A model generated the notes under the pieces. The model was not told the DNA's origin, did no database searches, and saw only the letters and a program-made list of their open reading frames with translations. The position numbers and the translations under genes are program-made. Positions 1-49,422 of a DNA stretch of 49,422 nucleotides are shown piece after piece. Source of the DNA: Actinomycetes bacterium (lineage in GTDB: Bacteria; Actinomycetota; Acidimicrobiia; Acidimicrobiales; RAAP-2); the NCBI GenBank assembly GCA_021810205.1, contig JAJZJC010000012.1, positions 1 through 49,422 on the forward strand, in the 5' to 3' direction. Positions within the stretch are counted from its first letter, which is position 1, and each line of letters begins with the position of its first letter.

Positions 1-664
1 GGATCGGCCGCCCGCTCGGCCCAAGCGGCGGCCGGACCGGCGGTGGGGGCACGGCCTTGCCCGAGGGGCTGATCGGATGGCGCGCCGGGCGCTGGCCGAC
101 GGACGGTGATGCCGGGGGATGCGGCGTCTGGGGTGCTGGTGGCGCCGGAGGTCGCGGCACGGACAGCCGAGCCGCGGGCGCGGGCGTCTCGGGTACCGGC
201 GCGCTCGCTGGCGCGCTCGCTGGCGTGCTCGCAGGCGTGGTCGAAGGCGGGCGCTGCCCGGCGGCGGGAGCGGCGGGTCGCGTGGGGGGACGCGTGGTCT
301 CGGGTCGGCTGGGCGCTGGCGCTCCCAGACGCTGCGGCGCGGGCGTACCGCGGCTGCTCACCAGCCGCTGGCGCTCGGCATCGTGTGTCCCGGCGCCCGA
401 TGGCGTGGTCGCAGCCGGCTCGCCAGGCGCAGGGGCCCGGTGGGCGGGTGCCTTCTTCACCGGCACAGGGGCGGCCTCGGCTTGCACGGGGCGGCGGAGC
501 CCCTCGGCGTCGGCCTTCCGGCGGACACGGTCCGCCTGTGCCTCCTCGATCGATGAGGAGTGGCTCTTCACCCCAATGCCCAGCGACAGGCAGAGGTCCA
601 AGGCCTCTTTGTTACTCAGGCCCAGCTCACGACCCAGTTCGTAGACGCGGATCTTTTTCGGCAA
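1..664 (-). CDS. infB: Translation initiation factor IF-2, N-terminal part (runs off the window)
   Basis: IF-2 is the GTPase that brings initiator tRNA to the 30S subunit. Only about 221 N-terminal codons are present. The first 50 residues are the IF2 N-terminal helical module (KKIRVYELGRELGLSNKEAL, then VKSHSSSIDEAQADRVRR). The rest is a Pro/Ala/Arg-rich disordered linker typical of actinobacterial IF-2, so the G domain lies outside the window. The start is TTG at 664: a stop lies 27 nt upstream in frame with no ATG or GTG between, and GAGGA precedes it. It sits 24 nt after ylxR, at the end of the nusA operon. The linker carries a 12-bp unit repeated three times at 201-236, encoding ASAP-like units. 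Confidence 0.93.
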   Translation of the reverse strand, partial: MPKKIRVYELGRELGLSNKEALDLCLSLGIGVKSHSSSIEEAQADRVRRKADAEGLRRPVQAEAAPVPVKKAPAHRAPAPGEPAATTPSGAGTHDAERQRLVSSRGTPAPQRLGAPAPSRPETTRPPTRPAAPAAGQRPPSTTPASTPASAPASAPVPETPAPAARLSVPRPPAPPAPQTPHPPASPSVGQRPARHPISPSGKAVPPPPVRPPLGPSGRPI

Positions 665-688
665 CGTTCCTCGATGTTCTTCGCAGTC

Positions 689-1000
689 TCAAGAGCACCG
701 AGAGGGTGCCCGAGTGTCCATCCATCCTCGCACATCGGCGGGGAGCCCCAGCTCTCGCCATAGCTCACCTGCGGCGCCGGCTCGCACGTGGCCGCGCAAC
801 GCCCGGTCCAAGGACCGGGAGCGCAGCGCCTTCGAGAGGCAGCCACCCGACCCTCGGCACAGCCACGCGCCACGGCCCGGGAGCGTCCGTCCGACCTCGA
901 GCCCGCCGTCGGGCGTGCGCACGACGCGTACGAGCGCGCTTGCCGGCGCGCGACGCCGGCACCCGACGCAGGTTCGCTCGGGCGTTCGCTCGGACGCTAT
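689..1000 (-). CDS. ylxR: YlxR family RNA-binding protein (DUF448)
   Basis: This small basic protein of the nusA-infB operon is about 103 aa. YlxR proteins are known as RNA-binding or RNase P-associated and nucleoid-associated factors; the exact role here is inferred from family only. Visible family signatures are RTCVGCRRR near residue 10, the GRGAWLC motif near residue 43, a second Cys in GGC, and a basic helix (SKALRSRSLDRALRG). The frame is certain but the start is odd: no ATG, GTG, TTG or CTG occurs between the nusA 3' end and the conserved RTCVGC. The best candidate is ATA at 1000, overlapping the nusA stop as ATAG, with a perfect AGGAGG at 1008-1013, 7 nt upstream. The only other canonical starts lie dozens of codons inside nusA. 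Confidence 0.85.
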   Translation of the reverse strand: MASERTPERTCVGCRRRAPASALVRVVRTPDGGLEVGRTLPGRGAWLCRGSGGCLSKALRSRSLDRALRGHVRAGAAGELWRELGLPADVRGWMDTRAPSRCS

Positions 1001-2238
1001 GCGCCCGCCTCCTCGTGCTCGACCTGCCCACTGGTGACCGTGGTTGCAGCCTCCTCGGTCGCGACAGGCGGCTCGGCAGCTTCTGCGGCGCTGGCGGCGC
1101 TCGTGTCCTGTTTGCCAGGCTCCTCGGTCTCCGCTGCGTGGCTCCACTCCGCGGCCGAGATGGCTTCGCCGCCCTCCGCGGGCTTCCACACCATCTCCCC
1201 GGTTTCGCTCTCGATCCACTCGCCCTCGGCCCACTCCTGCCCGGCGTAGCCGGACTCCTCCTCTTCAAGCTGGCTCTCGCTCTTGATGTCGATCCGCCAA
1301 CCGGTGAGCCGCGCGGCGAGGCGGGCGTTCTGCCCCTCCTTGCCGATCGCCAATGAGAGCTGGTAGTCGCTCACGACCACCGTAGCGGTGCCCGTCTCCT
1401 CGTCGAGCCGCACCTCGCGCACGCGTGCGGGGGCAAGCGCGTTGTGGATGAGCTCGACTGGGTCGTCGGAGAAGGGCACGACGTCGATGCGCTCGCCACG
1501 CAGCTCGTTGGTCACCATCCGCACTCGCGAGCCACGGGCGCCGACGCACGCGCCGACCGGGTCGACGTTCGGGTCGTTCGACCATACGGCGATCTTCGTG
1601 CGATGCCCCGGCTCACGCGCGGCCGCCTTGATCTCGACGACTCCGGAGGAGATCTCGGGGACTTCGAGCTCGAAGAGCCGCTTGATCAGCCCCGGATGCG
1701 TCCGGCTCACCACGATCTGGGGGCCCTTGGTCGTCTTGCGGACTTCGACGATGTAGGCCTTCAGCCGCGTGCCATGCTCGTAGCGCTCGAAGGGCACCTG
1801 CTCGGCCTGCGGCAACAACGCCTCGACCTTCCCCAGGTCGAGCAGCGTGTAGCGGTTGTCGGTCTGCTGGACGATGCCGGTGACGATGTCGCCCTCTCGC
1901 CCCGCGTACTCCTCGTACTTCATGTCGCGCTCGACCTCGCGGATCCGCTGGAGGATCACCTGCTTGGCGGTCTGCGCGGCGATACGCCCGAAGTCCTCAG
2001 GCGTGTCGTCCCACTCGTTCACCACGTTTCCTTCGTCGTCGAGCTCCTGGCCGTACACCCGGATCTCGCCCGACTCGGGGTCGATCGTGACGACGGCCTC
2101 CTCGGCGGCGTCGGGGCGGCGCTTGTAGGCCGCGACGAGCGCGTTTGCGAGCGCATCGAGCAGCGTGTCGACCGAGATGCCCTTGTCCCGCGCGATCTGC
2201 CCCAGCGCGTCGAGGAACTCGAAGTTGGTCTTGCTCAT
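997..2238 (-). CDS. nusA: Transcription termination/antitermination factor NusA
   Basis: NusA binds RNA polymerase and nascent RNA and modulates pausing, termination and antitermination. At 413 aa it has an N-terminal RNAP-binding domain (1-112), an S1 domain (about 116-182, [20 protein letters not shown]), KH1 with VGARGSRV near 232-239 and KH2 with IGKEGQN at 298-304. The tail from about 320 is acidic and Ala/Glu-rich, longer than in many actinobacterial NusA proteins. The start is the ATG at 2238, preceded by AGGA. It overlaps the rimP stop as ATGA, so rimP-nusA-ylxR-infB look translationally coupled. Confidence 0.97.
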
Positions 2239-2759
2239 GGCGTCCTGGCCTTCTCTCTCGACTTGTGGCCCTTGGCTCTTTTGGGTGGAAGCGGCGGCTT
2301 GGCACCCCACTCGAACACCGTGCGAGCCCGTTCGATCACGTCGTACTCGACGCGCCGCGCGCCGCCGGGCACCTCGGGCCCTTCGAGCGTCACCGCTCGC
2401 TCGTCCGCGGCGGTCACCGTGCCCTGGATGCGCCGGGTCTCGCCGTCACCCGGACGCAGGCGGACGGAGACGACCTCGCCCATGGCCTTGGCGAAGTGCG
2501 CGGGGGTCCGGAGCCGACGCTCGAGGCCAGGGCTCGATACCTCGAGGGTGTAGCGATCGGGCAGCGGGTCGATCCCGTCGAGAGCGTCGGAGATCGCCCG
2601 GTTCGCAGCAGCCAGCGAGTCGAGATCGATGCCCCCCTCGCGCTCCACGGTGACACGGACGGTGGAGGCCGATAACTCGACGTCGACGAGCTCGAGGCCG
2701 AGCGCGGCGACAACGGGCGACAGTGCGCCGTACAGCGTCTCCGCGTTCTCATGGGCCAT
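2235..2759 (-). CDS. rimP: Ribosome maturation factor RimP
   Basis: RimP assists 30S subunit maturation. The 174-aa protein shows the family pattern: an N-terminal alpha/beta domain (LGLELVDVELSASTVRVTVE), the diagnostic YTLEVSSPGLERRL motif near residue 70, then an Sm-like C-terminal barrel (VTLEGPEVPGG). The tail is lysine- and arginine-rich. I chose the ATG at 2759 because the family N-terminus starts only a few residues later. The stop overlaps the nusA start. Upstream lies a leader with a -10-like TATACT, a strong 12-bp hairpin and a 22-bp tandem repeat, so this gene probably opens a transcription unit separate from proS. Confidence 0.94.
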   Translation of the reverse strand: MAHENAETLYGALSPVVAALGLELVDVELSASTVRVTVEREGGIDLDSLAAANRAISDALDGIDPLPDRYTLEVSSPGLERRLRTPAHFAKAMGEVVSVRLRPGDGETRRIQGTVTAADERAVTLEGPEVPGGARRVEYDVIERARTVFEWGAKPPLPPKRAKGHKSREKARTP

Positions 2760-2859
2760 TCGCCCGCACCTCCCTTCGTCGCTCGCCGAATGCTCCTGCG
2801 CTGCTCCTCCCTCGGCCGAGCCTGCGGCGCTCGACCAGCCCACCGGTCCACGGCAAGAA

Positions 2860-2887
2860 GAAAGCGTGGGCAGGGGCCCACGCTTTC
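2860..2887 (-). terminator. 12-bp perfect hairpin in the rimP leader (terminator or attenuator)
   Basis: On the minus strand the stem is GAAAGCGTGGGC with its perfect complement, enclosing a 4-nt loop, followed by TTCTT. It lies 100 nt before the rimP start and about 195 nt after the proS stop. It could terminate proS transcripts. If the TATACT at 2922-2927 is a real -10, it sits about 30 nt into the rimP-nusA leader and could act as an attenuator. Confidence 0.6.
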
Positions 2888-2921
2888 GACAGGTCCTGCA
2901 ATGAGACCGGACAGCGAGTGA

Positions 2922-2927
2922 AGTATA
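2922..2927 (-). promoter_or_regulatory. Possible -10 element for rimP-nusA-ylxR-infB
   Basis: TATACT on the minus strand, close to the TATAAT consensus and conspicuous in this GC-rich context. No good -35 is visible upstream because that segment is occupied by the GC-rich 22-bp repeats. It would give a leader of about 155 nt containing the 2860-2887 hairpin. Confidence 0.4.
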
Positions 2928-2932
2928 CCAAC

Positions 2933-2998
2933 CAGGGGGGCCGCGCCGCCTATGCAGGGGGGCCGCGCCGCCTATGCAGGGGGGCCGCGCCGTCCATG
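2933..2998. repeat. Three tandem copies of a 22-bp unit
   Basis: Copies at 2933-2954, 2955-2976 and 2977-2998. The first two are identical (CAGGGGGGCCGCG, then CCGCCTATG); the third differs at two bases near its end. They are noncoding and lie just upstream of the putative rimP promoter. There are no spacers, so this is not CRISPR. Confidence 0.9.
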
Positions 2999-3081
2999 CG
3001 AGGATCACGATCCCCCGTTGCACGTCAGCCCGCCCGTCGCGCAGCCGACCCGTGGCCGTGCCGGTGCAGCCGGTTGCGAGC

Positions 3082-4503
3082 TCAGTAGGCGCGCCCGACC
3101 ACGGCAACCAATGCGTCGTCGGACTCGCCGGCAGCCGCCAGGGTGCCGTCGGGGCGCTGGAGGCAGCGCACCGTGAGCGACTCTCCTGCAAGCTGGAGCT
3201 CCCCGTCTTCACCCACCTCGGCCCATGGGACGCGGGCAAAGCCCGATGCGCCGGCGTCGATCGCCGCCTCGAGTGAGGTCGCCTCGACCGTGCGTGCCTC
3301 GCGGAAGGCCAGTGCCTCGTCGCGCAGCTCACCGGCGGCCCGATCGCACAGGTCGCCGACGGCGTCGAGGAGCCTGCGGAGCGCGACCGGTTCCTTCGTT
3401 CGCCGGTGGCGCGTCACCAGGGTCACATTGCCCTCCGCGAGGTCACGCGGGCCCACCTCCACCCGCGCGGGCACCCCTTTGAGCTCCCAGTCGACGCTGC
3501 GGCGTCCAAAGCCGGTGTCGGTACGGTCGTCGAGGTGCACACGGCGCCCGGCGCGGCGCAAGTCGTCTGCGAGCTGCACCGCCGCGCGACGTACCCCCTC
3601 GTCGTCGCGCACCATGAGCACCACGACCTCGACGGGCGCGAGCGCGGGCGGCAGCCGGAGCCCGAAGTCGTCACCGTGGGCCATGATCAGCGCACCGATG
3701 AGACGGGTGGAGGCACCCCACGACGTCTGCCACGGGTAGTGGAGCGAACCGTCGGTGTCGGAGAATTGGGTCCCGAACACCTTTGCGAAGTTCTGACCCA
3801 GCTCGTGGCTGGTTCCCATCTGCAGTGCCTTGGCGTCGCCCATCATCGACTCGCACGTCCACGTACGCACCGCGCCCGCGAACCGCTCACGCGCCGTCTT
3901 GTGGCCGACGAGCACTGGGATCGCGGCGACGTCGACGATCGTCTCCTGGTAGACGTCGGTGAGGATGCGCAGCGCGTACGCGCGCGCCTCGGCCTCCGTC
4001 GCATGCGCGGTGTGCCCCTCTTGCCACAAGAACTCCGTCGTGCGCAGGAACAGGCGAGGGCGGAGCTCCCAGCGCACCACGTTCGACCATTGGTTGACCA
4101 AGAGGGGCAGGTCCCGATGGCTCTGGATCCACTTCGCGAAGTAGTAGTTGATCACCGTCTCGCTCGTGGGACGCACGACCACCGGTGCTTCCAGCGCCTT
4201 GCCGCCACCGTGGGTCACGACCCACAGCTCGGGGTTGAAGCCCTCGACGTGCTCGGCTTCGAGCTGCATGAACGCCTCAGGGATGAAAAGCGGGAAGTAG
4301 GCGTTCGCGGCTCCCGCCGCCTTGATGCGCTCGTCGAGCGCTGCCGCCAGCCGCTCCCAGATGCCGTAGCCCCAGGGCCGAATGACCATCGTGCCGCGCA
4401 CCGGGCCGTTGTCGGCGAGCTCTGCGCGTGCGACGACGTCTTGGTACCAGCGGGGGAAGTCCTCGGCGCGCGCGGTCAGCGCGCTCTTGCCTGCTGTGGC
4501 CAT
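3082..4503 (-). CDS. proS: Prolyl-tRNA synthetase, archaeal/eukaryotic-type
   Basis: This class II synthetase charges tRNA-Pro. At 473 aa it is the short form: it lacks the inserted YbaK-like editing domain of the long bacterial ProRS and ends with a conserved-looking aromatic terminus (GRAY). Motifs include the N-terminal FPRWYQDVVARAELAD, RGTMVIRPWGYGIWE, motif 2 (RPTSETVINYYF ... RWELRPRLFLRTTEFLWQEGHTAH) and motif 3 (GTSHELGQNFAKVF with SWGASTRLIG). An anticodon-binding domain follows. The start is the ATG at 4503; a TACGCT -10-like element ends 6 nt upstream and no Shine-Dalgarno is seen. It is 31 nt downstream of ispG. Confidence 0.95.
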   Translation of the reverse strand: MATAGKSALTARAEDFPRWYQDVVARAELADNGPVRGTMVIRPWGYGIWERLAAALDERIKAAGAANAYFPLFIPEAFMQLEAEHVEGFNPELWVVTHGGGKALEAPVVVRPTSETVINYYFAKWIQSHRDLPLLVNQWSNVVRWELRPRLFLRTTEFLWQEGHTAHATEAEARAYALRILTDVYQETIVDVAAIPVLVGHKTARERFAGAVRTWTCESMMGDAKALQMGTSHELGQNFAKVFGTQFSDTDGSLHYPWQTSWGASTRLIGALIMAHGDDFGLRLPPALAPVEVVVLMVRDDEGVRRAAVQLADDLRRAGRRVHLDDRTDTGFGRRSVDWELKGVPARVEVGPRDLAEGNVTLVTRHRRTKEPVALRRLLDAVGDLCDRAAGELRDEALAFREARTVEATSLEAAIDAGASGFARVPWAEVGEDGELQLAGESLTVRCLQRPDGTLAAAGESDDALVAVVGRAY

Positions 4504-4509
4504 CCGGGC

Positions 4510-4515
4510 AGCGTA
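4510..4515 (-). promoter_or_regulatory. Possible leaderless -10 (TACGCT) of proS
   Basis: TACGCT with 6 nt to the ATG at 4503, the same geometry as at nadD and the DAHP synthase gene. It lies in the short ispG-proS gap, so it may be an internal operon promoter. Confidence 0.35.
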
Positions 4516-4534
4516 GATCGGCTGCGCGCCGCGC

Positions 4535-5818
4535 TCAGCCGTCCGCCGACGCAGCGTCGCCCGACGACCCGTCCGCGACCCCATCGGCTGGGTCGGCCAT
4601 GCGCCTGCGGATGCGGTCGATGCGCACCTCCGAGGCGTTGGGGTCTGCGCCCTTCTCGTCGAGCAGCGCGCGCCGATCCGCCTCGGCCTCTGCCTCCGCA
4701 GAGGCATCCGCCGCGGCCAGCCGTGCCTCGACACCTTCTGCGACGAGCCGTTCCGCCTCCGCGACGAGTGCGCCGACCATTTCGGCTTCCGGCACCACTC
4801 GGACGATCTTGCCCCGGATGAACAGGTGACCCTTGTGCTTGCCCGCGGCGATCCCGATGTCCGCGCTGCGCGCTTCTCCCGGGCCGTTCACCACGCACCC
4901 CATGACCGCCACCTGGATGGGCAGGTTCCGATCCTCGAGCGCGGCCTGCGCCTCCTTGGCCACAGCGATGACGTCGACCTGGGCGCGGCCACACGATGGG
5001 CAGGCGATGAGATCGAGGCCCTTGCGCTCGCGAAGGCCGAGCGCCTCGAGCAGCTGGCGACCGGCGCGGGCTTCTTCGACGGGATCCGCGGTCAGCGAGT
5101 AGCGGATCGTGTCGCCGATCCCCTCGGCGAGCAAGGTGCCGATGCCCGCGGTCCCCTTCAACAGTCCGGCGGGTGGCGGGCCCGCCTCGGTGACGCCGAG
5201 GTGCAGCGGATGGTCGAAGGTCTCCGAGGCAAGCCGGTACGCGGCGATCATGAGGGCGACCGAGGAGGCCTTCACCGAGATCTTCACGTCGCTGAAGCCG
5301 ACCTCTTCGAAGTAGGCGAGCTCCATCTTCGCCGACTCGACGAGCGCCTCTGGGGTGGCACCGCCGAAACGCTTGTAGAGCTCGGGGTGCAACGACCCGG
5401 CGTTCACACCGATACGGATCGGCACGCCGCGGTCCTTGGCCTCCGACGCGATGTACTTGATCTCGGACTCCTTGCGAAGGTTGCCGGGGTTCAGCCGCAG
5501 GCCGTGCACGCCGGCGTCCAACGCGGCGAGCGCCATCTCGTGATGGAAGTGGATGTCAGCGACGATCGGCACCGGCGAACGGGGCACGATCCGCGCGAGC
5601 CCCTCGGCGGCGGCCTCCTCGTTGCACGTGCAGCGCACGATGTCGGCGCCCGCGGCGGCCAGCGCATAGATCTGGGCGAGCGTCCCCTCGACGTCCGCCG
5701 TCTTGGTGGTCGTCATCGACTGCACGGAGACGGGCGCACCGCCACCGATCGCGACGCCTCCGACGTGGATCTGACGGGTGATGCGGCGGGGTGAGAGCAG
5801 CTCGGAGGAAAGTTCCAT
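4535..5818 (-). CDS. ispG: (E)-4-hydroxy-3-methylbut-2-enyl-diphosphate synthase (MEP pathway)
   Basis: IspG (GcpE) converts MEcPP to HMBPP using a [4Fe-4S] cluster. The TIM-barrel N-terminus shows VSVQSMTTTKTADVE, VRCTCNE and VADIHFHHEMAL. The cluster ligands are visible as C273 and C276 (CPSCGR) and C308 with E315 (CVVNGPGE). The 427-aa protein has a C-terminal acidic, Ala/Glu-rich extension of about 60 residues beyond the usual end, of unknown role. The start is the ATG at 5818, with AAGG just upstream. It follows dxr and rseP, the usual bacterial clustering of two MEP-pathway genes around the site-2 protease. Confidence 0.96.
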   Translation of the reverse strand: MELSSELLSPRRITRQIHVGGVAIGGGAPVSVQSMTTTKTADVEGTLAQIYALAAAGADIVRCTCNEEAAAEGLARIVPRSPVPIVADIHFHHEMALAALDAGVHGLRLNPGNLRKESEIKYIASEAKDRGVPIRIGVNAGSLHPELYKRFGGATPEALVESAKMELAYFEEVGFSDVKISVKASSVALMIAAYRLASETFDHPLHLGVTEAGPPPAGLLKGTAGIGTLLAEGIGDTIRYSLTADPVEEARAGRQLLEALGLRERKGLDLIACPSCGRAQVDVIAVAKEAQAALEDRNLPIQVAVMGCVVNGPGEARSADIGIAAGKHKGHLFIRGKIVRVVPEAEMVGALVAEAERLVAEGVEARLAAADASAEAEAEADRRALLDEKGADPNASEVRIDRIRRRMADPADGVADGSSGDAASADG

Positions 5819-5950
5819 CGGCCTTCATTCTGCCGCACGGCCGGACGCCGCCGTGCGCAGCCTCCCGCGCGGGCGCGCACCGGGGGACCGTCGCACCGAG
5901 CCGGCGCCTTCCGAGCAAACGATCGCTTGGCGCCGAGAAGCCTCGCGCGG

Positions 5951-7375
5951 TCAGCCGAAGGGGTTGGCGACCGGGTGGGTGATGTCCAAGAACACCGCAG
6001 AACCGATCACGACGAGGAGCACTGCCATGAACGCGTAGACCACCGGTAGGAGCTTGGCCGCGTCGGCCTGGTAGTAGGGGTGGCCGCGGCGGGTCCGGAT
6101 GCGCTCGTACACGGCAATGGCCACGTGGCCGCCGTCGAGCGGCAGCATTGGCAGCATGTTCATGAGCCCAAGGACGATGTTCAAGGCGATGAGGATCGAC
6201 AGGAAGTAGTAGACGCCGGCCTTCTCGGCTTGCGTCGCGAGGCGAGCGACGCCGATGACCGTCATCACACGCTCGGACTTTGTCGGTGTGGCCGCTGCCT
6301 TCTTTGCTGCGGTCGAGCTCGTCACCTGGTGGAACAGGTTGCTGATCCCGCCAGGGGAGAACACGTGCCCGATGCCGAGGATCGTGGCGCTGGTGACGTG
6401 ACCGACATCGGCACCCGCCCACGCGACGTCTTCGATGGGGTTCTTCGAGACGTAGAGCGGTGCGTTGTTCAGCGCCACCCCGATGAGCCACTCGGTCTTG
6501 CCGTGCCCCGGTCCGAGCACCTCGGTCGACCCGTCCGTGTGGCCCGCCACCGGCTGCACACGCAGCGCCGAGCGATGTCCGGCCTCTGTGACGACCACCG
6601 ACACCGGCCTGCCATGGCGTGCCGCGATCGCCTGCGAGATCTCGCCCGTTGTCGATATCGACTTGCCGTCGATCGCGACGATCCGCTCACCGGGCTTCAT
6701 GCCGGCGAGCTGCGCAGCGGTCTCGTGATGTCCGGGCCATTTGACGAACCCTGCAACCTTGACCTGCGTGGCACTGGGTACTCCGAACGCGGCCACCGCG
6801 ATGAGCGCGAGGACGAACGCCATCACGTAGTGCATGATCGAGCCCGCGGAGGCCACGAGGATCCGCCGATGGAACGGCTTCTGGCGGTAGGTCCGCATCT
6901 CGTCGGCGGGGTCCACCTCGTCGAGGTTCGTCATCCCGGGGATCTTCACGTACGCGCCGGCCAGGATCGGCTTGACGCCGTAGTCCGTCTCGCCGCGCCG
7001 GATGGACCACAGGCGCGGCCCGAAGCCGATGAAGAACTCGGTGACCTTCATGTGGCTCCACTTGGCGGTCAGGTAGTGGCCGAGCTCGTGGACCACGACG
7101 ATCAGCACGAGCGCCACGATGAAGATCAGGAGGTTGCCAAGCCCGGCGGCGAGCAGGACGCCGACCAGCACGCCGAGCGCCGCCGCAAGTCGAGCGATCG
7201 ACCAGGCGGTCGATCGCGGGCTGCCGCGGAGCGCCGGGCCCTCACCAGGAGTCTCGGTGGCAGCGCCGTCCGTCTCGGGCGCAGCACTGCCGGGCGCAGC
7301 ACTGCCGGGCACGGCCCCGTCCCCGGGGGGCCCCGGCCCCACTGAGGGCTCGGAACGGGGTGGCGTCTTGCTCAC
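5951..7375 (-). CDS. rseP: Site-2 intramembrane zinc metalloprotease, RseP/Rip1-like (M50)
   Basis: This membrane protease of the M50 family cleaves transmembrane substrates such as anti-sigma factors in regulated intramembrane proteolysis. At 474 aa it has a disordered Pro/Ala/Gly-rich N-terminus, then a first membrane segment carrying the zinc motif HELGH (96-100). A PDZ domain follows (about 190-290, AGMKPGERIVAIDGKSI), then the conserved NMLPMLPLDGGH near 405-417 (third zinc ligand) and a last membrane helix. The start GTG at 7375 overlaps the dxr stop as GTGA. The N-terminal tail contains a 15-bp duplication (7281-7310) encoding PGSAA twice. Its substrate is not evident in the window. 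Confidence 0.93.
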   Translation of the reverse strand: MSKTPPRSEPSVGPGPPGDGAVPGSAAPGSAAPETDGAATETPGEGPALRGSPRSTAWSIARLAAALGVLVGVLLAAGLGNLLIFIVALVLIVVVHELGHYLTAKWSHMKVTEFFIGFGPRLWSIRRGETDYGVKPILAGAYVKIPGMTNLDEVDPADEMRTYRQKPFHRRILVASAGSIMHYVMAFVLALIAVAAFGVPSATQVKVAGFVKWPGHHETAAQLAGMKPGERIVAIDGKSISTTGEISQAIAARHGRPVSVVVTEAGHRSALRVQPVAGHTDGSTEVLGPGHGKTEWLIGVALNNAPLYVSKNPIEDVAWAGADVGHVTSATILGIGHVFSPGGISNLFHQVTSSTAAKKAAATPTKSERVMTVIGVARLATQAEKAGVYYFLSILIALNIVLGLMNMLPMLPLDGGHVAIAVYERIRTRRGHPYYQADAAKLLPVVYAFMAVLLVVIGSAVFLDITHPVANPFG

Positions 7376-8553
7376 ACCGCCGCCAATTTCCGCTCGACGT
7401 CCGCCGCCGCGAGCGCCCTCGCCTGGCGATCCGCCTCCAGCACGTCGTCCACCGAGCGCAGTGGCACGCCGTCGCAACGCTCGAGCGTCGAGGCGACCAC
7501 ATCCGCGATCCCCAGCCAGTCGAGCCGCCCGTCCAAGAAGGCGGCCACGGCGACCTCGTTCGCTGCGTTCAGCCAGGCGGGCGCCGGGCCACCCTCGCGT
7601 CCTGCACGGTACGCGAGGTCGAGGCACGGGAAGCTTGCCCGGTCCGGCGGCTCGAACGACAGCGCAAGCGGCAACGACCAGTCGATGGCACCGAACGCGT
7701 GGTCGAGCCTCTCGGGCCACCCCATCGCGTAGCCGATCGGGAGGCGCATGTCGGGGCTCGAGAGCTGCGCGATCGTCGATCCGTCGACGAGCTCCACCAT
7801 CGAATGCACCACGGACTGAGGGTGGACGACGACGTCGATCTCGTCGTAGGAAAGACCGAACAGCTCGTGCGCCTCGATGACCTCGAGCCCCTTGTTCATG
7901 AGGGTCGAGGAATCGATCGTGATCTTGGGGCCCATGTCCCACGTGGGATGGCGCAACGCGTCCTCGATCCCCACCGCGGCGAGCTCCGCTTGGGTCCGGC
8001 CTCGGAACGGCCCGCCCGACGCGGTCACGAGCAAGCGCTTGACTGCCGGATGGGGATCGGGCAGGACCGAGCGACCCCCGACCACGCTCAGGCACTGGTG
8101 GATGGCGCAGTGCTCGGAGTCCACCGGCACGATCTCGGCGCCGGGGGTGCGACGCGCCTCTTGGACGACCGGGGCGCCGGCGATCAGCGACTCCTTGTTG
8201 GCGAGGGCGAGCCGCTTGCCCGCCTGGAGCGTTGCGAGCGTCACTGGCAGGCCCGCGAAGCCCACCACGCCGTTCACCACCACGTCTGCGCAACGGGCGG
8301 CCGCGACCAGGCCTTCGGCCCCGGTCATCAGCTCGGTGCCAGCCGGCAGCCGCTGGGCGAGCGACGGCGCGAGCGAGGCGTCGCCGACCACGACAAGCTC
8401 GGGACGGAGGCGCTGGGCCTGCGCCGCGAGAACGTCGGCCGAGCGCTGCGCGGCGATCGCGACGACCCTGCAGCGGTCGCCGGCCGCCTCGACGACCTCG
8501 ACGGCCTGAGTCCCGATCGACCCGGTCGATCCCACGAGGCTTACGGTCTTCAT
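7372..8553 (-). CDS. dxr: 1-deoxy-D-xylulose 5-phosphate reductoisomerase
   Basis: This catalyses the first committed MEP-pathway step, DXP to MEP with NADPH. The 393-aa length is normal. The Rossmann motif GSTGSIG is at 8-14. Substrate and metal residues lie in PVDSEHCAIHQCL and TASGGPFRG, followed by HPTWDMGPKITIDSSTLMNK, a strong DXR signature. The C-terminal helical domain is complete. The start ATG is at 8553, and the stop overlaps rseP. With ispG it gives two MEP enzymes in one operon. Confidence 0.97.
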   Translation of the reverse strand: MKTVSLVGSTGSIGTQAVEVVEAAGDRCRVVAIAAQRSADVLAAQAQRLRPELVVVGDASLAPSLAQRLPAGTELMTGAEGLVAAARCADVVVNGVVGFAGLPVTLATLQAGKRLALANKESLIAGAPVVQEARRTPGAEIVPVDSEHCAIHQCLSVVGGRSVLPDPHPAVKRLLVTASGGPFRGRTQAELAAVGIEDALRHPTWDMGPKITIDSSTLMNKGLEVIEAHELFGLSYDEIDVVVHPQSVVHSMVELVDGSTIAQLSSPDMRLPIGYAMGWPERLDHAFGAIDWSLPLALSFEPPDRASFPCLDLAYRAGREGGPAPAWLNAANEVAVAAFLDGRLDWLGIADVVASTLERCDGVPLRSVDDVLEADRQARALAAADVERKLAAV

Positions 8554-8665
8554 CGGCCTCCCAGCATGCCACCCGTCCTACCCGTCCGAACCGCACCACC
8601 GTGCGGACAGCGCCGTAGAGCCACCACCGTGCCGCCGCCCGCGCATGGCGGCCGATCCTCGGCGC

Positions 8666-10654
8666 CTAGTGGAACGCCCGTACCAGGTAGTAGGTCGCCG
8701 GCAGGACGAAGAGCAGGCCGTCCACCCGATCGAGCAGCCCACCGTGGCCCGGGAGGATGCGTCCCATGTCCTTCAGCCCGAGATGCCGCTTCACGAGAGA
8801 CTCGCAGAGGTCGCCGACGGGGCTCACCACCGCCACGACCACGCCGAGCACGACCGCTTCCTTCAGGCTCCAAGGATGGATCAGGTGCACCACTCCCGCC
8901 GAGACCGCGATCGCGACCACGGCCCCGCCGATCACGCCCTCCCACGTCTTGCCGGGGCTCACCGCGCTGAGCGGATGCCTGCCGACCCAGGCCCCCGCAC
9001 CAAGCGCGCCGACGTCGTAGGCGACCGCAGTGACCAGGGCACCGAGCAGGTAGGCGATACCGGTGCGGTGCGGGAACAGCGATGGCGCGAGCAGCAATGC
9101 CGCGAAGGACCCGAACACGCCCACCCAGCAGAAGACGAGGAGGGTGGCCGAGATGCTGCGCACCGGCTCGGCGCGGCGGTCCACGCCGACCAGGTGCCAG
9201 ATGAAGGTCGCGGCGACGAGGAGCACCAGGACCGCGGGAAGCGCCTCGGTGGTCTTGTTGTACGTCGCGACGAGGAGCCCGACGACGCCCACGAGGCCGA
9301 GGAGGGTGGCCGGCCGGTATCCCGCACGACGGAAGGCGCCGAAGCCCTCCATCGCGGCCACAGTGAGGACGGCCGTCACGACGACCATGGACGGGACCGT
9401 CCCGAAGTGGAAGGCAACGAGCGCGAGCGCGCCGATCGCCGCGCCGCTCACGATCGCGGCGGTGATGTTCCGGCCGGTTCGCTGGGAGACCGCGTCCTCC
9501 CCTCGGCGCAGCGTCCGCGAGGCCCCCATCGCAGCGCGCGTGCCCGCCGACGCGGCTCTGGTGCCGCGCGGCGTGGGCTCGACGGGCGCGGAGCGCGGCT
9601 GGCTCGGCGTGCTTCGGCGCCCGACGGGCGCTCGCAGACCACCACGACGGTGGCGCATGCCGACGGGCTCGTCGCGCTCTGCGTCTGTCCCGCCTGCTGT
9701 GCTGTCGCCTGCTGCGGCACGCCCGGCCTCCGGCGCGTCGCGCACTGCTCCCACGACCTGGGCGTCCTCGCCCCCGCCGGCCTCTTCGCGCGCCCCTGCG
9801 CCGGCAGCGGCGATCGCTGTCAGGTGCAGGATCGAGGTCCTCTCCCCTGCAATGACGCCCGCCGCGTCGTCCTCGGCACCCCACGGCTCGTCTCGGTGTG
9901 CCGAGCCCGCGTGCCGAGGCCCAGGGCCCATCGCCTCGGATCCACCGGAGCGGTCCGCCGCCGTCGCGCCGAAGAGATCACCCGCGTCGAGGTCCCCGAG
10001 ATCCTCGGAGGTGCTGGGCTCCTCGCGAGCTCGACCCGTGCCGTAGGCCAGGCCGGAGCCGTAGGCGTCGGCGAGGTCGTCCTCGGGCCCCGGGCTCTGG
10101 TCTTCGCCGAGCTCGAAGCTCCACGGCTGACGCTCGGCCATGTCGGCCTCGACGACGAAGCCCGACCCCTCGGCATCCTCGCTGCCAAGGGCGGGCGCGA
10201 TGGGCTCCGCGTGCGCCCAGTCGGCGCGACCCTCACGCCACGACGGCTCGGGAAGCGCGGCCCACGGGTCGTCGTCTTCGGCGCCGTGCTCACCGCGCGA
10301 GAGGACCGCGGGGATCTCGCCAGTCGGCGCCTCGGTCCAGTGGGGCAGCGCCGGCTCGTCCGCCGCCGCCACGTCCGCCCAGTCCTCTGGGCCGAAGCCC
10401 GAAGTGCTGTCCGCGCCGCGCGGGCGCTGCGCATCGGCTGCGGCGACCTCCGAAGTGTCCTGCGAGTCCCCCTGCTCGGCCGTACCCCCGGCGTCACGCC
10501 CAGGTCCCGAGGCGCCTCCCGCCGGCGGGTCGGTTCCGCCAGCCCGGTCGGCGCCGATGATGCGCACGCTGCTGTGCCGTTCCCCGGTGGCGTGCGTTCG
10601 AGGAGGCGGGCCGCCCTGCGCTGTCTCGCCTGTCATGGCATCGATTGTCATCAT
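8666..10654 (-). CDS. cdsA: Phosphatidate cytidylyltransferase with a very long N-terminal extension
   Basis: CdsA makes CDP-diacylglycerol from phosphatidate and CTP in the membrane. The last 260 residues are a normal CdsA: several membrane helices and the signature SPGKTWEGVIGG ... PVGDLCESLVKRHLGLKD ... LPGHGGLLDRVDG. About 400 residues precede it and are acidic, low-complexity and probably cytoplasmic, with short ordered-looking islands such as LPHWTEAPTGEIP, DDPWAALPEPSWRE and EGSGFVVEADMAE. The total is about 662 aa versus about 270-300 for ordinary CdsA. I chose the ATG at 10654 (GGAG 6 nt before); ATG at 10684 and GTG at 10711 are in-frame alternatives. It is adjacent to frr, as usual. 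Confidence 0.9.
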   Translation of the reverse strand: MMTIDAMTGETAQGGPPPRTHATGERHSSVRIIGADRAGGTDPPAGGASGPGRDAGGTAEQGDSQDTSEVAAADAQRPRGADSTSGFGPEDWADVAAADEPALPHWTEAPTGEIPAVLSRGEHGAEDDDPWAALPEPSWREGRADWAHAEPIAPALGSEDAEGSGFVVEADMAERQPWSFELGEDQSPGPEDDLADAYGSGLAYGTGRAREEPSTSEDLGDLDAGDLFGATAADRSGGSEAMGPGPRHAGSAHRDEPWGAEDDAAGVIAGERTSILHLTAIAAAGAGAREEAGGGEDAQVVGAVRDAPEAGRAAAGDSTAGGTDAERDEPVGMRHRRGGLRAPVGRRSTPSQPRSAPVEPTPRGTRAASAGTRAAMGASRTLRRGEDAVSQRTGRNITAAIVSGAAIGALALVAFHFGTVPSMVVVTAVLTVAAMEGFGAFRRAGYRPATLLGLVGVVGLLVATYNKTTEALPAVLVLLVAATFIWHLVGVDRRAEPVRSISATLLVFCWVGVFGSFAALLLAPSLFPHRTGIAYLLGALVTAVAYDVGALGAGAWVGRHPLSAVSPGKTWEGVIGGAVVAIAVSAGVVHLIHPWSLKEAVVLGVVVAVVSPVGDLCESLVKRHLGLKDMGRILPGHGGLLDRVDGLLFVLPATYYLVRAFH

Positions 10655-10718
10655 CCCCCGCTCCCGGGCGTGCGTCTTGGTCATGCAGCGCGTCTCTCGG
10701 ACGCGCGCCACCGCGAGG

Positions 10719-11288
10719 TCAGACCTCGAGCAGCTCTTTCTCCTTGTGCGCGAGGAGCTGATCGACCGCCGTCACCTGCTGTTGGGTGATCCTCTCGACT
10801 TCCTTCTCGACACGCTCGAGCTCGTCAGAAGAGAGCGAGCCGTCCCTCTCCAGGCCTTCGAGCTCGTGGCGGGTCGCCCGTCGGAGGTTCCTGATCGCCA
10901 CCCGACCTTCTTCCGCCTTGTGCCGTACGACCTTCACCAGCTCCCTTCGCCGCTCCTCGGTGAGCGGCGGGAAAGCGAGGCGGATCACGGTGCCGTCGTT
11001 CGAGGGGTTGATCCCGAGGTCCGAGCCCTGGATGGCCTTCTCGATCGCCGGCAGCGACGCCTTGTCGTAGGGCGAGACCACCAGGAGCATCGCGTCGGGA
11101 ATGGTGAACCCGGCGAGCTGGCGCAACGGGGTCGGCGTCCCGTAGTAGTCGACCGTGAGGTGCTCGACCAGGGCGGGCGAGGCCCGCCCGGTGCGCACGG
11201 CGGAGAACTCCGAACGGACGTGCTCGACCGCCTTGACCATCTTGTCGCGGGCTTCCTCCACGACTACCTCGACCAGGTCGTCCTCCAT
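10719..11288 (-). CDS. frr: Ribosome recycling factor
   Basis: RRF splits post-termination ribosomes together with EF-G. At 189 aa it is full length, with the family motifs EFSAVRTGRASPALVEHLTVDYYG, LLVVSPYDKASL and GINPSNDGTVIRLAFPPLTEERR. The ATG at 11288 overlaps the pyrH stop (TGATG); an in-frame GTG lies one codon upstream. It is part of the conserved rpsB-tsf-pyrH-frr-cdsA order. Confidence 0.97.
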   Translation of the reverse strand: MEDDLVEVVVEEARDKMVKAVEHVRSEFSAVRTGRASPALVEHLTVDYYGTPTPLRQLAGFTIPDAMLLVVSPYDKASLPAIEKAIQGSDLGINPSNDGTVIRLAFPPLTEERRRELVKVVRHKAEEGRVAIRNLRRATRHELEGLERDGSLSSDELERVEKEVERITQQQVTAVDQLLAHKEKELLEV

Positions 11289-12007
11289 CACTTGATAAGC
11301 GTACCGATCCGATCGCCGCTCAGCGCCCGTTGGAGATTGCCGGGCGTCATGACGTCGAAGACCAGGATGGGAAGGCTGTTGTCCTTGCAGAACGTGATGG
11401 CGGTCAGGTCCAGGACCCTCAGGTCCTTCGCGACGACCTCCATGAAGGAGACCTCGTCGTAGCGCTTGGCATCGGGCACGACGCGCGGATCGGCGTCGTA
11501 GACGCCGTCGACGCCTCCGTGAGTGCCCTTCGCCAGCAGCTCCGCCTCGATCTCAGCCGCGCGCAACGCTGCCGACGTGTCCGTCGTGAAGTACGGATTG
11601 CCCATGCCGGCGGCGAAGATCACCACCCGACCCTTCTCCAGGTGACGTATCGCGCGCCGCCGGATATAGGGCTCGGCGACCTCGGCCATGTGCACCGCCG
11701 TCAACACGCGCGTCGGGACGTCGTGGTGCTCCAAGGCGTCTTGGAGGGCGAGCGCATTGATGACGGTGCCGAGCATGCCCATCGCGTCGGAGGTCGCACG
11801 GTCCATGCCGGCCCCCGCGCCGGTCGTCCCACGCCAGATGTTGCCGCCGCCGATCATCACCGCCAGCTCGAGCGAGAAGTCACGGTGTGCCTCGGCGATC
11901 TCCCGGGCGATGCGCTCGACGACCGCGGCATCGATGGTCTCGTCCGATGCAGAGGACGCGAGGGCCTCCCCGGAGATCTTGAGGACGATTCGGCGGGCGT
12001 CACCCAT
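11288..12007 (-). CDS. pyrH: UMP kinase
   Basis: This bacterial-type UMP kinase of the amino acid kinase fold phosphorylates UMP to UDP. At 239 aa the length is typical. Motifs: VLKISGEAL at the N-terminus, [43 protein letters not shown] and [11 protein letters not shown]. It lies 42 nt downstream of tsf and overlaps frr. Confidence 0.97.
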
Positions 12008-12049
12008 GGTGCGCGGCCCCGGCAGTCGTAGCAGCGGTCGGCGGCGAGC

Positions 12050-12844
12050 TCAGGACCCGATCACCACCTGCGCGAACCCGACGATCTTGGCGTCGCCGAC
12101 GAGGTTGGCGATCGACAGCTTCTCGTCACGGATGTAGGGCTGCTCCAGGAGCACGCGCTCTTTGAACCAACCGGTCATTCGTCCCTCGACGATCTTGGGC
12201 AGCGCCGCCTCGGGCTTTCCCTCGTTCCGGCTGATCTCTTCGACGGTCGCCCGCTCGGCCGCGACGTCCGCCTCGGGCACGTCCTCGCGCCGCAGGTAAC
12301 CGGGCCGCGCGAATGCGATGTGCAGGGCGATCTGACGGGCGAGCTCCTGGGTGCCACCGTCCAAGAGCACCAGCACCGCGTTCACCCCCCGGCCGGCCTG
12401 CTGGTGGGTGTAGGTGTCGAGCACCTGGCCGGCACCGCTCTGCATGCGCACGACCCTGCCCACCGTGACGTTCTCCTGGAGCGTGGTGCGAAGTCGGTCC
12501 ACGTCCTCCTGGCGCTCGGCAATGGCGTCTTCCCCCTTTGCCGCCACGAGGGCGGCGAGGTCGTCGACGAGGGAGACGAACTCGGGCGCCTTGGCCACGA
12601 AGTCGGTCTCGCACCGCAGTTCGACGATGGCTGCCGCCGTGTCCTGGCGCACCGCGGCGACGGCGCCCTGGGATGCTTCGCGATCCTCGCGGGCGCTCGC
12701 TTTCGCGAGGCCCTTCACGCGCAGCCACTGGAGCGCGTCCTCGAGGTTGCCGCCCGACTCTTCGAGCGCGCGCTTCGCGTCCATCATGCCGACGCCGGCG
12801 AGCCGCCGCAGCGACTGGACGTCCTTGGGAGTGAAATTCGGCAT
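12050..12844 (-). CDS. tsf: Elongation factor Ts
   Basis: EF-Ts is the nucleotide exchange factor of EF-Tu. At 264 aa it has an N-terminal UBA-like domain (KDVQSLRRLAGVGMMDAKRALEE), the EF-Tu-contacting TDFVA motif within ELRCETDFVAKAPEF, and the dimerisation/core region (ALHIAFARPGYL). It begins 3 nt after the rpsB stop, so the two are cotranscribed as in nearly all bacteria. Confidence 0.97.
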   Translation of the reverse strand: MPNFTPKDVQSLRRLAGVGMMDAKRALEESGGNLEDALQWLRVKGLAKASAREDREASQGAVAAVRQDTAAAIVELRCETDFVAKAPEFVSLVDDLAALVAAKGEDAIAERQEDVDRLRTTLQENVTVGRVVRMQSGAGQVLDTYTHQQAGRGVNAVLVLLDGGTQELARQIALHIAFARPGYLRREDVPEADVAAERATVEEISRNEGKPEAALPKIVEGRMTGWFKERVLLEQPYIRDEKLSIANLVGDAKIVGFAQVVIGS

Positions 12845-12847
12845 TGC

Positions 12848-13780
12848 TCAAGCCTCCGCGGCGGTAGTCGTCGCCCCTTCAAGCGCCGACGTGACGATTG
12901 GCGCCCCCCCGTCGCTGCTCACCGGCGCAGCCGGCGGCGGGGTCTCCGTGCGCTCGGATGCTGGCGCTGCCGGCTCGGGCGGCGGCTCGGGGTGCGACGC
13001 GTCGACCGTCGCCATCGGACGCGGACGCGGCGGCGTGGGAGCGGCGGGCGCGGGGGCGCCGTTCGCCTCCGCTCGCCGTGGCGCAGGCCGGTGGGAAGCG
13101 ATCCAGCGGCCTTCGACCACGGCGTCGGCGATCACCCTGCACATGAGGGCGCCCGAGCGGATCGCGTCGTCGTTCCCCGGGATCACATAGTCGATGACGT
13201 CGGGATCGCAGTTGGTGTCCACCACGGCCACGACGGGGATATGGAGCTTGTTCGCCTCGGTGACCGCGATGTGCTCCTTCTTCGTGTCGATCACGAAGAT
13301 CGCCTCGGGAAGACGGTCCAGGCCGCTGATGCCGCCGAGGTTGCGCGACAGCTTCTCGAGCTCTCGGACGTGGCGTAGTGCTTCACGTTTGGGCATGGCC
13401 TCGAAGTCGCCCGCAGCCTGCATCGCCCGCAGGTCCTGCATTCGCTTGACCCGACCCGATACGGTGGTGAAGTTCGTGAGCATTCCGCCGAGCCACCGCT
13501 GGTTCACGTACGGCATTCCGCATGCCTGGGCGAAGTCGGCCACCGGACCCTGGGTCTGCTTCTTGGTGCCGACGAACAGCACGCTCCCGCCGCCAGCGAC
13601 CAGATCGCGGACGAACGAGTACGCGCTCTCGATCCCCGCGAGAGTCTTGTGCAGATCGACAAGGTAGATGCCGTTCCGCTCGCCGAGGATGTAGCGGCGC
13701 ATCTTGGGGTTCCAGCGACGGGTCTGGTGGCCGAAGTGCACTCCGGCGTTCAGCAGCTGTCGCATCGTGACGACGGCCAT
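12848..13780 (-). CDS. rpsB: 30S ribosomal protein S2 with a C-terminal extension
   Basis: S2 is a 30S subunit protein. The 310-aa product begins [18 protein letters not shown], followed by [23 protein letters not shown], and includes [19 protein letters not shown] and the [24 protein letters not shown] core. About 75 residues rich in Pro, Ala and Glu follow the normal S2 end; such tails are common in actinobacterial S2. The start is the ATG at 13780 with GGAGG 6 nt upstream. The 176-nt leader contains a 7-bp hairpin. Confidence 0.97.
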
Positions 13781-13876
13781 GGGCCTCCTCCAATCGGTTC
13801 GTACTTCCCCGTGCGCAGCACCCCATCGGGGCGACCGTGGAACGCGCTCGGGTGCGTCGTTTGGCTCGTGATGAGG

Positions 13877-13894
13877 TCCTGCCGGACGGCAGGA
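13877..13894 (-). promoter_or_regulatory. Small hairpin in the rpsB leader
   Basis: TCCTGCC, a 4-nt spacer and GGCAGGA form a 7-bp stem about 100 nt upstream of the rpsB start. Ribosomal protein leaders often carry autoregulatory structures, but I recognise no known motif. A weak -10-like TATCCT lies just upstream on the minus strand. Confidence 0.35.
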
Positions 13895-13956
13895 TGCGAG
13901 AAGGATACCCGCTCGGCGGAGCACCGGCCACCGGCCCTGGGCACCGAGCGGTCGCG

Positions 13957-14916
13957 TCAGGCCCGCGGATGGGTACCCGAATAGACGTCCAAGAGCCGCT
14001 CCCGGCTCACGTGCGTGTAGATCTGCGTCGTCTGCAGGCTCGCATGACCGAGCATCTCTTGGACGACACGCAGGTCCGCCCCACCGTCGAGCATGTGGGT
14101 TGCCATCGTGTGGCGCAGCGCATGGGGGTGGGTCGGGACCGGGGAGCGCCGGTCGAGGATCCGCCGGACGTCGCGGGGCCCGAGGCGGCTGCCGCGACGG
14201 TTCAAGAACACGGCGCTCGGCGGGCTGTCAGGACCCGAGACGACGGGCCACCCGCGTTCGAGCCACGCCGCGAGGGCCGACGCACAGCGCTCATGGATCG
14301 GCAGCCGCCGCTCCTTTGCGCCCTTCCCCATGACGGTCACTGCGCGCGAGCCGAGGTCGACGCCTCCGCGCTCGAGCCCGCACAGCTCGGACACCCGCAG
14401 TCCCGCCGCGTAGAGCAGCTCGAGCACGGCGTCGTCCCGCAAGTCGAACGCGGCGCGCACCGCGTCGCCCGACGCACCTGCGTGCAGGCGGCGCGCACGA
14501 CGGCCCACTTCGGCGCCCGCGGTCGCTCGGCCAGGGCCGCGGCCCTCGAGCAGGACGTCGAGCTCGCGATGGGAGAGCACCGCGGGCAGCCGCCCAGCGG
14601 CCGAGGGGGCGCCGAGCCGCCGCGCAGGGTCCTCGGGGACCAGTCCTCGGCGCCTGCACCAGGCGAAGTAGGCACGCAGCGCGGCAGCCTTGCGCGCCAT
14701 GGTCGAGCGTGCGAACCCGCGCGTCGCCAGGTACGCGAGGTACCGGCGCAGGAGGAGCCGATCCACGCCTGCGGGCGAGGTGCAGCCTCCCCGTGCAGCC
14801 CAGTCGGCGAAGCCTGCCACGTCCGTGCGATAGGCACGCCGGGTCGCTGCGGCACGCGCCTCCAGCCAGGTGTCGAACTCGGCGAGCTGCCATGCGGGCG
14901 AGGGCGCCGCCGCCAT
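13957..14916 (-). CDS. Tyrosine recombinase, XerC/XerD type
   Basis: This tyrosine recombinase of 319 aa is probably a chromosome-dimer resolution Xer protein. The N-terminal SAM-like core-binding domain (about 8-95) precedes the catalytic domain. Catalytic residues are visible: Arg in [12 protein letters not shown], Lys in [12 protein letters not shown], His-x-x-Arg in [13 protein letters not shown], His in [10 protein letters not shown] and the Tyr nucleophile in TQIYTHVS. An insert of about 30 residues between the two domains makes it slightly longer than classic XerC. A location next to rpsB is common for xerC in Actinomycetota and no integrated element is evident, so a housekeeping role is favoured over an integrase. 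A TAGGGT ends 6 nt before the ATG, suggesting a leaderless mRNA. Confidence 0.9.
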
Positions 14917-14922
14917 GGAGCC

Positions 14923-14928
14923 ACCCTA
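14923..14928 (-). promoter_or_regulatory. Possible leaderless -10 (TAGGGT) of the Xer recombinase gene
   Basis: TAGGGT, then 6 nt, then ATG at 14916 on the minus strand. It is divergent from a similar element for the response regulator gene. Confidence 0.4.
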
Positions 14929-14980
14929 GCGTCGGGTCGCCCTCGGCCCGAGGACCAAGGCTCGGGCGCAGGACCGGCGC

Positions 14981-14996
14981 CATGCCGCACGGCATG
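14981..14996. promoter_or_regulatory. Inverted repeat over the response-regulator promoter
   Basis: CATGCCG, 2 nt, CGGCATG: a perfect 7-bp inverted repeat where the -35 of the downstream TAACCT promoter would lie. It is a candidate operator, perhaps for autoregulation. Confidence 0.35.
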
Positions 14997-15008
14997 CCCG
15001 GCACGCCC

Positions 15009-15014
15009 TAACCT
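15009..15014 (+). promoter_or_regulatory. Possible leaderless -10 (TAACCT) of the response regulator gene
   Basis: TAACCT with 7 nt to the ATG at 15022. The GGAG between them is only 3 nt from the ATG, too close to act as a Shine-Dalgarno, so a transcript starting at or next to the ATG is likely. Confidence 0.45.
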
Positions 15015-15021
15015 GGAGCCC

Positions 15022-15705
15022 ATGCCCAGTCGCATCCTGGTGGTGGAGGACGACGAGCGCATCCGGTCATCGATGCGGCTCGCCTTGGAGGGCGAGGGAT
15101 ACGAGGTGGACGAGGCGGCGAGCGGCGAGGAGGGGCTCGAGCGCTTTGGCGCCCACCCGAGTGACGTGGCCCTGATCGACCTCATGCTGCCAGGGATGGA
15201 CGGCTTCGAGTGCTGCCGGTCACTGCGGCACCAGAGCGCGGTGCCCATCATCATCGTGACCGCCCGCTCGGACACCCATGACGTGGTCGCTGGGCTCGAG
15301 GCGGGCGCCGACGACTACGTCACCAAGCCTTTCGTCACCAAGGAGCTGGGGGCGCGCATCCGTGCGCTCCTGCGGCGCGTGCGGCCTGCCGAGGACGAGC
15401 CGACCGTCCTCTCCTTTGGCGACCTCGAGCTCGTTCCCGAAGAGGGGGTGCTCCGGCGCCGCGACGGCACAGAGGTCCACTGCACCAAGACCGAGTTCCG
15501 CCTGCTCTGCGAGCTCGCGTCGAGCCAGAACAAGGTGCTCAGCCGCGAGCAGCTACTCGACCGGGTGTGGGGCTACGACTACTTCGGTGACGGTCGACTG
15601 GTCGACGTGCACATCCGCCGGCTGCGCACCAAGGTCGAGCCCGACCCGGCATTGCCCCGCCACATCCTGACCGTTCGTGGGATGGGCTACAAGCTTGTGC
15701 CCTGA
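15022..15705 (+). CDS. OmpR/PhoB-family response regulator (MtrA-like)
   Basis: This two-component response regulator has 227 aa. The receiver domain (1-120) has acidic residues D10 and D11, phospho-acceptor D53 (LIDLMLPGMDG), T80 and K102 (DDYVTKPF). The winged-helix domain (about 130-227) has SREQLLDRVWGYDYFGDGRLV and DVHIRRLRTKVE, and ends GMGYKLVP. The next two genes are a sensor kinase and a GerMN lipoprotein, the same order as mtrA-mtrB-lpqB, which controls cell-wall and division functions in Actinomycetota. Orthology to MtrA is inferred from this order; sequence alone does not prove it. Confidence 0.9.
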   Translation: MPSRILVVEDDERIRSSMRLALEGEGYEVDEAASGEEGLERFGAHPSDVALIDLMLPGMDGFECCRSLRHQSAVPIIIVTARSDTHDVVAGLEAGADDYVTKPFVTKELGARIRALLRRVRPAEDEPTVLSFGDLELVPEEGVLRRRDGTEVHCTKTEFRLLCELASSQNKVLSREQLLDRVWGYDYFGDGRLVDVHIRRLRTKVEPDPALPRHILTVRGMGYKLVP

Positions 15706-17182
15706 GTCCGGCCGGGAGGCGCCCCCTGCGTCGTTGTGGACGCGCCTCGGCCTGCGGGCCCGAGTCACGGTGATGTTCGCGCTCGGGGCTCTCGTCCTGT
15801 CGGTGACGATGGGGGCGATCAGCTACTTCACGACCCGTCACATCTTGGTCTCCGGGCAGGAGAACGCCGAGATCCACAGCGCGTCGAAGAACGCCACCTT
15901 CGTCCAGCAAGAGATCCGCGACGGCTATCACACCGTCACAGTCCTCACCGCCGCCGACTACGGCAATACACGGTCCTCCTCGCTGCTGTACCGGCGAGGC
16001 AACTGGTACGAGCGGCAGTTCTCCGTGCCTCCGAGCGCGCTGCCCAAGAGCCTCCGCACCATGGTGCACGACGGAACGCCCGCCAGCCTGACCTACACAC
16101 GCAACGGCAAGCCGGTGATCGCCGTCGGCATCCCGATCCCCGCCGTCCACGCCGACTACTACGAGGTCTTCGCGCTCACAGCGCTCTCGAAGACCCTGGG
16201 CGTGCTCGCACTGGCCCTGGTCGGGGCTGGTGTCGCCACGACCGTCCTCGGCGCCGCGCTCGGACGCTGGGCAAGCGGGCGCTCACTGCGTCCGCTCACC
16301 GGTGTGTCACGTGCCGCGGTGGCCATCGCCAGCGGCGAGCTCGACACCCGCCTCATTGCCGGTCGGGGCGACCCGGACCTCGCCGCGCTGACCAGCTCGT
16401 TCAACGAGATGGTCGACCAGCTCCAAGAGCGCATCGAGCACGAGACCCGTTTCGCCTCCGACGTCAGCCACGAGCTGCGCTCTCCCCTCACCACCCTCGC
16501 TGCGAGCCTCGCGGTCCTCGAAGCCCATTCGGCCGATCTCACCGACGCGAGCCGGCGGGCGCTCGAGCTGCTCTCGGGCGACCTGCGCCGCTTCCAGCGG
16601 CTCGTCGCCGACCTCCTCGAGATCTCACGCTCGGACGCCGGTACCGCGGACGTCTCCTTCGAAGAGGTCGACCCCGCCGAGCTCGTCCGCCAGGCCGTCG
16701 CCGCCGCGCAGCGCTCGCTCGCGCTCGAGACCCCCGCGCCCCGCGTGGAGGTGGACCCAGCGCTCGGTGGCACGCGCCTGCTCGTCGACAAGCGTCGCTT
16801 CGAACGAGTCATCGCGAACCTCCTCGAGAACGCTGCGCACTACGGGGGCGGCGCGACCGTGGTCCGCGTCGGGCCCGCACCGCACACGAACGGCGCGGGA
16901 CATCACGTACGGGTCTCGGTCGACGACGCCGGTCCCGGGCTGCCCGCGACCGAGCGGGGGCGCGTCTTCGAGCGCTTCTACCGCGGGCATGCCGCGAACA
17001 TGCGCGGCGCCGGGACCGGCACGGGTCTCGGGCTGGCGCTCGTCGCCGAGCACGTCCGTCTTCATGGCGGCAAGGTATGGGCCGAAGAGGCAGACGGTGG
17101 CGGCGCCCGGTTCACGATCGAGCTGCCGGGCGAGCAGGCAGAGGTCGACGAAGAGCACGCCGACGAGGTGCGGGCGACGTGA
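15677..17182 (+). CDS. Sensor histidine kinase (MtrB-like)
   Basis: This membrane sensor kinase is about 501 aa. It has TM1 (about 31-52), an extracytoplasmic domain of about 115 residues, TM2 (172-195), a HAMP domain (about 195-255), a HisKA domain with H265 in DVSHELRSPLTT, and an HATPase domain (N box NLLENAAHYGGG, G1 VDDAGPGLP, G2 GTGTGLGLAL). The assigned GTG at 15677 overlaps the regulator by 29 nt; TTG at 15695 and a later TTG near residue 20 are alternatives, and no start has a good ribosome-binding site. It is coupled to the regulator upstream and the lipoprotein downstream (GTGA overlap). The signal sensed is unknown. Confidence 0.9.
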   Translation: MGWATSLCPESGREAPPASLWTRLGLRARVTVMFALGALVLSVTMGAISYFTTRHILVSGQENAEIHSASKNATFVQQEIRDGYHTVTVLTAADYGNTRSSSLLYRRGNWYERQFSVPPSALPKSLRTMVHDGTPASLTYTRNGKPVIAVGIPIPAVHADYYEVFALTALSKTLGVLALALVGAGVATTVLGAALGRWASGRSLRPLTGVSRAAVAIASGELDTRLIAGRGDPDLAALTSSFNEMVDQLQERIEHETRFASDVSHELRSPLTTLAASLAVLEAHSADLTDASRRALELLSGDLRRFQRLVADLLEISRSDAGTADVSFEEVDPAELVRQAVAAAQRSLALETPAPRVEVDPALGGTRLLVDKRRFERVIANLLENAAHYGGGATVVRVGPAPHTNGAGHHVRVSVDDAGPGLPATERGRVFERFYRGHAANMRGAGTGTGLGLALVAEHVRLHGGKVWAEEADGGGARFTIELPGEQAEVDEEHADEVRAT

Positions 17183-17865
17183 GCGCGGGCCACGTGAGCG
17201 CGGGGGGACCGCTCGGACCCCGGCGCGAGCCGCGCCCCCCCACGGCACGTCGATCCCGGGCCACGCTCGTCGCCCTCGCGCTCGGCACGGCCGGGCTCGC
17301 GCTCGCGCTCGCCGGCTGCGGGATCCCCCTGCAGGCGACCGCGCACCGGATCCCGGGCTCCGCAAAGAGCACAAACCTCTCGCAGGCGACCACCACGACG
17401 GCGCCGCAGACAATTCACGGCTACGTGCAGGTGTCCGTCTACCTGACGACGCACGGCAGTTACGTCGTCCCCGAACCCCGGTTCATGAAGCCCCACGGCC
17501 GCCTCGCCACAGTGATCGACCTGTTGCTCGCCGGCCCCCAGACAAGTGAGCGCTACAAGGGCATCGGCTCGGCCATCCCGTCGGGCGCGGCCTTGCAGAC
17601 AGTGCACCCCGGCCACAACGTCGTCACCCTCCAGTTCAACTCGAAGTTCTTCACACTGTCTGGACCCCAGGAGGTGCTCGGCATCGCCCAGGTAGTCGAC
17701 ACGGTCGACGCGTTCAAACCCGGCATCGGGGTACGCTTCGCCATCGCGGGCGCCGACATCGCGGTTCCCCTCGAGAGCGGCCAGCTCTCGACAGCGCCGG
17801 TACACGCGTCCCAGTACGCAGCGCTCACCTACCCGACATCGGCCACCACGTCGAACGACGGCTGA
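17179..17865 (+). CDS. GerMN-domain lipoprotein (short LpqB-like)
   Basis: This predicted secreted lipoprotein has 228 aa. After a basic N-terminus a hydrophobic segment ends in the lipobox LALAGC, giving lipidated C47. The mature part contains a GerMN-like domain (VSVYLTTHGSYVVPEPR, ATVIDLLLAGPQ, VVTLQFNSKFF). It lacks the large C-terminal propeller region of mycobacterial LpqB, so it is a reduced version. The start GTG at 17179 overlaps the kinase stop. A 15-bp duplication at 17179-17208 repeats the start codon and the next four codons, so GTG at 17194 is an equally plausible start. Confidence 0.82.
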   Translation: MSAGHVSAGGPLGPRREPRPPTARRSRATLVALALGTAGLALALAGCGIPLQATAHRIPGSAKSTNLSQATTTTAPQTIHGYVQVSVYLTTHGSYVVPEPRFMKPHGRLATVIDLLLAGPQTSERYKGIGSAIPSGAALQTVHPGHNVVTLQFNSKFFTLSGPQEVLGIAQVVDTVDAFKPGIGVRFAIAGADIAVPLESGQLSTAPVHASQYAALTYPTSATTSNDG

Positions 17866-17916
17866 GCACGCGGCCCAAAGTGGCCGGCCCCACCCGAGCC
17901 CACCGGCTGCTCAGCC
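17860..17916. terminator. Inverted repeat between convergent genes, probable bidirectional terminator
   Basis: GGCTGAGCA (17860-17868) and TGCTCAGCC (17908-17916) form a 9-bp inverted repeat. Its two arms contain the stop codons of the lipoprotein gene (+) and rsfS (-). A smaller GGCC/GGCC pair lies inside. Confidence 0.5.
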
Positions 17917-18270
17917 CGTCGCCTGCGCGCTCCAGCGGACGCGCGGCGCGCCGTTCCAGAGGTGCTCGAGGTCGTAGAACGTCCGCAGCTCCTCCAAGAA
18001 CACGTGCACCACGAAGTCTCCGTAGTCCATGAGCACCCAGGTCGCGTCTCGCAGCCCTTCGACGCTGACCGGCGAGCGCGCGGCGCGGGTCTTCACTTGG
18101 TGCTCCACCTCTTCGACGAGCGTCCGCACCTGCCGGATGTTCCGCCCGCTCGTGACGACGAAGGCGTCCACGACACCGAGGGCCTCGTCCATCGCGAGCA
18201 TCACGGTGTCCTGGCCGAGCTTCTCGTCGGCGGCGGCGGCGGCGACGAACGCCGCGTCGGGCAGGCTCAA
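17911..18270 (-). CDS. rsfS: Ribosomal silencing factor RsfS
   Basis: RsfS binds L14 on the 50S subunit and blocks subunit joining in slow growth. At 119 aa it shows the family core: AFVVTSGRNIRQVRTLVEEVE, the LRDATWVLMDYGDFVVHVF stretch, and EELRTFYDLEHLW. Its start overlaps the stop of the small membrane protein gene as ATGA, and nadD lies just beyond; nadD-rsfS linkage is widely conserved. Confidence 0.95.
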   Translation of the reverse strand: MSLPDAAFVAAAAADEKLGQDTVMLAMDEALGVVDAFVVTSGRNIRQVRTLVEEVEHQVKTRAARSPVSVEGLRDATWVLMDYGDFVVHVFLEELRTFYDLEHLWNGAPRVRWSAQATG

Positions 18271-18539
18271 CGGACCACGTCCACGACGTAGATGGTCGCA
18301 CCGAGCACCGATGCCAGCGCCGCAAGGCCGCAGGCCGCGTACAGCCGTCGCTTGCGCCGGAGCTGCTGGCGCTCACGGCGCCGTGCGATCCGAGAGCGCT
18401 CGCCGTCGCCCTGGCACACGTCGCCCTGGCACACGTCGCCCTGGCACGCGCCGTCCTGGCACACGCCGTCGACGGGGGCCAGGACCACTGGCGGCGAGGT
18501 CGCCGGCAGCTTGGCCGTGTCCATCATCGAGGCGCTCAT
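18267..18539 (-). CDS. Small membrane protein with CQGDV pentapeptide repeats, unknown function
   Basis: I do not recognise a family for this 90-aa protein. The first 30 residues are unremarkable, then a Cys-containing pentapeptide (CQGDV-like) is repeated about four times from a 15-bp DNA repeat. A very basic stretch (RIARRRERQQLRRKRRLY) and one C-terminal membrane helix (about 67-89) follow. It overlaps nadD upstream and rsfS downstream, both as ATGA, so it is very likely translated. Its place is the one often held by an LCP/LytR-type gene between nadD and rsfS, but nothing of that domain is present. The helix and positive charge suggest a small tail- or signal-anchored protein. Confidence 0.7.
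   Translation of the reverse strand: MSASMMDTAKLPATSPPVVLAPVDGVCQDGACQGDVCQGDVCQGDGERSRIARRRERQQLRRKRRLYAACGLAALASVLGATIYVVDVVR
18405..18464. repeat. 15-bp tandem repeat, about four copies, in frame
   Basis: Unit GTCGCCCTGGCACAC at 18405-18419 and 18420-18434, with slightly diverged copies at 18435-18449 and 18450-18464. It encodes CQGDV-type pentapeptides on the minus strand. Confidence 0.85.
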
Positions 18540-19201
18540 CTCCCCACAGCGTACAGACCCCGCCGGCGGATGCAACGGACCACCGCCTCTGGAACGAGGT
18601 CGTCGAGCGGCTCGCCCCGCTCGAGACGATCGCGCACCTCCGAGCTCGAGACGTCGACGGCATCGCCGTGCACCATGACCGAGCGCCAGTCGGGAGCCTC
18701 CACGGGCTTCGTTCCCGGGCGCGAGACCACCGCGAGGGTCACCTCCGAGCGCAGCTCCTCGACGCGCTTCCAGGTGGGGAGACTCTCGACGAGGTCGGCG
18801 CCGACCACGAGGTACAGCTCCGGGCGCGGATGCCCTGCGCGCGCCGTATCGGCGAGGATGCCCGCGACCGTGTCGGCGGTGTAGCTCGGCCCCCCTCGAT
18901 CGATCTCCATCCTGCTCGCCTCCACGCCTTGGAGCCCCGCGACCGCCGCCTCGACCATCGCGTACCGATCCTCTGCGGGGGTCACGTTTCGCTGGGGCAC
19001 CTTCTGCCACGGCTCGTTGGCGACGACGAGGAGCACGCGGTCGAGGGCCAGTGCCGTTCGGCACTCGAGGGCCGCCGCGACGTGCCCGCAGTGCGGCGGG
19101 TCGAACGTCCCCCCGAGGATGCCGATACGCGCAGGGCGCGACGGCAGGTCGTCGGTACCACCACGCTCGGACGCGGTCCCACCATCGGGCGGGTTGGACA
19201 T
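18536..19201 (-). CDS. nadD: Nicotinate-nucleotide adenylyltransferase
   Basis: NadD adenylates nicotinate mononucleotide in NAD synthesis. The 221-aa protein has the nucleotidyltransferase motif GILGGTFDPPHCGHV after a 25-residue N-terminal stretch, then VVANEPWQK, YLVVGADLVESLPTWKR and the C-terminal DVSSSEVRDRL (ISSTxIR-like). The start is the ATG at 19201: TACGCT lies 6 nt upstream and there is no Shine-Dalgarno, so the mRNA is probably leaderless. It heads a nadD-small membrane protein-rsfS operon, divergent from the DAHP synthase gene. Confidence 0.95.
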   Translation of the reverse strand: MSNPPDGGTASERGGTDDLPSRPARIGILGGTFDPPHCGHVAAALECRTALALDRVLLVVANEPWQKVPQRNVTPAEDRYAMVEAAVAGLQGVEASRMEIDRGGPSYTADTVAGILADTARAGHPRPELYLVVGADLVESLPTWKRVEELRSEVTLAVVSRPGTKPVEAPDWRSVMVHGDAVDVSSSEVRDRLERGEPLDDLVPEAVVRCIRRRGLYAVGR

Positions 19202-19207
19202 GCCCGA

Positions 19208-19213
19208 AGCGTA
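19208..19213 (-). promoter_or_regulatory. Possible leaderless -10 (TACGCT) of nadD
   Basis: TACGCT, 6 nt, ATG on the minus strand. The divergent DAHP synthase gene has the identical hexamer and spacing. Confidence 0.45.
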
Positions 19214-19276
19214 CGCGTCGGTGCCGCCGGCGCCCGAGTGAAGGGCTGTCTGCAATCGAGGTCCCACAGGCTGCCG

Positions 19277-19282
19277 TACGCT
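19277..19282 (+). promoter_or_regulatory. Possible leaderless -10 (TACGCT) of the DAHP synthase gene
   Basis: TACGCT, 6 nt (ACAGAC), ATG at 19289. No Shine-Dalgarno is visible. Confidence 0.45.
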
Positions 19283-19288
19283 ACAGAC

Positions 19289-20659
19289 ATGGCGACACGC
19301 CCGCGACAAAAGAGCCCTTCCTCGGGGTGGACCACCAGTTCGTGGCGGACGCGCCCGGCGGCCCAACAACCTGAGTGGCCTGACGCCGCCGCCCTGAAGG
19401 ACGCCGAGGCCGCCCTTGCCGGGCTCCCCCCCCTTGTGATCGCGAGCGAGGCGCGCCGCCTGACCCAAGAGCTTGCTGCCGTCGCCCGCGGCGAGGCGTT
19501 CTTGCTCCAGGCGGGGGACTGCGCGGAGTCCTTCCACGAATTCAGCGCAGACAGCATCAGGGACAAGCTGAAGGTCATCCTCCAGATGGCAGTGACCCTG
19601 ACCTACGCGGCAGGCGTGCCGGTCGTCAAGGTCGGGCGGATCGCCGGGCAGTTCGCGAAGCCCCGGACCTCTCCCATCGAGCGCCACGACGGCGTCGAGC
19701 TCGAGGCGTTCCGCGGGCACATGGTGAACGACGAGGCCTTCGATCAAGACGCTCGTCGGCCCGACGCCACCCGGCTCGTCGCCGCCTACCATCAGGCGGC
19801 GGCGACGTTGAACCTGCTCCGGGCGTTCACCAAAGGGGGGTTCGCTGCGCTCTCGCACGTGCACCAGTGGAACCAGGAGTTCGTCGCGTCTTCGAGTGAG
19901 GGACGCCGGTACGAGCGAATCGCGAAGGAGATCGACCGTGCTCTTCGGTTCATGGCCGCGTGCGGCATCGGGCTCCAAGACGAAGAGGGACTGCGGGAGA
20001 CCGACTTCTGGACGAGCCACGAGGCGCTCATCCTGCCCTACGAAGAAGCGCTCACCAGGCGTGACTCGCTCACCGGCGACTGGGTGGCCTGCTCGGGCCA
20101 TCTCTTGTGGGTCGGCGAGCGCACGCGCCATCTCGACGGCGCGCACGTCGAGTTCCTCTCGGGGGTGATCAACCCGCTTGGCGTCAAATTGAGCGCCACT
20201 GCGTCCCCGCAAGAGGTCGTGGCGCTGTGCGAGCGATTGGACCCCGCCCGCACTCCGGGCCGCCTCACGCTCATCACGCGGATGGGCGCCGGCAACGTGG
20301 GACGCTCTCTCCCTGCGCTCATCGAGGCCGTCCGCGCGGCGGGACATCCCGTGGTGTGGGCGTGCGACCCCATGCATGGCAACACGTTCACGAGCGACAA
20401 CGGGCACAAGACTCGGCGCTTCGACGACATCGTCGGCGAGCTTCGAGAGTGGTTCGCCGTGCACCGGGCGCTTGGCAGCTGGCCGGGGGGGCTCCACGTC
20501 GAGCTCACCGGCGACAACGTGACCGAGTGCTTGGGCGGCGCAGAAGCGATCGGCGAGGGCGATCTCGGCCAGCGCTACACCACGACGTGCGATCCGCGGC
20601 TGAACGCCCGCCAGTCCCTCGACCTGGCGTTCGACGTCGCGGAGCTCTTGCGCGGCTGA
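19289..20659 (+). CDS. Class II 3-deoxy-7-phosphoheptulonate (DAHP) synthase
   Basis: This is the first enzyme of the shikimate pathway, condensing PEP and erythrose 4-phosphate. The 456-aa product is the plant/mycobacterial class II type. Family signatures are visible: QAGDCAESF, VVKVGRIAGQFAKPRTSP, NLLRAFTKGGFAAL, FWTSHEALILPYEEALTR, WVGERTRHLDGAHVEFL, NPLGVKLS, RMGAGNV and WACDPMHGNTF, followed by GLHVELTGDNVTECLGG and the Asp of TTCDPRLN. No regulatory domain is fused. The ATG at 19289 has a -10-like TACGCT 6 nt before it. The gene is monocistronic between nadD and the secreted protein gene. Confidence 0.96.
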   Translation: MATRPRQKSPSSGWTTSSWRTRPAAQQPEWPDAAALKDAEAALAGLPPLVIASEARRLTQELAAVARGEAFLLQAGDCAESFHEFSADSIRDKLKVILQMAVTLTYAAGVPVVKVGRIAGQFAKPRTSPIERHDGVELEAFRGHMVNDEAFDQDARRPDATRLVAAYHQAAATLNLLRAFTKGGFAALSHVHQWNQEFVASSSEGRRYERIAKEIDRALRFMAACGIGLQDEEGLRETDFWTSHEALILPYEEALTRRDSLTGDWVACSGHLLWVGERTRHLDGAHVEFLSGVINPLGVKLSATASPQEVVALCERLDPARTPGRLTLITRMGAGNVGRSLPALIEAVRAAGHPVVWACDPMHGNTFTSDNGHKTRRFDDIVGELREWFAVHRALGSWPGGLHVELTGDNVTECLGGAEAIGEGDLGQRYTTTCDPRLNARQSLDLAFDVAELLRG

Positions 20660-20685
20660 AATAGAACCGTCATCATTCTCCGCGG

Positions 20686-20734
20686 CGTGCCTGCAAGTCC
20701 TGCGACACATGCCGCTCCAAAACGTGCCTGCAAG
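20686..20734. repeat. 12-bp direct repeat upstream of the secreted protein gene
   Basis: CGTGCCTGCAAG occurs at 20686-20697 and again at 20723-20734, 37 bp apart start to start, just upstream of the -35 at 20757. It may be a pair of activator sites. Confidence 0.5.
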
Positions 20735-20756
20735 GGGGCGCAATTGGTAGAAATCC

Positions 20757-20784
20757 TTGCATTCGATGGAACCCTGGTTACAAT
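20757..20784 (+). promoter_or_regulatory. Promoter of the secreted repeat/GH25-like protein gene
   Basis: -35 TTGCAT (20757-20762), 16-bp spacer, -10 TACAAT (20779-20784), then 9 nt to the ATG at 20794. This is the best sigma70-type match on the plus strand of the window. The leader would be about 2-3 nt, and no Shine-Dalgarno is present. Confidence 0.6.
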
Positions 20785-20793
20785 CTTGCCGGG

Positions 20794-22521
20794 ATGGGTT
20801 CGCTTCGTGCTGCTGGCAAGTATTGCCCACTCCCCGTGCCGCGCGCCCGACGCCGGCGGTGGCCCGTTCCCTTCCTGCGCGCGCTTGCGGCCGCCGGCGT
20901 GCTGCTCCTCACCTCGCTGATCGGCCTCGCGTCCAGCAGCATGACGCCCGCAGCGGCGGCCACATCCCCGGCGGCCACATCCCCGGCGGCCACATCCCCG
21001 GCGGCCACATCCCCGGCGGGCGCCGCGACGCCCACCGCGACCACCAAACAGGCGACAACAACCTCGCTCAAGGACACCGCGTATTGGATGGACGCGACCA
21101 ACGGCGCGCTGTACAGCTTCGGTGGTGCGCCGAACTACGGCACAATGGCAGGGAAGCATTTGAACGAGCCAATGGTCGGCATGGCAACCATGCCCACAGG
21201 TCACGGGTACTGGATGGTCGCCGCCGATGGGGGCATCTTCACCTTCGGGAACGCGCAGTTCTACGGGTCGACCGGCAACATGCGCCTGAACAAGCCGATC
21301 GTCGGGATGGCGGCGATGCCGACAGGTCACGGCTACTGGCTGGTCGCTTCGGACGGGGGCATCTTCACCTTCGGGAGCGCGCAGTTCTACGGGTCGATGG
21401 GCAACAAGCCCCTGAACAAGCCGATCGTGGGCATGGCCGCCACCCAGACAGGGCAGGGCTACTGGCTGGTCGCTTCGGACGGGGGCATCTTCACCTTCGG
21501 GAACGCGCAGTTCTACGGGTCGACCGGCGGCACACAGCTGAGCGCCCCGATCCATGGGATGGCCACGATGCCCAAGGGCACCGGGTACTGGCTCATCTCG
21601 ACGTCGGGCGCGATCTATCCCTTCGGGAGCGCCAAGACACACCTCTACGGCTCCCTCGCCTCGCAATCCCTCAGGTCCCCCATCGTCGGCATGACGGCCA
21701 ACTACACAGGCACCGGGTACTGGCTCGCCAGCGCGTCGGGTGCCGTCGTGAATTTCGGGACAACCGAGTACTGGGGATCCGTGCCCTCGGGCGCCACCAA
21801 GACAGTCGTCGGCATCGGGACGGCAGTCGGCAACGGAGACCCCGGGAGCCCTTCGTTCCAAGCCGGCAGCTACGGCTACGACGTCTCGAACTACCAGTGC
21901 ACACGGACATTGCCCACGAGCCATGCCATCGGCATCGTCGAGGTGACCGGCTGGTCGTACTACCCGGTCAACCCCTGCCTCGCCAACGAGGTCACATGGG
22001 CGGCCGGAGGCTTGAACCTCTACACCTTCATCTCCTATGGCACGACAGTCACCCAGACAGAGCCCGGCTGCACAAAGAGCGCCACAGTCACGACACCGAC
22101 CGAGTGCGATTACGGCTACGGCGCGGCAATGCACTCCTACAACGAAGCAGTCGCCGTCCTCGGGAAGACACGCACGAACGTCCCGTGGTGGCTCGACGTG
22201 GAGCCTGACGGTGGATGGTCGACAACAACGGGAAAGAACCGATCGCTGGTCATCGGCGCCTTCGACGCTCTGCACTACGGCGCCGGCATCAACACAGTGG
22301 GCTTCTACTTCTCACCTGACAACTGGTCGAAGATCGTGGGCAACTACAACCCGCCGGCGCCGCTCTATGTCGCTTGGTACAACACAGCGACACCCTCGAA
22401 CAGCTGCAACATGGTGCGGACAGTCGCCACCGGCTACATCCCGACGGGCCCAATCGAGCTGCTCCAGTACACCGACAACGCCAACGGGATGAACATCGAC
22501 GGCGACTACGCCTGCGCCTGA
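20794..22521 (+). CDS. Secreted protein: six propeller-like repeats plus GH25-like (lysozyme-type) domain
   Basis: This predicted exported protein has 575 aa. A basic N-terminus and hydrophobic segment (about 29-50) form a signal peptide. Next comes a Thr/Pro/Ala linker with four ATSPA repeats, then six repeats of about 43 residues (95-345) built on GYWLVASDGGIFTFG ... FYGS ... IVGMA, possibly a beta-propeller. The C-terminal part (about 358-575) resembles GH25 muramidases: YDVSNYQ with D363, and WWLDVEPDGGW with D468 and E470, plausible catalytic acids. Whether it cleaves peptidoglycan is inferred. The gene uses ACA for Thr more than its neighbours. It has its own promoter and stands alone, convergent with the VWA gene. 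Confidence 0.82.
   Translation: MGSLRAAGKYCPLPVPRARRRRWPVPFLRALAAAGVLLLTSLIGLASSSMTPAAAATSPAATSPAATSPAATSPAGAATPTATTKQATTTSLKDTAYWMDATNGALYSFGGAPNYGTMAGKHLNEPMVGMATMPTGHGYWMVAADGGIFTFGNAQFYGSTGNMRLNKPIVGMAAMPTGHGYWLVASDGGIFTFGSAQFYGSMGNKPLNKPIVGMAATQTGQGYWLVASDGGIFTFGNAQFYGSTGGTQLSAPIHGMATMPKGTGYWLISTSGAIYPFGSAKTHLYGSLASQSLRSPIVGMTANYTGTGYWLASASGAVVNFGTTEYWGSVPSGATKTVVGIGTAVGNGDPGSPSFQAGSYGYDVSNYQCTRTLPTSHAIGIVEVTGWSYYPVNPCLANEVTWAAGGLNLYTFISYGTTVTQTEPGCTKSATVTTPTECDYGYGAAMHSYNEAVAVLGKTRTNVPWWLDVEPDGGWSTTTGKNRSLVIGAFDALHYGAGINTVGFYFSPDNWSKIVGNYNPPAPLYVAWYNTATPSNSCNMVRTVATGYIPTGPIELLQYTDNANGMNIDGDYACA
20956..21015. repeat. Four perfect copies of a 15-bp unit, in frame
   Basis: GCGGCCACATCCCCG repeated at 20956, 20971, 20986 and 21001 with no mismatch. 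It encodes the ATSPA linker of the secreted protein, so unit-number changes would alter linker length without a frameshift. Confidence 0.95.
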
Positions 22522-22566
22522 GCAGACTGGATCGCCCGGCGGCGAGCCGGCGGCGAGCCCGGCGGC

Positions 22567-24006
22567 TCAGGAGAGATCGGCGACGAAGCGCTCGAGCTGG
22601 CGCAGGGTACGGCACTCGACCACCGCATCGCAGTGCACGGCGTACTCGTCGATGATCGAGTCCCCCGATCCCCAGTACTGGCGCGGCTCGGGGTTCAGCC
22701 AGTAGACGTGGCGCGCCTGGCGCTGCAGCTCGTGCAGCACGTGCGCGCCGGACGAGTGGTAGTTGTTGCGGGCGTCGCCGAGGACGAGCACCGTCGCCCG
22801 TGAGGTCACCTCGTCCCCCCACCGGCGGTCGAACTCCTCGAGGGCGTGGCCGTAGTCCGAGTGCCCGTCCACCCAGACGACGTCCGCCTCGGCCGCGATG
22901 CGCTGCACCGCGACGACCGGATCGTCGGTGCGGTCGAAGAGCTCCGTGACCTCGTCGATCCCGTCGACGAAGACGAAGCTGCGCACCGTCGAGAACTGCG
23001 CGCTGATGGCGTGCACGAGCTGGAGGGTGAACCTGGCGAACGAGGCGACGGACCCCGAGATGTCCGCGATCACGAAGATGTCGGGCTTCGCTGGCCGAGG
23101 ATGGCGGAACCGAGGCTCGACGGGCACGCCACCGGTCGACAGCGACTGCCGGACGGTCGCGCGGAAGTCGAGCGGCCCGCGCCGCGAGTGGCGGCGCTTG
23201 CGGCCCAGCCGGACGGCGAGCTTGCGGGAGAGCGGATGCAAGGCGCGCTGGAGCGCGGCCAGCTCTTCTCGTGATGCGTGCATGACGTCGACGTCCTCGG
23301 GCAACGGCTTTCGGACGCTTCGTGCGAGCGCCACCGCGCCGCGGTCCTCGACGAGGCGGTGCCGGATCTCGGCTTCGATCGCACGACGGAGCGCAGCGAT
23401 ACGCGCCCGGTACTCGTCGGCGAGCAGCCGCTCCTCGAACGGCGTGAGACCGCCCGCCACCCGCTCGGCATCCAGCAGTCGCTCGAGCAGGCCGTCGAGG
23501 TCGAGGTTCCGGAGCGTCCGGTACAGGTAGTAGGTGCCGCCGACTGGTCGCCCCGGCTCCATCGCCGCGTACCGTTCGACCGCATGCCGAGCCACGGCGG
23601 CGGCGAGTGCACGGTCGCCGCTTCGAACGGCCCGGAACAGCAAGGCAGCGAGCTCCTGCGCGCTGAGCGCCTCACCCCCTCCCCCGCCCGACAGCTCCCC
23701 TGGCGCGTCGCCGGCTCGAGTCGCGGGGCCGGCGCTGCCCTGGTGGCCGCCGGCAGGGCCGGATTCCTCGCCACCGGCGATCGTCTCGCCGGTGCGGCGG
23801 GCGAAGTAGATCTCGAACGCGAGCTCGAATGCGGCCCAGTGGGCGCTCGACTTCACGAGGGTTGCACCGAGCGCCGCCTTCAGCGCCTCGCGGTCCTCCA
23901 TGTCGACATGCTCGATGCTTCGTGCGGCATCGAGGTGCTCGGTGAGCGAGACCGCCAGACCAGCCTCCCGCAGCTCGGTGACGAAGCCCGAGAGCAGCTC
24001 AAGCAT
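22567..24006 (-). CDS. VWA-domain protein, CoxE-like
   Basis: This 479-aa protein has a von Willebrand factor A domain in its C-terminal half: the MIDAS motif DISGSVASF within KPDIFVIADISGS, and WVDGHSDYGHALEEF. The N-terminal half is helical and Glu/Arg-rich. It is preceded by a MoxR-type ATPase overlapping by 8 nt; MoxR-VWA pairs act as chaperone-like modules for metal or cofactor insertion and complex assembly, and CoxE-like proteins are known from CO dehydrogenase clusters. No CO dehydrogenase genes occur here, so the client is unknown. Confidence 0.85.
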   Translation of the reverse strand: MLELLSGFVTELREAGLAVSLTEHLDAARSIEHVDMEDREALKAALGATLVKSSAHWAAFELAFEIYFARRTGETIAGGEESGPAGGHQGSAGPATRAGDAPGELSGGGGGEALSAQELAALLFRAVRSGDRALAAAVARHAVERYAAMEPGRPVGGTYYLYRTLRNLDLDGLLERLLDAERVAGGLTPFEERLLADEYRARIAALRRAIEAEIRHRLVEDRGAVALARSVRKPLPEDVDVMHASREELAALQRALHPLSRKLAVRLGRKRRHSRRGPLDFRATVRQSLSTGGVPVEPRFRHPRPAKPDIFVIADISGSVASFARFTLQLVHAISAQFSTVRSFVFVDGIDEVTELFDRTDDPVVAVQRIAAEADVVWVDGHSDYGHALEEFDRRWGDEVTSRATVLVLGDARNNYHSSGAHVLHELQRQARHVYWLNPEPRQYWGSGDSIIDEYAVHCDAVVECRTLRQLERFVADLS

Positions 24007-24892
24007 TGCCAGCGAGCAGCTCCTTGGTAGCGCGCTCGATATCCTGGCGGTACTTCAAGAGCACGTGCAGCGTCTCTCGCGCCTCGGCGGGATCGATCGA
24101 CTCGATGCCGAGCACGACCAAGGTGCGCGCCCAGTCGAGGGTCTCGGCCACCGACGGGGGCTTGCGCAGCTCCAGCGTGCGCAACGAGCGGACGATGCGC
24201 GCCACCTGATCGGTCAGTGCCTCGGAGATGCCAGGTACCTGGCGCCGCACGATCTCGCGTTCGCGCTCGACATCGGGGTAGTCGACATGCAGGTACAGGC
24301 ACCGGCGTTTGAGGGCTTCGGAGAGCTCACGCGTGTTGTTCGAGGTCAAAAAGACCATCGGGACCCGGGTCGCGCGGACGGTGCCGAGCTCGGGAATCGA
24401 TACCTGGTACTCCGAGAGCACCTCCAAGAGCAGCGCCTCGGTCTCGAGCTCCACTCGGTCCACCTCGTCGACGAGCAGGACGGCCGGGCCTTCGGCGCGG
24501 ATGGCCTCGAGGAGCGGGCGCGAGAGGAGGAACTCCTCGGAAAAGATGTCCTCCTCCAGCTCCTGCCAGGTCGCTGACGAACGCTCCGCCTGGATGCGCA
24601 AGAGCTGTTTTCGATAGTTCCACTCGTAGAGCGCCTTGGATTCGTCGAGGCCTTCGTAGCACTGCAGGCGGATCAGGTGGCTTCTGGTCATCTGTGCGAC
24701 CGACTTGGCGAGCTGGGTCTTGCCGGTTCCGGCGGGGCCCTCGACGAGGATGGGCTTGGAGAGCTTCGACGCGAGATACACGACGCTGGCGATGCGCTCG
24801 TCGGCCACATAGCCGACTTCCGAGAGGCCCTCGCGCACCTCCGAGATCGAGTCGAAGGCCAAGGCGCCCGAGACCCCGGGCGTCACGGTCAC
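23999..24892 (-). CDS. MoxR-family AAA+ ATPase
   Basis: This AAA+ ATPase has 297 aa. It has Walker A ([15 protein letters not shown]), Walker B ([12 protein letters not shown]), sensor 1 ([12 protein letters not shown]), the Arg finger region ([14 protein letters not shown]) and a C-terminal lid. The start GTG at 24892 overlaps the proA stop as GTGA; an upstream in-frame GTG at 24925 lies inside proA and is less likely. Paired with the VWA gene downstream, it probably remodels a partner complex of unknown identity. Confidence 0.9.
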
Positions 24893-26127
24893 TGGCGCAC
24901 GTGCCCTTCGCCCCGCACGATCCACTTCGTGCAGGTGAGCTCGCGCGGTCCCATGGGCCCACGGGCGTGCAGCTTCTGGGTGGAGATGCCGACCTCCGCA
25001 CCGAGCCCGAGCTCTCCACCGTCGACGAAACGAGTCGACGCGTTCACCACGACGGCCGCCGCGTCCACTTCACGCGCGAAGCGGTCGGCGGCGGCAAGGT
25101 CCTCGGTCACGATCGCCTCGGAGTGCCCCGAGCCGAAGCGGGTGATGTGCGCGACCGCGGCGTCGAGGTCGTCGACCACCCCGACAGCGAGCTTCAGGTC
25201 CAAGAACTCGGTCGCGAAGTCCTCGTCGGTCGCGGGCGCCGCGCTCGGGAGCCACTCCCGTGCGCGCCCGTCGGCGACGAGCTCGACGCCCGCCAGTGCT
25301 TCCTCGAGGCGCGGCAGGAACGCCGCCGCGACCTCCGAGTGGACGAGGAGCGTCTCCGCGGCGTTGCAGACGCCGGGGCGCTGCATCTTGGCGTTCACGA
25401 CGATCGCCTCGGCCATGTCGAGATCAGCGGCGCGGTCGACGTAGACGTGGCAGTTGCCGTCCCCGTCGAGGACGTAGGGGACGGTGGCATGCTCGAGCAG
25501 AGAGGCGATCAACGCCTTGCCGCCACGCGGGATCAGGCAGTCGACGATGCCGCGCAGGCGCATGAACTCGACGGCGGCGTCGTGGCTCGAGTCCTCGACG
25601 AGCGCGACCGCGTCCTCGGGCAGCCCGACCTTTGCCAGCGCGCGGCGCAACAGCGCGACGACCGCGTCGTTCGAGCGCTGCGCGGATGCCGAGCCGCGCA
25701 GGAACGCGGCGTTGCCTGCCTTGAGGCAGAGGCCCGCTGCGTCGCTCGTGACGTTCGGGCGGTTCTCGTAGATGACGCCGACGACGCCAAGGGGCACCCG
25801 AACCCGCTCGACGCGCAGCCCGTTGGGCCGCACCCAACCGTCGACCACCTCGCCGACGGGGTCGGGCAGGGCGGCGACCGAGCGCAGTCCCTCGGCCATC
25901 TGGGTGATCCGCGCGGGCGACAGTGCCAGCCGGTCGAGGGCGGCGCCCGCCACGCCCCCGGCGCGCGCCTCGCCGACATCGTCTGCGTTGACCGCCATGA
26001 GCGCTGGCATGTCGGCGACGAGGAGATCGGCAGCCAGCCGCAACGCGTCGGCGCGGACGCCAGAGGACGCGCCCGCCACGACGCGCGACGCCTCGCGCAC
26101 CCGCCGGCCCTGCACCTCGAGGGTCAT
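24889..26127 (-). CDS. proA: Glutamate-5-semialdehyde dehydrogenase (gamma-glutamyl phosphate reductase)
   Basis: ProA carries out the second step of proline synthesis, reducing glutamyl 5-phosphate with NADPH. At 412 aa it is full length. Visible motifs are [29 protein letters not shown], the [13 protein letters not shown] stretch and the catalytic Cys in [14 protein letters not shown]. It lies 75 nt downstream of proB, and the stop overlaps moxR. Confidence 0.97.
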
Positions 26128-26202
26128 GGCGCCATCACGACCGCCACACTACCCGCCGACCCGCGAGCGCCCGAGTGGCGCCAGAGGGCCCCGTACACAC
26201 GA

Positions 26203-27294
26203 TCAGGTGAGGACCACGAGGTCGTCTCGGTGCACGGCGACCGTCGAGAGGTCGTCAGGAAGCTCCTCGCTGCGTCGCCCGAGCCACTCTCCCGCTCGTG
26301 CAGCGCGGTAGCGGACGAGCCCCTTGGCGACCACCGCGCCGTCGACGCCGACGATCTCGACGGCGTCGTCGGGCTCGAACGCGCCCCGGGCCTCGACGAC
26401 GCCTGCAGGGAGCAGGGACCGTCCATGCTCGGCGATCGCGCGCCGCGCGCCGTCGTCGACGACGAGCGTGCCCGCGGACGCCCGAGCGAACGCGATCCAC
26501 AGCTTGCGTGCCGGCATCCGCCCGGCCCTCGGCCGGCACACCGTGCCCGGTGCGGACTCCCCTGCCACCGCGGCGGCAAGGACGCCGGGGCGACGCCCGT
26601 CGGCGATGATCGTCGTCACCCCCGACCAGCTCGCGATCCGGGCGGCGGCGAGCTTCGAGGCCATCCCCCCGCTGCCGATCGCCCCTGGGCCACCAGCGAG
26701 GGCCATGAGGCGCTGGTCGATATCGACCACCTCTTCGATGAGGGAGACCTCGGCGTGCAAGCGCGGATCTCCGCTCAACAGCCCCGGCGTGTCGGTCAGC
26801 AACACCAGCAGATCCGCCGCGACGAGATGCGCGACGAGCGCGCTCAACCGGTCGTTGTCCCCGAAGCGGATCTCCTCGTCCGCCACGGCGTCGTTCTCGT
26901 TCACGACGGGCACGACCCCAAGCGCGAGGAGGTGGCGGAGCGTCGCCCGAGCATGGAGGTACTGCTGGCGATGACCGAAGTCGAGGGGGGCGAGTAGCAC
27001 CTGGCCCGCCAGGAAACCGTGAGGCACCATGGCGTCGTGCCACGCCCGCATCAAGCGGTGCTGGCCCACTGCGCTCACCGCTTGGAGCACTGCGGGGTCC
27101 TCAGGCCTGGGCTCATCGCGCCCGAGCGCAGCCCAGCCGCACGCGATCGCCCCCGACGTGACGACGACTACCTGGTGACCGAAGCGGCGGACCTCGGCCA
27201 CCTCCGCGCACAGCCGCGCCACGACGTCGGCATCGATCTCGCCCCCGGCGGTCGTCACGGTGGACGAGCCGACCTTCACCACCACCGCCGTCAT
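26203..27294 (-). CDS. proB: Glutamate 5-kinase with PUA domain
   Basis: ProB phosphorylates glutamate to start proline synthesis and is usually feedback-inhibited by proline. At 363 aa it has the amino acid kinase domain (VVVKVGSSTVTT, VVVTSGAIACGWAALG, VVNENDAVADEEIRFGDND, GSGGMASKLAAARIA) and a C-terminal PUA domain (about 275-355). The ATG at 27294 overlaps the obg stop as ATGA. Confidence 0.97.
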   Translation of the reverse strand: MTAVVVKVGSSTVTTAGGEIDADVVARLCAEVAEVRRFGHQVVVVTSGAIACGWAALGRDEPRPEDPAVLQAVSAVGQHRLMRAWHDAMVPHGFLAGQVLLAPLDFGHRQQYLHARATLRHLLALGVVPVVNENDAVADEEIRFGDNDRLSALVAHLVAADLLVLLTDTPGLLSGDPRLHAEVSLIEEVVDIDQRLMALAGGPGAIGSGGMASKLAAARIASWSGVTTIIADGRRPGVLAAAVAGESAPGTVCRPRAGRMPARKLWIAFARASAGTLVVDDGARRAIAEHGRSLLPAGVVEARGAFEPDDAVEIVGVDGAVVAKGLVRYRAARAGEWLGRRSEELPDDLSTVAVHRDDLVVLT

Positions 27295-28724
27295 CGCCTC
27301 TTGCTCCGCGTGCGCCGAGCTGCGCGGCGAGGGCGGTCTTGTTCGTCCGCGCCCGCTGCGAGGTCCAGCGGCTCGTCGCGGTACCAGGAGAACGAGACCT
27401 GACCCACGACGACCTCGTCGCCGTCGTGCGCCCCGGCGCGAGCCATCGCACGGTCGATCCCGAGACGTCGAAGGCGCGTCACCGCCTCGGCGATCGCGCC
27501 ATCGTCGGTGAGGTCCGACAGGTTCACGGCGCGCTGTGCCGCTCGTCCCTCGACGTGCCATTCGTGGGGCGCGAGCCTGGTGACGACCAGGTCTTCGGGC
27601 ACGAGACGGTGCACCACCGGCTCGGGGCGCGCGACGGGCACACCCGCCCCTTCGGCCAACCCGGCATCGAGCAGACTCCGTGGTCCCGTCTCGCGCCGGG
27701 CCTCTACGACCGTCGTCGCCAGGCGACCCACCAGCGCGCCGATCCCCTCGCCGGTGACCGCCGAGATGCGCAGCTCGCACACCGCTGTGGCGGCCCCGGC
27801 GACGCCGGCCCCTGGGGGCCCACCGGTCGCCGCCGCAGCGCCGGTGCCTGGCGCCACGTCGGCCTTGGATCCGACGACGAGGCGCGGACGGTCGAGCAGC
27901 TCGGGCTCATAGCGGCTCAGCTCGCCGAGGAGGACTTCGAGCTGCGCGGCAGGGGACGTCCCGTCGACCGACGCGAGGTCCAAGAGCACCACGAGCACCC
28001 GGGCCCGTTCGACATGACGGAGGAAACGGTGCCCAAGGCCACGACCCTGCGCTGCACCTTCGACGAGCCCCGGAACGTCCGCCACGACCAGCTCCACCTC
28101 GTCGCCGCTCCGCCCCACCCGTACGACGCCCAGGTGCGGCTCGAGGGTGGTGAAGGGGTAGTCCGCGATCTTGGGCTTCGCGGCCGAGATCGCCGAGATC
28201 AGCGTCGACTTGCCTGCGTTCGGGAACCCGACGAGCGCAACGTCGGCGACGAGCTTCAGCTCGAGGTTCAGCCACCGCTCCTGGCCGTGCTCCCCTTGCT
28301 CAGCGAACGCGGGGGCACGTCGCGCGTTCGACAGGAACCTCGCGTTGCCGCGGCCGCCGAGTCCACCTTCGGCGACCAGCCACCGCTCCCCAGGGGTCGA
28401 CAGGTCACGCAGCACGGTACCGTCACGCTCTCGCACGACCGTCCCGATCGGGACGGGCACCACGAGGTCGGTGCCTCGCGCGCCGTGACGGCGCTTCCCC
28501 GACCCGTGGGCGCCGTCGGTTGCCCGGCGAAACGGGTGATCTCGGAACCCGATCAGCGAGGCCTGGTTCGCATCGGCCACGAGCCAGACGTCGCCACCGT
28601 GGCCGCCGTCGCCACCATCGGGCCCGCCGCGGTCGACGTGCGCCTCGCGGCGAAACGACACTGCGCCAGCGCCGCCGTCGCCGCCTTTGGCGTGCAGCTG
28701 CGCCTCGTCGACGAACCCGGGCAT
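27291..28724 (-). CDS. obgE: GTPase ObgE/CgtA
   Basis: This essential ribosome-associated GTPase has 477 aa. It has the Gly-rich OBG fold (residues 1-158, KGGDGGAGAVSFRREAHV), the G domain with GFPNAGKSTLIS, the DYPFTTLEPHLG switch, VADVPGLVEGA and VVGSKAD, then a C-terminal OCT domain as in other actinobacterial Obg. The G domain has a Gly/Ala-rich insert after SKAD (about 15-20 residues). The start is the ATG at 28724, with TAGGAT 7 nt upstream, so it may be transcribed from its own leaderless promoter. Its usual upstream partners rplU-rpmA are 17 kb away here. Confidence 0.96.
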   Translation of the reverse strand: MPGFVDEAQLHAKGGDGGAGAVSFRREAHVDRGGPDGGDGGHGGDVWLVADANQASLIGFRDHPFRRATDGAHGSGKRRHGARGTDLVVPVPIGTVVRERDGTVLRDLSTPGERWLVAEGGLGGRGNARFLSNARRAPAFAEQGEHGQERWLNLELKLVADVALVGFPNAGKSTLISAISAAKPKIADYPFTTLEPHLGVVRVGRSGDEVELVVADVPGLVEGAAQGRGLGHRFLRHVERARVLVVLLDLASVDGTSPAAQLEVLLGELSRYEPELLDRPRLVVGSKADVAPGTGAAAATGGPPGAGVAGAATAVCELRISAVTGEGIGALVGRLATTVVEARRETGPRSLLDAGLAEGAGVPVARPEPVVHRLVPEDLVVTRLAPHEWHVEGRAAQRAVNLSDLTDDGAIAEAVTRLRRLGIDRAMARAGAHDGDEVVVGQVSFSWYRDEPLDLAAGADEQDRPRRAARRTRSKRR

Positions 28725-28731
28725 CCTCGGG

Positions 28732-28737
28732 ATCCTA
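28732..28737 (-). promoter_or_regulatory. Possible leaderless -10 (TAGGAT) of obg-proB-proA-moxR-VWA
   Basis: TAGGAT, 7 nt, ATG at 28724 on the minus strand, in the 36-nt gap after the amidohydrolase gene. Confidence 0.4.
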
Positions 28738-28760
28738 TGGGCCGCCAGCGGGGGCGCTGC

Positions 28761-30137
28761 TCAGGGCCCCGCCAGGCGCCGTGCGCGCTCGACCACCTCT
28801 CGACGTGCGCGTGGCTCGTCCACGGTGCGACAGACGCCGCCCTCGACGACCCGGCGGCCCCCGACCCACACGTCCGTGACGAGCCTGCTCGACGCCGCCC
28901 AGACCAGGTGGGAGAGCAAGTCGGCATCCGAGAGTCCCGGGACGAATGCGGGATCGTCGAGGTCCACGCGCACGAGATCGGCCAGGCTGCCCGGAACGAG
29001 GCACCCGGCCTCGACGCCGAGCGCCCCTGCGCCGCCGCGCGTGGCGAGCGACAGTGCGTCGAGCGTCCGAAGAGCCCCCGCGTCCGCCGCCGTGGCGCGC
29101 GCGAGCAACGGCGCGAGCCGGAGCTCCTCCCACAGATCGAGGTTGTCGTTGGACGCGGGACCGTCGGTCCCGATGCCCACCCGAAGCCCGCGTGCGCACA
29201 TCTCGGCCACCCGCGCTACCCCGCTGCCGAGCTTGCCGTTGCTCTGCGGGCAGTGGGCGACGGCGACGTCATGAGACGTGAGCAGGTCGAGATCGGCGTC
29301 GGAGAGCCACACCGAGTGTGCCGCGAGGACCTGACCGTCGAGCATGCCGACGCGCTCGAGCAGCGCCGGTGCACTGCAGCCGTACCGACCTTCGATGACC
29401 TCGCCCTCCGCCTTGGTCTCGGCCAGGTGGATGTGGACGAGCGCGTCGAGCTCGCCGGCGATCCGCGCGACCGCAGCAAGCCCCTCTTCGGGCAGCGCGT
29501 ACGCCGAGTGGGGGCCGATGCCGATCGACAGGAGGCCGCCGCGACCGTGCGCGTCGGCATGGAGCGTTCCGGCATCGTCAAGGCAGCGCTGCCAGGTCGC
29601 CTGGCCACCTCCGCCGGGCAGGTCGAAGACGCCGGGAGTCAGGATGCAGCGGATGTGGGCGTCGAGCGCGGCGTCGGCGACGACTCCCGCGTGCAAGTAC
29701 TGCTCACAGGTGGTCGTGACACCCGCTCGCAAGAGCTCGGCACTGCCGAGCGCCATCCCCCACCACACGTCGTCGGGGGTGAGACGCGCCTCTCGCGGCC
29801 AGATCGACTCGCGCAGCCAACGGTCGAGCGACAAGCCGTCGCCCGCACCGCGCATGAGGGTCATCGCGGAGTGGCCGTGGGTGTTCACCAACCCCGGCAT
29901 GAGCAAGCCGCCGACGACCTGCTCGCCGGCACGACCGGCGGTCGGGACGCGCCATGGCGCGTCGTCGCGCGCACCGACCCAGCTGATGCGGTCGCCGACG
30001 ACCTCCAGGGCCCCGGGACGCAAGACACGGCATGTCGGGTCCATCGTGACGACGACGTCGGCCACGAGCCGCTGGGTGCGCGGCGAGGGTGCAGGCTCGT
30101 CCGCGTCGGCCGGCGCCGCGTCGACGCGGGCGGTCAT
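28761..30137 (-). CDS. Amidohydrolase, MTA/SAH deaminase-like
   Basis: This metal-dependent amidohydrolase has 458 aa. It has metal ligands in NTHGHSAMTLMRG (HxH), HIHLAET and AHSVWLSDADLDLL, and GTDGPASNDNLDLWEELR. The last motif is characteristic of the 5-methylthioadenosine/S-adenosylhomocysteine deaminase group, although related guanine or chlorohydrolase-type enzymes share it. A purine nucleoside phosphorylase gene lies close by in divergent orientation, which suits a deaminate-then-phosphorolyse route for adenosine-type nucleosides. Its ATG overlaps the DtxR-type regulator stop as ATGA. Confidence 0.82.
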   Translation of the reverse strand: MTARVDAAPADADEPAPSPRTQRLVADVVVTMDPTCRVLRPGALEVVGDRISWVGARDDAPWRVPTAGRAGEQVVGGLLMPGLVNTHGHSAMTLMRGAGDGLSLDRWLRESIWPREARLTPDDVWWGMALGSAELLRAGVTTTCEQYLHAGVVADAALDAHIRCILTPGVFDLPGGGGQATWQRCLDDAGTLHADAHGRGGLLSIGIGPHSAYALPEEGLAAVARIAGELDALVHIHLAETKAEGEVIEGRYGCSAPALLERVGMLDGQVLAAHSVWLSDADLDLLTSHDVAVAHCPQSNGKLGSGVARVAEMCARGLRVGIGTDGPASNDNLDLWEELRLAPLLARATAADAGALRTLDALSLATRGGAGALGVEAGCLVPGSLADLVRVDLDDPAFVPGLSDADLLSHLVWAASSRLVTDVWVGGRRVVEGGVCRTVDEPRARREVVERARRLAGP

Positions 30138-30811
30138 GCGCGCGGTGTGGCGACGGAGACGAACAGGCGCCGGGCGATCTCGACGCCGAAGGCGACAGTG
30201 GCCCCTGTGACGTCCATCAAGACCGTCGCGTCGGGCGCGCGTGACGCCACCGTCGCCGTCACACCGGGGACGAAGCGATGCGCGTCGAGGTAGCGGAGCG
30301 CGTCGGTGTCCAGCTCGAGCTCCTCACTGATCCGCTCGAGGCGGACCCGCTCCCCCACCGCGGTCTCACAGAGTGCGAGCTGCGGCGCGCTCGGCCGGAC
30401 GCGGCCACTGCCTGGGATCGGGTTCCCGTGCGGGCACGTCGCCGGATCTCCTAGGAGCACGACGAGGCGCGCTTCGACGTCGTCTGAGATGACGTGCTCC
30501 CAACGGCCGGCCTCGGTGTGCACCTTGTACCACTCGAGACCGATCACGTCAGCGAGCAGACGCTCGGCGAGACGGTGCCTGCGTACCACCTTCTCAGCGA
30601 GCGCCGAGCCCTTGTCGGTCAGCTGCACCACCCTCCCGTCGCGCCGCACGTATCCATCGAGCGCGAGCCGGTCGAGCATCTCGGAGACCGACGGTGCGGA
30701 GCGCCCGAGCCGTTCGGCGATGCGTGCCTGGATGACCGGGGTGCCCTCCTCTTTCAGTGAGTGCACCGTCTCGAGGTACTCCTCGAGCGGGGGGTGGTAG
30801 CCGTCGACCAC
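30134..30811 (-). CDS. DtxR/MntR-family metal-dependent transcriptional regulator
   Basis: This 225-aa regulator has an N-terminal winged helix (IAERLGRSAPSVSEMLDRL), a dimerisation/metal domain (VVRRHRLAERLL, HTEAGRWEHVISDDVEARL, CPHGNPIPG) and a C-terminal FeoA/SH3-like domain. Numbering runs parallel to C. diphtheriae DtxR: H79, E83, H98, E105 and H106 are kept, but the DtxR ligand Cys102 is Gly102 and Met10 is Glu10, so the primary metal site differs. It is the first gene of a two-gene operon with the amidohydrolase. The GTG start at 30811 has TAGGCT 7 nt upstream. Confidence 0.9.
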   Translation of the reverse strand: MVDGYHPPLEEYLETVHSLKEEGTPVIQARIAERLGRSAPSVSEMLDRLALDGYVRRDGRVVQLTDKGSALAEKVVRRHRLAERLLADVIGLEWYKVHTEAGRWEHVISDDVEARLVVLLGDPATCPHGNPIPGSGRVRPSAPQLALCETAVGERVRLERISEELELDTDALRYLDAHRFVPGVTATVASRAPDATVLMDVTGATVAFGVEIARRLFVSVATPRA

Positions 30812-30818
30812 GGCCGGA

Positions 30819-30824
30819 AGCCTA
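30819..30824 (-). promoter_or_regulatory. Possible leaderless -10 (TAGGCT) of the DtxR-type regulator gene
   Basis: TAGGCT, 7 nt, GTG at 30811 on the minus strand. Confidence 0.4.
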
Positions 30825-30916
30825 ATGGGGGTTCACCCTCGGGAACGGTGGCAGCCGACCTTCGCCGGCGTGGCCGGGCCGCAGGCCAGACGAGCCGGTC
30901 GTCACTTGTAGCGCAC

Positions 30917-30922
30917 TAGCCT
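30917..30922 (+). promoter_or_regulatory. Possible leaderless -10 (TAGCCT) of the nucleoside phosphorylase gene
   Basis: TAGCCT, 8 nt, GTG at 30931. No Shine-Dalgarno is seen. Confidence 0.4.
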
Positions 30923-30930
30923 TGCCGGGC

Positions 30931-31812
30931 GTGCCCTCCACGCGCGCCGGCGCGCCCGGCGCCAACCCGTTCGACCAAGCCCGTGTGGCAGCGCGGGAGC
31001 TGCGGCGTATGACCGGCGCCGCCCGCCACGACGTCCTGGTCGTTCTCGGTACGGGCCTGTTTCCCGTCGCCGCGCAGCTCGGGGCGACGGGCCCGCCGAT
31101 CGACCTCACCTCGCTCCCGTGGTTCTCGCGCTTCACCGGGCCCGGGCATCGCCCCGAGGCGTGGTCGGTGCCACTGGGCGAGGCGCGCGTGCTCGTGGTC
31201 GCTGGGCGCCTCCACCTGTACGAAGGCGCGACCCCCTCCGAGGTCGTCCACGGCGTCCGCACGGCCATCGCAGCGGGGGTGCGGACGGTGATCCTCACCT
31301 GCAGCGCAGGCGGGTTGAACCCTGCCTTCTCGACGGGAGAGGTGGTCGCGATCTCGGACCACCTGAACCTCACCGGCACCTCCCCGCTCCTAGGGGAGGC
31401 TGTCGACGCGGTCGGTGGCGGCCGCCACATCGAGATGACCGATGCCTGGTCACCGCGCCTGCGCATGCTCACCCACGCGGTGGCGCCGGTGCGCGAAGGG
31501 GTCTACGCGCAGGTGCTCGGCCCCGAGCTCGAAACGCCGGCGGAGATCAAGATGCTCGCCACGCTCGGTGCCGACCTCGTGGGCATGTCGACGGTGCCCG
31601 AAGCGATCGCCGCTCGCCACCTCGGCGCAGAGGTGCTGGGGCTCGCAGTCGTGACGAACGCAGCGGCGGGGATGGGCGGATCGCCGGTCGCGCTCGACGA
31701 GATCGTCGATACTGCCGGTCGTGCGGTCGAGGAGGTCACCGCGCTCACGCGCGGCGTGATCGAGCAATTGCACACGAACGTGACGGCGGAAGGCGACTCG
31801 CTGCGAGGCTAG
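30931..31812 (+). CDS. Purine nucleoside phosphorylase (trimeric PNP type)
   Basis: This enzyme phosphorolyses purine nucleosides to base and (deoxy)ribose 1-phosphate. It has 293 aa from the GTG. Signatures of the inosine/guanosine-type trimeric enzyme are ILTCSAGGLNPAF, ISDHLNLTGTSPL, the substrate-site Glu in VLGPELETPAEI, and LVGMSTVPEAIAARHLG, with Asn in AVVTNAAAGM that favours 6-oxopurines. A methylthioinosine phosphorylase role is possible given the nearby MTA/SAH-deaminase-like gene. A perfect 15-bp hairpin overlaps its stop codon. Confidence 0.93.
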   Translation: MPSTRAGAPGANPFDQARVAARELRRMTGAARHDVLVVLGTGLFPVAAQLGATGPPIDLTSLPWFSRFTGPGHRPEAWSVPLGEARVLVVAGRLHLYEGATPSEVVHGVRTAIAAGVRTVILTCSAGGLNPAFSTGEVVAISDHLNLTGTSPLLGEAVDAVGGGRHIEMTDAWSPRLRMLTHAVAPVREGVYAQVLGPELETPAEIKMLATLGADLVGMSTVPEAIAARHLGAEVLGLAVVTNAAAGMGGSPVALDEIVDTAGRAVEEVTALTRGVIEQLHTNVTAEGDSLRG

Positions 31813-31827
31813 CCTCGCAGCGAGTCG
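31794..31827 (+). terminator. Perfect 34-nt palindrome at the PNP stop codon, terminator
   Basis: A 15-bp stem (arm CGACTCGCTGCGAGG) with loop CTAG; the PNP stop TAG sits in the loop. There is no U-tract, as is common in GC-rich actinobacteria. It separates PNP from the LacI-regulated cluster. Confidence 0.8.
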
Positions 31828-31877
31828 ACGGCCCGGGCGAGAGGCGGTTGCCAGCGGATCAGTCGGCACCAGAGGAT

Positions 31878-31889
31878 ACAATCGATTGC
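31878..31889. promoter_or_regulatory. LacI-type operator A (acyl-CoA dehydrogenase promoter)
   Basis: ACAATCGATTGC matches the local consensus RCAAWCGNTTGC. A -10-like TACAAT at 31877-31882 overlaps it, which suits repression. The acyl-CoA dehydrogenase start is 195 nt downstream. Confidence 0.65.
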
Positions 31890-32083
31890 GTAGGATTGGG
31901 GGGTGGCTCGGCACAGGTCCCCCGACGGCTCGGAGCAGGTCGACAACCGCCGCGTGTGCTCGACGGTCCGGTGCCCTGCAGGCATCGCGAAGACGGGGCT
32001 CACCAGCCAGGCAGCGGCGTCGCCGAGGACCGTTCCTCGCATGGTGCAGTGACCGTGACCGAGCCAGTCGAGAGGGGGCGTCG

Positions 32084-33331
32084 ATGACCGAGGTGCTGGA
32101 CCTGTTTCCGACACTGACCGACGAGCAGTCGGACATGCGCCAGACGTGCCGCCGATACGTCGACAGGGTGCTGGCGCCGTTCATCGCCGCCAACCGGGAA
32201 CGCGAGTGGCTGTTCGAGCCTGCGCAGCGCCTGGCCCCCGAGGTTCTCGAAGAAGCAGACCGCGCCGGGTTGCGCGCCCTCGGGGTTCCCGAGCAGTACG
32301 GCGGTGTGGCGGTGGCGCCAGGCAGCGAGGCGCAGACGTTCGCCCTGATCTCGACGGAGCTTGCGCGCGGCGACGTGGGTGTCGCCGACAAGCTGGTGCA
32401 GAACTGGAAGATCGCCGTGCTCCTTCGATCCCTGGCCTCGCCCGCGCTCCAAGACGAGTGGTTCCCCCGCTACATGGCCGACCCCCAATTCCTCATGGCC
32501 CACTGCCTCACCGAGCCGCGGGGGGCGTCGGATCGATGGCTGCCATACAACGCACCGGAAGCCAACATGGACACCAAGGCGGTCCTCGAAGACGGCGCAT
32601 GGCGGATCGACGGCCGCAAGCAGTTCATCTCCAACGGCTTCGACGCCGACCTCTACGTCGTCTACGCGAACACCGACGACTCGGTCGGCATGCTCCAAGG
32701 CACCAGCAGCTTCCTCGTCCCTCGCGACACCCCCGGGCTCGAGGTCACGCGCTGCAACGAGACGATCGGCGGGCGCTACATGAACAACGGCGAGATCGTC
32801 TTCGACGGCTGCAGGGTGCCCGAGGACCACCTCCTGGCGCACAACGACGCGCTGGGCAAGGCCGGCATCTACTTCCGACCCGGCAAGATCATGCAGGCCG
32901 CCAAGAACCTGGGCATCGGTATCGCCGCGTTCGACCAGACGGTCGAGTTCGTCCATGACCGAGTCCAGGGGGGCCGAGTTCTCATCGAGCACCAGGCGGT
33001 CGCAGTCCGGGTGGCGCAGATGGCCACCAAGCTCGAGGCGGTGGCGGCGATGCTTCGCCACGCCGCCCGAGGGGTCGACGAGCGGCGCCCCGATGCCGAC
33101 GTGATCTCCGACATGGTCAAGGTGTTCGCATCCCACGAGATCCTCGAGGTGTGCACGCACGCAATGGAGCTCCACGGCGGCTACGGGGCGATGCTCGAGG
33201 TCGGCATCGAGAAGTACTTCCGCGACGCCTCGGTCTACCTCCACATGGACGCCACCACGGACATCTCCAACTTCCGCATCGCCAAGGCGCTCTTCCCACG
33301 CACGGCGGGCACCTACGCCGGCCGCAGCTGA
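32084..33331 (+). CDS. Acyl-CoA dehydrogenase-family flavoprotein with Asp at the usual catalytic Glu position
   Basis: This FAD-dependent acyl-CoA dehydrogenase family protein has 415 aa. It has an N-terminal helical domain, a middle beta domain (MAHCLTEPRGASDRW, GRKQFISNGFDADLYVVYA) and a C-terminal helical domain (MELHGGYGAMLEVGIEKYFRDA). The base normally found in YEGTxEIQ (Glu376 of the medium-chain enzyme) aligns with Asp in HMDATTDISNFRIAKAL, so the substrate or reaction may be atypical. The start is the ATG at 32084 with GAGAGGGGG upstream. The gene is monocistronic behind LacI operator A. Substrate unknown. Confidence 0.88.
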   Translation: MTEVLDLFPTLTDEQSDMRQTCRRYVDRVLAPFIAANREREWLFEPAQRLAPEVLEEADRAGLRALGVPEQYGGVAVAPGSEAQTFALISTELARGDVGVADKLVQNWKIAVLLRSLASPALQDEWFPRYMADPQFLMAHCLTEPRGASDRWLPYNAPEANMDTKAVLEDGAWRIDGRKQFISNGFDADLYVVYANTDDSVGMLQGTSSFLVPRDTPGLEVTRCNETIGGRYMNNGEIVFDGCRVPEDHLLAHNDALGKAGIYFRPGKIMQAAKNLGIGIAAFDQTVEFVHDRVQGGRVLIEHQAVAVRVAQMATKLEAVAAMLRHAARGVDERRPDADVISDMVKVFASHEILEVCTHAMELHGGYGAMLEVGIEKYFRDASVYLHMDATTDISNFRIAKALFPRTAGTYAGRS

Positions 33332-33333
33332 TC

Positions 33334-33355
33334 CCGCGCGGCTGAACCAGCGCGG
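33334..33355. terminator. Possible terminator between convergent genes
   Basis: CCGCGC, 10 nt, GCGCGG just after the acyl-CoA dehydrogenase stop and before the end of the convergent E1 beta gene. Confidence 0.35.
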
Positions 33356-33414
33356 CGGTCGCGCGTATCTCGACGGCCGGGCTCGATCGCGGCGGTCCTG
33401 CCTTCAGCGGGGTC

Positions 33415-34380
33415 TCACGCGAGCGATCGACGAACCCCTTCGACGATCCGCTCGACCGACGGCATGGCCGCATCCTCCAGCGCGTCGGCAGCTGGGAGCG
33501 GCACATGTGGCGTCGTGACCCGTACGATCGGCCCGTCGAGGTCGAACAGGTGCTCCTCGGCGATGATGGAGGCCAGTTCCGCGCCCCACCCGCACAAGCG
33601 AGGGTTCTCCTCGACCGTGACGAGGTGCCCCGTCTCGGCGACGGATGCAGCGACAGTGGTCACGTCGAGGGGCACGAGCGATCGCAAGTCGACGACGGTG
33701 ACTTCGACGCCATCCGCGCAGAGCAGCGACGCGGCCTCGAGGGCACGCGGCACCATCGCCGCGAGTGCCACTACCGTCGCGTCGCTGCCGCGCCGCACGA
33801 CAGCTGCCCTTCCCAGCTCGTCGACGACCTCCCCATCGGGCACCTCGCCCCTGGAGGGATAGAGCGACTTCTGCTCGAAGAAGAGGACCGGATCAGGGTC
33901 TCGCACGGCGGCCGCGAGCAGGCCTGCGACGTCTCGCGCGGTGGACGGCGCAACGACTTTCAAGCCGGGGATCGCCATCGCCCAGTTCTCCACGCTCTGG
34001 GAGTGTTGGGCGCCGAAACGCGCACCGCCACCGTTCGCCGAGCGGATCACCAGCGGAAGGGCGAGCTGGCCGTTGGTCATGTACCGCGCCTTCGCAATCT
34101 CGTTGGCCACGATGTCCCAGCACACGGCGAAGAAGTCGGAGAACATGATCTCGGCAATCGGGCGCAGGCCGGTCATCGCCGCGCCCATCGCCGCACCGAT
34201 GATGGCCTGCTCGGAGATCGGCGTGTCCACGACTCGTGTAGGACCGAATCGGTCCAGAAGCCCCACGGTCGCCTTGAACACCCCGCCGGCGGCACCGACG
34301 TCCTCACCGATGAAGACGACCGACGGGTCACGGGCCATCTCCTGGGCGATCGCGTGGGCAACCGCATCTCGATACGTCAT
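33415..34380 (-). CDS. 2-oxo acid dehydrogenase E1 component, beta subunit (PdhB/AcoB-like)
   Basis: This is the beta subunit of a thiamine-diphosphate E1 heterotetramer (pyruvate, branched-chain 2-oxo acid or acetoin dehydrogenase type). At 321 aa it is full length. Motifs are VVFIGEDVGAAGGVFKAT, the RVVDTPISEQAIIGAAMG stretch, MFSDFFAVCWDIVANEIAK, RFGAQHSQSVENW and the C-terminal transketolase domain (TVVDLRSLVPLD, VEENPRLCGWGAE). The ATG overlaps the E1 alpha stop as ATGA. No lipoyl E2 or E3 gene is in the window. Confidence 0.92.
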   Translation of the reverse strand: MTYRDAVAHAIAQEMARDPSVVFIGEDVGAAGGVFKATVGLLDRFGPTRVVDTPISEQAIIGAAMGAAMTGLRPIAEIMFSDFFAVCWDIVANEIAKARYMTNGQLALPLVIRSANGGGARFGAQHSQSVENWAMAIPGLKVVAPSTARDVAGLLAAAVRDPDPVLFFEQKSLYPSRGEVPDGEVVDELGRAAVVRRGSDATVVALAAMVPRALEAASLLCADGVEVTVVDLRSLVPLDVTTVAASVAETGHLVTVEENPRLCGWGAELASIIAEEHLFDLDGPIVRVTTPHVPLPAADALEDAAMPSVERIVEGVRRSLA

Positions 34381-35405
34381 CTCCGCCACGAGGACCCCCC
34401 ATCCGCCCAGACATCGCGCTCGACGACGAAAAGGTCGGGCGGTGGGCTCGCCATGGCTTCTTGGGTCGCTTCGTCGACCGCTCGCGCCGAGGAAAGCTCG
34501 ATCTCCTCCAAGGTCGATGCGTCGACGCCCGATTCGACAAGGCGCTGGCGATAGCGCGGGATCGGGTCCCGCGAGAGCCACGCCTGCAGCTCTTCCTCCG
34601 GTCGGTACTTCCCGGGATCTGCGCGCGAATGCCCTCCGTGCCGGTAGGTCTCGGCCTCCACGAGCGATGGACCCTCCCCGGCGCGCGCACGTGCGATCGC
34701 CGCGACGGCGACGGCGTACGTCGCGTCCGCGTCGTTGCCGTCCACGAGCACGGGACTGAGCCCGTAGGCTGCGGCGCGATCCGCGGCGGGATGCTCGACG
34801 GCGGTCACGTGCGAGATCGGGGTGTACTCCATGTACCGGTTGTTCTCGCAGCAGAACACCACGGGAAGGGACCAGACGGCCGCGAGGTTCAGCGCCTCGT
34901 GGAACGCGCCGATGTTCGTGGCACCGTCGCCGAAGAAGCACACCACGACGTCCTTGGTACCGCGGAGCTTGGCCGACCAGGCTGCACCGTTCGCGATCGT
35001 GAGGTGCGCGCCGACGATCGCGTAGGAGCCCATCATGCGCTTCCCGACTGTGGTGAGATGCATCGAGCCACCCTTGCCCGCCATCAGCCCACCCGCCCTG
35101 CCCATCAGCTCGGCCATCACGGCCGCCATCGCTACTCCGCGCGCGAGCGTGTGGTTGTGCCCGCGGTAGGTGGCGAACGTGTAGTCGCCGGGAGCCATTG
35201 CCGCACCGAACCCGGCAGCGATGGCCTCCTGACCGAGCCCGAGATGGCTCGTACCCTTGACCAGGCCCTGAAGGAAGAGGTCGTGGGCGCGCTTTTCGAA
35301 GTCGCGCATCTCGACCATGCGAGCGTAGATGCGCAGACGTACGTCACGTGGCGGAGGAGCGGCCTCGTGGGACGCCGACGTGGCGAGGTCCGCAAGCTCC
35401 TTCAT
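34377..35405 (-). CDS. 2-oxo acid dehydrogenase E1 component, alpha subunit (PdhA/AcoA-like)
   Basis: This is the ThDP-binding alpha subunit, 342 aa. The ThDP motif is GDGATNIGAFHEALNLAAVW ... ENN. Other signatures are TYRGHNHTLARG, AGGLMAGKGGSMH and ETYRHGGHSRADPGKYR (phosphorylation-loop region of the family). The start is the ATG at 35405 with GGAGGA 8 nt upstream. It forms an operon with E1 beta. LacI operator B is 51-62 nt upstream, directly after a -10-like TAGCCT. The substrate cannot be told from sequence by eye; the acetoin, pyruvate and branched-chain subfamilies are close. Confidence 0.92.
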   Translation of the reverse strand: MKELADLATSASHEAAPPPRDVRLRIYARMVEMRDFEKRAHDLFLQGLVKGTSHLGLGQEAIAAGFGAAMAPGDYTFATYRGHNHTLARGVAMAAVMAELMGRAGGLMAGKGGSMHLTTVGKRMMGSYAIVGAHLTIANGAAWSAKLRGTKDVVVCFFGDGATNIGAFHEALNLAAVWSLPVVFCCENNRYMEYTPISHVTAVEHPAADRAAAYGLSPVLVDGNDADATYAVAVAAIARARAGEGPSLVEAETYRHGGHSRADPGKYRPEEELQAWLSRDPIPRYRQRLVESGVDASTLEEIELSSARAVDEATQEAMASPPPDLFVVERDVWADGGSSWRR

Positions 35406-35455
35406 CGTCGTCTTCCTCCGATCTCCTCGGCACCGCTCACGTGCGCGCCTCGAGC

Positions 35456-35467
35456 GCAAACGATTGC
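35456..35467. promoter_or_regulatory. LacI-type operator B (E1 alpha/beta promoter)
   Basis: GCAAACGATTGC, within a 16-bp palindrome (35454-35469) that has a single mismatched pair. It lies just downstream of a -10-like TAGCCT, covering the expected transcription start of the E1 operon. Confidence 0.75.
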
Positions 35468-35473
35468 GCCGCC

Positions 35474-35479
35474 AGGCTA
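35474..35479 (-). promoter_or_regulatory. Possible -10 (TAGCCT) of the E1 alpha/beta operon
   Basis: TAGCCT on the minus strand, 6 bp upstream of operator B, the same order (promoter then operator) as at the HIBADH gene. It lies in the gap after the M24 gene. Confidence 0.4.
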
Positions 35480-35494
35480 TCGCAATCCCTTCGA

Positions 35495-36766
35495 TCAGTA
35501 CGGGTTCGTGACGAAGAGCTCCTGCGCCGGGAAGAGCGTGATCACCTGGGGACCGTTCTCACCGACGACGATCTCCTCTTCGATGCGAGCGGCGGAGTGC
35601 CCGTCGGTCGCCGGACAGTAGGTTTCGAGCGCGAAGACCATCCCGGCTTCGATCTCCATCGGGTGATCCAGCGAACAGAGCCTGCTGATGATCGGGCGCT
35701 CGTGCAGTGCGAGCCCGAGCCCGTGGCCGAACTGCAGGCCGAACGCCTCATGCTCGTTCGCGAGCCCGATGTCTCGAGCGGTGGGCCACAGCCGCGCAAT
35801 CTGGTCAGTGCCCACACCTGGCTTCACCAGGTCGATCGCGGCGTCCATCCACTCCCGGGCGCGCGTGTAGGCGTCACGCTGCGGCGCGGTCGAGTAGCCC
35901 ACCGCAAAGCTCCGGTAGTAGCACGTGCGGTACCCGTTGAACGAGTGCATGACGTCGAAGAACGCTTGCTCCCCTGGCCGGATCATGCGGTCCGAGAAGT
36001 TGTGGGGGTGCGGGACGCAGCGCTCCCCAGACACCGCGTTGACCGACTCGACGTCGTCGGAGCCCGAGCGATAGAGCGTTTCGTTCACGAGAGCGACGAT
36101 CTCGTGCTCGCAGACTCCCGGCTTCAGCGCCTCGGCCACCCGCTGGTAGGCGCCGTCGACCATGGCGGCTGCGCGCGACAGCAGCATGATCTCGTCGGGT
36201 GACTTGAGCTGGCGCGCATCGAGCATCACCTGCTGGCCATCTCGCACGTCGATGCCAGCGCGCTGCAGGGCGAACAGGGTGGGAGGGTCGATCAGGTCGA
36301 CGCCAACTGGGCTGTCCGCGACGCCGTGCTGCCGGAGCACATCGGCAATCTCGCTCGCGAGCCGGTCGGGCAGCTCGGATGCAGGGTCGACCGCGCCGCG
36401 CATGGTGGAGATCGCCGGACGGGAGTTCTGCGCCTCGATCCATGGAGAGTGGAGCCGGTGGTAGACGGCGGCGGACCCGAAGTCCCACACCATCGGCTCC
36501 CCGCGGCGCGTGAGGAGCGAGTATCGAGTGAGCTTGTCGCGCGACCACTCTCCGATGGCCGTGCTCGTGATGTAACGGATGTTGTTGCAGTCGAAGCAGA
36601 GGAGCGCGCCGAGCTCGGAGCGGTCGAGCGCTTCTCGCGCACGAAAGAGGCGGTACTCGTGGAGCCGGGTGAAATTTACCCGCTCTTCGATATCGACGGC
36701 CATGGCACCTGGCGCCGGTGCGGCGAGCCTGCTGGTCTGCTCCGTCATGTGCGTCACCTCCGACAC
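35495..36766 (-). CDS. M24-family (Xaa-Pro aminopeptidase/creatinase fold) hydrolase with a substituted metal ligand
   Basis: This pita-bread-fold M24 protein has 423 aa: an N-terminal creatinase-like domain (about 35-185) and a catalytic domain (195-415). Compared with E. coli aminopeptidase P, ligands D271, H348 (FGHGLGLALH), E381 (ALETY) and E396 (ARIEEEIV) are kept. The second Asp of the D-x11-D pair is Cys282 (FFDVMHSFNGYRTCYYRSF). A normal dinuclear site is therefore doubtful; it may bind one metal or act like non-peptidase M24 members such as creatinase or ectoine hydrolase. LacI operator C lies upstream, shared with the divergent hydrolase gene. Confidence 0.85.
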   Translation of the reverse strand: MSEVTHMTEQTSRLAAPAPGAMAVDIEERVNFTRLHEYRLFRAREALDRSELGALLCFDCNNIRYITSTAIGEWSRDKLTRYSLLTRRGEPMVWDFGSAAVYHRLHSPWIEAQNSRPAISTMRGAVDPASELPDRLASEIADVLRQHGVADSPVGVDLIDPPTLFALQRAGIDVRDGQQVMLDARQLKSPDEIMLLSRAAAMVDGAYQRVAEALKPGVCEHEIVALVNETLYRSGSDDVESVNAVSGERCVPHPHNFSDRMIRPGEQAFFDVMHSFNGYRTCYYRSFAVGYSTAPQRDAYTRAREWMDAAIDLVKPGVGTDQIARLWPTARDIGLANEHEAFGLQFGHGLGLALHERPIISRLCSLDHPMEIEAGMVFALETYCPATDGHSAARIEEEIVVGENGPQVITLFPAQELFVTNPY

Positions 36767-36937
36767 GGTCCTCGTCGAGCGGTCCTCGTCTCACGATGCT
36801 CGCCGGGCGTCCTGGGCTCGAGACGAGGGCGACCCGCGCCGAGACGATCGCCACGCGGCAGTGGCCGACGTGACCCGAGGAGCTGGGCCGCAGCCACCTC
36901 CGCATGCGTGTTGTCGTCCACGCGTCGACCATGCTAC

Positions 36938-36949
36938 ACAATCGGTTGC
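36938..36949. promoter_or_regulatory. LacI-type operator C (between M24 and alpha/beta hydrolase genes)
   Basis: ACAATCGGTTGC, a single-base variant of operator A. It lies in the 264-bp divergent region, 82 nt before the alpha/beta hydrolase start and 171 nt before the M24 start. CACAAT on the plus strand and TAGCAT on the minus strand are -10-like sequences overlapping or flanking it, so it could control both directions. Confidence 0.6.
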
Positions 36950-37030
36950 AGTCGGCCAATGGACGCGTCCGGGGCCAGGGAGGTTGACCGCGATGGAGCA
37001 ACGAGCCCGTAGAACCCGAAGAGCCTGCCA

Positions 37031-38125
37031 ATGACAGCCGCACCCGGCGCAAGAGACCCCCGCGTCGAGGCCGCGGCAGCCCACTGGGGCCCGCGGTTCG
37101 TCCACAACGGCACCGACCAGGCCGACTTCGACGAGACGCTGGCGCGCATCGACCAGTGGGCGCAGTGGTGCCACGAGTGGGGACGCACCGCCGAGCGGTA
37201 CGAGGCACTCGCAGCGCATGCCGACCGGGCTCGCCACTTCGAGACTGCGGCGGACGCCTGGCGTCGTGCAGGGCTGTGCTGGCATTGGGCGAAGTTCGTC
37301 TTCGTCGAAGACCCCGCCGCGCAGCGCGCCGCCCACGACCGCTGCGTCGCCTGCTACGCCCGCGGCGCCCTGGCCCTCCGGCCACCCGCGCGCCGCGTAT
37401 CCGTGCCATACCGCGCAACTGCGCTGCCGGGCTACCTCCGTGTACCAAGTACCGGCGCTGGCGCGCCCCCCGTGGTCGTCATGGTCCCAGGGCTCGACTC
37501 GGTGAAGGAGGAGCTGCAAGCGACCGCCGAGTACATCGTCGCTCGGGGGATGGCGGCGCTCGCGCTCGACGGACCCGGCCAGGGCGAGAGCGAGTACGAG
37601 CTCGCGATCGAGCCTGCGTACGAGTCCGTGGCGGCTGCGGCGCTCGACTTCTGCGAGACGCTGGACGACGTCGATGCGGCGCGCGCCGGGATCTTCGGCG
37701 TGAGCCTCGGCGGGTACTACGCCGCGCGTTCGATGGCCTACGAACCCCGTCTGCACGCAGGGGTCGCCCTCGCTGGCCCCTACCGCTTCGACGCGGAATG
37801 GGACAGCCTGCCTCCGATGACCCGCGAGGCCTTTCGCCACCGATGCGGGGCGCACGATGAGCAGGAAGCTCGCGAACGAGCTGGTGCGCTCACCCTTGAC
37901 GGCGCGGCCGCCCGCATCACCCGTCCACTCCTCGTCGTCCACGGTGCGAACGACCGAATCGTCGGTCCCGACCACGCTCGGCGCATCGCGGCCGAGGCGC
38001 CAGGCGCCCAGCTTCGCATGTTCGACGACGGCAACCATGGCGTGACCAACCACGCGTGGGAGTCGCGTTCGGAGATGGCCGACTGGCTCGCGGATCAGCT
38101 CGGCGCAGCCGACGCAGCCCGATAG
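37031..38125 (+). CDS. Alpha/beta hydrolase, pseudooxynicotine-hydrolase/FrsA-like
   Basis: This alpha/beta hydrolase has 364 aa with an N-terminal helical domain of about 120 residues, as in 2,6-dihydroxypseudooxynicotine hydrolase (a C-C hydrolase) and FrsA-like proteins. Core motifs are VVVMVPGLDSVKEEL (oxyanion strand), ALDGPGQGESEYE, the nucleophile elbow GVSLGGYYAARS, the acid in VVHGANDRIV and His in DDGNHGVTNH. The substrate is unknown; C-C, ester or amide hydrolysis are possible. It is expressed divergently from the M24 gene and convergent with livF. LacI operator C is upstream. Confidence 0.85.
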   Translation: MTAAPGARDPRVEAAAAHWGPRFVHNGTDQADFDETLARIDQWAQWCHEWGRTAERYEALAAHADRARHFETAADAWRRAGLCWHWAKFVFVEDPAAQRAAHDRCVACYARGALALRPPARRVSVPYRATALPGYLRVPSTGAGAPPVVVMVPGLDSVKEELQATAEYIVARGMAALALDGPGQGESEYELAIEPAYESVAAAALDFCETLDDVDAARAGIFGVSLGGYYAARSMAYEPRLHAGVALAGPYRFDAEWDSLPPMTREAFRHRCGAHDEQEARERAGALTLDGAAARITRPLLVVHGANDRIVGPDHARRIAAEAPGAQLRMFDDGNHGVTNHAWESRSEMADWLADQLGAADAAR

Positions 38126-38156
38126 GTGGCGCGGTGGCGCGGTGGCGCAAATGGCG

Positions 38157-38954
38157 TCAGCGTCCAGGCGGTGTCTCCGGGGCACCCGCGGGACGCGACG
38201 CTCCGACGACGCCCCCGAGGAAGAGCGCTCCGATCTCGGGGTTCTCGAGCACCTCACGCCCGCTGCCCGCGAGTCGTACTCGGCCGTTCTCGAGCACCAC
38301 GCCGTGCGTTGCGAGTCGAAGTCCCGCACGTGCATTCTGCTCGACGAGCAGGACCGTTCTGCCGTGACGATGCAGCGACCGCACGGTCTTGAACACGATC
38401 TTTCGGGTATGGGGGTCGAGTCCCATCGAGGGCTCATCGAGCACGACGAGCGCGGGATCCAGCATGAGGCATCGGGCGAACTCGACGAGACGCTGCTGGC
38501 CACCCGAGAGGCTTCCAGCTTTGTCCTTGGCCCGCTCAGCCACGATCGGGATCGTCTCCGCTATCTGCTCGTAGCGCTCACGCACGATCGTTCGGTCCTT
38601 CAGAATGAAGGCACCGAGCTCCACGTTCTCGCGCACGGTCATCTCGCGGAACAGGCTGTGGTTCTGAGGCACTTGGACGATGCCGCGCTCGAGTCGCTCC
38701 CTGGGAGTGGCCTTCTTCAATCGCTCGCCACGAAACACCAGCTCGCCGACGGTCGTCCGGACCACCCCGCTCACCGTCCCGAGCAGCGTCGATTTGCCGG
38801 CGCCGTTGGGCCCGACCACGCACGTGAGCCCGCCTTCGGGCACCTCGAAGGACACCTCGTGCAAGATGTCGGCACCGCCATAGCCTGCACAGACACCGCG
38901 GAACTCGAGAAGCGGCTGCGTGGAGGCTAGAGCCGGCGCAACACGGTCGCTCAC
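38157..38954 (-). CDS. livF: Branched-chain amino acid-type ABC transporter ATPase LivF
   Basis: This second ATPase of a LIV/HAAT-type importer has about 265 aa. Walker A is VVGPNGAGKSTLL, the Q-loop VPQNHSLF, the ABC signature LSGGQQRLVEFAR, Walker B LVVLDEPSMGLDP and the H-loop VEQNARAG. The GTG at 38954 overlaps the livG stop; GTG at 38978 is an in-frame alternative. It is the last gene of the operon. Confidence 0.93.
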   Translation of the reverse strand: MSDRVAPALASTQPLLEFRGVCAGYGGADILHEVSFEVPEGGLTCVVGPNGAGKSTLLGTVSGVVRTTVGELVFRGERLKKATPRERLERGIVQVPQNHSLFREMTVRENVELGAFILKDRTIVRERYEQIAETIPIVAERAKDKAGSLSGGQQRLVEFARCLMLDPALVVLDEPSMGLDPHTRKIVFKTVRSLHRHGRTVLLVEQNARAGLRLATHGVVLENGRVRLAGSGREVLENPEIGALFLGGVVGASRPAGAPETPPGR

Positions 38955-39781
38955 ATGGTCAGAGGTCTGTGGCGCCACGACCCCCCCTCTCTCGACCCGC
39001 CTGGCTCGTCGTCCTCGTCGTCCTCGTCGTCCTCGTCGTCGGAGCCGCCCAGGTACGCGTCGATCACCCGGGGGTCGTTGCGAATCACGTCGGGGGTACC
39101 CGACACGATCGGGGTGCCCTGGTGCATCACGGTCACGCTATGGCACAGGCTCATGACGAACTCCATGTTGTGCTCGACCACGAGGAAGGTCTTGCCCCGC
39201 TCGTTCAGCGCGCGGATGCGGTCGGCGATCAGATTGATGAGCGTCGGGTTCACACCGCCTGCGGGCTCGTCGAGGAGAATGATCACCGGATCGGCGACCA
39301 GTACATACGCGAGCTCGAGCAACTTGCGCTGGCCGAACGAAAGGTTGCCCGCGGGGAGATGGCCGAGATGACCGAGCCCCACGAACTCGAGGATCTCTTT
39401 GGCCCGCGCACGCTCTGCTGGCGACGACTGCCCCTTTACGACGCTGCGAAGCCATCCTTCGTGGCGCTGCGTGGCGACGAGCATGTTCTCCATCACACTC
39501 AGGCGCGAGAACACCCGGGCCAGCTGGAAGGTTCGGCCGAGCCCGAGGCTGAACACCCTGGCAGGGGTCGCACGAGTGACGTCGACCCCGCGTACCCTCA
39601 CCGTTCCGCTGTCGGGCCGCAAGTACCCGGTGATCACGTTGAAAAGGGTGGTCTTTCCCGAGCCGTTGGGTCCGATGAGCCCTGCAACCTCTCCCTCCTG
39701 CACGCCGAGGGAACAGTCCCGGAGCGCCACGAGGCCGCCGAATGCCCTCGAGACGGAGTCCACCTCGAGAAGAGCGCTCAC
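38951..39781 (-). CDS. livG: Branched-chain amino acid-type ABC transporter ATPase LivG
   Basis: This 276-aa ATPase has Walker A (LIGPNGSGKTTLFN), the LivG-type RTFQLARVFSRLSVMENML segment, signature LSFGQRKLLELA, Walker B IILLDEPAGGVNP and switch VEHNMEFVM. The C-terminal tail is unusual: a run of DDE repeats from a 9-bp tandem repeat followed by a Gly/Ser/Arg-rich end. It overlaps livM (ATGA) and livF (GTGA). Confidence 0.93.
   Translation of the reverse strand: MSALLEVDSVSRAFGGLVALRDCSLGVQEGEVAGLIGPNGSGKTTLFNVITGYLRPDSGTVRVRGVDVTRATPARVFSLGLGRTFQLARVFSRLSVMENMLVATQRHEGWLRSVVKGQSSPAERARAKEILEFVGLGHLGHLPAGNLSFGQRKLLELAYVLVADPVIILLDEPAGGVNPTLINLIADRIRALNERGKTFLVVEHNMEFVMSLCHSVTVMHQGTPIVSGTPDVIRNDPRVIDAYLGGSDDEDDEDDEDDEPGGSREGGSWRHRPLTM
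39005..39040. repeat. Four perfect copies of a 9-bp unit in livG
   Basis: CTCGTCGTC repeated at 39005, 39014, 39023 and 39032. It encodes the acidic DDE tail of LivG on the minus strand. Confidence 0.95.
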
Positions 39782-40929
39782 CGTCCACCTGCCCGGGCGC
39801 TCGGGGGGCGCGCGTGATGCGCTTCCGATGCCGCCAATGCGCCCGTTGACGGTGCAGGCGGCAGGGCATTCACCATCGCTTGGGCTCGGCGCTCACGCCA
39901 GCGTTGATACGAGTCGGCGACGGTCGGGATCACGCCTCGGGGGAGCAGCACGATCACCACGAGGAACAGAACCCCGTACGCGATGAGGTACAGGCTGCCG
40001 GACGAGTACTGGATGGTGAAGTACTGCTGGAGCGACTCGAGCAGCGCCGCGCCGAGCAGCGGGCCCGAGATCGTCCCGAAGCCACCCAAGAAGGCCATGA
40101 TCGCGACCGACAAGTCGAAGAGCGCTGTGAACGCGAACTGGGGATGGATGTCTCCGAGAAAGTACGCCCACACGGCGCCAGCCATCCCGACCGAGAACGC
40201 CGACACCACGAACGCGATGAGCTTCACCCGCGTGGTCTTCACGCCGAGGCCGGCGGCACGATCTTCGTCGTCTCGGAGGGCAAGAAGCTGGAGGCCGAAC
40301 CGTGACCGGCGTATCCCGGCCGAAAGAAGCAGCGCCACGACGAGAACGCACAGCGCGGCGTAATAAAAGCGCTGGTTGAATCCCATTCCTGTCCATGGGG
40401 GTGTCGGGAGCGTCACTCCCCGGGAACCCAAGGTCAGCGAGGAAAGATTGTAGGCAAGCAGCTGGAAGATGAAGAAGGCGGCGATGGTGATCACCACGAA
40501 CGTGTGACGGCGGGTGCGCAACGCGATCAGGCCGAACGGCACGGCGATCACCATGGCGACCCCACCGGCGACGGGCACATACCAAAAGACCCCGTAGCCA
40601 CCCGCCAGGTGCAGATGCAGCGCGATCAGCGCGATCGTGTAGGCACCGCTGCCGAAAAATACCGCATGCCCGATGCTGATATAGCCCGAGTACCCCGAAA
40701 AACTGTTCCACGCGGTCGCCGCGGCCATGAAGAGGACGGAGAAGAAGGCGATCGACGTCACTGCCGGTGTCGAGAACACTAGGGGGAAGGCGACGAGCGC
40801 GATCGCGATCAGGATCCATGCAGCAGCCTTTGCTCGCCGTGTCATCGCACCCAGGGGCACGCGCGGTGAGCTCCCCTTGCGTGTGTCAGGACCTGCCGTC
40901 GTGCTCGCGTCGAGAAGACCGTCCGTCAT
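39778..40929 (-). CDS. livM: Branched-chain amino acid-type ABC transporter permease LivM
   Basis: This inner-membrane permease has 383 aa with about nine hydrophobic helices. Family motifs are WNSFSGYSGYISIGHAVFFG near residue 75, LIALRTRRHTFVVITIA, the cytoplasmic EAA-like loop LRDDEDRAAGLGVKTTRVKL, and FLGGFGTISGPLLGAALLE. It is 67 nt downstream of livH. Confidence 0.93.
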   Translation of the reverse strand: MTDGLLDASTTAGPDTRKGSSPRVPLGAMTRRAKAAAWILIAIALVAFPLVFSTPAVTSIAFFSVLFMAAATAWNSFSGYSGYISIGHAVFFGSGAYTIALIALHLHLAGGYGVFWYVPVAGGVAMVIAVPFGLIALRTRRHTFVVITIAAFFIFQLLAYNLSSLTLGSRGVTLPTPPWTGMGFNQRFYYAALCVLVVALLLSAGIRRSRFGLQLLALRDDEDRAAGLGVKTTRVKLIAFVVSAFSVGMAGAVWAYFLGDIHPQFAFTALFDLSVAIMAFLGGFGTISGPLLGAALLESLQQYFTIQYSSGSLYLIAYGVLFLVVIVLLPRGVIPTVADSYQRWRERRAQAMVNALPPAPSTGALAASEAHHARPPSARAGGR

Positions 40930-40996
40930 CGTCGACTCACACTCGCCTCGTCCGCTTCACGTCCTGCGAGCACGGTCACGCACGCCCCCACGGTCG

Positions 40997-41878
40997 TCAT
41001 TGCGCCCTCGTCGAGACCTTGCCGAACAGCCCCTGTGGGCGGACGGAGAGCACGATCAAGAGCACCAGGAAATAGATCACCGGTGCCCAGACAGGCGACC
41101 AGACGACGGCCACGACGTCTTCGAGCACGAGCATGAACACGGCGGCACCCATCGCCCCACCGATGCTTCCGAGCCCGCCAAGGACGATGATCGTAAGGAG
41201 CCTCGAGATCAGGTCCGTGCTGCTGTTGGCACTGAAGTCGTTCGTCGCCCCGAACACCATGCCTCCGGCTGCGGTCACCGCTACCCCGATGCCGAACGTG
41301 ATCGTCGACACCCGCTTCACGTTCACTCCGATGAGGGTCGCCGCCGTCCGGTCCTGGAGCGCGGCTCGCAGGCTGGCCCCGAAGCGCGTGCGGTACATGA
41401 GCGCGTAGAGAGCGGCGATGAGAAGGGCGGCGAGGACGAAGCCGAACACGTAGATGTACTCGAGGTAGAAGCCGAAGACGTGCCAGGTCCGCGCGAAGTA
41501 CGACGGACGCAGCTGCACGAATGTCGTCCCGAAGGCAATGTCGAGCGCACCCTCGATCACGAGGGAGACGGCGTAGGTGACGAGGATCGACATCGACACC
41601 CGGTCCCGGTCCCCGATTCGCCGCATGAACGCCCACTCGACCCCGATGCCCACCACGAAGAGGATCGGGATCGTGACGAGGAGCCCGAGGAACGGATCGA
41701 TCCCCGCGTGTGCCCACAGCGCGTAGCTCAGGTACGAGCCGAGCAACACGAAGATGCCCTGCGCGATGTTGATGATCTCGAGCATCCCGAAGATCAGCGT
41801 GAGGCCAGCCGCCATCAGCGCGTACAGGCCGCCCGTCAGCACGCCGTCGATCACCGCTTCCACGAGCTGGGTGCCCAT
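40997..41878 (-). CDS. livH: Branched-chain amino acid-type ABC transporter permease LivH
   Basis: This permease has 293 aa with about eight membrane helices. Signatures are GLYALMAAGLTLIFGMLEII followed by NIAQG at the N-terminus, the EAA-like loop RAALQDRTAATLIGVNVKRV and IIVLGGLGSIGGAMGAA. It lies 113 nt downstream of livK. Confidence 0.93.
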   Translation of the reverse strand: MGTQLVEAVIDGVLTGGLYALMAAGLTLIFGMLEIINIAQGIFVLLGSYLSYALWAHAGIDPFLGLLVTIPILFVVGIGVEWAFMRRIGDRDRVSMSILVTYAVSLVIEGALDIAFGTTFVQLRPSYFARTWHVFGFYLEYIYVFGFVLAALLIAALYALMYRTRFGASLRAALQDRTAATLIGVNVKRVSTITFGIGVAVTAAGGMVFGATNDFSANSSTDLISRLLTIIVLGGLGSIGGAMGAAVFMLVLEDVVAVVWSPVWAPVIYFLVLLIVLSVRPQGLFGKVSTRAQ

Positions 41879-41991
41879 CTCGATCCGTTCCTCGAATCCC
41901 CTCGATCAGTTGCACCGGCTTGCGCCGTCGTACAGGTCCCTCGGCGCAGCGCGCCGTCCGTCGGCCCGCGTCGCCCAGGGGGCCTCCGCGC

Positions 41992-43311
41992 TCAGCTGCT
42001 CCAGGCCGGCTTCGGGTACAGCGGCGGCACCGAGCCTGAGGCTGTCTTGGGGAGGACCTGCTCGAGCACAGGCTTGCCCGACCTTGTCTGCCACTGGAAC
42101 GCGAACACCAACCCCTTCACGTTCGCTCCGTCGCTGTTGAACTTGACCGGTCCCTGCACCGACGTGAACGTCTTGCCGCTGTGGAGGTACTTGATGATCT
42201 TCTTGTTTGTGAAGCCGTGGGTCCCTTCCACCGCCTGGGTCAGCACCTCACCGACCGAGTAGGCCTCGGCCGTTGTCGCGGTGACGTCGGAGACCGATCC
42301 ACCGTACGTGTGCAGGTACGCCTTGACCATTGCCTTGCTCAGCTTGTTCTTGATCCCGGGGTACCAGCCGTTCGGGTTGAACACCCCGATCGCGTTCTTG
42401 GCCCCGACGGCCTTCAAGAACGTGGCTCCCTCGTCGGAGCCCGAGGTGTCGATGAACGCCTTCGGGTTGTAGTGCGCGGTCTCGAATGCACCCATGAACG
42501 CGGACACTGTCGGGGTGGCGACCGAGCCGAGGAGGACGATCTGCGCATTGCTCGAGGCAATTCCCCCGGCGATCGGCGAGAAGTCGGTCGTCTCTGTCGG
42601 GAAGACCTTTGTGTAGACCGTCTTCACACCCGCCTTTTCGAGGATCTTGCGGGCGACGGGGAACTGCGACGACGTGAAGATTGTTGTGACGGTGGCGTAC
42701 GCGGCCGTCGTGGGTCGCGCGGACTTCGGCATCGACGCGATCCACTTGGCGAACGGGACGAGGCCTGTCGCGACTGGATACGAAACGTCGAAGACGTTCG
42801 GCAGGTGCTGGGCAAAGATGTCCGGTGCCCCACCTGCGCCTTCGACGAGCGCATAGCCGTAGCGACGAGCGATCTTCGCCGAGGGAAGCGTCAAGAGCGA
42901 CGAGAACGGCCCGATGGTGAGCTTCACGTGGTCGTGCGCGATCAAGGTGCTGTAGTTCGTCGCCGCCTGGGTCGGTGTCGACTTGTCCGAGAGGATCTTG
43001 AGCTCGATCTTGTGGCCGAGCAGGCCGCCGTGCTTGTTCTGGTAGGTCTGCCAGAGGTGGTACCCCTGTGTGAATGCCTTGCCCGCGCCCGAGAAGTCCC
43101 CCGACAGCGACAGCGACGCCCCGATGAGGATGGGCGACCCCAGCTTCCTGCGCGCATGGGTCGCTGCGCCAGCAGCCGAGGAGCTCGCCCCAGTCGCTGC
43201 CATCAGCGTCAGAGCGGCGACCAGGCTGCCTGCCGCACCGGCCCGAACCGCCCGGCACCATATCCGATGCCCGACGCGCCCGACTCGCCCTCCCGTACCT
43301 GTGCTTTGCAT
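41992..43311 (-). CDS. livK: LIV-type periplasmic/extracellular substrate-binding protein
   Basis: This type I periplasmic binding protein has 439 aa with a cleavable signal peptide: twin basic start, a hydrophobic stretch ending near ASSSAAGAA, no lipobox. The mature part begins ILIGASLSLSGDFSGAGKAFTQGY, which is typical for LIV, amide or aromatic-acid binding proteins. The ATG at 43311 has GGGAGG 4 nt upstream. It lies 58 nt downstream of the HIBADH-like gene; the gap holds GCACGC/GCGTGC inverted arms (43331-43349). The ligand is unknown. It is the best handle on the cluster's substrate. Confidence 0.9.
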   Translation of the reverse strand: MQSTGTGGRVGRVGHRIWCRAVRAGAAGSLVAALTLMAATGASSSAAGAATHARRKLGSPILIGASLSLSGDFSGAGKAFTQGYHLWQTYQNKHGGLLGHKIELKILSDKSTPTQAATNYSTLIAHDHVKLTIGPFSSLLTLPSAKIARRYGYALVEGAGGAPDIFAQHLPNVFDVSYPVATGLVPFAKWIASMPKSARPTTAAYATVTTIFTSSQFPVARKILEKAGVKTVYTKVFPTETTDFSPIAGGIASSNAQIVLLGSVATPTVSAFMGAFETAHYNPKAFIDTSGSDEGATFLKAVGAKNAIGVFNPNGWYPGIKNKLSKAMVKAYLHTYGGSVSDVTATTAEAYSVGEVLTQAVEGTHGFTNKKIIKYLHSGKTFTSVQGPVKFNSDGANVKGLVFAFQWQTRSGKPVLEQVLPKTASGSVPPLYPKPAWSS

Positions 43312-43369
43312 GTTCCCTCCCAACTTCTGTGCACGCCGGTTGAGCGTGCCGACGGGGAGCAAGGCGCCG

Positions 43370-44458
43370 TCAAGCGGTCCCTGCGTCCCTCCCCCTTTCG
43401 ACGGTGAGGGGCCCGCCGGAGGGGGCTCCGTCACCGGTGCTGCTCAGCTCGTCCACCGATGGTGGTTCGAGCCCGTCGCTCAGCAGCGCTCCTTCGCTTT
43501 CGAGCACTAATCCGGCGCCGCGCGCGAGTATCTCGACGAGCGCCGCGAAGTCCATGTCCCCGATGCCTGTACCGATCGCGGACTGGAGGAGCTCGTACAC
43601 GAGGCCGGAGACGGGCATCGGGACTTCCAGCGCGCGCGCTGCGGCGAGGCCGAGATCGAAGTCCTTGTGGAGTAGCCGCGTCGTGAACGTCGGCGTGAAG
43701 TCGAGGTTCACGATCGCCGGCGTCTTGTACCGCGTGAACATCGAGCCCATGACCGATTCGTTCAAGAAGGAGAGGAAGTCCTGACGACGCACGCCGCCTT
43801 TTTCGGCGAGCACCGTCACCTCCACGAGCGACTGGATGACGACGCCGAGCATCAGGTTGTGGCACAGCTTGACCAGCCTCGACACGTCGCCGTCTCCGAC
43901 GTACGTCGCTTCACGCGCCACGGTGCGCAGGTACGGCACGACATCGTCGAACGCGGCACGCGGGCCCGAGACTGCCATGGTGAGCCGTCCCGCGGCGGCA
44001 ACTTTCGGGTTGCCACTCACTGGCGCCGCGAGAAACGCGACGCCGCGCTCGGCGAGCATCCCGCGCGCCTGCGCGCTCGCCTGCTCCGAGACGGTCGAGC
44101 AGTCCACGACGACGTTCGGAAGGCGGCGCGAGGCGAGGAGCCCCACCTCTTCGTCGAGCACAGCAAGGAGGTCGCTCGACGACGCCACCGTTACGAAGAC
44201 CACATCGCACTGGCCGAGGTCGGCCAACGTCGAGACGACGGACGCGCCCAGTGCCTCGAGCGGCTCGGTCTTCGCTCGGGTCCGGTTGTAGACCGCGACG
44301 TCGTGCCCGGCGTGCACGAGGCGTTCTGCCATCGCGGCACCCATCCTGCCGGTGCCGATCCAGCCGAACCTCGCCACAGTGGGTGCCCCGCCGTCGGAGC
44401 CCTGCAGCCCTGGCGCCCCCCCGGAGCCCGTTGCCCCATCGGGAGCAAACGTTTGCAT
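43370..44458 (-). CDS. 3-hydroxyisobutyrate dehydrogenase-family oxidoreductase
   Basis: This NAD(P)-dependent beta-hydroxyacid dehydrogenase has 362 aa. It has Rossmann motif FGWIGTGRMGAAMAERL, substrate motif (AAPVSGNPKVAAAGRL), catalytic Lys region (VSRLVKLCHNLMLG) and C-terminal helical domain (LLHKDFDLGLAAARAL). Related enzymes oxidise 3-hydroxyisobutyrate, tartronate semialdehyde, 2-(hydroxymethyl)glutarate and others. The ATG at 44458 is 6 nt after a -10 (GATACT), so the mRNA is probably leaderless, and LacI operator D overlaps the first codons. It probably heads an operon with livKHMGF. Confidence 0.9.
   Translation of the reverse strand: MQTFAPDGATGSGGAPGLQGSDGGAPTVARFGWIGTGRMGAAMAERLVHAGHDVAVYNRTRAKTEPLEALGASVVSTLADLGQCDVVFVTVASSSDLLAVLDEEVGLLASRRLPNVVVDCSTVSEQASAQARGMLAERGVAFLAAPVSGNPKVAAAGRLTMAVSGPRAAFDDVVPYLRTVAREATYVGDGDVSRLVKLCHNLMLGVVIQSLVEVTVLAEKGGVRRQDFLSFLNESVMGSMFTRYKTPAIVNLDFTPTFTTRLLHKDFDLGLAAARALEVPMPVSGLVYELLQSAIGTGIGDMDFAALVEILARGAGLVLESEGALLSDGLEPPSVDELSSTGDGAPSGGPLTVERGRDAGTA
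44445..44456. promoter_or_regulatory. LacI-type operator D (perfect palindrome) at the HIBADH-livKHMGF promoter
   Basis: GCAAACGTTTGC is a perfect 12-bp palindrome with the central CG of LacI/GalR-family operators. It starts at the G of the ATG and covers codons 1-5, directly downstream of the predicted transcription start, so bound repressor would block initiation. Confidence 0.85.
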
Positions 44459-44464
44459 TTCAGT

Positions 44465-44493
44465 AGTATCACAGGCCCCTCGTGCGATGTCAA
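44465..44493 (-). promoter_or_regulatory. Strong sigma70-type promoter of the HIBADH-livKHMGF operon
   Basis: -35 TTGACA (44488-44493), 17-bp spacer, -10 GATACT (44465-44470), 6 nt, ATG at 44458. It is the closest consensus promoter on the minus strand, and the transcript would start at the ATG. Confidence 0.75.
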
Positions 44494-44553
44494 GACCCAC
44501 GGTCAGTTCGCCGTCACATCGCCGCCCACGCGCCGGCGCGTGCAGCCAACGCC

Positions 44554-45597
44554 TCAGCGCGTTGCCGCGGGCACCCGCAACGTCGATTGACGGACTACGA
44601 GCTCGGGGGCGAGCACCACCACGCGAAGCGGACCTCGCTGGTCGCGGACGAGCTCGACCAGGAGATCGGCGGCCCGGGCGCCGATGCTGTAGTGAGGGAT
44701 GCGTACCGTGGTGAGCGGGGGGTGGAGACGATCGACGAACGGCATGTCGTTGAACCCGACGATGGACACGTCTTCAGGGCATCGAAGCCCCGCATGTTCG
44801 ACAGCGCTGACGGCCCCCAGGGCCAACATGTCGTTGCCGGCGACGATCGCGCTCGGCCTGCGCTTCTTCTCGAGCAACGCGGTCGCGCACCTCTCGCCTT
44901 CGGCGACAGAGAATTGCTCGGCGAACGCGACCAGCTCGGGATCGGCTGGAGCTCCCGACGCGGCCATGCTCGAGAGAAATCCATGGTAGCGAGCGTGACC
45001 GGTGGACATGCTCTGGGGTCCTGCCACGTGACCGATCCGCACGTGGCCGAGATTGCGCAGGTGGTCGACTGCCATGCGAACTCCAACCACGTCGTCGACC
45101 GACACCGACGAGAACGTCGCATCCTCCACGACACGATTGATGAGCACGATGGGGATGCCCTCGGCGGCGAACATTGCGAGATCATCGTCCTTGCGGCTTG
45201 CCGTCGCGAGCACCAGGCCATCGACTCTGCGGTCCACCATGCTCTCGAAGATCTTCCGCTGGCGGTCGGGGTCCCCTTCGGTGTTCGCGAGCAGCGTCAC
45301 GAACCCTGAATCGAAAAGACGGTCTTCCACGCCACGCACCATTGGCGGGAAGAGGGGGTTGTTGATGTCGGGGATCACGATGCCGACCGAATTGGTCCGG
45401 CGCGTCTTGAAGCTGCGAGCGAGAAGATTGGGCTTGTAGCCGAGCTGCTCCGCGGCGAACAGGATCCTCTCGACGGTCTCGGACCGTACGAGAGATCGAG
45501 TCTCCTCGTTCAGCGCGCGCGACGCCGTGCCGGGGTGCACACCTGCGGCGGTGGCGACGTCGCGTAAGGTCGCCGACCCCTTGGGCATCTTGTCCAT
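44554..45597 (-). CDS. LacI-family transcriptional regulator, probable repressor of the catabolic cluster
   Basis: This LacI/GalR-family regulator has 347 aa. The N-terminal HTH (TLRDVATAAGVHPGTASRAL, about 10-29) is followed by the hinge region YKPNLLARSFKTRRT. The effector domain is a type I periplasmic-binding fold (SVGIVIPDINNPLFPPMVRG, IVAGNDMLALGAVSAVEHAG). GGAGG precedes the ATG. The typical LacI-family operator motif occurs at four sites in the cluster, plus a weaker copy upstream of this gene, so it is the obvious regulator; the inducer is unknown. Confidence 0.93.
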   Translation of the reverse strand: MDKMPKGSATLRDVATAAGVHPGTASRALNEETRSLVRSETVERILFAAEQLGYKPNLLARSFKTRRTNSVGIVIPDINNPLFPPMVRGVEDRLFDSGFVTLLANTEGDPDRQRKIFESMVDRRVDGLVLATASRKDDDLAMFAAEGIPIVLINRVVEDATFSSVSVDDVVGVRMAVDHLRNLGHVRIGHVAGPQSMSTGHARYHGFLSSMAASGAPADPELVAFAEQFSVAEGERCATALLEKKRRPSAIVAGNDMLALGAVSAVEHAGLRCPEDVSIVGFNDMPFVDRLHPPLTTVRIPHYSIGARAADLLVELVRDQRGPLRVVVLAPELVVRQSTLRVPAATR

Positions 45598-45735
45598 GGC
45601 CGCCTCCGTGCTCGCCAGCGCGAGGGTTCGACGCCTCGGCCCGAAGGTTAGCGCGAGGTGCCTCCATCCGATCGGCTCTCGTTTGACCCGACGCAGCGAG
45701 AGTGTGCGTGCGGGTCACGCCGTCCACGGCGCCGC

Positions 45736-45747
45736 GCAAACGAGTGC
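45736..45747. promoter_or_regulatory. Degenerate LacI-type operator E upstream of the regulator gene
   Basis: GCAAACGAGTGC differs from operator B by one base. It is about 140 nt upstream of the regulator start and about 85 nt upstream of its -10-like element, consistent with weak autoregulation. Confidence 0.4.
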
Positions 45748-45872
45748 ACCCGCGGCGACCGGTGGTCGTCGAGCTGATCATGCATACGCGCCCGGGCCAG
45801 GGACTCCGTCGCGGCCTTGCAGGCTCAGAGAACCAAGGCACCGCGCGGCCGAGCAGGGCGGCAATGCGTCGC

Positions 45873-45908
45873 CGGCTCGCGCTCCCCCGAGGGGTGGAGC
45901 GCGAGCCG
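45873..45908 (-). terminator. Hairpin terminator after rng-rplU-rpmA
   Basis: A perfect 13-bp stem (arm CGGCTCGCGCTCC) with a 10-nt loop, 8 nt after the rpmA stop. No U-tract. It should stop housekeeping transcription before the accessory block. Confidence 0.7.
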
Positions 45909-45915
45909 CCGGGGA

Positions 45916-46167
45916 TCAGTCCGTCCGGATGTCGACGAGCTTGCGGTTCCGGCGCGAGCCGAACTTCACCACACCGTCGGTCAAGGCGAACAGCGTGTCG
46001 TCACTGCCGCGCCCGACGTTCACGCCTGGATGGAACCGCGTCCCGCGCTGGCGTACGAGGATCGCGCCGGCACGCACCGAGGTGCCGTCGAACTCCTTGA
46101 CACCGAGGCGTTGGGCGTTCGAGTCACGCCCGTTGCGGGTGGAGCCCCCACCCTTGGTCTTCGACAT
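45916..46167 (-). CDS. rpmA: 50S ribosomal protein L27
   Basis: L27 lies near the peptidyl-transferase centre. At 83 aa it has [47 protein letters not shown] and [11 protein letters not shown], all typical. It begins with SKTKGGGS and has no prepeptide. It is 15 nt downstream of rplU. The usual next gene, obg, is missing here and found at 28.7 kb. Confidence 0.97.
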
Positions 46168-46182
46168 CGATCCTCCTCGTCG

Positions 46183-46497
46183 TCAGCGGACGGCGATGGA
46201 GACGATCTCCACCGTCGAGTAGTGCTGGCGGTGGCCCCACCGGCGCCGCTGGTTCGTCTTCGACTTGTAGGTCATGGCGTTGATCTTCGGACCAGCCTCT
46301 TCGCCGACCACCCTGGCGGTAACGGCGACCCCCTCCAGGTCGCCGGGGGTCGCACGCACGGCGCCACCGTCGTCCACCAAGAGCACGGGGTCGAGCGTGA
46401 CCTCCGTGCCGACGGGATGGCCCAACAGCTCGACACGGACCCGTTGGCCCTCGGTCACGCGCTCTTGCTTTCCTCCGCTTCGGATGACGGCGTACAT
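46183..46497 (-). CDS. rplU: 50S ribosomal protein L21
   Basis: At 104 aa it has MYAVIRSGGKQERVTEGQ and the C-terminal signature YKSKTNQRRRWGHRQHYS. It lies 26 nt downstream of the RNase E/G gene and 15 nt before rpmA. Confidence 0.97.
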   Translation of the reverse strand: MYAVIRSGGKQERVTEGQRVRVELLGHPVGTEVTLDPVLLVDDGGAVRATPGDLEGVAVTARVVGEEAGPKINAMTYKSKTNQRRRWGHRQHYSTVEIVSIAVR

Positions 46498-46523
46498 GGG
46501 AAGAGGAGCTTACCGCAACTGGC

Positions 46524-48368
46524 TCACATGCCCGACGCGTCGAGGACGAACCCCCGTCCGTGGCAGACCTGGCACTCGTGCGACAACGACTCGATCAGGC
46601 CCTCGGAGATCCGCTTGCGCGTCATCTCCACGAGGCCCAGCTCGGAGATATCGAAGACTTGGGTCCTCGTCTTGTCCCGAGCCAAGGCCGTCCGGAGAGC
46701 GGCAGCGACTTTCTCCCGGTTCTCCCGGACTTCCATGTCGATGAAGTCGATCACGATGATGCCGCCGATGTCGCGCAGGCGAAGCTGGCGAGCGACCTCC
46801 TCGGCGGCTTCGAGATTGTTGCGGAAGACCGTCTCTTCGAGATTGCTCTTTCCGACGTTCTTCCCCGTGTTCACGTCGATCACGGTGAGCGCTTCGGTAC
46901 GCTCGATGATGAGCGACCCGCCCGACGGCAGCCACACCTTCCGGTCGAGTGCTTTGTGCAGCTGCTCGTGGACGTGGTAGCGGTCGAAGATCGGCTGCCC
47001 TTCCGCCCGGATGTCATAGTACTCGACACGATCAGAGAGCTCAGGGCTCACCGCGTCGACGTAGTCGCGGACCTGTTGATAGAGAGCAAGGTCGTCGATG
47101 ATCACCCCGCGGTAGTCGCTGTTCAGCTCCTCGCGCAGGATGCGCACGGCGAGATCCGGCTCCCGGTACAAGAGCGTCGGGATGTTCGTCCTCGCCGCGG
47201 CCTGCTCGATGGCGCGCCACTGCTGGAGGAGGCCTTCGACATCCCGGCGAAGCTCCTCTTCTGTGGTGCCCTCCGCGGCGGTTCGCACGATGAGCCCGTG
47301 GCCGGCGGGACGGACCGCGTCGACGATCCGGCGGAGCCGCCGACGCTCGGTGTCGCCGAGACGCTTCGAGATCCCCACGGCATCGCTGTTGGGGACGAAG
47401 ACGGCGAACCGCCCAGGCAGGGACACCTCTTGGGTGAGCCGGGCGCCCTTCGCGCCGATGGGGTTCTTCGTCACCTGGCACAAGATGAGCTGGCCTGGCC
47501 GTAGCACCTCTTCGATGCGGGGACCTGCGCCCCGGGCGCTTCCCGCCTCGACATCGTCGGTGTCGTAGCGCACGTCGCCACGGTAGAGCACGGCATTCTT
47601 CGGGATCCCGATGTCGACGAACGCCGCCTCCATGCCCGGCAGCACGTTCTGCACCCTTCCGACGTAGATGTTCCCGTCGATCTGGGACACCTCGTCCTGG
47701 GCGCGCGACACGAAATGCTGGGCGAGGGACCGACCCTCGAGGATGGCGATGTGCGAAAGCCCGGGCTGCACATGAACGCAGATGAGGTAGCGCCCGGTGG
47801 AGCGCTTGCGATCCCGCCCGCCGCGCCGGCGACGAGCGCTGCGCCGCTCGGCCCCGCCGTCATCTGCGGCACCGTCTTCTCGTGCACTTTCGGCTCGGCC
47901 GCCGTTCACCCGTCCGACGTCGGCTCGACCCGCATCCACTGCGTCGTCGCGTTCTTTTCTGCCGATGGCGAGGGCGTCCACTACCACGGTCCCCGCATCC
48001 TGGGCGCGGCTACGACCGCCTCGGCTACGGCTGCGCGTGCGCCCGGGCTCGCCGGGACCCCCCGCGCCGAGCGCCGCTGCACCCTCGTCGACCCCTTGAG
48101 CCGACGCACGCAACGGCTTTGGGGGCGGCGCGGGCCGGGTGTCGCCGATGCGCGGCTTGTTCGTCGCAGCGGGGCCGGTCGGCTCGCTCTGCTCACCGCT
48201 CGTGGCTGTGCTGGGACGCGCTGGGCCTACCTGGGCCTCCGCGCGGTCATCGACAGCCGCGGGCAGACCTGATGGCGGGCTCGACGAGTCTCGCGCACCT
48301 GCGCCATCGGGCTCCCTGCCCGTGGCCGGGGGGCCCGCGACGGGCCGCTCGTTCTCCGGCTCCTCCAT
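46524..48368 (-). CDS. rng: Ribonuclease E/G family endoribonuclease
   Basis: This endoribonuclease for mRNA decay and rRNA processing has 614 aa. About 200 N-terminal residues are disordered (Pro/Ala/Arg-rich). The catalytic part follows: S1 domain (IYVGRVQNVLPGMEAAFVDI), 5'-sensor/RNase H-like region, and DNase I-like domain with Mg ligands in TVIDVNTGKNVG and IIVIDFIDM. It ends with the zinc-link motif CQVCHGRG. Having the extension at the N-terminus is the actinobacterial arrangement. The start ATG at 48368 is preceded by AGGAGG that lies inside a small inverted repeat (48369-48382). Confidence 0.94.
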   Translation of the reverse strand: MEEPENERPVAGPPATGREPDGAGARDSSSPPSGLPAAVDDRAEAQVGPARPSTATSGEQSEPTGPAATNKPRIGDTRPAPPPKPLRASAQGVDEGAAALGAGGPGEPGRTRSRSRGGRSRAQDAGTVVVDALAIGRKERDDAVDAGRADVGRVNGGRAESAREDGAADDGGAERRSARRRRGGRDRKRSTGRYLICVHVQPGLSHIAILEGRSLAQHFVSRAQDEVSQIDGNIYVGRVQNVLPGMEAAFVDIGIPKNAVLYRGDVRYDTDDVEAGSARGAGPRIEEVLRPGQLILCQVTKNPIGAKGARLTQEVSLPGRFAVFVPNSDAVGISKRLGDTERRRLRRIVDAVRPAGHGLIVRTAAEGTTEEELRRDVEGLLQQWRAIEQAAARTNIPTLLYREPDLAVRILREELNSDYRGVIIDDLALYQQVRDYVDAVSPELSDRVEYYDIRAEGQPIFDRYHVHEQLHKALDRKVWLPSGGSLIIERTEALTVIDVNTGKNVGKSNLEETVFRNNLEAAEEVARQLRLRDIGGIIVIDFIDMEVRENREKVAAALRTALARDKTRTQVFDISELGLVEMTRKRISEGLIESLSHECQVCHGRGFVLDASGM

Positions 48369-48382
48369 GAGGGAGATCCCTC
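48369..48382 (-). promoter_or_regulatory. Inverted repeat masking the RNase E/G ribosome-binding site
   Basis: GAGGG, 4-nt loop, CCCTC directly before the ATG. The left arm overlaps the AGGAGG Shine-Dalgarno (48379-48384), so the hairpin could reduce translation. Confidence 0.4.
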
Positions 48383-48392
48383 CTTCGACGTG

Positions 48393-49214
48393 TCATGACG
48401 CTCGCCTCGGGGCGGGCGTCGCGTCGGCACCGGCAACTTCGCCGCGGGTCCCCAGCGGCTCCCACCGGGCGCCGTCGCGCTCGATCCATTGATGTACTCG
48501 TCGGGCCCGAGACAACCGGACATCGGGTCCCAGACCTGCCAACAACTCACGTGGACGCACGCCCCGGGGGCGGGTCGCGAGCTCGACATCGAGCCACACG
48601 GCGTCTCGGGGGGAGGCAGCGGTCGGCCGCTGGTCGTCAGGTGGAGCACCCAGCGACAGCCCCAGCACTCCGGGCCGCAAGTCGTCGCGCACAGCCCGGC
48701 CCTTGCGCACCCGCTCGGTGGGGACACTCGGCGCAGCAAGCAGCCGCTCTACACGCGACGAGAGCTCGGCTGCACCCAACCCGAATACCTCCAGCTTCCA
48801 GGTACACGATGATACCTCCTCTTGGAGCGATCCGGCTCCATGCTGGAGGGGTACCACCGCCTGTACGTCGAGGCCGTCGGGTAGCAAGGCAGTGAGTGAC
48901 GCGCCCAGTTTGCCGAACTGCGCTGGTCCCTTGGCATCCACCAGGTCGGCAGGAACCTCGTTGACCATCGCCACGTCGAGGTACTCGGCAAGGGACTCGG
49001 CACCCGTAGGCAGCGCCAGGCCGAAGCTCACGAGCAGGCGCGGCGAGAAGCCCTCGGACCACCCGACCGGAAGGCCGCTGCGACGCAACGCTCGCTCCCA
49101 CATACGCACCACGTCGCGATGGCTCGTGAAACGGATCTTGCCGAGCTTCGAGTAGCGGAGCCGCAGCCGATGCCCCCCACTGGAAGCCGCGGCCGTCGGC
49201 TCATCTACTGGCAC
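48393..49214 (-). CDS. DUF2344/TIGR03936-type radical SAM-linked protein
   Basis: This 273-aa protein of unknown function is encoded next to a radical SAM gene, as in most genomes that have it. Signature: RLRLRYSKLGKIRFTSHRDVVRMWERALRRSGLPV and SEGFSPRLLVSFGLALPTGAES, then an alpha/beta body. The GTG at 49214 is the first plausible start near the domain and overlaps the 3' end of the radical SAM gene by 14 nt. The conserved linkage to RNase E/G and L21/L27 suggests an RNA- or ribosome-related role, but none is established by sequence here. Confidence 0.85.
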   Translation of the reverse strand: MPVDEPTAAASSGGHRLRLRYSKLGKIRFTSHRDVVRMWERALRRSGLPVGWSEGFSPRLLVSFGLALPTGAESLAEYLDVAMVNEVPADLVDAKGPAQFGKLGASLTALLPDGLDVQAVVPLQHGAGSLQEEVSSCTWKLEVFGLGAAELSSRVERLLAAPSVPTERVRKGRAVRDDLRPGVLGLSLGAPPDDQRPTAASPRDAVWLDVELATRPRGVRPRELLAGLGPDVRLSRARRVHQWIERDGARWEPLGTRGEVAGADATPAPRRAS

Positions 49215-49422
49215 CGGACAACAGGCGCACCGGCACTCGCCCGCCAGCCGACAGGTCCTGTCCGGTGCCCTGGCTACCGCCCGCCGGCGGAGCAGTCGAC
49301 GACACGACGTGCTCGAGACCGAACCCCGTGCAAGCGCCACAGTCGTAGCAAGGGGTCCAGCGACAGTCCTCGACTGCGCCGCCGGCAAGCGCCTCCTGCC
49401 AGTCCTGCCACAAGAAGTCCGG
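49201..49422 (-). CDS. Radical SAM protein (TIGR03960-like), C-terminal fragment
   Basis: The last 73 codons of a gene running off the window. The fragment DFLWQDWQEAL ... CRWTPCYDCGACTG is the conserved C-terminus of the radical SAM proteins that precede DUF2344 genes. The three clustered cysteines may bind metal. The radical SAM core is outside the window. Confidence 0.8.
   Translation of the reverse strand, partial: PDFLWQDWQEALAGGAVEDCRWTPCYDCGACTGFGLEHVVSSTAPPAGGSQGTGQDLSAGGRVPVRLLSGASR

Follow-up and report, generated by a model that had tools for sequence, protein, structure and literature searches.

Introduction

The dinuclear metal fold of the M24 superfamily has been studied extensively, and the metallopeptidases of this superfamily carry a set of five ligand residues (Asp, Asp, His, Glu, Glu). 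Ectoine hydrolase and creatinase share this fold and work without metal. Another close relative is the iron-containing DMSP lyase DddP; according to the structural report on the enzyme of Roseobacter denitrificans, two ions modelled as iron are bound by D295, D297, D307, H371, E406 and E421, with Asp297 as an extra ligand and Asp377 as the proposed base (PMC4108388). In the structure cited, the second M24 Asp is thus a metal ligand.

Here we describe an M24 protein in which this second Asp is replaced by Cys. It is encoded in a window of 49,422 nucleotides, i.e. the whole stretch of DNA that was analysed, which corresponds to contig JAJZJC010000012.1 of an Actinomycetes bacterium (Acidimicrobiales, RAAP-2; assembly GCA_021810205.1). 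The gene extends on the minus strand from 36766 to 35495, starts with GTG and codes for 423 amino acids, while several homologues begin near its residue 22; the frame-1 translation of the plus strand across 35495-36766 is interrupted by a stop. Such Cys-type M24 proteins make up a widespread uncharacterised family in several bacterial phyla and haloarchaea, and the fixation of Cys at the place of the second Asp provides a natural test of how a thiolate affects the M24 metal centre. In the open-licence literature we found no report on Cys at this M24 position or on the gene cluster described below, which is weak evidence of novelty.

Fold and family membership

Membership in the superfamily is supported by a score of 125.4 bits against the Pfam family PF00557 (Peptidase_M24; cut-off 23, E=3.4e-36). 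The five ligand positions are occupied by D271, C282, H348, E381 and E396, i.e. the metallopeptidase set is complete except for the second Asp. The original prediction of an Asp and a Cys spaced 11 residues apart, together with the retained His and both Glu, proved to be exact down to the residue numbers. On the minus strand, the codon of D271 (GAC), the first metal Asp, lies at 35954..35956 as computed from the frame, and the codon of C282 (TGC) at 35921..35923. In the alignments, C282 takes the place of the second Asp that PepQ-type proteins have in GYRSDMTR and DddP-like proteins in GYSIDISR. Judged from their titles, the solved structures also include the Asp271Ala and Asp260Ala mutants of E. 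coli aminopeptidase P, and from the motif we take these two residues to be the equivalents of C282 and D271, respectively.

The profile scores place the protein in the M24 superfamily, but outside of DddP, ectoine hydrolase and the named peptidases. The best NCBIfam match was DddP (NF043017), with 122.6 bits against a curated cut-off of 600, whereas the two models for the ectoine hydrolases DoeA/EutD gave 52.7 against 613 (TIGR02993) and 59.3 against 575 (NF038259). The score was likewise far below the cut-off of the equivalog models PepQ, PRK09795 and PRK10879. A structural model was obtained with AF2 from 74 aligned sequences, comprising the window protein and those from 73 of the 80 kept loci introduced below (63-82% identical to it), and reached a pLDDT of 88.6 and a pTM of 0.87. 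About 360-390 residues of the model could be superposed on DddP, on prolidases and on ectoine hydrolase. DddP (4b28) ranked first with both Foldseek and VIA-align 2 (Z 36.8, rmsd 2.6, 390 aligned residues, 23% identity), with prolidase 5cde (Z 36.5) and ectoine hydrolase 6yo9 (Z 36.4) tied with it and creatinase at about 34.

The prolidases and aminopeptidase P (5cde, 4ege, 1a16) share with the window protein the fold and all ligands bar one. H255 and R394 are also kept, as is H355 in the clade of the window protein, and we take these three to be at the places of the catalytic residues of aminopeptidase P. These peptidases differ, however, by an Asp-x-Thr/Ser-Arg motif in contrast to Cys-x-Tyr-Arg, and the window protein is encoded in a catabolic-looking cluster and scores far below the equivalog cut-offs.

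Creatinase (1chm, 7yto, 1kp0) resembles the window protein in its fold (Z about 34), but the two are only 17-18% identical and were compared by fold. The similarity to ectoine hydrolase EutD/DoeA (6twj, 6twk, 6yo9) comprises the fold (Z about 36) and the role of an M24 protein acting on a small molecule; however, in our alignment DoeA of Phyllobacterium shows E, P, Y, M and T at the five ligand positions, whereas the window protein keeps four of the ligands and has Cys, a possible ligand, at the fifth position. Hence, the parallel to creatinase and ectoine hydrolase that was drawn initially stands as regards an M24 fold with an altered site, but it does not extend to the loss of ligands in the aligned ectoine hydrolase. 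The loss in the aligned ectoine hydrolase leaves room for a metal-free or mononuclear cysteine hydrolase, in which C282 would serve as nucleophile and form an acyl-enzyme, a feasible role for a Cys located in an active-site pocket. We consider such a mechanism improbable, because D271, H348, E381 and E396 are almost invariant among the relatives and would be needless in a metal-free enzyme. The near invariance of these four residues argues instead for a metalloenzyme as the most likely case, with C282 acting as a thiolate ligand in a one- or two-metal centre.

DddP headed the solved structures in the sequence search as well (4 of the 83 PDB sequence matches were viewed aligned, all of them DddP), and lyase chemistry therefore comes into consideration, too. 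In a metal-assisted reaction of this kind the centre would bind a carboxylate and a base would take the alpha-proton, leading to elimination at a C-N, C-S or C-O bond. The DddP structures (4b28, 4rzy, 4s00, 4s01) resemble the window protein in fold, two-domain architecture and the Asp/His/Glu/Glu ligands, and DddP leads the comparisons by sequence, Foldseek and VIA-align, although the Z scores are tied as mentioned above. In the alignments, however, the place of the proposed base Asp377 is occupied by H355, the place of Asp297 by M273 or a gap, and that of Asp307 by Cys282, as compared with the residues given in the DddP report (PMC4108388). Together with the large distance to the DddP cut-off and the prolidase-like pair H255/H355 kept in the clade of the window protein, these differences make a DddP-like lyase rather unlikely.

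Conservation and origin of the cysteine

The replacement of a metal ligand in a single sequence could result from a point mutation or a sequencing error, but this explanation was rejected, because the Cys is conserved across the relatives. C282 is invariant when the window protein is aligned with 10 relatives from four subgroups (35-85% identity). When the genome of the window and those of 60 relatives were searched (61 genomes in total), Cys was present in all relatives read with at least 35% identity, i.e. in 10 loci at 70-85%, 5 at 51-56%, 6 at 41-42% and 1 at 35%, while those read below 35% carried Asp, one Glu, or Gln in a degenerate paralogue.

A larger sample was obtained by a pattern scan of public genome contigs, which confirmed at least 564 relatives among the 598 pattern matches listed; 80 loci were kept for analysis. 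H255, D271, C282, H348, E381 and E396 were all present in each of these 80 loci kept from at least 564 relatives, a sample that is biased towards Cys because one of the two patterns contains CYY. Free of this bias and including Asp types was a search with the whole protein in 396 genomes of the phylum, which gave a match at E<=1e-40 in 43 of them; the following tallies cover all but a few of the matches listed. Besides the window's own locus, 29 loci (L148-L176) all carried Cys, as did four more at 52-58% identity (L207-L210), and the 20 weaker matches comprised 13 with Cys and 7 with Asp. Among all sequences read, identity to the window protein reaches at most 37.9% in Asp-bearing relatives and is 38.4% for the lowest one in the all-Cys range; below 38% Cys and Asp rows are intermixed. 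The original prediction had considered that homologues in the same context might carry Asp. The opposite was found, since Cys occurred in 80 of 80 context-scored loci and in all 20 loci of a further set (L198-L217), and every relative read above 38% identity has it. C282 is thus a genuine fixed residue.

The ancestry of the Cys was analysed with a tree of 56 rows, in which residue 282 was masked and long branches were flagged by the program. One supported branch (98/95) unites 35 Cys rows with four Asp rows (L183-L186), which in the free tree are nested inside the Cys branch with weak support; a single clade for the 35 Cys rows was not rejected (p-AU 0.44). A single origin of all 36 Cys rows was rejected (p-AU 9.7e-5), as the remaining one, L196, groups with DddP-like Asp proteins. 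Judged from its position in the tree, L196 probably represents a separate exchange between Asp and Cys.

Residues changing with the cysteine

Residues 255-396 are spanned by 113 of 114 alignments, and the remaining one was dropped. At position 282 these 113 rows, in which at least two Asp genes are counted twice through overlapping loci (L013/L046, L014/L047), contain 76 Cys, 35 Asp, one Glu and one Pro. A second position changes together with it: residue 284 (Tyr284 in the window protein, codon at 35915..35917, minus strand) is Tyr for 75 out of 76 Cys rows and for none of the 35 Asp rows, where Thr, Gly, Ser, Val or Ala was found instead. The resulting signature is Cys-x-Tyr-Arg versus mostly Asp-x-Thr/Ser/Gly-Arg in the Asp rows. 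In the model, residues 282 and 284 are located on one beta strand (279-289) and presumably face the same side, hence Tyr284 may reach the metal pocket as well.

The other ligands are almost completely retained in the Cys rows, with H348 and E381 in 76 of 76, E396 in 75 and D271 in 74. The exceptions are L191 and L192, in which Cys is present and the first Asp is changed to Thr, and the DddP-like L196, which has the Cys and Gly for the last Glu. The second shell is more variable. Of the 76 Cys rows, 55 have His at position 255 and the remainder R, W, A or L, while position 355 shows His in 43 rows, Tyr in 17, Trp in 15 and Glu in 1; some Cys clades are devoid of H255 and H355. As these second-shell positions vary while the Cys is fixed, the Cys seems to be linked with the metal core and not with the pocket for one particular substrate.

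The relatives carry the public annotation 'Xaa-Pro peptidase family protein', which would agree with an ordinary peptidase bearing a neutral replacement of the Asp, or with a pseudoenzyme. We regard both as very improbable, considering that the Cys is fixed across phyla together with the coupled Tyr, that the peptidase models PepQ, PRK09795 and PRK10879 are missed by a wide margin, and that the gene context described below resembles that of small-molecule catabolism.

Gene cluster in the window

The Cys-type M24 gene belongs to a cluster on the minus strand with the order LacI, HIBDH-like, five LIV-type importer genes, M24, E1 alpha and E1 beta. The LacI-family regulator is encoded at 44554..45597 and is followed by the gene for a protein resembling 3-hydroxyisobutyrate/tartronate-semialdehyde dehydrogenase (HIBDH-like, 43370..44500, PF03446 and PF14833), for which the longer reading frame was adopted because the called start at 44332 begins at profile position 14. 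The importer consists of a periplasmic binding protein (41992..43203, PF13458), two permeases resembling LivH (40997..41878) and LivM (39778..40929), a LivG-like ABC ATPase (38951..39781) and a second ABC transporter ATPase (38157..38978, called start 38855, PF00005) that is LivF-like by its place. Two of these five genes were scanned against the library, and the LivH-, LivM- and LivG-like ones were named from translation and place. Downstream of the M24 gene follow the genes for the alpha subunit (34377..35405, PF00676) and the beta subunit (33415..34389, PF02779/PF02780; 361.5 bits versus the PRK09212 cut-off of 321) of a thiamine diphosphate-dependent dehydrogenase E1. All these genes are read from the minus strand. 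With its LIV-type importer, LacI regulator, dehydrogenase and E1 genes the cluster looks catabolic, as had been proposed from the window alone. E2 and aldehyde dehydrogenase genes were not seen in the window's own cluster.

Between the importer and the M24 gene an alpha/beta hydrolase is encoded on the plus strand (37031..38125). Its best solved match is 2,6-dihydroxypseudooxynicotine hydrolase (2jbw, 1.9e-41), a C-C hydrolase of nicotine breakdown. Just outside the cluster, the window harbours an amidohydrolase gene (PF01979) and a gene of the phosphorylase superfamily (PF01048) at 28761-31812.

Neighbourhood in related genomes

The 80 loci kept from at least 564 relatives range in length from 4.0 to 19.3 kb, with 46 reaching 15 kb or more, and because of this limited length all neighbour counts represent lower bounds. 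Among the matches listed, they originate from Actinobacteria, Proteobacteria, Chloroflexi, Eremiobacterota, Acidobacteria and SAR324. Relatives of the neighbours were scored by tblastn at E<=1e-10 over at least 40% of the query. In these 80 loci, HIBDH relatives occurred in 51 (43 with at least 45% identity), E1 alpha in 47 (35 with at least 55%), E1 beta in 44, an SSADH-like aldehyde dehydrogenase in 34, LacI in 32, the LIV permease and the periplasmic binding protein in 24 each, E2 in 22 and the alpha/beta hydrolase in 17. At least one of the HIBDH, E1 and SSADH-like kinds was present in 70 of the 80 loci and at least two in 51.

The arrangement varies between the relatives. Three plasmids of the Roseobacter group carry the order M24-E1a-E1b-lipoyl/E2-SSADH-E2 and a sugar-type ABC importer; E1 alpha, E1 beta, E2, E3 and aldehyde dehydrogenase are found together on one of them and all but E3 on the other two, as compared with E1 alpha and beta only in the window. 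Where compared (L060), the E1 genes of these plasmids are only 42% identical to those of the window. A Streptomyces plasmid has the order HIBDH-M24-SSADH, followed by VOC, a fused E1 and E2. In five loci (L042:2542-4327, L043, L044, L045, L208) a transketolase split into two genes adjoins a 51-53% identical Cys-type M24 gene in place of E1 alpha and beta, and L045 additionally encodes an acetolactate-synthase-like protein. The 20 loci L198-L217 contain one of these thiamine diphosphate genes in 12 cases and a HIBDH-like gene in 9. In the closer clade, the partner is thus exchanged and still depends on thiamine diphosphate. We regard this as the best hint at the pathway, whose intermediate would probably be a 2-oxo acid or an alpha-hydroxyketone.

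The seven Asp-type loci, a small control of about 6-11 kb each, lack these context genes, as no relatives of E1, transketolase or HIBDH were detected at the same tblastn settings. Neither E1 nor transketolase was found at the 13 distant Cys-type loci among L177-L196 (27-41% identical), which gave one weak HIBDH match (27%). Hence, the more distant Cys clades serve other pathways. The recurrent context belongs to the closer clade, at about 50% identity and up, and the Cys is older, being common to clades with other neighbours. More distant relatives, 35-36% identical, reside on haloarchaeal plasmids, and the one that was read (L064) contains the CYYR motif. Next to a Cys clade of 38-42% identity an isopropylmalate-synthase-like (HMGL) gene was observed in L048:6635-9663, L049, L051, L179, L180 and L182; three of these six loci also contain an HbpS/GlcG-like gene, an indication of another pathway with the same Cys.

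The enzyme classes in the cluster would also fit the catabolism of pantothenate. The M24 protein would then be a pantothenase, the HIBDH-like protein pantoate 4-dehydrogenase, the SSADH-like protein aldopantoate dehydrogenase and E1/E2 the 2-oxoisovalerate dehydrogenase. In a paper from 2023 the pantothenase protein is called unknown (PMC10393543). However, no look-alike of a dimethylmalate dehydrogenase or a beta-alanine gene appeared among the 29 neighbour families that were present in at least four of the 80 loci kept from at least 564 relatives, which were judged from short starts of representatives, with some loci giving no gene calls. A single malic enzyme gene is situated about 5 kb from the Cys-type M24 gene in Rhodococcus. 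Moreover, the split transketolase in the sister clade does not fit to this pathway and the importers differ between the loci, so that a function as pantothenase appears highly doubtful.

Proposed function

The explanation that we favour, and to which we give about an even chance, is a metal-dependent M24 enzyme that is not a peptidase but acts in small-molecule catabolism, with the thiolate of C282 as ligand beside D271, H348, E381 and E396 and with C-N hydrolysis as the most likely reaction. In the closer clade, the recurrent cluster points to a catabolic pathway that is masked by the current peptidase annotation. As the first step, the imported substrate, a small molecule, would be cleaved by the Cys-type M24 enzyme, the putative substrate-opening hydrolase of the original prediction, probably through hydrolysis of an amide-like or cyclic C-N bond. 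The HIBDH-like enzyme may then oxidise a hydroxy group of the cleavage product, and the thiamine diphosphate enzyme, E1/E2 or the split transketolase in the sister group, would catalyse a cleavage or an acyl transfer. In many relatives the SSADH-like aldehyde dehydrogenase could finish the pathway by oxidising an aldehyde. Directly observed are the gene content and the residues, whereas metal binding by the thiolate, the hydrolysis and the order of the steps are inferred.

A more daring version of this proposal, which we put forward as an unlikely but attractive idea, assumes a dinuclear site with Fe, Zn, Co or Ni that is bridged by the Cys thiolate and accompanied by the coupled Tyr. Such a centre might cleave a bond that Asp-bridged M24 enzymes do not cleave, as part of an undescribed catabolic pathway built around a swapped thiamine diphosphate enzyme (E1 alpha/beta, fused E1 or split transketolase).

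Two further observations were made in the related loci. On Paenarthrobacter plasmids (L065, L062) Cys-type M24 genes of 55-56% identity are present, and the one in L065 has a RidA gene at its side and sulR in the vicinity, which raised the idea of a link to sulfonamide breakdown. Finally, a second M24 homologue that has lost most of the ligands sits in or near several Cys-type gene clusters. It is encoded at L034:1457-2656 on the minus strand and L049:1373-2536 on the plus strand, both aligned copies, taken from relatives of the window, showing E, Q, H, Q and G at the ligand positions, and has relatives in L087, L102, L117, L181, L205, L206, L207 and L210. This degenerate paralogue might work as an enzyme without metal or serve as a partner subunit.
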